Assembly: GCA_902624785.1 (NCBI GenBank)
Contig: CACNYU010000012.1
Span: 1-32,613, forward strand
Reading direction: 5' to 3'
DNA length: 32,613 bases
Source of the DNA: an uncultured Prochlorococcus sp.
Lineage (GTDB): Bacteria > Cyanobacteriota > Cyanobacteriia > PCC-6307 > Cyanobiaceae
In this document: positions 1 to 32,613 of the stretch, in pieces
Numbering within the stretch: position 1 is the first letter of the stretch
Layout of the letters: the number at the start of each line of letters is the position of its first letter
Notes under the pieces: model-generated
What the model was told of the DNA's origin: nothing
The model's input: only the letters and a program-made list of their open reading frames with translations
Databases searched by the model: none
Position numbers and translations under genes: made by a program

Positions 1-1
1 C

Positions 2-127
2 AATTCAGCAGAATTTTAAAGTAAAAATATACGTTATGGTGTAGGAATAGCAAGATATTCTTTAACGTATAAAGGCGAATTAATATGTGAGTATGATAAA
101 ACTCGTTATTGGCCAAAGAGTTATTAA
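2..127 (+). pseudogene. C-terminal remnant of a small hypothetical protein
   Basis: From about base 20 to the TAA at 125-127 one frame reads a well-formed tail (RYGVGIARYSLTYKGELI, then CEYDKTRYWPKSY). The same frame has a stop at 17-19, and a neighbouring frame reads QQNFKVKI just upstream. The simplest reading is a coding region broken by a frameshift near base 20, or cut by the window edge. No family is recognised, and no start codon is visible in the window. Confidence 0.3.
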
Positions 128-151
128 TTGAATAAATTTCTTACTATATCA

Positions 152-190
152 AGGTTCTGAAAGAAAATGTTTAGACGAATGATGACATTG
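152..190 (+). repeat. 39-bp direct repeat, copy 1
   Basis: This segment recurs at 2732-2770 in the same orientation with three mismatches over about 39 bases. It contains a short frame starting MFRRMMTL at 167 (20 codons, stop 227-229) behind a weak AGGTTCTGAAAG leader. The other copy reads MSKRMMTL. The repeat lies beyond the 3' end of the minus-strand Yfr2-like RNA. It could be a micro-peptide gene, part of an RNA or an old recombination site; the sequence does not decide. Confidence 0.5.
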
Positions 191-262
191 AAGTGCAATT
201 CTATGGGTCGTTTATTCGTCTTTTATTAAAAATATTGGTCCTATTTTTATCACTTCTAAGAT

Positions 263-363
263 ATAAAAAAAAGACCTCTATTTCTAGAGGTCTTTTGTAA
301 GGTCTTATTGAATCAAGTGTATCCTTGTTTCCACTGATTCAGTAAAACCACTCCTACACACAT
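263..363 (-). ncRNA. yfr2-like: Yfr2-family small RNA, copy 1
   Basis: Read on the minus strand, the RNA begins GTGTGTAGGAGTGG near 361. It forms a hairpin of about 18 bp (GGTTTTACTGAATCA-GTG with CACTTGATTCAATAAGACC) and ends at a strong intrinsic terminator. The apical loop carries GGAAACAAGGATACA, matching the repeated GGAAACA loop typical of the cyanobacterial Yfr2-5 (Cyano-1) RNAs. A near-palindrome lies about 68 nt upstream of the 5' end. A Yfr1-like RNA is encoded just upstream on the same strand, so the two form a tandem cassette. The family call rests on motif and structure; the exact 5' end is inferred. Confidence 0.75.
269..296 (-). terminator. Intrinsic terminator of Yfr2-like copy 1
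   Basis: A perfect 12-bp stem (AAAAGACCTCTA with TAGAGGTCTTTT) closes a 4-nt loop. On the minus strand the stem's own T-run continues into more T residues. It is the 3' end of the minus-strand Yfr2-like RNA. Confidence 0.85.
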
Positions 364-422
364 GTATAAGTTATGCCACATATTCTTTTTCTGTGGAAGG
401 GGGCAATGGAATGTAACTTAAC

Positions 423-436
423 TGTCACATGTGCCA
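423..436. promoter_or_regulatory. Operator-like near-palindrome upstream of Yfr2-like copy 1
   Basis: TGTCACATGTGCCA differs at one base from the perfect palindrome TGTCACATGTGACA found at 30317-30330 upstream of another Yfr2-like RNA. Its centre lies about 74.5 nt upstream of the A of AGGAG in this RNA, against about 73.5 nt in the other. Conserved sequence and spacing suggest a transcription-factor site. The factor is unknown. Confidence 0.5.
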
Positions 437-447
437 TTTATTTAAAA

Positions 448-585
448 AGTCATTAAAAAACACCCTAATCTTTTGAATCGGGGCGTTTAGTGATCAGAAA
501 TTAGTGTGTGAGGAGTTTTCTGATGTATCTAATCTAATCCTAAAATTATTAAATTACTGCAGTATTAATAACTAATTAATCTTTT
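448..585. repeat. Inverted repeat with 2820-2956, left copy
   Basis: The reverse complement of this 138-bp block matches 2820-2956 almost perfectly, with only a few substitutions or indels. The block includes the complete Yfr1-like RNA and about 60 bp upstream of it, containing a TACTGCAGTA palindrome. The intervening DNA is about 2.2 kb. The high identity in such AT-rich DNA points to recent duplication or gene conversion. Confidence 0.85.
453..527 (-). ncRNA. yfr1-like: Yfr1-like small RNA, copy 1
   Basis: On the minus strand an 8-bp stem (ATCAGAAA with TTTCTGAT, 493-524) presents a 16-nt loop holding ACTCCTCACAC, the near-invariant core of cyanobacterial Yfr1. A second hairpin follows (ACGCCCC...GGGTGT, 460-486) and then a T-run, which is a proper intrinsic terminator. 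Yfr1 is known to act by pairing its unpaired core with leader regions of porin-type mRNAs. That role here is inferred from the motif. Canonical Yfr1 keeps the core between two hairpins rather than in a loop, so this may be a divergent paralogue. Confidence 0.7.
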
Positions 586-623
586 GATGATTTTTTTCTT
601 AGGTATATGAGATTATTGGAATT

Positions 624-1037
624 ATGAAAATTAACTTCTATAAAATTCTTTTACCTTATCTACCTTGGTTAACTTTTATCTTTGGGGTATTTCACTTAAT
701 AGGAGATATAGGCAGACAAAGTGGATTGGGTCAACTATGGAATGTTGGTTTATTCATAGCACTCTTATCTCAACAATATTGTCAAAGAAAAGGAGCATTT
801 AAATTTCATTTCTTATTGAGTAATTACAATCTAAATTCAGATATATCAACTATATTTGGATATTTTTTAGGGTTTTTATTATGGGGAGCAAGTTCCCAAT
901 ACCTCTTCGTAGATATCCTCGTGAAATATAGAGATTTGATTCCATCATTTATAGAACCGTTTATATATCTAATAGGGATCTTTGTTTTATTTATTGGTTC
1001 TTTTTTCCCTTTTTATGAGGGTAAAAATAAAAGTTAG
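624..1037 (+). CDS. Small multi-pass membrane protein, hypothetical
   Basis: This 137-residue protein has about three or four hydrophobic segments: near residues 11-29 (LPWLTFIFGVFHLIG), 38-50, 75-92 and 108-129. The C-terminus is short and charged. No enzyme motif is visible and I do not recognise the family. A tiny MKLTTPF-family gene lies convergent 18 nt downstream. A decayed copy of the C-terminal half of this gene, also next to a MKLTTPF-family gene, is at about 8155-8392, so the two genes were duplicated as a unit. Coding status is supported by that homology. Confidence 0.7.
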   Translation: MKINFYKILLPYLPWLTFIFGVFHLIGDIGRQSGLGQLWNVGLFIALLSQQYCQRKGAFKFHFLLSNYNLNSDISTIFGYFLGFLLWGASSQYLFVDILVKYRDLIPSFIEPFIYLIGIFVLFIGSFFPFYEGKNKS

Positions 1038-1055
1038 GTCAATAAAAAATTTAAA

Positions 1056-1214
1056 TTAATAAACTTTGCAGTGAGCACTAGTTGGATGATCAATACATTC
1101 TTTATCCCAGTAATCTTGCTTTGCTTCTTTAGGTAATTTGTAATTAAAATCATGCATTCTCCACATATCTGAAGTTGCATTTCTAAGGGCAGTGAACGGA
1201 GTAGTGAGTTTCAT
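1056..1214 (-). CDS. MKLTTPF-family small protein, copy A
   Basis: A 52-residue protein that reads MKLTTPFTALRNATSD, then WRMHDFNYKLPKEAKQDYW, and ends DKECIDHPTSAHCKVY. It has no signal peptide or membrane segment and no known domain. A strong AGGAGG-like site (TGGAGGTTTT) directly precedes the ATG, and a GATAAT box about 30 bases upstream is shared with the other copies. Copy E (8403-8561) differs at only a few residues. Conserved features are the W..KEC motif, a following HPT and a C-terminal Cys. The function is unknown; the strong RBS and promoter suggest it is well expressed. Confidence 0.8.
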   Translation of the reverse strand: MKLTTPFTALRNATSDMWRMHDFNYKLPKEAKQDYWDKECIDHPTSAHCKVY

Positions 1215-1355
1215 AAAACCTCCATGATCTCTACTCTTTTATTATCCTCCTTTTGATTTGAAATTCATAGTGTATTAATACCTGAGTAGAAGTGCTTTAT
1301 GGATCAAGAATATTGATTTAAGATTGTTATGAATAAGGTCTAAAAAATCAATTTA

Positions 1356-1502
1356 ATGAATAATAATTTTTTTAATGAAAAAGAACACAATTACGATAAT
1401 GATGGATTAGATCCATCCGAAGAGTATTTCAAAAGGAAGAAAAAAGGTGATGATGAGGATACCTATTCCCCTCCAGATGAATCAGAACCACCTCATTATT
1501 AA
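1356..1502 (+). CDS. Small acidic hypothetical protein
   Basis: This 48-codon frame encodes a very polar peptide: NNNFFNEKEHNYD near the start, a KRKKKGDDED patch in the middle and a Pro-rich tail SPPDESEPPHY. It has no hydrophobic segment. The composition (balanced codons, strong charge patterning and a tail that stops cleanly) looks like real coding sequence rather than random AT-rich DNA. No RBS is evident. It ends six bases before the convergent broken GIY-YIG gene. The family is not recognised. Confidence 0.5.
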   Translation: MNNNFFNEKEHNYDNDGLDPSEEYFKRKKKGDDEDTYSPPDESEPPHY

Positions 1503-1507
1503 TCCAT

Positions 1508-2117
1508 TTAATAAGTTTCGTTGTAGATATCGACTAGATTCTTACCTTTATAGAACCACCATTTAGTTCCTCGCCTTCTTCTACGAGTTCCATCTTCTCC
1601 TAGTGATTTTTTGGTTAAACCTGTAAGTGAGTAAATTTCATCGAGATATTTAACTCTATTTGGTTAATAAATTGAACACTCAATTTGATCTCTTTCAAAG
1701 GTTAATATTTCACCAATCTCCATACCCATATCAATAAAATTCATATTTGGTCTATTTTTTTGTTTGAATCTTTCAGAAGATATATTTGCTTCAATATCTA
1801 CACTTTCTGCTTCTTTTTGAACTATATGAGTAACATCTTCAATCGCCATAAGTTCTAAAACTGCAATTGCCTCTTCAGGATCAATATGAAAAAAACTCTC
1901 TTTTGGGATTAACTCTATTTGGAAAAAATGCTATATGAAATGCTTTTTCTGTCTCATCTACATCTTTCACCTTCGCTGCATACTCACATTCAAAAGGAAG
2001 AGGAACATCAGTTGAATATAGATCAGCAATTCTAAGTTCTACATTTCTTGTCATTTTTCCAATCTTTACCATATTTGTCATTGCTGGATTAGTGAGAACA
2101 TAAACAGTTCCTTCCAT
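1508..2117 (-). pseudogene. Broken GIY-YIG / T5orf172-family gene
   Basis: The N-terminal 78 residues (GTVYVLTNPAMTNMVKIGKM, with VELRIADLYSTDVPLPFECEY after it, ending NPKREFF) match the T5orf172 (MUG113-like) branch of the GIY-YIG nuclease superfamily. The frame then ends early. Removing one T from the 7-T run at about 1899-1905 restores HIDPEEAIAVLELMAIEDV and joins the frame that runs on to QIECSIY. An in-frame TAA at about 1670 follows. Beyond it the same frame continues to a Trp/Arg-rich tail (TRRRRGTKWWFYKGKN) ending at 1508. The intact gene would encode about 200 residues. A frameshift plus a nonsense codon makes a pseudogene most likely; the frameshift alone could also be a sequencing error or slippage. 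Confidence 0.8.
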
Positions 2118-2244
2118 AAGGTATTGATCTTATAATTTAATTTGCCTAAATGATAATTCAATAAGCAGAATTCCCATAAAAACTAAACTATTCATTTATT
2201 ATCAAAGAGGAATCAATGAGAAGAAAAATTATCCTTGATCTTTA

Positions 2245-2562
2245 ATGTTGCGACTCCTTCCACTACCGATTTTTATTTGCATTTATTTATTTTCTTGGTG
2301 GAGATGTAAAAAAAATATTATCGCTAGTGATAAGCAACTAAAATCATGCATTGATTGGGCATATTTAAAAAATTTACCTCTCCCACCAAAACCTTCATTT
2401 ATCGAGTTTTATATTGTTTATGTTTCTTCTTTTTTAAAATTTCCCTTTGGAATAATTATTCAACAACTACCATTCGCAAAGAAAGTAAGAAACTACGAAA
2501 GAGAAATGAAATTAATATTTGATAAATGGAATTTAGAAAAAATAAAAAAGATAAAAAACTAA
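2245..2562 (+). CDS. Hypothetical protein with N-terminal membrane segment
   Basis: A 105-residue frame starts with a hydrophobic stretch (residues 2-17, LRLLPLPIFICIYLFS) followed by WWRCKK. A second hydrophobic stretch lies at about 55-75 and the tail is basic and helical (KLIFDKWNLEKIKKIKN). No domain is recognised. The first stretch could be a membrane anchor. It stands alone between the broken GIY-YIG gene and the second RNA cassette, and a T-tailed hairpin 130 nt downstream could end its transcript. Coding is plausible from codon patterning but unproven. Confidence 0.5.
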   Translation: MLRLLPLPIFICIYLFSWWRCKKNIIASDKQLKSCIDWAYLKNLPLPPKPSFIEFYIVYVSSFLKFPFGIIIQQLPFAKKVRNYEREMKLIFDKWNLEKIKKIKN

Positions 2563-2691
2563 TTTTTTCGTCAAAATATTCGTCCATTTCCTAATTTCTT
2601 TCATATATGTTATGACCAATCATGTCATACCAAGACTTATTTCGTTAATCGCACAACCGCCGGGTAGTTTCTTTTTCTTGAAAAGTCATGC

Positions 2692-2720
2692 AAAGTCACC
2701 TACTTGGCGACTTTTTTTTT
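2692..2720 (+). terminator. Intrinsic terminator
   Basis: AAAGTC pairs with GACTTT, with an inner CC/GG extension, followed by a long T-run. It ends either the gene at 2245-2562 or a short unannotated RNA. A TATGTT box near 2607 could start such an RNA at about 2618. Confidence 0.65.
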
Positions 2721-2731
2721 ATTTTTATGTC

Positions 2732-2770
2732 TAGGTCCTGAAAGAAAATGTCTAAACGAATGATGACATT
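2732..2770 (+). repeat. 39-bp direct repeat, copy 2
   Basis: This is the second copy of the 152-190 repeat. A 30-codon frame starts here (2748-2840): MSKRMMTLWSSFISPVFF, then a short hydrophobic tail. The frame runs into the start of the 137-bp inverted repeat. The two direct copies bracket the whole interval containing RNA cassette 1 and three genes. Confidence 0.5.
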
Positions 2771-2819
2771 ATGGTCTAGTTTTATTAGTCCAGTATTCTT
2801 TCATATCCTGTCAATCTTA

Positions 2820-2956
2820 AAAAGATTAATTAGTAATTAATACTGCAGTAATTTAATAATTTTAGGATTAGATTAGATACATAAGAAAACTCCTCACACA
2901 CTAATTTCTGATCACTAAACGCCCCGATTCAAAAGATTAGGGTGTTTTTAATGACT
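2820..2956. repeat. Inverted repeat with 448-585, right copy
   Basis: This is the right arm of the inverted duplication carrying the second Yfr1-like RNA. The match continues with lower identity into the Yfr2-like RNA downstream (3045-3140), so the whole two-RNA cassette was copied. Confidence 0.85.
2880..2950 (+). ncRNA. yfr1-like: Yfr1-like small RNA, copy 2
   Basis: The ACTCCTCACACAC core and the terminator hairpin (ACGCCCC...GGGTGT, 2919-2945, then TTTTT) are identical to copy 1. The stem under the core is weaker because the upstream bases read ATAAGAAA instead of ATCAGAAA, leaving about 5 bp. The core would therefore be more exposed, nearer to canonical Yfr1 where it is unpaired. The upstream 60 bp, presumably the promoter, is conserved with copy 1. 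Confidence 0.65.
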
Positions 2957-3044
2957 TGAATTTTATAAGTGTTACTCATTTGTGCTAATTTAATCATCTC
3001 ACATCTAATATTCCCTCAAAAAAAGAATTCCATTAATATCGATT

Positions 3045-3140
3045 TGTGTGTAGAAGAGGTTTTACTAAAACAGTGGAACCAATGAAACACTTGATTCAGT
3101 AGAACCAGAAAAAGACTTTTAGAAATAGGGCCCTTTTTTA
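3045..3140 (+). ncRNA. Degenerate Yfr2-like RNA, copy 2
   Basis: The segment starts TGTGTGTAGAAGAGG and keeps most of the long stem (GGTTTTACT...AGTAGAACC). The loop has changed to GGAACCAATGAAACA, the AGGAG block reads AGAAG, and the terminator stem is damaged (AGACTTTTAGAAATAGGGCCCT) although a T-run remains. It sits about 95 nt downstream of Yfr1-like copy 2, matching the layout of cassette 1. It is probably a decaying paralogue, possibly still transcribed from the TAATAT box near 3034. Confidence 0.5.
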
Positions 3141-3205
3141 TGAAAGCATTATCTTGAAATGTTCATAGAGATACTTTTATGTTCATACATTTGTTTTAAA
3201 TGAGC

Positions 3206-3235
3206 AAAAATAAAGGGGCATATGTTTGCCCCTTT
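3206..3235 (-). terminator. Intrinsic terminator, possible 3' end of a minus-strand small RNA
   Basis: A perfect 9-bp stem (AAAGGGGCA with TGCCCCTTT, 6-nt loop, 3212-3235) is followed on the minus strand by ATTTTTG. No convincing minus-strand gene ends here. Upstream on that strand are a TATATT box near 3325 and a small AGTAC/GTACT hairpin with a GGATACA loop. An RNA of about 110 nt (roughly 3205-3320) is therefore possible but unproven. Confidence 0.5.
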
Positions 3236-3421
3236 CAAGTCTTGAACTTTTTTTCCTAAATGAGTGTTACTTTGAAGTACCTGTGAATCTTGTATCCTTT
3301 GTACTGCTATCAATTCGAGAAATATAGTGCTGAGAACCACAAAGCATTATTACTTGAGCAAAAACACTCTACAAATCAAATATAAATTGAGAGATAATAT
3401 AAAAAAGATCTAGGAGAACTT

Positions 3422-3616
3422 ATGAAACTTACAACTCCTTTCACCATTCTTAATCGAAAATTCAATGAGATGGATTTGATAAGACATGCTTTGAAAACAA
3501 AAGAAAAGTTTGCAACTGAAAGATTGCATGATGACTATAGAAAATTGTTCAAATCTGAATCTTGTATCATGTATTGTTATGAAGAATCTCCAACTATAAG
3601 TAATGGATATGTTTAA
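3422..3616 (+). CDS. MKLTTPF-family small protein, copy B
   Basis: The 64-residue product starts MKLTTPFTILNRKFNEMD, sharing the N-terminal block and the leader (GATAAT, then CTAGGAGAACTT before ATG) with copies A, C and E. Its middle and C-terminal parts differ: LHDDYRKLFKSESCIMYCYE, then a short tail. It lacks the W..KEC motif but keeps a C..YCY ending like copies D and F. It is a divergent member of the family with an apparently intact frame. The function is unknown. Confidence 0.7.
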   Translation: MKLTTPFTILNRKFNEMDLIRHALKTKEKFATERLHDDYRKLFKSESCIMYCYEESPTISNGYV

Positions 3617-3649
3617 TTTATTCGAAAGATTTAAATTAGAAGAAGTTAA

Positions 3650-4267
3650 TTATTTTATATAAGAACTTGATTTTATATCTTGAATTTTTACTGCATTTGG
3701 ATAATTTCTAGTTGCGATAATATACGCCATGTATTTTGTTTTATTCCCATAGGAGTGACCCATACTTTTTGTCATTTGACCATTTTCTCTAATATTTATA
3801 ATTCCTTCATTTAAATATTGCTCTTCAGTGAGATCAATCACATAATTTCTACATTTAGATTCTAGCCACCAGTGATAATCCCTCATGTTTTTATCAAGAG
3901 GGCATAAGACTTTATATAAATCAAAATTTTTATGGAAAAATCTATGCATTACGCCTGCCACCAAATAACTCCATCCTCTCGTTAAATTATCTTTGTCTCT
4001 ATTTGGAGGACATTCTCCATTAATATATTTCTTACCAATATCTATTTGAATAAGTTCTAGCATTTCTATAAAAAAAATATTTAAACCCATCGGTCTTATA
4101 AATATATCCAAAATTGATTCAGATATTGATTGAATATTTTTAATTGAGGCAGTAGTTGTTAAATCTCCTTTAATGTATTTTTCTTTAGGGATAAAAAGTT
4201 TCGTATTTTTCAAAACTTTATTATTTTGAACTAATTTGCCCTTTATTGATGTAATAAATAAATCCAT
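3650..4267 (-). CDS. Putative C-H-D hydrolase-like protein, hypothetical
   Basis: The 205-residue protein has no signal peptide. Three spaced blocks stand out: NGECPPNRD with Cys86, RDYHWWLESK with His132, and NYVIDLTEEQ with Asp145. The Cys...His-Trp-Trp...Asp order resembles uncharacterised phage and cyanobacterial proteins with a G(E/H)C...HWW...D pattern, and a papain- or transglutaminase-like triad in general. The enzymatic reading is my inference. A full-length but broken paralogue at 8673-9125 has lost the His and other parts. A broken MKLTTPF-family gene (copy C) is divergent 112 bases from its start, the same spacing as in the duplicate. Confidence 0.7.
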   Translation of the reverse strand: MDLFITSIKGKLVQNNKVLKNTKLFIPKEKYIKGDLTTTASIKNIQSISESILDIFIRPMGLNIFFIEMLELIQIDIGKKYINGECPPNRDKDNLTRGWSYLVAGVMHRFFHKNFDLYKVLCPLDKNMRDYHWWLESKCRNYVIDLTEEQYLNEGIINIRENGQMTKSMGHSYGNKTKYMAYIIATRNYPNAVKIQDIKSSSYIK

Positions 4268-4379
4268 TAATAAATTATAAAATTTATTTTTAAAATTTAG
4301 ATTTATTAATTATCTAAATGATGAAAGTTAAAAATTAAGATATATCGGATAATTAAAGATTAGAGATTTAGGGGGTTTT

Positions 4380-4538
4380 ATGAAACTCATAACTCCGCTA
4401 AATGCTCTTAGAAATGCAACTTAAGATATGTTGATAATTGATGATTTTAATTACAAATTACTTAAAGAAGCAAAGCAAGATTTCTGGGTTAAAGAATGTA
4501 TAGATTATCCAACAAGTGCTTATTGGAAATTATACTAA
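4380..4538 (+). pseudogene. MKLTTPF-family small gene, copy C, nonsense codon
   Basis: The promoter and leader (GATAAT...TTAGGGGGTTTT) and the whole 52-codon frame are recognisable. Codon 15, TCA in copies A and E, is TAA here (4422-4424). The remainder (DFNYKLLKEAKQDFWVKECI, then DYPTSAYWKLY) stays in frame to a normal stop. The C-terminal Cys has become Trp. A 14-residue peptide is all that could be made without readthrough. Confidence 0.8.
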
Positions 4539-4591
4539 AGGTAAATTAAATATAAGATATTAAAAAAATATTTCTTTTATAAAAATAAAAA

Positions 4592-5197
4592 ATGCCTTCT
4601 AAGAATTCAATATCACAATATGATTGGCAGTATATTATTAGTGGATTTTTTTTAATCTCAGTTTTTATTTTTACAGATTTAATTAGAGTTTTTGATAAAG
4701 AATTTTTATACTATGTCCCAAGATTAATTAGTGATCAACCTTATAGGATTTTAACCTCAACTCTAGTCCATGCAGATTTAAATCATTTGTTAAGTAATCT
4801 TGGAGGAATAGTTATCACAAGATATTTTTTGATCAGACTTGGTATTCAAAGCAGATTTTTTTATTTGAAATTTATTCTAATTTGTTCTTTTTTAAATTTC
4901 CTTATTATCTGGTCTTATGAAAAGATCTTATCGTATTTTTTTAATATCTATCTGAATTATGCCGCTTTAGGATTTAGTGGAATAATTTATGCTTTATTTG
5001 GATTCTTATTATTAAGCTCTTTTCATGGAAAAAATTATTTTTTAGGCAAACAAATTAGTTTGAAATCTAATTTTGAAATTCAAAAAATGTCAAAGACAAT
5101 ATGTCTTATAGGATTGATTTTCTCCTTCTTACCAGGCGTAAGTTTAACCGGTCATATAAGTGGATTTATCTCTGGATGTTTTTTATTCTTAATCTAA
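4592..5197 (+). CDS. Rhomboid-family intramembrane serine protease
   Basis: The 201-residue integral membrane protein has about six hydrophobic helices. The rhomboid signatures are present: HADLNHLLSNLGG (His60, His65, Asn69), GFSG with the expected catalytic Ser129 in a helix (GFSGIIYALFGF), and TGHISGFISG with the partner His188. Rhomboids cleave transmembrane substrates inside the bilayer; the substrate here cannot be told. The length is close to that of minimal bacterial rhomboids and all catalytic positions are kept. It is flanked by the broken copy C and a small DUF4177-like gene, with no operon evident. Alternative starts within the first residues would not affect the core. Confidence 0.85.
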   Translation: MPSKNSISQYDWQYIISGFFLISVFIFTDLIRVFDKEFLYYVPRLISDQPYRILTSTLVHADLNHLLSNLGGIVITRYFLIRLGIQSRFFYLKFILICSFLNFLIIWSYEKILSYFFNIYLNYAALGFSGIIYALFGFLLLSSFHGKNYFLGKQISLKSNFEIQKMSKTICLIGLIFSFLPGVSLTGHISGFISGCFLFLI

Positions 5198-5457
5198 ATA
5201 AGATTAATTATTCTTTGATCAAATTAATTTTTTTATATGCTAGATATCCAATTATTTTTTACTCTTTACTTTTAATTAAGTTCAATTTTGATATCAAAAT
5301 TAACTATTATTCAAATACTTACTAGCAATAATCGAAGTATAATTCGAGGTGAAGCTAAAACCGTATATAATTTATTTCAAGATACTCTATCGAATCCATT
5401 TAAATATATTAGAGAGATTGAGTACTATTAATTTTGAATAAACCAGCATATTTAAAA

Positions 5458-5652
5458 ATGACAAAATTAGAAAATGATCTTGATATTTATTACGCAGTTG
5501 GAAATGCTAATACTCAAAGACAAGAAATTGAAATTAAATCAATTATCAACAAAAGGAATTCTGAAGGATGGAAGTTGGTCTCAACAACTACAGCAATTGT
5601 TGATACTAAAAATAATTTTTCAAATCTTTATTTGTTTTGGGAGAAGTATTAA
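5458..5652 (+). CDS. Small DUF4177-like protein
   Basis: The frame of 64 residues from ATG at 5458 (72 from a TTG at 5434) has DIYYAVGNA near the start, then EIEIKSIINKRNSEGWKLVS and an end LYLFWEKY. The pattern of a beta strand, a helix, EGW-LVS and a final aromatic strand matches DUF4177-type small proteins, whose function is unknown. No good RBS marks either start. A strong T-tailed hairpin about 57 nt downstream is consistent with a real transcription unit. Confidence 0.65.
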   Translation: MTKLENDLDIYYAVGNANTQRQEIEIKSIINKRNSEGWKLVSTTTAIVDTKNNFSNLYLFWEKY

Positions 5653-5708
5653 TAAACAATCGATCTATATACTTTTTACTTTTAGTTATATATTATTTTA
5701 AAGACATT

Positions 5709-5736
5709 AAAAAAGACTTCTATGGGAGTCTTTTTT
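5709..5736 (+). terminator. Intrinsic terminator
   Basis: AAAAAAGACTTC pairs with GGAGTCTTTTTT (12 bp, including one T-G wobble) around a TATG loop, and a T-run is built into the 3' arm. It ends the DUF4177-like transcript. Confidence 0.85.
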
Positions 5737-6220
5737 ATTAGTTATGATTGAAAGATTTAGTTGATAATCAGATTAAGAGTTCTTTTAAAAATTACTTTTG
5801 ATAGTAAAAAGTAATTATTCACTTCTTCAAATTTTACCAACTGCTTTATTTTTAAAGAAGTTCAAAATTAATCTCGGAAGTTTAATTTCTGATAACTTAA
5901 CTTTCTTTCCTAAGAGGTTAGAGCAATTGATTTACCTTATTTTTAAGAAGATGGATTAGTGAAGATCTTGTTGTTCAAAACTGTTCTTGTTAATAATCAG
6001 AACTGTCGTTTTATTAAATTATTCGCTTTAAAAAGTTTTGCACTATTCCTTTATATTGGGTAAGAATTAATAAATTTATTTAATTCTCTAAATATTTTTA
6101 TTACCTTTTAAATCATAAAAAGATTAATTAGTTATTAACTCATCCATATTTTTTCCTAAAACCGAACTTTTAAGTAAGTTAAAACAGGATGATAATTAAA
6201 GCATAGATCTAGGAGGTCTC
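5737..6220. other. Intergenic, no gene seen
   Basis: All frames are densely interrupted. The last part holds the GATGATAATT box and CTAGGAGGTCTC leader of the broken small gene at 6221. Nothing else is supported. Confidence 0.6.
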
Positions 6221-6403
6221 ATTAAACTATTAAATTAATTTTCAATCCTTTAAAGATATTTAAAAGCATTTAATTATTCAAGAGAAAAGATGAAGGGTAC
6301 TCCAAAAGAAATCGAGAAATGTCCACTTAAGATTAAGAACTTATGGTACAAAGAATGCTTTGAGCATCCAAAGAATTATAACTGTTTAATTTATTGCGAC
6401 TAA
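6221..6403 (+). pseudogene. MKLTTPF-family small gene, copy D, decayed
   Basis: A family leader (GATAAT...AGGAGG) precedes ATT where the others have ATG. The frame has TAA at codons 6 and 11, then stays open from Met at 6290 through LKIKNLWYKECFEHP and NYNCLIYCD to the stop. The ending matches copy F (WDKECLEHP...CLIYCE). Loss of the start plus two nonsense codons makes this a pseudogene. The 37-residue piece from 6290 has no RBS. Confidence 0.65.
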
Positions 6404-6478
6404 TGTATTAAATTTTTAATCCTTGATTAAATGAAGTTTTACATAAATGTTCCATGAAAGTTCTTTATCTAAAAGGAG

Positions 6479-6815
6479 TTAATGATAATAATAAACACGA
6501 TTTCCATTTAGATGATACATTCTATATAATTTGCGGTTAATAACTTCATAAGCAAAATTAGAATTCTCCATCTCTATCTTTTTACTAAAACTTCTCCATT
6601 GATATACAGATTTCTTATCTTTCCATCCAAGATTTTTGAAATGGATTATTGATAGTTGAAGTTGAAATTATACACTCTGTATAGTTACCAGAAATTGATA
6701 AATGATCACGACTTATATGACCCTCCAAATTCAATTTATACATTTTTAAATTGATTTTAAAAGGATTCAACATTGCTTGCTTAAATTCGTTTTTATCTAA
6801 CTGATCTTGCCTTCA
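6479..6815 (-). pseudogene. Decayed hypothetical gene
   Basis: On the minus strand one frame encodes LNPFKINLKMYKLNLEGHIS, then RDHLSISGNYTECI, and stops after KSWMER. A +1 frame picks up at the same place with HFKNLGWKDKKSVYQWRSFS and EVINRKLYRMYHLNGNRVYY to a stop at 6479. Upstream, another frame break precedes RQDQLDKNEFKQA. The coherent peptide text across frames suggests an ancestral gene of about 110 codons or more with at least two frameshifts. The family is not recognised. Confidence 0.4.
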
Positions 6816-7210
6816 TTTATATCCTTTTATTAGAGTACATAGATTGCATTACTTTCAACTATATTTGGGTAATTTCAAACCCAAAATTCACCTTAGAATG
6901 GGTCTTAGAGAGTAAATTTTTATGTTGGGAATATTTCTAAATTTCGTCTTTTTGTTATATCAGTTTCAGTTAGGGACTATCATCAAATATCCACCCGACT
7001 ATTGCCAGGATAGTTTCTAGTCAAGTTAATAAGAAACCATATGCGATCATATTAGTTTTTTAAGCTTATAAAAAAAGTTTTCGTTAATTTTCGTCTTTCA
7101 AAAGTAGGCATAATAGGTCAAGAATTTAGGCGATAATGTGTTAAGGTCTGTGTTAATAATGTAATTTTTGGAAAGTTGATCTAACTTATAGTTGTAACAG
7201 CCTCTTTTTT
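6816..7210. other. Intergenic, no gene seen
   Basis: No frame of convincing composition is present. An imperfect GGGTAATTTCAAACCC hairpin lies near 6868-6883. The region may include the promoter of the gene at 7211, but no clear -35/-10 pair stands out. Confidence 0.5.
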
Positions 7211-7660
7211 ATGAAGTATTCTGATGAAGAACTTTTAATTATTTATGAGAAAAGAATTGATTTAAGAAAAAAACCTTCTCCATCAATTGATAGTGAACTA
7301 ATTGAATATTTGAAAAAAAAAGATGTTCTTTCTCAACTCTCAAAAAATATGTCATTAAAAGAATGGATTTCTTTAAAAAAAAATGTTTTAAATTATAAAG
7401 ATTTTCCAGAATTTAAAAATGATTATTTTAATGAAGTTAGAGAACATAATCAAAAAATTGATCATAAATTAGAAGATATTCAAACGCAAAAAGAATTAGA
7501 TTTACTGATCAATCAATGTACTATCTCTGAAAGAATAAGGCAATATGTAAATCCATTTTATTTTGATTCAAAATATGAAAAATATTCTCAAGTTAGAATT
7601 AAAAAAAAATCATTTCTTATTAAATTTTTTTATTGGATAGCATCAATTTTAAGAAATTAA
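7211..7660 (+). CDS. Hypothetical protein, lysine-rich with hydrophobic C-terminus
   Basis: This 149-residue frame is long for this part of the window and has no internal breaks. It is rich in Lys, Glu and Asn, largely predicted helical, and ends in a hydrophobic tail (FLIKFFYWIASILRN) that could associate with the membrane. A segment DHKLEDIQTQKELDLLINQ looks coiled-coil-like. No domain is recognised, no neighbour shares its strand closely, and no RBS is visible (a T-run precedes the ATG). It lies among decayed genes, so it may be a young or strain-specific gene. Confidence 0.6.
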   Translation: MKYSDEELLIIYEKRIDLRKKPSPSIDSELIEYLKKKDVLSQLSKNMSLKEWISLKKNVLNYKDFPEFKNDYFNEVREHNQKIDHKLEDIQTQKELDLLINQCTISERIRQYVNPFYFDSKYEKYSQVRIKKKSFLIKFFYWIASILRN

Positions 7661-8154
7661 TTTATAAGATTTTTATAAATTTTTTATTTGTATTTATTTG
7701 TTTCATGTTTTCAATTCTTTGAAAGTGATACATAGTAGATTCACTTGAAAACGAGAATATATATTTTAATTATTTATTGCTTTCTGGTTTATCCTCATTC
7801 TATATCTTGTCATCTTTCTTATATTTTTGGTATAAATTCTGATTCTTTTTCAAAATATAGTTAGTTTAGAAAAAGCCTTTTAATTTCAAAATAAAGTTAG
7901 TAACTCAAAAAAATAAATCTATTCTTGCTCATAGTTCCTTAAATGATAAAAACATCATTACAGATTATGATTTTAGTGGCAGAATGAAGTCTAAATTGAA
8001 GTTATAAATTGCTTGTAATTTTTTTTACGAAGATGTTAAAGCAATAAAATATTCTGATACACAAAAGATACAATATTCACATCTATTTATTTATAAACAG
8101 AAATTATCCTATTTTTTCTAAAGCTAAAAGAGAAAAATTTTATTGATAGATTTT
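7661..8154. other. Intergenic with possible coding debris
   Basis: Frames are short. A 42-codon stretch near 7871-8006 (KIKLVTQKNKSILAHSSLND, then IITDYDFSGRMKSKL) lacks a start codon and may be a remnant of an unknown gene. Nothing more can be supported. Confidence 0.4.
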
Positions 8155-8392
8155 ATTTTATTACTTATCTCAAAATAAATACAGATTGGAAAAATTATTT
8201 TTAGTATCAATAATTGGTGTAGATTTTGAGATCAAATTCTATCCCTTAAGAATTCCTTTTGTAGATATCCTTTTAAAATATAACGATTTCATTTAATCAG
8301 TTATAGATATATTGCTCCATCTTCTAAAGATCTTAATTTTATTTATGGTTTTTTCATTTTATGAAAGTAAATATAAAATTTTTAATCATTAA
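8155..8392 (+). pseudogene. Decayed copy of the membrane protein at 624-1037
   Basis: From 8252 the frame reads PFVDILLKYNDFI, a TAA, then SVIDILLHLLKILILF and FSFYESKYKIFNH. This aligns position by position with LFVDILVKYRDLIPSFIEPF and the FYEGKNKS end of the intact gene. The upstream part (about 8155-8250) is only faintly similar. A MKLTTPF-family gene follows convergently, as at 1056-1214, so a two-gene unit was duplicated and this half decayed. Confidence 0.7.
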
Positions 8393-8402
8393 TAATTTAA
8401 AA

Positions 8403-8561
8403 TTAATAAACTTTACAATGAGAACTAGTTGGATGCTCTATACATTCTTTAACCCAGTAATCTTGCTTTGCTTCTTTTGGCAATTTGTAATTAAAATCAT
8501 GCATTCTCCATATATCTGAAGTTGCATTTCTAAGGGCAGTGAACGGAGTTGTGAGTTTCAT
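8403..8561 (-). CDS. MKLTTPF-family small protein, copy E
   Basis: The 52-residue product is almost identical to copy A, with differences such as IW for MW, WVKEC for WDKEC and SSHC for SAHC. The leader (GATAATAAAAGAGTAGAGAT, then TTAGGAGGTTTT) has a perfect AGGAGG site. It is divergent, by 111 bases, from the broken C-H-D gene at 8673, mirroring copy C and the intact C-H-D gene at 4267. The function is unknown; conservation of both the protein and its 5' leader argues that it is used. Confidence 0.8.
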   Translation of the reverse strand: MKLTTPFTALRNATSDIWRMHDFNYKLPKEAKQDYWVKECIEHPTSSHCKVY

Positions 8562-8672
8562 AAAACCTCCTAAATCTCTACTCTTTTATTATCCCATACT
8601 TCTTATAATTGAACTTTAATTATTAATAAAATATTTCATCTTAAATTTCAAATATTAATTTGTAATCTTCAT

Positions 8673-9125
8673 ATAGATTTATTTATTAGATCAATAAAGT
8701 GTAAATTAGTTACAAATAATATAGTTCTAAAGAATACAAAATTTTTTTCCCCTAAAGATAAATATATGAAGGGAGATCAAACAACTCCTGCATCAATTAA
8801 GAATATTCAGTCAATATCTGTATCGATTTTGAAAATATTTATAGTACTGCTGGGCTATTATATTTCTGATAGAAAAATATTAGAAATGAGTCAAATAGAT
8901 ATTGTTATTAAATATACTAATGGTGAATGCCCTCCCAATAGAAGTAAAAGTAATTTAATAAGAGGATTGAGTTATTTGGTTGCAGTAGTAATCCATAGAT
9001 TTTCTCATTTAAATTTTGATCTATATAAATTCTTATTTAAACTTGATAAAATTATTAGTAATTAATACTGGTGGTTAGAGTAAAAATTTAGAAATCAGAT
9101 ATTGATCTAACCAATAATGTTTTAT
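8673..9125 (+). pseudogene. Broken paralogue of the C-H-D protein at 3650-4267
   Basis: The frame aligns from the first residue of the intact paralogue, but the start codon is ATA (IDLFIRSIKCKLV against MDLFITSIKGKLV). The apparent ATG at 8766 is only position 32 of the family. Similarity runs through NGECPPNRSKSNLIRG and FDLYKFLFKLDK to a TAA at 9063. After it YWWLE, TAA, KFRN still matches HWWLESKCRN. The expected catalytic His has become Tyr. Start loss, several stops and loss of the His make it non-functional. An intact-looking 99-residue frame from 8766 remains but is probably not translated. Confidence 0.8.
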
Positions 9126-9238
9126 TGGATAAAATAAATTAGATGAAGAAAATTTAAGATCTTTATTTATCTTCTATAGAAGAAAGTATTTATAAATTTT
9201 TAATCTTTTTTATATGAAATTTTTTAAATAGGAAAATT

Positions 9239-10078
9239 TCAAAAAGGTTTTCTAGCATATGCAGTTAATGCTAGTCCAAAAATATTCTCATATCTCTTAA
9301 TAAGGAATCTAGGAAGAATTATTCTCACAATTGTATAAATTAAACTACCTTTGTATTTTGCGGAGGGTGGCATCAATAATAAGTCACCCGTTCCTGCAAA
9401 TTTTTTTAAAATAACATTCTCTAGAGAAAAACCTTCTAATATTTTTTTAAGTTCTTTTTTTGAGTAACATTTAGTCCCTGGTGATTCTAGATGTTTAAAA
9501 ATAATTTTTTCTTGATTTGAAAAGACTTTGAACTTACCTAATCCGTATAATAACCAAAGCATTATCCCAGTAGCACTAAAGTTAGAATAGACCATTATTT
9601 TAAGGATACCCCCAGGTTTTAATACTCTTACTGCCTCTGAAAGGCATGTCATTGTATTTTTAGCATGGTGCAAAACCCCATAACTATAGACAATATCAAA
9701 ATAATTATTATCAAAGGGAAGTTTTTCAGCATTACATTTCTTAAGATATTCCAATTTTTGATTATTTTCTGGAAAAGCAATATTTATGTTTTTTTTGGTT
9801 TCTTGTATTGCTGCTTCTGTAGCATCTACACCACTGCAAATACCATCTCGTTTTAGAAATTCAATAAAATCTGTACCTGCCCCAACTCCAATTTCTAATA
9901 TTTTTTTGTTTTGAAAATTATAATCAGGTATTTCAAATGCAAAATCTTTAATAAAACTTTCAACCTTATATCTACTATTACGAAGTTGTTCATATTCTGT
10001 TAATAAAGAATCATCTTTCATGAACCTAGATCCACATACTTCTTTTTCCCAGTAATTTGAAATAATATCCTGATTCAT
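9239..10078 (-). CDS. Class I SAM-dependent methyltransferase
   Basis: The 279-residue protein carries the Methyltransf_11-type core: motif I KILEIGVGAGTDF (residues 59-71), an acidic end of strand 2 at GVDAT (83-87), motif II FDIVYSYGVLHHAKN, and LKPGG before strand 5. The N-terminal helix (NQDIISNYWEKEVCGSR) is typical of methyltransferases acting on small molecules or glycans. The C-terminal third, with a hydrophobic stretch IYTIVRIILPRFLIKRY, is variable and sets the substrate, which I cannot assign. It stands alone; the next gene on this side is the pilus locus. All core motifs are intact. Confidence 0.85.
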   Translation of the reverse strand: MNQDIISNYWEKEVCGSRFMKDDSLLTEYEQLRNSRYKVESFIKDFAFEIPDYNFQNKKILEIGVGAGTDFIEFLKRDGICSGVDATEAAIQETKKNINIAFPENNQKLEYLKKCNAEKLPFDNNYFDIVYSYGVLHHAKNTMTCLSEAVRVLKPGGILKIMVYSNFSATGIMLWLLYGLGKFKVFSNQEKIIFKHLESPGTKCYSKKELKKILEGFSLENVILKKFAGTGDLLLMPPSAKYKGSLIYTIVRIILPRFLIKRYENIFGLALTAYARKPF

Positions 10079-10388
10079 TTATCTTTAAACTTTTAATAAA
10101 TTTAATGCAAATACATTATAATCAATAACAATGAAGTAAAACATAATAATTCTTTATTTATCTAGATGATATAAGGTATTCTATAAAATTCAAAAAATAT
10201 AAAATGTAAAGGTTATTTGCAGTTGCAAATATCTTTTTCACTTCTGTTTCAATATTAGATTTAATCATCCATTATTAGGAGATGTAAGTCAAATTCTGCT
10301 CAGATCATCACAATTTAAGTATAGAAATATGGTTAATAATCTAAAATGGTTCTTAGGTTTTTCTTTTAATTTAAATTAAATCTATTTT
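10079..10388. other. Intergenic, no gene seen
   Basis: AT-rich DNA with no open frame of note. It contains the upstream region of the methyltransferase gene, but no clear promoter pair is recognised. Confidence 0.5.
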
Positions 10389-10752
10389 ATGAATCAAATA
10401 GATTTCTGGATAAATATATTTACTTGGCAAGAAATTTTTTTTAAAATCTGTCAAGATATTATTTTCCTAATTACGATACATGTCATCTTAATTTTAATAA
10501 TTTACAATGAATTTGTGAAATTTTAGGTAAATATTAATGGTTGTGTGCTTTACGCAATACCTTTACTAATAGGTATAATCTATTTAATTTATCAAATTAT
10601 TGTTAAATTCCTCTCTCAATAGTTGAAATAATATATATAAATTTGATAAGGATTATCAACGGATTAGAGATTTTTATAATAAGTATAAATTCTCTAATCA
10701 TGATTTTAATTCATTTGAAAAAAATTCAAATGGTTACTTGATCAAAAAATAA
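10389..10752 (+). pseudogene. Decayed two-helix membrane protein gene
   Basis: ATG at 10389 opens a 45-codon frame (MNQIDFWINIFTWQEIFF, then a hydrophobic helix IIFLITIHVILILIIY) ended by TAG at 10524. The same frame continues with a second helix, YAIPLLIGIIYLIYQIIV, to TAG at 10620. A shifted frame then reads YQRIRDFYNKYKFSNHDFN to a stop at 10750. The pieces together look like one two-helix membrane protein of about 120 residues with a nonsense codon and a frameshift. Alternatively, the first 45 residues are a small membrane peptide on their own. Confidence 0.4.
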
Positions 10753-11054
10753 TAAATTAAGGGTAAAAAATTTTTTAGGTTCTTTTTGCTTTTGAAATAG
10801 ATTTTTGTTTTCTTAAAAAATAATAATATTATTTTTGACTTCTGTTCTTGGGATTTGAATCTTTATATTATCTTCTTTAAAATCAATGAAAATTACTAAA
10901 AGCCTAGTTTAATTTTAATGCTGATTTGTTAGTTTTATCTTTGTAAACAAATATTAGCAAAAATATGTCTTTTTCTAATAAGTACTTTCTCTAGGAATTA
11001 AAATGATTTTAAAAATTAAGAATTTTAAAAACCTTTAATAAAGTATTAACCAAT
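10753..11054. other. Upstream region of the pilus operon, no gene seen
   Basis: AT-rich and closed in all frames. The promoter of the pilQ-containing operon should lie here or just upstream. Several TATAAT-like strings occur, as expected by chance in such DNA, so no specific site is claimed. Confidence 0.45.
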
Positions 11055-11438
11055 ATGAAATTATTCCCAAAAATAATTAATTCACTGTCATCAAAGAATT
11101 ATATCTTTGTATTTGTTATGTTTTTTTTATTAAATAATTTGATAGTCTTTGGATCAGAAAATAAATTATATCCAATTAAAAGTAAGAAAAAAATTTATGA
11201 ACTTGAAGAAATTTATAAACTAAAATCCATACCTTATAGTGAATACGACAAAGTGGGCAATCAGTTAAAAATATTTTTTGGATTTTATTCTAAAAAATAT
11301 GATATAAATAATTATCCTGATTTATCAATAATTGATACCTCCGATTCATTAAGAGATGGATATATAATGAAATTAAATGATATGACAATTTTTAAAACTA
11401 ATTGTAAACTTAATATAGAAACTATATGTAAAAATTAA
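11055..11438 (+). CDS. Hypothetical secreted or membrane-anchored protein upstream of pilQ
   Basis: The 127-residue product starts with a basic stretch and a hydrophobic segment (IFVFVMFFLLNNLIVFG, about residues 17-33) that fits a signal peptide or anchor. The rest is a small polar periplasmic-type domain: IYKLKSIPYSEYDKVGNQLK, FFGF and SDSLRDGYIMKLNDM. No known domain is recognised. It ends 22 nt before pilQ on the same strand and is likely first in that operon, which hints at a role in secretin assembly or envelope anchoring. The two Cys near the C-terminus could form a disulfide. Confidence 0.65.
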   Translation: MKLFPKIINSLSSKNYIFVFVMFFLLNNLIVFGSENKLYPIKSKKKIYELEEIYKLKSIPYSEYDKVGNQLKIFFGFYSKKYDINNYPDLSIIDTSDSLRDGYIMKLNDMTIFKTNCKLNIETICKN

Positions 11439-11460
11439 GTTCAACAAGATCAATTATATT

Positions 11461-13371
11461 ATGGGAAATTTTTTAAAAATAAAAAACAAAAAAATTGCTA
11501 TATTTATATTTTTAATTTTGAATCAATTTATTGCCAATGGGTATGCTTTAAATTTTTGGAAAAACAATATTGGTTATTCAAAAGGAAATGATCTTCCAAA
11601 GAGTAATAATAAAAATTTTAAGAACTTACTTGTTGAAAAAGTAAAGAGTAAAAATTCTATTATTTCTAAAGAAATTGAAGATCTAGAGAAATTTGTTGAA
11701 GAAACTTTCGATTCAAATAATTTTGATAATATTGTGGAGAAAACAGAGCAATTTTCTGAAATAAAAAATAATTCTGATTTATTAAAAAATGATATCAAAT
11801 TTAAGAAAACGCAAAAAAAAGGGGAAAATTTTAATGGGAAAGCAAAAAAAATAATAGAAGAAAGAGTTTTGACCAATATTAAACAAAATAATAAAAATGA
11901 GTTACCTTTGCCCTCTCGCAGTATTATCACAAGTAGTCAATTTAAAGTTCCATCAAGGGGATATGTAGAATTAAATGGACCTAATATTACGTTAAATCTT
12001 CAATCAACAGATTCTATTGAAACGTTAAAATTAATTGGTAAATTGGGTAACTATGGAATAGTTATTATTGATGATGATAATTCAGAAATTGAAGAAAGTT
12101 CAAGTAAAAATAAAATTAGTGCGATTTTTAACGATGTAGATATTTCAGATGCGTTTAATAGTATTTTGCTTTCTGCAAATTTACAAGCAGTCTTAGAGAA
12201 AAATATAATCTTTGTTGGTAGAAATATTTTAACAAGGAGTTTAAATTCCACAGTCTCTAAAACGTATAGGCTTAATCAAGTAAATGCTGCCTCAGTTGCA
12301 GATTACTTGTCTACACTTGGAGCTCAAATTTCAAAGGTAATGCTAATAAGTGGTTCAATTGATGGGACTGAAGTGGGAGATAGCTTTGTAAATAAAAAAG
12401 AAATTAATAATAAAGCTATAAATTCATACGGAATAATTGGAGGGCCCTTAAATGGATTAATCGGAACAGCAGATTTAAGATTGCAAACTATAACTTTAAT
12501 AGGTTCTAAAGATCTTATCTCAACTGCAGAAAAATATTTAAAATCACTTGATGTAAGGCATAGGCAAGTGGCATTAACTATAAAAATAATAGATGTCTCA
12601 TTAACAAAATCCGACATAAAAAATAATGTATTTGAATTTAGGACGGGTGATTCAAGATTTATAAATAATAGCGGCTTAGGTTTAGTAACAGGTAATAGGG
12701 AACCAAATAATCTTGCAGGAAGTGCTAATGTTCCAAATATCATTACTGGAGGTTTGGCTGAGGGAAAGTTTTTAAATTGGTTAGAGACAAAAATTATGAA
12801 TGAAAATGCAAAAATCTTAGCTTCCCCTACTTTGATTCTTGGAGAGAATCCTAATGTATTATCTTCTGGCGCTGCTTCAGTTAGTGAGGGATTAAGTTCG
12901 GCATCAATTGGTAGGCCTTATAAAAATGAAGGTTTTATAAAAGTTGGTGAAACTGTGGTTACTGGATTTACTCAAACAGCTGATGAAGGAGTAGTTACAT
13001 GTACGGCTGAAGAGGGAACTGCAGGAATTACATTTGGAGCAAAAGTTGATAAGATTGATGATAATGGTTTTGTTACTTTTGCCTTGAGTCCTGCAATATC
13101 TTCGGTTACAAGATCAGTCGAAATCTCAGGCTGCGGCATACAAAATACTTTAAGTGTAAGGAAATTAGACACAGGTTCTATAAGAGTCAAAAATGGAGAT
13201 ACATTAATTCTTACAGGCGTTCTTCAAGATTCTGATACTGTAACAACCTCAAAAGTTCCTGTTTTAGGTGATATACCTCTATTAGGAAGCTTATTTAGAA
13301 ATAATTCAACGCAGAAAAGAAAAAGTGAGTTAATTATTTTAGTTACACCAAGAATCCTTAAAGATGAATGA
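11461..13371 (+). CDS. pilQ: Type IV pilus secretin PilQ (GspD family)
   Basis: This 636-residue protein should form the outer-membrane pore through which pili pass. Residues 1-29 are a signal peptide ending in GYA. Residues 30-165 are a low-complexity charged linker. An N0/STN-like segment follows at about 168-255 (VELNGPNITLNLQSTDSIET), then an N-domain at about 265-365 (TYRLNQVNAASVADYL) and the secretin core at about 440-634. The core carries AKILASPTLILGENP, the signature VPVLGDIPLLGSLFR (599-613) and ELIILVTPRIL near the end. An insertion with two Cys (514, 559) lies within the core. No AMIN domains are apparent, making it shorter than proteobacterial PilQ. It leads PilN and PilO in the same operon. 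Confidence 0.92.
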   Translation: MGNFLKIKNKKIAIFIFLILNQFIANGYALNFWKNNIGYSKGNDLPKSNNKNFKNLLVEKVKSKNSIISKEIEDLEKFVEETFDSNNFDNIVEKTEQFSEIKNNSDLLKNDIKFKKTQKKGENFNGKAKKIIEERVLTNIKQNNKNELPLPSRSIITSSQFKVPSRGYVELNGPNITLNLQSTDSIETLKLIGKLGNYGIVIIDDDNSEIEESSSKNKISAIFNDVDISDAFNSILLSANLQAVLEKNIIFVGRNILTRSLNSTVSKTYRLNQVNAASVADYLSTLGAQISKVMLISGSIDGTEVGDSFVNKKEINNKAINSYGIIGGPLNGLIGTADLRLQTITLIGSKDLISTAEKYLKSLDVRHRQVALTIKIIDVSLTKSDIKNNVFEFRTGDSRFINNSGLGLVTGNREPNNLAGSANVPNIITGGLAEGKFLNWLETKIMNENAKILASPTLILGENPNVLSSGAASVSEGLSSASIGRPYKNEGFIKVGETVVTGFTQTADEGVVTCTAEEGTAGITFGAKVDKIDDNGFVTFALSPAISSVTRSVEISGCGIQNTLSVRKLDTGSIRVKNGDTLILTGVLQDSDTVTTSKVPVLGDIPLLGSLFRNNSTQKRKSELIILVTPRILKDE

Positions 13372-13396
13372 ACTTAATAATAAACTAAATATTTAA

Positions 13397-14086
13397 ATGG
13401 TTAAAAATAATTTTAAACAAATTGATTTACTTAGAAAGAGGAGGAAAACTAGTAAACTAATTGATCCATATTTTGTAGATACCAAAAAATATATAAAGAA
13501 TGGAGTTTTTTCTGGATTTATTTTAATAGTAATTTCTTTAATTCTTGGTATCCCCTTTATCTTTAGAACTAAAATTTTAGAAAATAAAAAAGATAATATA
13601 AAACTCTTTAGCGATCAATATGATTTACTTGAAAATAAATTAGATAAAGAATCGATACAACTTAAAGAAATTTCTAAATTTAATAATGAACTTAAAAATT
13701 CAATTATGGATATCAGTTCAAGTTCTGCTCTACTGAAGGAAATAAGTTTAATTATTCCAAAAGATATTCAACTTTTAGAGCTTTCATCTAGGGATGATTT
13801 TCTAATTATGAAAGCAAAATTATCAAATGATGAATACTTGAAAACCTTAAACTCTTTTCTATTGAATTTAGATAAATCAGAGTTGATTAAATTTGAAGAG
13901 ATTGATCTTAAAGAGGTAAGTGTATCGCAGAGAAATCTTGAACAAAAAAGTTATTTAATAGATATCAGTACAAAAGTTTCAAAAAATTATAGATATATTA
14001 ATGAGAAATATTTAATCCAACTTGGTTCATATGGATTATCTAATAGATTAAATCTTCTTAAAAATATCAAGGATACCTCTAACTGA
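13397..14086 (+). CDS. pilN: Pilus alignment-complex protein PilN-like
   Basis: The 229-residue protein has a short cytoplasmic N-terminus containing QIDLLRKRRK, which matches the INLLP-type motif by which PilN binds PilM. One transmembrane helix follows at about residues 34-54 (GVFSGFILIVISLILGIPFI), then a coiled-coil region (ENKKDNIKLFSDQYDLLENK) and a periplasmic alpha/beta domain (ALLKEISLIIPKDIQLLELS). This is the PilN layout. It starts 25 nt after pilQ and ends 8 nt before the PilO-like gene. Known PilN forms a heterodimer with PilO linking PilM to PilP and PilQ. Sequence divergence is high, so the call relies on topology and position. Confidence 0.8.
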   Translation: MVKNNFKQIDLLRKRRKTSKLIDPYFVDTKKYIKNGVFSGFILIVISLILGIPFIFRTKILENKKDNIKLFSDQYDLLENKLDKESIQLKEISKFNNELKNSIMDISSSSALLKEISLIIPKDIQLLELSSRDDFLIMKAKLSNDEYLKTLNSFLLNLDKSELIKFEEIDLKEVSVSQRNLEQKSYLIDISTKVSKNYRYINEKYLIQLGSYGLSNRLNLLKNIKDTSN

Positions 14087-14094
14087 CTAATTAT

Positions 14095-14772
14095 ATGATT
14101 AACATAAATAATAAAACTAAAAACTTAATAACTCCTGAAAAAGCTGCTACTTTTATACCAGTTTTTATATCTTCTGGAATTTCTATCCTAATAATTATTT
14201 TTTTTGTAATTCCCCAATACTTTAAATCAGCTGAGGTTAATTCTGAATTAAATAGTTTAATTCAAAAAAAGAATGAATTAAATAATTTAAAATCTCAATA
14301 TAAAATAATTAATAGAAAATTTGATATGTTAAAAAAGGAAAAATTACAAATAATAGAGTTAATTACAGGGACATCAAATCTAGATACTTTATTAGCTGAA
14401 TTAGGAAAGATAGGCAAGAAAAATAATATCGAATTTTTATCTATAGTTCCTAAAGAAGTAGTTGCTGCAGATAAAAATAATAATAAAAAGAATGTGAATA
14501 AGAAAGTTAATCAAGATGATTTAATAAATGATCCTTTATTAGTTGAAGGTATAAAAAAATATTTAATTGATTTCACTTTTAATACAGATTTTGTTAATTT
14601 ACTTTCTTTTTTAAGAGACATTGAATTGCAGGATAATGTAATATTATTAACTGACATTAATTTAAGTTCAAATAGTCAAGATAATGATAATAAAGATATT
14701 GATAATCAATCCCGAAAGATGCTAGAAATCAATATGAGTATTACATTTTATGGCAAAAATCAATTAAGATAA
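14095..14772 (+). CDS. pilO: Pilus alignment-complex protein PilO-like
   Basis: The 225-residue protein has a cytoplasmic N-terminus, one membrane helix at about residues 22-41 (FIPVFISSGISILIIIFFVI), a long coiled coil (ELNSLIQKKNELNNLKSQYK), and a periplasmic domain with the PilO pattern TLLAELGKIGKKNNIEFLSI followed by IDFTFNTDFVNLLSFLRDIE. A Lys/Asn-rich insert (residues about 125-145) splits the domain. It follows the PilN-like gene at 8 nt and should partner with it as part of the inner-membrane alignment complex. Confidence 0.82.
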   Translation: MININNKTKNLITPEKAATFIPVFISSGISILIIIFFVIPQYFKSAEVNSELNSLIQKKNELNNLKSQYKIINRKFDMLKKEKLQIIELITGTSNLDTLLAELGKIGKKNNIEFLSIVPKEVVAADKNNNKKNVNKKVNQDDLINDPLLVEGIKKYLIDFTFNTDFVNLLSFLRDIELQDNVILLTDINLSSNSQDNDNKDIDNQSRKMLEINMSITFYGKNQLR

Positions 14773-14800
14773 TCAAATAAGTTAATTCCTCTAATTTATT

Positions 14801-15232
14801 ATGAATTTTTTATATATAGTTCTGGGTTTAGCAATGATGTCTGGTATCTCTGCAATGATGAAAATAGGAAATAATGTTAATAATTTAATGCTTTTAAGTA
14901 CTTTTAAAGAAAATGATTATTTCAAATCATCTTTACCTAGCTATGACAGAAGAATTATGGCTATTTTGGATAAATATTCAGGGCCAGCTAACAATGTTTG
15001 TTCCCATATCAAGGGAGAATTAGCAAATGATTTATATGAAGATGGAGAAATTTACTTTGCTACAGGGACACAGACACCTTCTTTACATTCTTTATTTATG
15101 GGTAGCTGTGTTTTAGTAAATAAGGATTTAAATCATAGAGTAATAGTAAATAAAAATAGTCTAGGTACTTTTAATTTATTTTCATGCTTTTTGAAAGATG
15201 AAACTTTCTGCCCATACGAGGAAAATAAATGA
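14801..15232 (+). CDS. Hypothetical pilus-locus membrane protein
   Basis: This 143-residue protein begins with a hydrophobic helix (residues 2-22, NFLYIVLGLAMMSGISAMM) and continues as a soluble domain with five Cys. Its pattern (a hydrophobic N-terminal helix and a small Cys-containing domain, in a run with a minor prepilin) resembles pseudopilins, but there is no Gly-Phe/Met cleavage site, so it is probably an anchored accessory protein. Its stop overlaps the start of the next gene by 4 bases (ATGA), indicating translational coupling. The family is not recognised. Confidence 0.7.
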   Translation: MNFLYIVLGLAMMSGISAMMKIGNNVNNLMLLSTFKENDYFKSSLPSYDRRIMAILDKYSGPANNVCSHIKGELANDLYEDGEIYFATGTQTPSLHSLFMGSCVLVNKDLNHRVIVNKNSLGTFNLFSCFLKDETFCPYEENK

Positions 15233-15438
15233 TTTCTTCATTGATTGGTTCTGTAATAATGTCTGCAGTAACAATAGCGATGCTTATTGCTATAAACTAT
15301 ACAGATAAAGCATTAACTAAGGTTGGAAGATATCCTCTTACAAGTCAGGAAAGGCAAATATTAAAAAATGCAGGTTTTAATTCAGTGGATGTTGAAAATA
15401 TTAATCAAGAAATTAAATCATTAAACTTTTATAAATAG
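15229..15438 (+). CDS. Small membrane protein of the pilus locus
   Basis: The 69-residue protein has one membrane helix at residues 2-22 (ISSLIGSVIMSAVTIAMLIA) and a short polar tail, SQERQILKNAGFNSVDVENI, predicted as a helix-turn-helix-like pair of helices. The start overlaps the previous gene by 4 bases and the next gene begins 3 bases downstream, so it is firmly inside the operon. The N-terminal helix resembles that of pilin-like proteins without a leader. The function is unknown; a membrane partner for the minor pilins is a guess. Confidence 0.65.
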   Translation: MISSLIGSVIMSAVTIAMLIAINYTDKALTKVGRYPLTSQERQILKNAGFNSVDVENINQEIKSLNFYK

Positions 15439-15441
15439 CCT

Positions 15442-15966
15442 ATGAAACATAAAAAACTAAATAGTGAAGGTATGACTCTTCCGGAAGTAGTTTTAGCATT
15501 TTTAATGTTAACTGCTTTTACAGGCATAACAGTCATGGTTACTGCATATACTTCAAGATTTTTTCAACCTCTAAATGAAGAAGCTAAAGAAGAATATATT
15601 AAATCTGAAAAAGAATTAAGTGATAAACTTAATGACAATGCTCGAATAAATAAATCTTTTGATTCGATTATCGAAATTTTCTCTGAGCCAGGTATTAATA
15701 AAAGTTTTATAACTAATTTAAAGTGTACTTCTTTACCATCAATAGAATGGAATATTCCATCAATTGATGCTGAAGCAATACCAAGATCATATAAAATATG
15801 TGTAAAACCAACTTCTCTAGCTGAGAGTAATTACTACGAATTAGCAAATGCTCAAGGAAAACCTGGAATTTATATTCTCTATTCCAAGCCAGAGAATGGG
15901 GTATCAGTTAATTCAACTCCTATAAGGAGGATATTTTGCAGACCAAAGCCTTTTTGTAAATTATGA
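15442..15966 (+). CDS. Minor type IV prepilin
   Basis: The 174-residue protein has a prepilin leader of ten residues ending NSEG, then MTLPEVVLAFLMLTAFTG: cleavage after Gly10, Met at +1 and the conserved Glu at +5 (Glu15), followed by the hydrophobic N-terminal helix. The remainder is a globular domain with several Cys and a basic C-terminus RRIFCRPKPFCKL. Such minor pilins prime or tip the fibre. Met at +1 instead of Phe is tolerated by many prepilin peptidases. It overlaps pilM by 4 bases (ATGA). PilD at 23780 would be the processing enzyme. Confidence 0.85.
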   Translation: MKHKKLNSEGMTLPEVVLAFLMLTAFTGITVMVTAYTSRFFQPLNEEAKEEYIKSEKELSDKLNDNARINKSFDSIIEIFSEPGINKSFITNLKCTSLPSIEWNIPSIDAEAIPRSYKICVKPTSLAESNYYELANAQGKPGIYILYSKPENGVSVNSTPIRRIFCRPKPFCKL

Positions 15967-17555
15967 ACTCAGCGAAAACCTCAAAAAAGAAGCTCAGCGA
16001 ATATCAAGTTGAAGATTTAAAGGAAATCTTTTTAGATGTTGTAAAAAAAATAAGTAGCAAGATTATTTTGCTCGAAATAGGAAATGACTTCATAAATGTA
16101 GGTCTTGCAAAGTCTCAAAAAAATAAACTTTTCATAAAAAAAATTTTTAGGCAATCTCTGCCTGAGGAAGCTTTAGATAAGTCAATACCATCTGATCCAA
16201 TAAGTTTTGGTTTATTCTTAAAACAAATTATTAATGAAAATAATTTTCATACTAAAAGGGTGGCAGTAGTTCTTTCATCAGATGCTTGTTATACAAGATT
16301 AATTGAGATTCCTGAAGATGTTGAGGAAAAAAATTCTATTAACTTTCTTGAAAATCCTAATTCGGGAATTCAAATACCAATTTCTTTAGAAAACTCTGAT
16401 TTTGAAATTCATCTAACTAATCTTCCTAAAAAAGAACATAATAATAAAATTTTTAATAAATATTTTTTAACATCAATACCCAAAAAAAATGTAGACATAG
16501 TTCTTGAATCAATTAATAATGCAAATCTAGAATTATGCTCTATTCAGATGAGTCATATGTGCATTGCTAATTTATTGAAATCAGAAATAAATAAATTAAA
16601 TCAAGATCAACTGATAATTTCAATAGATTTATTGGATGAATTTACTCAATTTGTGATTTTTGATAGAACAGGTCCTTTATTAATTAAAAGATTAGCTTCT
16701 ATTAGAAATTATCCCTCAATAGATGAGATGAAGAAAATTAATATTTTAAATAATGATAAGAGTAAGAATTCTAAAATTAAGAGTACTTCAGAAAACTATC
16801 ATGAGTTATCAAAACTTGATGTAAAAGTGTTATTGAGAGAAATAAAACAAGCATTTAATCACTTTTTAAATGATAATAATTTAGAAAAAAAAGGAAAAAT
16901 ATTTTTATCTGGAAGAAATAGTCAACATAATAATCTTGTTGATTTAATTGGTGGAAATTTAGAGATGGATGTTGCTCTAATTTCTCCCATAAGAAATGAT
17001 TTACTTAAAGAATTTTCATATGATCCCGATCAAATCAACCAATTTTCAATGTCAAGAATTGTTGGTTTAGGTTTAACTTTAATAAAAGATAATACCTTTA
17101 TAGATCATTCCTCAAATAAGGAATTTATAATTAAATATTTCTCTTCTAAAGACTTGAACAAAGATGATAACAATAAAAATATGAAAAATATTGAAAACAA
17201 TAAAAATAATAAAGTAAATAAGATAACTGATTCAATGAATTCTGTGAATCAATTTAATAAGGAAAATCTAAACATAAAAGATAAAGCAGATACAAAAACA
17301 AAAAAAGAGGAAACTAAAAAAGACCTACCACCATTACCAAATCTAAACATAAAAGATAAAGCAAATACAAAAACAAAAAAAGAGGAAACTAAAAAAGACC
17401 TACCACCATTACCAAATCAAAAAAATAATAAAAATCAAAATAATATCAAGAAACCATTTAAACAAAGAGATAAAGTAAATATACAAAAAGATAAAGTTGA
17501 AAGTAAAAAAAATAAATCTTTTAAAATGGATACATCATTTTTGAAAGATGGTTAA
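15963..17555 (+). CDS. pilM: PilM-like pilus assembly ATPase with long charged tail
   Basis: Residues about 30-375 have the PilM/actin-like pattern: IILLEIGNDFINVGLAKSQK at the start, then FGLFLKQIINENNFHTKRVA and VVLSSDACYTRLIEIPEDV, LIISIDLLDEFTQFVIFDR in the middle and GKIFLSGRNSQHNNLVDLIG near the end. PilM is a cytoplasmic ring protein that binds the PilN N-terminus. The C-terminal 150 residues are an Asn/Lys-rich disordered tail holding a 25-residue unit repeated twice (LPPLP ends each unit). This tail is unusual; PilM is normally about 350 residues. It is last in its operon, rather than first as in pilMNOPQ, and converges on pilC with overlapping stop codons. Confidence 0.8.
   Translation: MNSAKTSKKKLSEYQVEDLKEIFLDVVKKISSKIILLEIGNDFINVGLAKSQKNKLFIKKIFRQSLPEEALDKSIPSDPISFGLFLKQIINENNFHTKRVAVVLSSDACYTRLIEIPEDVEEKNSINFLENPNSGIQIPISLENSDFEIHLTNLPKKEHNNKIFNKYFLTSIPKKNVDIVLESINNANLELCSIQMSHMCIANLLKSEINKLNQDQLIISIDLLDEFTQFVIFDRTGPLLIKRLASIRNYPSIDEMKKINILNNDKSKNSKIKSTSENYHELSKLDVKVLLREIKQAFNHFLNDNNLEKKGKIFLSGRNSQHNNLVDLIGGNLEMDVALISPIRNDLLKEFSYDPDQINQFSMSRIVGLGLTLIKDNTFIDHSSNKEFIIKYFSSKDLNKDDNNKNMKNIENNKNNKVNKITDSMNSVNQFNKENLNIKDKADTKTKKEETKKDLPPLPNLNIKDKANTKTKKEETKKDLPPLPNQKNNKNQNNIKKPFKQRDKVNIQKDKVESKKNKSFKMDTSFLKDG
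17265..17414 (+). repeat. 75-bp tandem repeat, two units, in pilM
   Basis: Units 17265-17339 and 17340-17414 differ at a single base (GCAGAT against GCAAAT, Asp to Asn). Each encodes 25 residues, NLNIKDKA(D/N)TKTKKEET followed by KKDLPPLP. Near-identity shows a recent in-frame duplication, so the copy number may vary among strains. Confidence 0.95.
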
Positions 17556-18715
17556 CCCATTTCATTTATTAGACTAAACATTGGTAAATAAAGTGATATG
17601 ACAATAGTACCTACAATTGCTGCAACAACAAAAATAACGGCAGGCTCCATTGCTTTTGTAAGGACGGTTACTGCTTCTTCAACTTCTCTTTTATAGAAGT
17701 TTGCAAGATTTTCTAACATAAAAGAAAGAGCTCCGGTTTCTTCACCTATCTTTATCATTGATATTAATAATCGAGGTATAACTTTTGCTGATTCTAGTGA
17801 TGTACTTAATTCTTGTCCTTGTGTTACTAGAGAGATTGACCTTCTCAATGCAATCTTTATAATTTCGTTGCTAGATGCGTTTATACACCTCTCAATAGCT
17901 TCAACAATAGAAATACCTGAATTTATTAAAGTGCTTAATGTATCAGACATTGAAGCTAGTTCAGATTTTAAAATTAAATCTCCAAACAGAGGAATTTTTA
18001 AAATAAAATTATCAATAATTTTTCTACCAGTTGGAGTTGAATATGTAATATTAAAAAAATATAAGCCAATAAATACAGAAATTGGAGCAATAACGACAAA
18101 ACCTAATGATGTCACTATTCTTGATAAAACTAACATAAATGATGTCAAAGCTGGTAATTCAGCTCCCATGCTTTTAAACATGTCATCAAATGTTGGGACT
18201 ATAAAAATTAAAAGGGCGAGGCTTATAGTTACTGCTAATACAAGAATTGCAATTGGATAAATTAATGCTCCTTTTATTTGTCCTTTTATTTTACTCTGAG
18301 ATTCAACTAAAGAAGCTAATCTCTCTAAAACTTGAGATAATATTCCACCTGCTTCACCCGCCTCAATCAGGCCAATCATTATAGGGGTAAATATTCTAGG
18401 GTAGTTTCCCAGGCTTGATGACAATTCTTCTCCACTTCCAAGCCTTTTGGATACATCAAGTATATTGGCCCCAAACTTTTTGTTAGTCATGTTTTCGGCT
18501 AATAATTCTAGTGCCTGAGAAAGGGGAACTCCACTTTTCAACATTACTGACATTTGCCGAAAGAAAACTAGCAAATCATTTTGAGGAACTTTTAATTTTG
18601 AATTAGGTTCATAATCTAAATGTGATTCTTCTCCAAATACGATACCAAAAACAACTAATGGAGGTTGTCTAGATACCCTTTTTTTTATTAAATTGGAACT
18701 ACCATATTCAACCAT
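17552..18715 (-). CDS. pilC: Type IV pilus inner-membrane platform protein PilC
   Basis: The 387-residue protein of the GspF/PilC family has two T2SSF domains. The first (about residues 45-170) includes FFRQMSVMLKSGVPLSQALE and IEAGEAGGILSQVLERLA; the second (about 245-375) includes LSTLINSGISIVEAIE and IKIGEETGALSFMLENLA. Transmembrane helices lie at about 148-170, 195-220 and 360-380. It forms the rotor-like platform acted on by PilB and PilT. It follows pilT by 2 bases in the pilB-pilT-pilC order common in cyanobacteria. The N-terminal 40 residues are slightly shorter than in many homologues. Confidence 0.93.
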   Translation of the reverse strand: MVEYGSSNLIKKRVSRQPPLVVFGIVFGEESHLDYEPNSKLKVPQNDLLVFFRQMSVMLKSGVPLSQALELLAENMTNKKFGANILDVSKRLGSGEELSSSLGNYPRIFTPIMIGLIEAGEAGGILSQVLERLASLVESQSKIKGQIKGALIYPIAILVLAVTISLALLIFIVPTFDDMFKSMGAELPALTSFMLVLSRIVTSLGFVVIAPISVFIGLYFFNITYSTPTGRKIIDNFILKIPLFGDLILKSELASMSDTLSTLINSGISIVEAIERCINASSNEIIKIALRRSISLVTQGQELSTSLESAKVIPRLLISMIKIGEETGALSFMLENLANFYKREVEEAVTVLTKAMEPAVIFVVAAIVGTIVISLYLPMFSLINEMG

Positions 18716-18717
18716 TT

Positions 18718-19761
18718 TTATAATTTTATTGCTTTTGGATTTGAGGCTTTCCCTAATGCCTCCTCTTTAGTAATTAGACCATCTGCATAAAGATTATTTA
18801 AACATTGTTCAAGTGTATTCATTCCATATTGGCTGCCAGTCTGTAATTGCGAATAAATTTCACTAATTTTTTTTTCTCTAATTAAATTTCCAATCGCAGT
18901 TGTATTAATCATTAATTCATAAGCAAGAGATCTTTTGCCTTTTGTGTTTTTGCATAAAGTTTGAGACATAATACCAGCTAAAGATGTAGATACTTGAAGT
19001 CTCGCTTGCTCTTGTTGATCAGCAGGAAAAACATCAACGATTCTTTCGACGGTTTTTGCTGCAGATGAAGTATGCAAAGTCCCCAATACAAGATGTCCAG
19101 TTTCTGCTGCCGTGATAGCGAGTTGAATAGTTTCTAAATCTCTCATTTCCCCAATATATATAATATCTGGATCTTCTCTTAAAGCTGCTCTTAGAGCAAT
19201 CGAAAATGAATTTGTATCTCTTTTAACTTCTCTTTGATGAATAATTGAATTCTGAGTATGTTTAAAAATAAATTCTATTGGATCTTCAATAGTTAATATG
19301 TGCCTTTGCTGCGTTTCTAAAATGCAATTGATAAATGCAGCTAAGGTTGTTGATTTCCCAGAACCAGTTGGCCCAGTACATAAAACTAAACCTCTATGAA
19401 GTTTTGATAATTCTATAAACGCATTGGGCAACCCTAGATCTTGCCATTTAGGAAGATCATTTGGAAGAAGTCTGAGGGTAAGGCATCTTTTTTCATTCGC
19501 TATATATGCGTTAATTCTTAATCTAGATAATCCTTCCAATCCTATGGAACTATCTAAATCTCCAGTTTGATTATATTCATTAAGTTTTTCTTCACCTAGT
19601 AATTCTAGTAACAATTGATCCATATCATCTGATTCCAATTTTTGGGGACTCACTTTGATCTCTGAGTTTACCCTCACGGCAATTGGGGATTCTTCTTCAA
19701 GATGAATATCCGAGGATCCAGCCTCTATTGCGAAACCTACTATCTCTCTTGCTATTGACAT
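18718..19761 (-). CDS. pilT: Twitching-motility retraction ATPase PilT
   Basis: The 347-residue secretion ATPase has Walker A GPTGSGKSTT (130-139), the Asp-box ILTIEDPIEFIF, Walker B DIIYIGEMRD (199-208) and the His-box TGHLVLGTLHT (221-231). The C-terminal AIGNLIREKK corresponds to the AIRNLIRE motif that is characteristic of PilT and needed for retraction, with Gly in place of the first Arg. There are no zinc-binding Cys pairs, unlike PilB. It powers pilus retraction at the cytoplasmic face of PilC. The gene follows pilB by 10 bases and precedes pilC by 2. Confidence 0.92.
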   Translation of the reverse strand: MSIAREIVGFAIEAGSSDIHLEEESPIAVRVNSEIKVSPQKLESDDMDQLLLELLGEEKLNEYNQTGDLDSSIGLEGLSRLRINAYIANEKRCLTLRLLPNDLPKWQDLGLPNAFIELSKLHRGLVLCTGPTGSGKSTTLAAFINCILETQQRHILTIEDPIEFIFKHTQNSIIHQREVKRDTNSFSIALRAALREDPDIIYIGEMRDLETIQLAITAAETGHLVLGTLHTSSAAKTVERIVDVFPADQQEQARLQVSTSLAGIMSQTLCKNTKGKRSLAYELMINTTAIGNLIREKKISEIYSQLQTGSQYGMNTLEQCLNNLYADGLITKEEALGKASNPKAIKL

Positions 19762-19771
19762 GTTCTTTAAA

Positions 19772-21424
19772 TTAGTCTGATTTGCATACTCTGATGACTT
19801 CAGAAATTGTTGTTAGATGATCTTTAACCAACTCTACACTGTATTGTGTAAGTGTGAGCATTGAATTTTCATTTACAGCTAGATTCTCAATTTCTCTATC
19901 AGTTAAACCATTTGAGATCCCAGCCTGAATCTTCCTATCAAGGAGAAGAAGTTCATATGCTCCTACTCTTCCTTTATAGCCTGAACCTTGGCATTTTTGA
20001 CAAAGAGTATTTTCTCTTTTTCTACTTAATTTTTCCTCAGCTGATAGGGAATTAGCGTACATTATTGGGGTATTCTTTTTAATGTTGAATTCAATGGCTT
20101 CACTATCAGAAACTGGCCTTTTAATTCCGCATCCCGTACATACTTTTCTAAGTAACCTTTGTGCTAGTATTCCTCTTACACTTGCATTTAGTTTATATTT
20201 TGGGACTTCCATATCCAATAACCTTGTTAAGGAACTACATGATGAATTGGCATGAAGGGTAGTAAAAACTAAGTGTCCTGTTTCAGCTGCATCCATTGAG
20301 GACTCTGCTGTTTCAGGATCTCTTGTCTCACCAATGAGTATCACATCAGGATCTTGCCTAAGAAAAGTTCTCAAGATATTAGCAAATGTCTGTCCTTTGG
20401 CTCTATTTACTTGAACTTGGTTAATATCACCACCCATATCATATTCAATAGGATCTTCAGCAGTTACTATATTTGTGTCTCCAGTATCTTTTTCTCTTAA
20501 TGCAGCAGCTAGAGTAGTTGATTTGCCTGATCCTGTTGGCCCAGAAACAATTACGATGCCATTAGTAGAGCTCATTATTTTTCTAAAATTTTTTCTTACA
20601 CTTTCAATATGAATTAAAGTGTCTAAATTTAAAGCAGATGCATCACTATTTAAGATTCTAAGAACCATTTTTTCACCATGCTTCCCTGGAACTGTTGAAC
20701 AACGAAATTCAAGTCTATTACCCTCAAATTTTCTTAAAATTTTCCCATCTTGACTAGCCCTTCTTTCAGCAATATCCATTGAAGCCATGTTTTTTAAGCA
20801 TGCCACTAATTGGATTCCTGGTTTTCTTGACATGGACATAAACTTCTGCATTACTCCATCTTTCCTAACTCTTATTTTGTAACCTTCTTCTCTAGGTTCA
20901 ATATGAATATCAGATACATCATTTTTTCGAGAATTTATTAGTACCATTCCTGCTGCTTTTTGGATTTTGCTTTCCATCATTTCAATAGCCAGATCTAAAC
21001 TATCCTCTTCAACATTTTCTTCGCTATCATCATCGAACTCAAATGAAAAATTATCATCTTCATTGTCAGAAGTTTCTTTAATAGCTTCTAATACAGCATC
21101 CTCATCAAATTGAGATAATTCTATTGATTCTCCTTTTATAAACCTTTCTTCAGAAGCTAAATCTAGAATTTCTTGAATTTCTTCTTGAGATCTTTCAACA
21201 AATTCACATTTAAAACCGGATTGACTCAGCCTTTCTTTTATAGGAGAAGCAATAGTCCCTAAATATGAGTAATTTGCTATGGCTATCTTTATAATTCCTT
21301 CCTTCATAGGTAAGGATGTTTCTTCATACAGAGGAACTACAAAATTATCTCTGCACCACTGAAGGGAGAAAAACCTATCTACTAATTTTCTTACACTTGT
21401 AGGTGTGTATCTAATTTCAGACAT
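19772..21424 (-). CDS. pilB: Pilus extension ATPase PilB (GspE family)
   Basis: The 550-residue protein has an N-terminal GspE/PilB-type region (residues 1-90), an acidic linker at about 108-145, then the ATPase core: SDIHIEPREEGYKIRVRKDG (171-190), Walker A GPTGSGKSTT (295-304), NIVTAEDPIEY, Walker B VILIGETRD (361-369), the His-box TGHLVFTTLHA (382-392) and tetracysteine zinc site CTGC (429, 432) plus CQKC (475, 478). It drives pilus polymerisation. Its start codon directly follows the stop of the large prepilin gene with no spacer, suggesting coupled translation. An acidic linker this strong (EFDDDSEENVEEDSLD) is notable. Confidence 0.95.
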   Translation of the reverse strand: MSEIRYTPTSVRKLVDRFFSLQWCRDNFVVPLYEETSLPMKEGIIKIAIANYSYLGTIASPIKERLSQSGFKCEFVERSQEEIQEILDLASEERFIKGESIELSQFDEDAVLEAIKETSDNEDDNFSFEFDDDSEENVEEDSLDLAIEMMESKIQKAAGMVLINSRKNDVSDIHIEPREEGYKIRVRKDGVMQKFMSMSRKPGIQLVACLKNMASMDIAERRASQDGKILRKFEGNRLEFRCSTVPGKHGEKMVLRILNSDASALNLDTLIHIESVRKNFRKIMSSTNGIVIVSGPTGSGKSTTLAAALREKDTGDTNIVTAEDPIEYDMGGDINQVQVNRAKGQTFANILRTFLRQDPDVILIGETRDPETAESSMDAAETGHLVFTTLHANSSCSSLTRLLDMEVPKYKLNASVRGILAQRLLRKVCTGCGIKRPVSDSEAIEFNIKKNTPIMYANSLSAEEKLSRKRENTLCQKCQGSGYKGRVGAYELLLLDRKIQAGISNGLTDREIENLAVNENSMLTLTQYSVELVKDHLTTISEVIRVCKSD

Positions 21425-22588
21425 TTATGGACACTTACACTGTTTGCTATTGGCTGCAAAATATGGCCAACCTGTATATTCCGGCTGACAGTATCTATTC
21501 CTCTTGAAATTTTTACAACGGGGAGGTACTGGCTTTGGTTTAGGTTTTGGTGGTTTTGGTGGTGGCTTGCCGCAGCTTGTAGTTTTATAGGAAGAAAGTG
21601 AATTATATTCTGAACCATTACATAACCAGACAACTTTACCGCAAGGATCTGGGCCTGGTGATGGACCATATCTATATTGACCTTGTTTTTTAGTCTTTAA
21701 AGCATTTGATCTATCACTTATACATTTTTGTTGTTTTACTTGATTGTCAAAAGCAGTCCATTCTGTTTGGGAAGTAAATTCATTACCTGAATGAAACCAG
21801 TATGGTACCCCCCCGCACTCAGGATCTTTGGTCTCAGATTTGCCATTACTGCTTATACGTTTACTTTTTATTTTTGAGGCTCTCCAATCAAGACATGCTC
21901 TTCCATATTTAGTTTTTAAAGCTTGATCAACTGCCTCAAGAGAATTAACTGGGATACCTTCAAAAGCAAATACTTTTCTAGTGCAACTTTCATTGTCATT
22001 ATCCCAACTAACATTTTCACCACTGCTTGCGGCACCAAGCCAGCTAAGATAGCTTGAAAGACATTGTGATTTAGCCTTCGCTAATGCAGCTAATCGAGCA
22101 AATTCTGCTATTTGAGCCTCTGATAAACCGCAATTTTTACCTGCCCAACCTCTACACGAGTTGAGAAATCTAGGATTACTTGAGGGTGTAGCAGTTTTAA
22201 GAATCTTTCCTTCACTGGTCATTCGAAAATCAAAGGAATAATAATCTTTCTCTTTTTCATCCAAAGGTTTGATTGCTAAGTGAGAACATTTATTTTTATT
22301 ACCATCTATCTGATATCCAAGGGTTTGTAATTTTATATTATCTAATTCATCTGGAGTTGATTTTTCTATAAATTCGACTGGATCAGTAGATATCCTATAC
22401 TTGCCTAAGCAATCAGCGGCATATCCATTCATTATTGCTTTAGCTTCTTCAATTTTATTTAATTTTAAGGATGCCAAAATATTAGGAAATGTGAATGCTC
22501 CTAAAGCTGCTAAACCTGCAATTACTATTATCAGCTCGATTAGGGTAAAGCCTTTATTACAATCTTCTTCGATGTTGGATATTGTCAT
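21425..22588 (-). CDS. Large type IV prepilin with Cys- and Pro-rich C-terminus
   Basis: The 387-residue protein has a 13-residue leader ending NKG, then FTLIELIIVIAGLAALGAF: cleavage after Gly13, Phe at +1, Glu18 at +5. The mature protein is much longer than a typical pilin (150-180 residues). The middle contains Trp/Cys-rich repeats (YLSWLGAA, then CTRKVFAFEGIPVNSLEAVD) and later YWFHSGNEFTSQTEWTAFDN and VWLCNGSEYNSLSSYK. The end is a Pro/Lys hinge PPPKPPKPKPKPVPP followed by a Cys-rich cap. This looks like a tip or adhesin pilin. It opens the pilBTC operon behind its own candidate promoter. Confidence 0.85.
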   Translation of the reverse strand: MTISNIEEDCNKGFTLIELIIVIAGLAALGAFTFPNILASLKLNKIEEAKAIMNGYAADCLGKYRISTDPVEFIEKSTPDELDNIKLQTLGYQIDGNKNKCSHLAIKPLDEKEKDYYSFDFRMTSEGKILKTATPSSNPRFLNSCRGWAGKNCGLSEAQIAEFARLAALAKAKSQCLSSYLSWLGAASSGENVSWDNDNESCTRKVFAFEGIPVNSLEAVDQALKTKYGRACLDWRASKIKSKRISSNGKSETKDPECGGVPYWFHSGNEFTSQTEWTAFDNQVKQQKCISDRSNALKTKKQGQYRYGPSPGPDPCGKVVWLCNGSEYNSLSSYKTTSCGKPPPKPPKPKPKPVPPRCKNFKRNRYCQPEYTGWPYFAANSKQCKCP

Positions 22589-22615
22589 AGTATATCCAAA
22601 TTTGAGCTATTTATA

Positions 22616-22644
22616 ATTATATTATTTATTTTTATTTTATACAA
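22616..22644 (-). promoter_or_regulatory. Candidate sigma-70 promoter for the prepilin-pilBTC operon
   Basis: On the minus strand TTGTAT (22639-22644) and TATAAT (22616-22621) are separated by exactly 17 bases, about 28 bases upstream of the large prepilin start. Surrounding DNA is very AT-rich, so a chance match is possible. Confidence 0.5.
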
Positions 22645-22669
22645 GTAAGTCTATTTATTAGATTGAAAT

Positions 22670-23161
22670 TTATAATTCAAAAATATAATCTTCATTCTCA
22701 AAATTAATAATTAATTTCATTTTTTTAGGATCTATATTTATAACCTTTGCTCCTTTAGGTAATAAAAAAGTATTAACTCCTCCTATGGAATCTGTCGAAA
22801 TAGTACCTGCTCTACCAAGATAACTTACAAAAACATATTTATTAATTTTCGTAGATGCAAAACCTGTTAATTTTAAATCAGAAGTAAAATTTCTAACTTT
22901 ACTTCCTTCTTTAGAAAAAGGATCGATTTTCCCAAATATTACTGAACTTAAAATTTCAGATTTATTCTGATAACTTTTTAATTCATTTTTTGTTTTTGCT
23001 GAACTAGAAATTTCAGGCTTTGAAATTTTTACTGTATTTTTCTTTGTTACTTTAAAATTAGATAAATCAATCTCAAAATTTTCACTTTTACCATTGCAAC
23101 CTGACAAAAGGGAAATTAGAAATATTATTGCAAAAACATTAATTTGAAAAAATTTAGACAT
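22670..23161 (-). CDS. PilP-like lipoprotein
   Basis: The 163-residue protein has a lipoprotein signal peptide with lipobox LLSGC (Cys22), a charged linker, and a C-terminal domain: FGKIDPFSKEG, LKLTGFASTKINKYVFVSYL, then LPKGAKVINIDPKKMKLIIN. The DPF motif followed by a small beta domain with L.GF...K.G matches the PilP layout, which bridges PilNO to the PilQ secretin. That assignment is an inference from lipobox, DPF, size and context. No pilP lies in the pilQNO-M operon, so this would fill the gap. It starts 57 nt after pilA, directly behind a terminator-like hairpin. Confidence 0.7.
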   Translation of the reverse strand: MSKFFQINVFAIIFLISLLSGCNGKSENFEIDLSNFKVTKKNTVKISKPEISSSAKTKNELKSYQNKSEILSSVIFGKIDPFSKEGSKVRNFTSDLKLTGFASTKINKYVFVSYLGRAGTISTDSIGGVNTFLLPKGAKVINIDPKKMKLIINFENEDYIFEL

Positions 23162-23171
23162 TTAAACAAAA

Positions 23172-23196
23172 ATCTCAAGATTATTAATCTTGAGAT
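23172..23196 (-). terminator. Terminator or attenuator between pilA and the PilP-like gene
   Basis: A perfect 11-bp stem (ATCTCAAGATT with AATCTTGAGAT) and 3-nt loop lie 22 nt past the pilA stop and are followed on the minus strand by TTTTTGTTT. The T-run ends only a few bases before the ATG of the PilP-like gene. Leaky termination would give high pilA and low downstream expression. The only SD-like GAG for the PilP-like gene lies in the stem. Confidence 0.85.
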
Positions 23197-23218
23197 AATT
23201 AGAATAATTAATTAACTT

Positions 23219-23704
23219 TTACCAGGTACCAGCTTCTGCGGTAGTATCACCATCCCCATTGCATCCTGGAGCCGTATCATTTGTACAAGTTTTAGCAACT
23301 GCACCTGTTGAGGAGTTCATAATTATTTGAAAATTTGATTCAGTACTTGCTGTGGCTGTAGCAAGAGCGCTGTAGCAAGTATTGGCAGTGCCAACTTGTG
23401 CAATCGTGTAACCTTGATAAGCATTCGCAACTGCGTATGACTGCGCATCAGCAAAATTAGTTGATTTATTGTCTGCTGCTCTTACAACGCATTCTTTGAC
23501 TCCATTTACTAAGCCATTTTTAACAGCAGATGCTCTTGCATTTGCCTGCACACCAACAAAAGCAGGAATAGCAACTGCAGATAAAATTGCAAGTACAGCA
23601 ATTACAACAACAAGCTCAACTAGAGAAAATCCTTCCTCACCTGGTTTAGTATTTAAGACCTTTTGAACTTTTATACTCTTCAAGTAATTTTCTATGATTG
23701 ACAT
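23219..23704 (-). CDS. pilA: Major type IV prepilin PilA
   Basis: The 161-residue prepilin has a 25-residue leader ending PGEEG, then FSLVELVVVIAVLAILSAVA: Phe26 at +1 and Glu30 at +5. The Ala-rich globular domain has a C-terminal Cys pair (CTNDTAPGC) that may form the D-loop disulfide, plus two earlier Cys. The size and small-residue composition fit the main fibre subunit. It has the best promoter seen in the locus and is followed by a terminator, which suggests abundant transcription. No SD sequence is evident before the ATG. PilD, encoded divergently 75 bp away, would cleave the leader. Confidence 0.93.
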   Translation of the reverse strand: MSIIENYLKSIKVQKVLNTKPGEEGFSLVELVVVIAVLAILSAVAIPAFVGVQANARASAVKNGLVNGVKECVVRAADNKSTNFADAQSYAVANAYQGYTIAQVGTANTCYSALATATASTESNFQIIMNSSTGAVAKTCTNDTAPGCNGDGDTTAEAGTW

Positions 23705-23740
23705 GATAATTAAAAATAATTTAAGTTTTATAGTATAAAA

Positions 23741-23769
23741 ATTATATACATTCTGTCTTAAAAGTACAA
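23741..23769 (-). promoter_or_regulatory. Sigma-70-type promoter of pilA
   Basis: On the minus strand TTGTAC (23764-23769) and TATAAT (23741-23746) are spaced by 17 bases, giving a start near 23734 and a leader of about 30 nt. It lies in the 75-bp gap between pilA and pilD, so the two genes share this control region. Confidence 0.7.
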
Positions 23770-23779
23770 GTTTTTTAAC

Positions 23780-24601
23780 ATGTTATCTAATATTAATTAT
23801 TTTCAGGTTTTCACAATTGGTATTTGTATAGGAAGTTTTTTGAATGTTGTTATTTATCGCTTTCAAAAGAATATTTCTATAGTTAAACCAAGAAGTTTTT
23901 GTACGAAGTGTAAAAGAAGATTAACTTGGAGAGAAAATATACCTTTAATAAGTTTTTTAATTCAAAGAGGAAAATGTCTCCATTGTAATCAATTAATATC
24001 TATTAAGTATCCTTTAATTGAATTTCTTACAGGTATTCTTTTCATCATATTTGTCAATAGTTCACCCTCCATATTTCTATCAAATACTAATTTGTTTTTA
24101 AATTTATTTTTTAACTGGCTATTTTTATCGCTTTTAATTTGTATCGCACTAATTGATATAGATTGCTTTTGGATACCTCAGAGTTTAATAAGCTTTGGAT
24201 TTGTTTCAGGTATTTTAGGGTTGATATTTATTAGTTTGTTAGATAATAAATATATTGATTTCTATTTAATATTTAATAGTTTAATTACTTCATTAGTCGC
24301 ATTTTTTATATTTGAATCATTAAGAAAATTAGCTAAATTTATTTTTAAAAAAGATGCAATTGGTAGAGGAGATTCTAAATTAGTAGCAATGCTTGCCTTG
24401 TGGCTTGGTCCAAGTGGGATTTTGATTGCTGTTTGTATCTCTTATATAATTGCAGCAATTTTTTGCTTAGTAGGTTTGTCCATCAATCTCCTTAGATATG
24501 GAGAAGTTATACCCTTTGCACCTTTTCTTTCATTAGGTGGTTTGATTGTCTGGTTAGTTGGAAATCAATTTATTTTTGAGAATATTTTAAGGATTTATTA
24601 G
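23780..24601 (+). CDS. pilD: Prepilin peptidase / N-methyltransferase PilD
   Basis: The 273-residue polytopic protein carries the N-terminal zinc domain FCTKCKRRLTWRENIPLISF...GKCLHC (Cys41, 44, 66, 69) and two catalytic aspartates: ALIDIDCFWIP (Asp126) and GRGDSKL (Asp198 of the GxGD motif). About seven or eight membrane helices fit the family. It cleaves and N-methylates the prepilins PilA, the large prepilin and the minor prepilin of this locus. The gene is divergent from pilA. Length and all key residues are normal for the bifunctional enzyme. Confidence 0.94.
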   Translation: MLSNINYFQVFTIGICIGSFLNVVIYRFQKNISIVKPRSFCTKCKRRLTWRENIPLISFLIQRGKCLHCNQLISIKYPLIEFLTGILFIIFVNSSPSIFLSNTNLFLNLFFNWLFLSLLICIALIDIDCFWIPQSLISFGFVSGILGLIFISLLDNKYIDFYLIFNSLITSLVAFFIFESLRKLAKFIFKKDAIGRGDSKLVAMLALWLGPSGILIAVCISYIIAAIFCLVGLSINLLRYGEVIPFAPFLSLGGLIVWLVGNQFIFENILRIY

Positions 24602-25141
24602 TCAATATTTTCATCTTCTAATGTAACCAATTAATTATTAAGAAATATTTTTTATTTACTATCTAAGATATAACGATACTATTGATCAATTAACAATTGA
24701 TTTTTAAAATAATGATTGATCTTTAATATTAAATTTATGCGACTAATATGCATTATTTAGTAAAAGAGTTTATTTATAAGTAGCAATTTTCACCTACAAA
24801 AAATAAAAAATAACTCAAATTTTAGAGGTCTTTTTTTATTTTGCTTCATCAAGTGTATCCTTTTTTCCACTTTTTTTAGTAAAGTCATTCCTATAATACA
24901 GATTTAATATCACACAATAATTTTTATAGGCAAGCCAATTATTTCAAGAATTAAAATTGTAATATTGGAAACTTTTTGAAAACTAATTTATTTTCTAAAA
25001 AGTCTTAATTAGTAATAAATAATGTATGAATAATTGTTTTTTTGATACTATTTTATAATTTGAAATATTTATAAATTACTGAAATATTAACTATAAATAA
25101 TACTTTTGTAAGAAATTATTAATCTATATAATGTATAACTG
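24602..25141. other. Intergenic with a degenerate small-RNA copy
   Basis: No open frame of note. The middle holds the Yfr2-like remnant annotated separately. The rest is AT-rich DNA with several TATAAT-like strings; no specific promoter is claimed for the nuclease gene that follows. Confidence 0.5.
24818..24897 (-). ncRNA. Degenerate Yfr2-like RNA, copy 3
   Basis: On the minus strand GACTTTACTAAAAAAAGTGG, then AAAAAAGGATACACTTGATG, aligns with the loop and stem of copy 1 (GTGGAAACAAGGATACACTTGA). The 5' GTGTGTAGGAG has become TATTATAGGAA, and the terminator stem keeps only one arm (AAAGACCTCTAAAATTTGAG). It is most likely a dead copy marking an earlier duplication. Confidence 0.45.
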
Positions 25142-26026
25142 ATGTATGTCCTTCGTTGGATAAAAGATTTAATGATTGATCTAAAAAGAAATAGTAAAAA
25201 GGAACCTATTGAAGCAACTGGCTTAAGATCTAGAGCATCTTCTCGTTATTCTCCTAATCAAAAAGAAGATTTTAAAATTAGTCGAGGAAGATTTTCTAAT
25301 TTTCTAACTTGCAAAAGATGTTTTTACTTGGATCGAGTGAAAGGTTTAGATCCTCCAGGCACCCCAGGATGGACTTTGAATGAAACAACAGATTTGTTAT
25401 TAAAAAAAGAATTTGATTATTGCAGAGAAAGACAAATTCCTCATCGATTATTTATAGAAAATCAATTGAGTAATGTAGTGCCTTTTGATCATCCAGACAT
25501 TGATAATTGGAGAGATTCTCTTCATAAAGGATTGATGCTTCGTCATAAGGATACAAATATTATTTTAACTGGAGGCGTAGATGATATTTGGCAGCATAAT
25601 ATTTCAGAGCAATTAATTATTGTAGATTATAAATCTCAGGCAAAGGTTGGCAAAGTAGATAAACAAGATTATCTTGAAGATCCTTATCATGAGGCATATA
25701 AAATTCAAATGGATTTTTATGCTTATCTTCTTTTTGGGATGGGTTTTGATGTCCATCAAACGTCTTATTTTCTGGTCTGTAATGCAAAGAGAGATGATCA
25801 AGAATTCAATAAAAGAATGAATTTTGATGAATACTTAGTACCTTACAAATGGAGTACTGATTGGATTGAAAAAAAAATTGATGAAATGGTCAATTTAATG
25901 AATAATAGTCAAATTCCAGAACCGAATCCTTGCTGCAAAAACTGTGCTTATGCAGAACAATATTCCAAAGTTATCGGTAATGAATTTAAAGAGGATAAAG
26001 TAGAAATTCAAGGTAGTCTTTTCTAA
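25142..26026 (+). CDS. PD-(D/E)XK nuclease with Cas4/RecB-like cysteine sites
   Basis: The 294-residue protein shows the nuclease core GGVDDIWQ (Asp147/148) then LIIVDYKSQAK (Asp162, Lys164), followed by a Gln-Tyr-type helix IQMDFYAYLLFG. An early C..C pair in FLTCKRCFYLDRVKGL (57, 60) and a late cluster PCCKNCAYAEQY (264, 265, 268) match the four-Cys iron-sulfur arrangement of Cas4, AddB and similar PDDEXK_1 enzymes. Such enzymes process DNA ends or single-stranded DNA. There is no CRISPR array or cas gene in the window. Its position just after the pilus locus makes a link to DNA uptake or repair thinkable but unproven. Met11 is an alternative start. Confidence 0.85.
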   Translation: MYVLRWIKDLMIDLKRNSKKEPIEATGLRSRASSRYSPNQKEDFKISRGRFSNFLTCKRCFYLDRVKGLDPPGTPGWTLNETTDLLLKKEFDYCRERQIPHRLFIENQLSNVVPFDHPDIDNWRDSLHKGLMLRHKDTNIILTGGVDDIWQHNISEQLIIVDYKSQAKVGKVDKQDYLEDPYHEAYKIQMDFYAYLLFGMGFDVHQTSYFLVCNAKRDDQEFNKRMNFDEYLVPYKWSTDWIEKKIDEMVNLMNNSQIPEPNPCCKNCAYAEQYSKVIGNEFKEDKVEIQGSLF

Positions 26027-26050
26027 GGGAATTAATTATTTAAGAAAACT

Positions 26051-26770
26051 TTACTTCCAATTTACTTGATTCCACCATTCCCTTATTCTTGAATCGCTTC
26101 CATACCAATTCTTACCAAAAATCCCTCCATGTACTGTTTTCTGTAAGATAATTTGTTGTGAATTTTTTAAAAGTGAAGAAGATATTGGAACTAAACCATC
26201 TCCACTTTCATTTTTATCTCCTGAAATGGATTTATATGAATTTCTTGCAATAATTTTAGTTAAAATTGAAGTCTGATTTGAATTAATTGATACTTCACCT
26301 CCAATAGAAACATAATTAATATTTTGAAAAAAATTGCCGGGATATTTTTCATCAACAAATCTTCTCAAGGGAGTTGCTTTAATTGCTTGATGTGGACTCC
26401 CTAAGGTAATTAAATTTCTGGTAGTAGATTTTCCATTGAATATTACATCCTTGAATGGCTCACTTGAAAGATAAAGTCTCAACATAATCCCTCCAGAACT
26501 ATGTCCGATGAGATCAACTTTGTTTGCGTTTGTTTCTTCTAATGCGAAAGCAACCTTATCCTTTACTTTTTTTAAAATATTGACCCACCCTTCTGCTGAA
26601 TTGCTTTTGAACCAGTCTCCCTTTGTAACATCTACAATATATACTTTCCGCCCAGAAATATTTTCAATAATATTTTTAGTAGCAAGATAAGCATCTTCAG
26701 TAATTAGGAAACCTCCTAAGATGATTATTGGATTTTTATTTTTTTTATTCACAGTTGAATTAATATACAT
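26051..26770 (-). CDS. Alpha/beta-hydrolase, lipase-like
   Basis: The 239-residue protein has the nucleophile elbow VDLIGHSSGGIMLRLYL (GHSSG, Ser91), an early oxyanion-type loop PIIILGGFL, LITLGSPHQA, then GDGLVPISS (Asp191 likely acid) and TVHGGIFG (His214). This fits triacylglycerol-lipase or esterase-type hydrolases found in cyanobacteria. No signal peptide is seen, so it is probably cytoplasmic. The substrate is not predictable. It converges on the nuclease gene with only 24 bases between them. Confidence 0.82.
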   Translation of the reverse strand: MYINSTVNKKNKNPIIILGGFLITEDAYLATKNIIENISGRKVYIVDVTKGDWFKSNSAEGWVNILKKVKDKVAFALEETNANKVDLIGHSSGGIMLRLYLSSEPFKDVIFNGKSTTRNLITLGSPHQAIKATPLRRFVDEKYPGNFFQNINYVSIGGEVSINSNQTSILTKIIARNSYKSISGDKNESGDGLVPISSSLLKNSQQIILQKTVHGGIFGKNWYGSDSRIREWWNQVNWK

Positions 26771-27044
26771 AAATTAGTTTGATAAAGAAGGATTATTTAG
26801 CTTTAAATGATTTTTCTTTTCAAAATAAACACATGAATGTTGATTAGTTTCAATAAAGCAATTTTTAATAAATATCTCAATAATATATTTTCTTTTTATT
26901 CAAACAACAATTATTATGAGATTTTGATGAACTTATAATATTTTGGAAAATATTCTTTAAGAATTAATTAATAAAACATGATAACTTATTTTTAGTTTAA
27001 AATTACTTTTAGAAAACAATTTATAAATTGTATTAGTTAAATTA

Positions 27045-27434
27045 ATGTTTGATAAGAAAATAACTCTCATCATTGGAAATGATCTTTATAACTTAAATCC
27101 AAATTTATTTGATGATTTCCAAAGCCATGAATATAAAGCATTCTTTATTGATGAATTTGGTTCAAAACGAACTATGGATTATTGGTCTGGGGATAAATTT
27201 TTTGGTAATTATTTGGAAATATTTTGTTTTTTTGGAATAGATGAGGATGAAGAAAGTTCAAAGTGCAAAGGTTTAAAAATTTGGTTTAAGGAATATGCAA
27301 AATTTAATAAAAAGGATGAAAATTATTGGATGCAGATTGCAGAAGATTCAGGATATTCCAAACAGATTAAAATTAATATATCTTTTGGAGAAGTAAAAAA
27401 TTTTGAATATGATGAATTTAAAGATTTATATTAG
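27045..27434 (+). CDS. Small hypothetical protein
   Basis: The 129-residue soluble, acidic protein has no membrane segment. It is rich in aromatic residues (KRTMDYWSGDKFFGNYLEIF, then ENYWMQIAEDSGYS) with alternating hydrophobic strands near the start (KKITLIIGNDLY) and end (IKINISFGEVKNFEYDEF), giving an overall alpha/beta look. No domain is recognised. It stands alone, with an AT-rich upstream gap of about 270 bases holding nothing else I can support. Unbroken length and composition argue for a real gene. Confidence 0.65.
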   Translation: MFDKKITLIIGNDLYNLNPNLFDDFQSHEYKAFFIDEFGSKRTMDYWSGDKFFGNYLEIFCFFGIDEDEESSKCKGLKIWFKEYAKFNKKDENYWMQIAEDSGYSKQIKINISFGEVKNFEYDEFKDLY

Positions 27435-27561
27435 TAAATTGTTTAAAAATATTTTTAAGACATAGTTGTTTAATTTTAGAAAAAATAAAATTTAGAAACT
27501 GCCCTTTAAAACATTACTGTGAATTTATTTGAAATATCAATTGTATTAGAAAATTGTTTGC

Positions 27562-27729
27562 TTATTCGCAATAAATCAAACAAGAATTATTAGTTGGATG
27601 CTCTAAGCATTCTTTATCCCAATAACTATATTTCAAGGATTTGTCATTTATATTTTTAACAAGCATTTTTTTATTTTTCAATGCAATTAGAAACTTAGAA
27701 AAGATTTTAAATGGAGTAGCGATTTTCAT
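27562..27729 (-). CDS. MKLTTPF-family small protein, copy F (divergent)
   Basis: The 55-residue product MKIATPFKIFSKFLIALKN...YWDKECLEHPTNN ends SCLIYCE. It keeps the N-terminal M-K-x-x-T-P-F block, the W-D-K-E-C, HPT and C..YC elements seen across copies A, C, D and E. The leader has AGAGGTCTT before ATG and a GATAAT box upstream, similar to the others. It lies about 19 kb from copy E, so the family is spread over the region rather than in one tandem array. Function unknown. Confidence 0.75.
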   Translation of the reverse strand: MKIATPFKIFSKFLIALKNKKMLVKNINDKSLKYSYWDKECLEHPTNNSCLIYCE

Positions 27730-27991
27730 AAGACCTCTTTTTATTGCTACAAGCCTATTATCTACAAATTATTTAAAAATTAATATAGTTGTTTATGCTC
27801 AAGTCATTTAATATTTTATTCTTATGAAAAGATAACTTATAAGACTTATGTAAAAAAATATAGTTATGTATTTTAAGCCTTCATAATGAATCCTTTTCAA
27901 TTTAGAGATCTTTTAAATAATTTATTTATTAAAATTTTTTGTTAGCAATAAGTCAGAAAATTTATTAAATTAGATAAGAAATTAAATTTTT

Positions 27992-28093
27992 ATGATATTA
28001 CCCCCTCCACAAGCGGCACTCGGTTTGTTATTAATAACTATAGGATTTCTTATGAAATTTCAAATAAAAATTGATTTATCAGATAAAGAATAA
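27992..28093 (+). CDS. Candidate 33-residue membrane peptide
   Basis: ATG at 27992 starts MILPPPQAALGLLLITIGFL, then MKFQIKIDLSDKE and a stop. A Pro-rich start, a single hydrophobic helix and a charged tail are typical of bacterial small membrane peptides. The GC content of its first half is above the surroundings. No clear SD is present and there is no homology evidence available here. Confidence 0.35.
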   Translation: MILPPPQAALGLLLITIGFLMKFQIKIDLSDKE

Positions 28094-28108
28094 TTTTTGA
28101 AATATATC

Positions 28109-28312
28109 CTACTGATTTTTACAGATAGAAGCATCATTTTTAAGTCTATTAAAAATACATTTGCTATTAATTATCAATGCTTTATAACCAAAAAGATTTA
28201 ACTCTTTTATCCATAAATCAATATTTATAGATTTATTATTATCGTTTGGAATATAAAAAATTACCTCTTTGCTTTGATGTAAAATTATTTTTGGTGGAGT
28301 TTTATCAACCAT
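28109..28312 (-). CDS. Small hypothetical protein
   Basis: A 67-residue frame encodes MVDKTPPKIILHQSKEVIFY, then IPNDNNKSINIDLWIKELNL and FGYKALIINSKCIFN. The hydrophobic and polar alternation suggests a compact alpha/beta fold. No family is recognised and no SD is evident. It lies between the candidate peptide and the SDR gene. Support is composition and intactness only. Confidence 0.5.
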   Translation of the reverse strand: MVDKTPPKIILHQSKEVIFYIPNDNNKSINIDLWIKELNLFGYKALIINSKCIFNRLKNDASICKNQ

Positions 28313-28515
28313 GAAAATTGTTATTGGTTTTTTTACTTTAAAGTATTATATAAATTAAATGATTTTTGAAATTATTCAAATTTAAAATAATTTATAAAAA
28401 GCAATTATATATAATTATCGAGATATGTTTAGACTGTTTAAAAAAATTTTTTAGTACAAATTTATGAATTATTTGTTCAATTCAATATTCTATGATTTCT
28501 TAATTAAGTATTTTA

Positions 28516-29280
28516 TTAATTCAGGACTAATCCACCATCTACTATCAAGTTTTGTCCTGTTACCGCTCTTGACCAAGGAGAAGCAAAAAATAAAACAGCA
28601 TCTGAGAAATCCTCAATTGTGGTAACTTTTTTTAGAGGTGTAATATTCTTTATGTACTCAAAAACCTCATCTGGTGTATCTCTACTTGCATCTGTTATTT
28701 TCAAAAGACCTCCTGAAATCATATTTACAGTTATATTAAATTGTCCTAAATCTATAGCAGCAGTCCTTGTTATTGATAGCAATCCACCTTTCGCTGCAGT
28801 GTAATCATGATAGGGTACTACAGGATTTTGAAATAAATTTGTTCCTACTGTTATAAATCTTCCAAACTTTTCTTTTTTCATATTTGGTACAAAAATATTC
28901 AATAAATTTAAAAACCCTTTTTGACTAGTATCAATTTGATTTTGGAAATCTTGCCAATCAATGTTATCAATTTTTTGTCTTAATTCTCCGTTGAATTTAT
29001 AGTCATTAATTGCGTTATGAACAATTGTGGTAATATTTATTTTTTGATCTGATAATTCTTTACTCATTTTTATTACTTCTTCTTTATTTCTGATATCACC
29101 TTTAATTAAGATCGCATTTTCGCCAAGGGAATCACCCAATCTTTTCGCACTTTCATATGATTTTCTATAGTTAATAATTACTTTTGCACCCTCTCTATGA
29201 AAGGATTTTGATATAGAGGAACCCAATCCTCTTCCTGCTCCGGTAATGAGGACAGTTTGCTTCTTAATTGGTAAATTCAT
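28516..29280 (-). CDS. Short-chain dehydrogenase/reductase, FabG-like
   Basis: The 254-residue classical SDR has the cofactor motif TGAGRGLG (13-20) with Arg/Lys after strand 2 (NYRKS), suggesting NADPH. Other landmarks are GDIRN, a modified NNAG (VHNAIND), YTAAK (Tyr160, Lys164) and the FabG-type ending ITGQN-like VTGQNLIVDGG. The position 13 residues before Tyr160, normally the catalytic Ser, is Thr147. Such a Thr is sometimes functional. The substrate is unknown; FabG proper lies elsewhere in cyanobacterial genomes, so this is probably an accessory 3-oxoacyl or alcohol reductase. Confidence 0.85.
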   Translation of the reverse strand: MNLPIKKQTVLITGAGRGLGSSISKSFHREGAKVIINYRKSYESAKRLGDSLGENAILIKGDIRNKEEVIKMSKELSDQKINITTIVHNAINDYKFNGELRQKIDNIDWQDFQNQIDTSQKGFLNLLNIFVPNMKKEKFGRFITVGTNLFQNPVVPYHDYTAAKGGLLSITRTAAIDLGQFNITVNMISGGLLKITDASRDTPDEVFEYIKNITPLKKVTTIEDFSDAVLFFASPWSRAVTGQNLIVDGGLVLN

Positions 29281-29916
29281 ATAATTTCGTAGTTTTTATA
29301 ATTTATTAAATTCTAATCAGATAAGGTTAAAAAAAATAATAAAATCATGCTTCTTTAAGGTGTAAATAAAAAATTAGTATAGTAATTAATATAGTTTTAA
29401 GAACTAATCTATAATTACTCTTGATCCTTATAAAATAAGCTATATTCTCAAATAGTGTAATTTATCTCTATTTCTCGTAATATTATTAGAACACTATTTA
29501 ATGTAGTAAAAAATACAGATATAATTATACCAATTTATTTTTACTTTTATTAGTAAGATTATGTGAAAAATGAAATAAAATGAGAAAATATTTTAATGTT
29601 TCTATATCACTAATTAATCTTGCTATATTGTATTTGTATGGATCAATTCTAATTTGCCTGCAATATTTTTATCGGTAGTTTTTTTAAGATTGTTCTTTAA
29701 GATATTAAATTATTGATTGAACTAATAAAAAGGATGTTTCTTGATATCATAAATTTTTCTAGATTTTTTGTTACTAAGAAATAGTATATTTTGGTTATTG
29801 GATAGATAATTTCTTAAGGCAAATTTATATACATCATTATGTATATTTAATTATTGAAATTCCTAATTATTATTCAATTATATTACCTTGTAAAGGTTGA
29901 CTTGACATAAAAGATT
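29281..29916. other. Intergenic, possible membrane micro-peptide only
   Basis: No frame longer than about 35 codons has coding character. One weak candidate is 29580-29678 (plus), 32 codons: MRKYFNVSISLINLAILYLY, then GSILICLQYFYR, a single hydrophobic helix without an SD. AT-rich direct upstream sequence of the gene at 29917 ends with TTGTAAAGGTTGACTTGACA. Confidence 0.4.
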
Positions 29917-30153
29917 ATGAAATTCAATTCTTCTTTAGATGAAAATATGAAGAATTTTCAAGAATATGTTTTTTCTTTTTATGGTAAAGGAGGTGTTGAA
30001 GATATTGGGGCATCAAAAGAGCAAATATATCAAGCGACTCTGAAAGTTTTAGAATACTCTCTAGATTCTGGAGAGTCTGATATTCAAGGCCCATTCACTT
30101 CAGATTTAAACTTAATAAAAGAGATTCTTGTTAATGAATTTAATTTAAAATAA
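29917..30153 (+). CDS. Small hypothetical protein
   Basis: The 78-residue acidic protein is predicted mostly helical: ENMKNFQEYVFSFYGKGGVE, then DIGASKEQIYQATLKVLEYS and SDLNLIKEILVNEFNLK. A Gly-rich turn (YGKGGVEDIGA) links two helices. No family is recognised. The unbroken frame and amphipathic helix periodicity support coding. It lies about 165 nt upstream of the palindrome that precedes the intact Yfr2-like RNA. Confidence 0.65.
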   Translation: MKFNSSLDENMKNFQEYVFSFYGKGGVEDIGASKEQIYQATLKVLEYSLDSGESDIQGPFTSDLNLIKEILVNEFNLK

Positions 30154-30316
30154 CTTTTACAGCCCAAGATGTACAAATTCTAAAAGAAATTAGAACTTTT
30201 AATCTAAGATTTTTACAAAATTATCTTAGATTAATTTTTCTTTCTTGCTTTTATCTATATTTCAGCAGATAAAGACATATACATATAACTCTTCGATAGT
30301 CTTAAAATTTATTAAT

Positions 30317-30330
30317 TGTCACATGTGACA
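30317..30330. promoter_or_regulatory. Perfect palindrome upstream of the Yfr2-like RNA
   Basis: TGTCACATGTGACA is a perfect 14-bp palindrome centred about 68 nt before the GTGTGT start of the RNA. One base differs from the site at 423-436, which has the same spacing to another Yfr2-like RNA. This suggests an activator or repressor site of unknown identity. Confidence 0.6.
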
Positions 30331-30390
30331 GTTGAAATAGGTAAACATTAATTATTCGCAATAACAAATTTATTAGGTTAGGATAATTTT

Positions 30391-30477
30391 GTGTGTAGGA
30401 GAAAATTAACATTTTAGTGGAAACAAGGAAACACTTAAAATGTTAACTTTACAGAGACCCTTTAAGGGTCTTTTTTT
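30391..30477 (+). ncRNA. yfr2-like: Yfr2-family small RNA, intact copy
   Basis: The RNA begins GTGTGTAGGAGAAAATT just after a GATAAT box (30382-30387). A 14-bp stem (TTAACATTTTA-GTG with CACTTAAAATGTTAA, one bulged T) carries a loop with GGAAACAAGGAAACA, the two GGAAACA units expected of Yfr2-5 RNAs. A terminator follows at once. This is the least degenerate copy in the window. Homologues are abundant trans-acting or regulatory RNAs in marine picocyanobacteria; their role is not fully settled. Confidence 0.85.
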
Positions 30478-30480
30478 TTT
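30453..30480 (+). terminator. Intrinsic terminator of the Yfr2-like RNA
   Basis: AGACCC pairs with GGGTCT around TTTAA and is followed by at least nine T residues. It points only along the plus strand. Confidence 0.9.
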
Positions 30481-30497
30481 GAAAAGTATAAATTTCT

Positions 30498-30848
30498 CTA
30501 GTCTTCCCACATATCAATTTTTTTATCTTCTACTTTGTCTTCAATTACAAGATTTGAACCTTCAATATCTATATTAGTGCGTTCATGATTTTTTCCATGC
30601 ATCTTGATTTGTATATCTTTTATCGTATTTTCGAATTCATCTTTAAAGAATTCTTCCATCTCTTGCCAAGCTTCTAATTCTTCATCATTTCCAATAGTAT
30701 TATTTATTTGAAGAGAAATATGTTCAATAACAAAAGCTTTTAAATCATCAATATTCATGCTTTTAACTTTTAAATCTACATATATGCTTTTTAATATCTC
30801 AAGTTCTTTACTGGATAAATCTGAGTAATTAATTTGTTTCTTAGCCAT
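30498..30848 (-). CDS. Hypothetical acidic protein
   Basis: The 116-residue protein is helical and acidic: SDLSSKELEILKSIYVDLKV, then MNIDDLKAFVIEHISLQIN and EELEAWQEMEEFFKDEFENT, ending in a short beta-like acidic tail. No transmembrane segment or known domain is seen. The pattern of alternating charged helices could mediate protein-protein contact. It converges on the Yfr2-like RNA and is divergent from rpaA. Alternative names cannot be supported. Confidence 0.7.
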   Translation of the reverse strand: MAKKQINYSDLSSKELEILKSIYVDLKVKSMNIDDLKAFVIEHISLQINNTIGNDEELEAWQEMEEFFKDEFENTIKDIQIKMHGKNHERTNIDIEGSNLVIEDKVEDKKIDMWED

Positions 30849-31213
30849 GTTTCTTTAATTTATATCTTCATAAGATAAATCTTTTATTTATAAAAGTGAT
30901 CAAATTTATTTTTCTTAAACAATAGATATATGTTTTGTTTGTTAAGTAATTTAGTAATTGCTCATCTATTAAAGTTATTTATAGCCTTATGAAGAGGTGG
31001 AATTTAAAAAAAATATTGTAAATTATTAAGCAAAAGTTAAAAAAAATGGAAGAATTTATAAAATTTCCTTAGGTTCTAATCACTGTAATCGTAGAAGATT
31101 CATTGCTATCATTGAGTTTTATAAGTTTCTTTTACTTAAGTGGTTTTTAAGCATTATCTGCAATAAATAAAAATTATTGAGAGAATATTAAAAATTTTAT
31201 TTTTGTAATCAAT
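30849..31213. other. Divergent upstream region of rpaA
   Basis: No gene is seen. This 365-bp gap separates rpaA from the divergent hypothetical gene and should hold both promoters. No -35/-10 pair stands out above the AT-rich background, and no SD is visible before the rpaA ATG. Confidence 0.5.
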
Positions 31214-31987
31214 ATGAAAACTACCATCCTCTTAATTGAAGACGATCGCGATATGCGAGATTTAGTTGCAGGTCATCTTGAACATTCTGGTTTTGATGTT
31301 TTAAAATCTGATGATGGAATTAAAGGTCAAGCTTTAGCTTTGCAATATTCTCCAGATATCATATTGTTGGATTTAATGCTTCCAAATGTTGATGGACTTA
31401 CTTTATGCCAACGATTGAGAAGAGATGATCGAACATCTTCAATTCCTATATTAATGATCACAGCTCTGGGTGGGTTAAAAGATAAGGTCACTGGTTTTAA
31501 TTCAGGAGCTGATGATTACATTACGAAACCATTCGATCTTGAAGAACTTCATGTGCGTATTAAAGCTTTACTCAGAAGAACTAATAGAGCTGCATTAAAT
31601 TCTACAAATCAACAAGAAATACTTAATTACGGTCCATTGACACTCGTGCCAGAAAGGTTTGAAGTAATTTGGTTCAATTCTCCAGTCAGACTTACTCATT
31701 TAGAATTTGAACTATTACACTGCTTACTACAAAGACATGGTCAAACTGTCTCGCCTTCATTAATTCTTAAAGAAGTTTGGGGATATGAACCAGATGATGA
31801 TATTGAAACTATAAGGGTTCACGTTAGGCACTTAAGAACAAAACTAGAACCAGATCCAAGGAAACCGCAGTATATTAAAACTGTTTATGGAGCTGGATAT
31901 TGTTTAGAACTTCCTACAGGTAATAAAGTGGATGTTGAGAAAGATGAATTTATCAATTCAAGAGAATCAAATTTAATTAATACATAG
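31214..31987 (+). CDS. rpaA: OmpR-family response regulator RpaA
   Basis: The 257-residue protein has a receiver domain (residues 3-120) with acidic pocket Glu9-Asp10-Asp11, phospho-acceptor Asp53 in [13 protein letters not shown], Thr83 and Lys105. An OmpR-type winged-helix DNA-binding domain follows (about 135-235). The stretch [19 protein letters not shown] and the ends [14 protein letters not shown] and [11 protein letters not shown] match RpaA rather than RpaB. RpaA is the circadian output regulator phosphorylated by SasA. The neighbour holB matches the gene order I recall for Prochlorococcus. Its stop is 2 bases from the end of holB. Confidence 0.93.
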
Positions 31988-31989
31988 CT

Positions 31990-32613
31990 CTATAAATTAT
32001 CAAGTTTTACCTTTAATAAGCCTACTTCCCAAGATATTCTTGGTTGGATATTGGATTTGATATTATTTTTGATACTTTCTAGTGTTTCTGCCATTTTTTT
32101 ATCTTTTGTCTTTTTCCACCAATTTCTTTGCATGTAATTTAAGAGTAATTCTTGTTGGTGCAAATTTAGATGACTTGAGATGTTTTCAGCTAAAAAAAGT
32201 ATGTTTTGATAATTTTTCAGTGGAAATTTAATTTCATATTTTATTTCTTCAGGTATTTGATTCCAAGTTTCTAAATTATCTAATAGCACTCCTGGAGATC
32301 CATTAGATATAAAAATCAAGTTTTCTAAAACCTCACTATCTGATAAAACATCCGCAGTTTTATGTTTCGATTGCTCAATTAATTGCTTTAATTCTTGGTT
32401 TGAATATGGCTTAAATTTTATGATTTGACATCTTGAAATAATTGTATCTATTAATAAATTTAAACTTGAGGTTAATAAAATAAACACTCCATTTGTTGGC
32501 TCTTCTAAAGTTTTTAATAAGCAGTTTGATGCGGACTCATTTAATAAGTGAGCATTTTCAATTAGTACAAATTTTTTTGAAGAGTGAATCGATTTTTTTC
32601 CTAAGAAAAATTT
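31990..32613 (-). CDS. holB: DNA polymerase III delta' subunit (partial, 5' end outside)
   Basis: The frame stays open to the last base of the window, giving 207 residues of the protein's C-terminal part. It includes the AAA+ features FVLIENAHLLNESASNCLL (Walker B-type and sensor region), LKTLEEPTNGVFILLTSS, and the SRC motif TIISRCQIIKF of clamp-loader subunits. The rest is the helical collar domain. This subunit is part of the clamp-loading complex of the replicative polymerase. A start at GTG 32487 is not needed because similarity continues upstream. Gene order rpaA-holB supports the call. Confidence 0.9.
   Translation of the reverse strand, partial: KFFLGKKSIHSSKKFVLIENAHLLNESASNCLLKTLEEPTNGVFILLTSSLNLLIDTIISRCQIIKFKPYSNQELKQLIEQSKHKTADVLSDSEVLENLIFISNGSPGVLLDNLETWNQIPEEIKYEIKFPLKNYQNILFLAENISSHLNLHQQELLLNYMQRNWWKKTKDKKMAETLESIKNNIKSNIQPRISWEVGLLKVKLDNL

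Follow-up and report, generated by a model that had tools for sequence, protein, structure and literature searches.

Yfr10-Yfr2 small RNA cassettes in an uncultured Prochlorococcus genome, and the predicted pairing of the Yfr2 5' end with the Yfr10 loop

Small RNA genes of the window

The DNA analysed here (the window, 32,613 nucleotides from an uncultured Prochlorococcus sp.) carries small RNA genes of two Rfam families, Yfr10 (RF02362, gathering cut-off 43 bits) and Yfr2 (RF01701, gathering cut-off 41 bits; Cyano-1 is taken as the Rfam name of this family). Copies A and B of Yfr10 and copies A, B and C of Yfr2 all score above these cut-offs. Yfr10 copy A (445-524, minus strand; cmscan 73.4 bits) is laid out as a hairpin with the motif in a 16-nt loop, followed by a second hairpin and then U. 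The motif, ACUCCUCACACAC, was read directly at 504-516 on the minus strand and is unpaired in the predicted fold. This RNA had been called Yfr1-like in the initial annotation, a name that holds in so far as it bears the Yfr1/Yfr10 motif, but Yfr10 is the more precise assignment because of the RF02362 match at these positions. The covariance-model search found no RF01116 (Yfr1) match in the window, and the Yfr1 match of the same genome lies on a separate contig (C14:1639-1691).

Directly downstream lies Yfr2 copy A (296-363, minus; 63.9 bits), whose 5' end carries the antisense arm GUGUGUAGGAG (351-361, minus; direct reading). A terminator hairpin with the arms AAAAGACCTCTA and TAGAGGTCTTTT is predicted at 265-296 (ends approximate). 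By homology to four mapped MED4 5' ends, the RNA should begin at 361 and extend through this terminator. A Phe_leader candidate at 265-364 (33.1 bits) fell below its gathering cut-off of 55 and was rejected.

The second cassette is encoded on the opposite strand, so that the two diverge as an inverted pair, with about 2.2 kb between them. It consists of Yfr10 copy B (2881-2959, plus; 61.2 bits), with an intact motif at 2889-2901, and Yfr2 copy B (3044-3111, plus; 50.4 bits), whose loop is altered and whose arm reads GUGUGUAGAAG. This arm occupies 3046-3056, one base away from the position 3045 at which the AGAAG copy was originally placed. With the AGAAG arm, the changed loop and a weaker predicted fold (-17.6, versus -35.0 for copy A), Yfr2 copy B is apparently decaying. 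In both cassettes the Yfr1 motif sits in a hairpin loop of a gene directly upstream of Yfr2, as is characteristic of Yfr10, and the spacing from the Yfr10 match to the Yfr2 match is 82 and 85 nt. A small ORF between the two cassettes (1881-2117, minus) has a T5orf172/MUG113 domain, which we take to be possibly related to GIY-YIG nucleases.

Two further Yfr2 loci occur outside the cassettes. Copy C (30389-30455, plus; 62.4 bits) is a solo gene, upstream of which a Yfr10 motif was looked for and none found; its arm, GUGUGUAGGAG, is intact at 30391-30401. Remnant D (24818-24899, minus, ends approximate) was recognised as a fuzzy core match. It is degenerate, has lost the arm and gives no Rfam match at E<=1, and it keeps a recognisable loop, GTGGAAAAAAGGATACACT, at 24852-24870. 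Genes of the type IV pilus type (secretin, PilM, T2SSE ATPase) are located between the Yfr2 copies, at 11461-21424.

Elsewhere in the same genome, Yfr10-like matches were observed on contig C2, over the cut-off, and on contig C1, below it. Both are stand-alone hairpins: L006 (G000:C2:45397-45479; 50.5 bits), near which no Yfr2 core was found, and L007 (G000:C1:57916-57997; 36.2 bits), which contains the motif and has an opposite-strand glutamine-II riboswitch about 100 nt away.

The two cassettes of the window differ sharply in how alike their parts are. A 137-nt inverted repeat, 97% complementary between 456-592 and 2813-2949, comprises in each arm most of Yfr10 (copy A and copy B, respectively) together with the upstream region, whereas similarity between the Yfr2 parts is 81%. 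Part by part, the identities between cassettes A and B are 60/61 upstream, 76/80 in Yfr10, 42/84 in the spacer and 60/73 in Yfr2. The upstream region is the most informative of these parts, its best match elsewhere being 52/61 (L085). Yfr10 copy A is as close to L084 and L036 (77/80) as it is to copy B, and the spacer and Yfr2 of cassette A are closest to L084 (71/82 and 71/73). The Yfr2 of copy B matches L068, L070, L072 and L081 at 66/73 each and MED4 Yfr4 (L069) at 65/73, and by sequence thus appears slightly nearer to these than to copy A (60/73), although the difference is small. Ten multi-cassette genomes were chosen for comparison, one of which gave no pair; in the 39 cassette pairs of the other nine, upstream identity reached at most 82% and the upstream region was never the most alike part.

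Cassette B (2813-3113) therefore looks chimeric, with a near-identical inverted Yfr10 and upstream region placed on a decayed Yfr2. On the simplest reading, the Yfr10 half was brought onto a Yfr2 that is older and separate, by gene conversion or as a recent inverted copy; the literature searched contained nothing on Yfr10 together with gene conversion. Amplification chimeras also give inverted copies. An artefact of this kind is unlikely here because the arms of the repeat are 97%, not 100%, alike. Near both cassettes there is, in addition, a direct repeat (137-217 and 2718-2798; 81 nt, 75% alike), while the cassettes themselves are inverted.

Pairing of the Yfr2 5' end with the Yfr10 loop

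The 5' ends of Yfr2, Yfr3, Yfr4 and Yfr5 of MED4 are given in Table 2 of PMC1242208 (Axmann 2005). They were read here in survey genome G015, taken as MED4 because its Yfr10 match (346661-346738) has the coordinates given for that strain in Table 1 of PMC2518516. All four mapped starts begin GTGTGTAGGAG, with +1 at the first G of the antisense 11-mer. The initial annotation had made its proposal depend on this segment not lying upstream of the mapped start, and in MED4 the segment begins at +1 itself, inside the RNA. By homology to these four starts, the arm is expected at +1 in the window genome as well. According to the legend of Figure 5 in PMC1242208, Yfr2-5 have their own initiation sites. 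An upstream box of loose definition, TG[GA][CGA]AT, is present in cassette A, absent from cassette B and found in 62/148 cases overall; no conclusion was based on it.

Re-reading of the sequences at 351-361 and 504-516 on the minus strand bore out the proposed complementarity of the Yfr2 5' end and the Yfr10 loop. The arrangement described for it (six base pairs, a bulged C, then six more) can be drawn for copy A, but the twelfth pair, between Yfr2 U12 and Yfr10 A1, is incidental, being available in 32/107 cassettes.

Raw duplex energies did not separate this pairing from chance: in an RNAduplex control that ignores accessibility, 1088 of 2000 shuffles reached the real energy, a control in which we take the A/T-rich terminators to dominate. 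For this reason an accessibility-aware scan was adopted, covering all 12x12-nt windows of both RNAs with opening costs included. Its optimum joins nt 9-20 of Yfr10 to nt 1-12 of Yfr2, the same segments as those originally proposed, at -14.7 kcal/mol for copy A. None of 400 dinucleotide shuffles was as low (shuffle mean -4.4, best -10.5), which confirms, within the energy model, that the pairing exceeds chance. In Yfr2 copies A and C the 5' arm is predicted to be partly buried by folding, at opening costs of 1.7 and 3.0 kcal/mol.

In the same scan, copy C interacts with the Yfr10 loop at -12.8 kcal/mol, in keeping with its description as an intact copy. The two copies described as eroded had both been thought to lose the pairing, which is so for remnant D (-3.2 kcal/mol); in copy B, by contrast, the interaction is weakened (-8.7 kcal/mol), with 10 of the 11 pairs still possible. 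If the window genes behave like their relatives, active sponging would be expected of copies A and C, weak sponging of B and none of D.

This pairing is already known, contrary to the initial annotation, with a prediction dating from 2008 and an experimental demonstration from 2019: PMC2518516 (Steglich et al. 2008) prints the same pairing, bulged C included, and PMC6778093 (Lambrecht et al. 2019) reports binding, derepression and target competition. In the latter work, Yfr2 pulled down Yfr1 and Yfr10 in MED4, a PMM1121 reporter repressed by Yfr1 was restored by Yfr2 in E. coli, and small amounts of Yfr2 inhibited the binding of Yfr1 and Yfr10 to ppa mRNA. These reported results agree with the suggestion that Yfr2 sponges, or mimics the targets of, the RNA bearing the Yfr1 motif. 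Yfr1 and Yfr10 were further reported to protect Yfr2 from RNase E, the cleavage being blocked by pairing in vitro (PMC6778093). As regards the putative role of the arm as a Shine-Dalgarno decoy, the same paper states that Shine-Dalgarno sequences in MED4 are no commoner than chance. Two of the assays that had been proposed are likewise in print, in that PMC6974561 (Brenes-Alvarez et al. 2020) reports the gel shift for Yfr1 and Yfr2 of Nostoc and the MED4 pull-down is akin to ligation sequencing.

A chance match between two RNAs rich in A/T or in repeats would suit the RNAduplex control. Set against it are the accessibility-aware scan, the conservation of the arm in 106 cassettes of the genus (see below), its recognisable presence in 66 Yfr2 copies outside the genus, and the published experiments. 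Conservation and experiments already refute this explanation, and its probability is close to nil.

The cassettes of MED4 described in PMC2518516 and PMC6778093 (Yfr10-Yfr2, Yfr18-Yfr5 and Yfr12-Yfr4) resemble those of the window in families, order, strand and motif, in the GUGUGUAGGAG 5' end and in the pairing published in 2008. For high-light strains, PMC6778093 reports a location of Yfr10 upstream of Yfr2. Unlike these neighbours in MED4, the two cassettes of the window genome form a divergent inverted pair, and in cassette B a near-identical Yfr10 and upstream region is joined to a decayed Yfr2. The Yfr1-Yfr2 system reported for Nostoc sp. PCC 7120 is similar in that a region of Yfr2 is partly complementary to Yfr1, for which sequestration has been proposed (PMC6974561).

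Conservation and coupling of the two arms across the genus

The genus of the window genome, to which MED4 also belongs, was surveyed in 121 genomes for matches at E<=0.001, with RF02362 searched in the window's own genome and in the genus. Yfr10 matches were found in 96 of the 121 genomes and Yfr2 matches in 103; among genomes at least 90% complete, the count was 39/41 for each family. At least 126 of the 151 Yfr10 matches (150 listed in the genus plus one from the window genome) are followed on the same strand, at 60-91 nt, by a Yfr2 match, the spacing falling into two groups of 60-70 and 81-91 nt. One half-complete genome, G031, has six Yfr10 and six Yfr2 matches (L009, L070, L071, L077, L120 and L148), including two cassettes in opposite orientation on one contig, about 1.6 kb apart.

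For analysis of the arms, 129 distinct Yfr2-like sites (loci L001-L166) were reduced to 106 cassettes, which are related sequences representing 34 distinct arm pairs. First removed were seven false core matches that lacked an arm, 12 sites with no Yfr10 motif (up to four mismatches) upstream and one with the wrong spacing, and then two with indels (L020, L146) and one false site (the second of L023). Three of the 12 (L143, L151 and L153) sit at listed Yfr10 matches, with a motif too changed or misplaced for the search, and the sample therefore leans towards conserved motifs. Three retained cassettes (L161, L162 and L166) have no listed Rfam Yfr10 match and may contain chance motifs. Within this sample, with its lean towards conserved motifs, positions 1-5 and 7-11 of the Yfr2 arm are each conserved in at least 104/106 cassettes and positions 2-11 of the Yfr10 motif in at least 96/106.

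The initial annotation had named a lack of compensatory conservation in homologous pairs as refuting its proposal, and on this point the outcome is mixed: both arms are conserved, but no compensatory coupling between neighbours was found. In the 106 cassettes no cis covariation was detected, a Yfr2 arm forming on average 10.443 of 11 pairs with its own partner versus 10.428 after shuffling (1004 of 5000 shuffles as high). At the level of sequence there is accordingly no sign that each Yfr10 tracks its own Yfr2 neighbour, which agrees with a shared pool acting in trans. The apparently chimeric cassette, too, suggests that the two halves, Yfr10 and Yfr2, can evolve independently of each other within a single genome, in line with such a shared pool rather than private pairs.

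Two further patterns were rejected as evidence of pairing. Yfr10 A8 is relaxed where nt 6 of Yfr2 is not U (4/31 versus 0/75; Fisher p 0.006), but since positions 2, 5, 12 and 13 are also relaxed in the same cassettes (p 0.008 or less), this was attributed to a general decay in cassettes of that class. Of 40 changes in the Yfr10 arm, counted in 25 haplotypes, 23 keep a wobble pair (20 C>T and three A>G), which carries no weight as evidence unless set against a neutral spectrum.

Given the lack of neighbour coupling, conservation alone is no proof that Yfr10 and Yfr2 select each other, and each arm might instead be maintained by its own mRNA targets, the mutual complementarity of the two being largely a by-product of facing the same kind of sequence. 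Yfr1, Yfr2 and Yfr10 are each reported to have many mRNA targets, with 302 mRNAs enriched for Yfr2, 206 for Yfr1 and 253 for Yfr10 in MED4 (PMC6778093). This explanation is rather unlikely in view of the reported MED4 pull-down, reporter and competition experiments (PMC6778093) and the Nostoc gel shift (PMC6974561), and because the arm forms the very 5' end of the RNA and the two genes are adjacent in at least 126/151 cases.

The conserved tandem order and the 60-91 nt spacing between matches would also be compatible with pairing inside a Yfr10-Yfr2 co-transcript, where a putative loop-to-tail pseudoknot would control processing of the precursor before any action in trans. Table 1 of PMC2518516 includes a precursor of 270 nt for MED4, and the block to RNase E cleavage of Yfr2 by pairing in vitro (PMC6778093) points the same way. 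We consider such a role quite improbable, as solo Yfr2 copies keep the arm (copy C in the window, Yfr3 in MED4) and Yfr2-5 are reported to have their own initiation sites (PMC1242208).

The window very probably carries the known Yfr10-Yfr2 cassette, in which the 5' end of Yfr2 binds the motif in trans as a target mimic. Under this mechanism, GUGUGUAGGAG at the Yfr2 5' end would bind in trans the motif CUCCUCACAC, which is present in the Yfr10 loop and also in Yfr1. As a target mimic, Yfr2 would titrate the motif RNAs away from mRNAs, and the binding would in turn occupy Yfr2 and shield it from RNase E. The window genome itself presents genes of both families in tandem order, with the arm at the expected +1 and a predicted duplex that is stable and accessible; that these copies are expressed and act as in MED4 is what we infer from that strain. 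In E. coli, GlmY acts through competition for an adaptor protein and is not known to base-pair with GlmZ. That system, a parallel named in PMC2518516, is alike in that one sRNA modulates another.

The bulge and nucleotide 6 of the Yfr2 arm

In MED4's genus the Yfr2 arm mostly has the form GUGUG-N-AGGAG, where N (nt 6) is U in 75, A in 28 and C in three of the 106 cassettes. Among the 122 Yfr2-like sites with an arm (L001-L166), 112 read [UAC]AGGAG, two read GAGGAG (L151, L153) and eight are otherwise changed or false. We read L151 and L153 as having N=G, although a reading free of insertion could also be conceived. Outside the genus, 66 Yfr2 copies from 57 genomes were inspected (the 26 best and 40 chosen among the matches listed). 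The arm was scored as lacking the extra nucleotide in 65 of them, a few with another base changed, and as having it in none; the 66th, L181, is shifted by a contig end and reads GTGTGAGGAG. With L181 counted in, all 66 are taken to lack N. The SS120 start of PMC1242208 Table 2, read in G145 (taken as SS120 by its coordinates), begins GTGAGGAG, and the Rfam Cyano-1 consensus is UGUGUGAGGAG. The window arm thus has a nucleotide that the other genera sampled lack (Nostoc being represented here by PMC6974561 alone).

Because N alone varies within the genus and the other sampled genera are without it, the bulge is ascribed to Yfr2: with moderate confidence, and from sequence comparison, MED4's genus probably has one nucleotide inserted in the Yfr2 arm. 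No mention of an insertion was found in those parts of the literature on the Yfr1-Yfr2 bulge that were available here, and further papers could have one.

Such an insertion would bear on the register of the duplex. In the register of 2008, U6 pairs with A8, a pair that fails in 30/106 cassettes. If nt 6 is bulged instead, GUGUG pairs with CACAC (Yfr10 7-11) and AGGAG with CUCCU, giving 10 pairs, and this register is complete in 88/106 cassettes (16/34 arm pairs). The 11-pair register of 2008 is complete in 63/106 (4/34), or in 82/106 (13/34) if the U6 pair is spared. For the window's own arm the register energies are nearly equal (C bulge -16.4, nt-6 bulge -15.8), while in the A6 class the better value belongs to the nt-6 bulge (-15.8 versus -13.7 for the C bulge). 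The modelled preference is not clean, since the nt-6 bulge has one pair fewer and the energies of the window's own arm are almost equal.

Without opening costs, the natural duplexes of window copies A and C have energies of -16.4 to -17.7 kcal/mol, as compared with -17.1 and -16.4 kcal/mol for unbroken duplexes in two genera of the same family (G160, G174) and -20.1 to -22.1 kcal/mol in four distant genera. By these calculated values the insertion does not clearly weaken the duplex relative to near relatives, and leaves it below the four distant genera. The idea that the bulge turns a near-irreversible sponge into a reversible one was dropped, the unbroken pairs of the two genera of that family being no stronger than those of the genus. 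Taken as a whole, the odds are about even that the bulge is a derived nt-6 insertion typical of MED4's genus, with a working register that omits N rather than the Yfr10 C and a sponge that is reshaped, though not clearly weakened relative to near relatives.

These results independently confirm, from raw sequence, a published sRNA-sRNA circuit of Prochlorococcus, to which the apparently chimeric cassette and the probable nt-6 insertion are small additions. The latter would mean that the geometry of the duplex differs between MED4's genus and the other genera sampled, a modest but testable addition.
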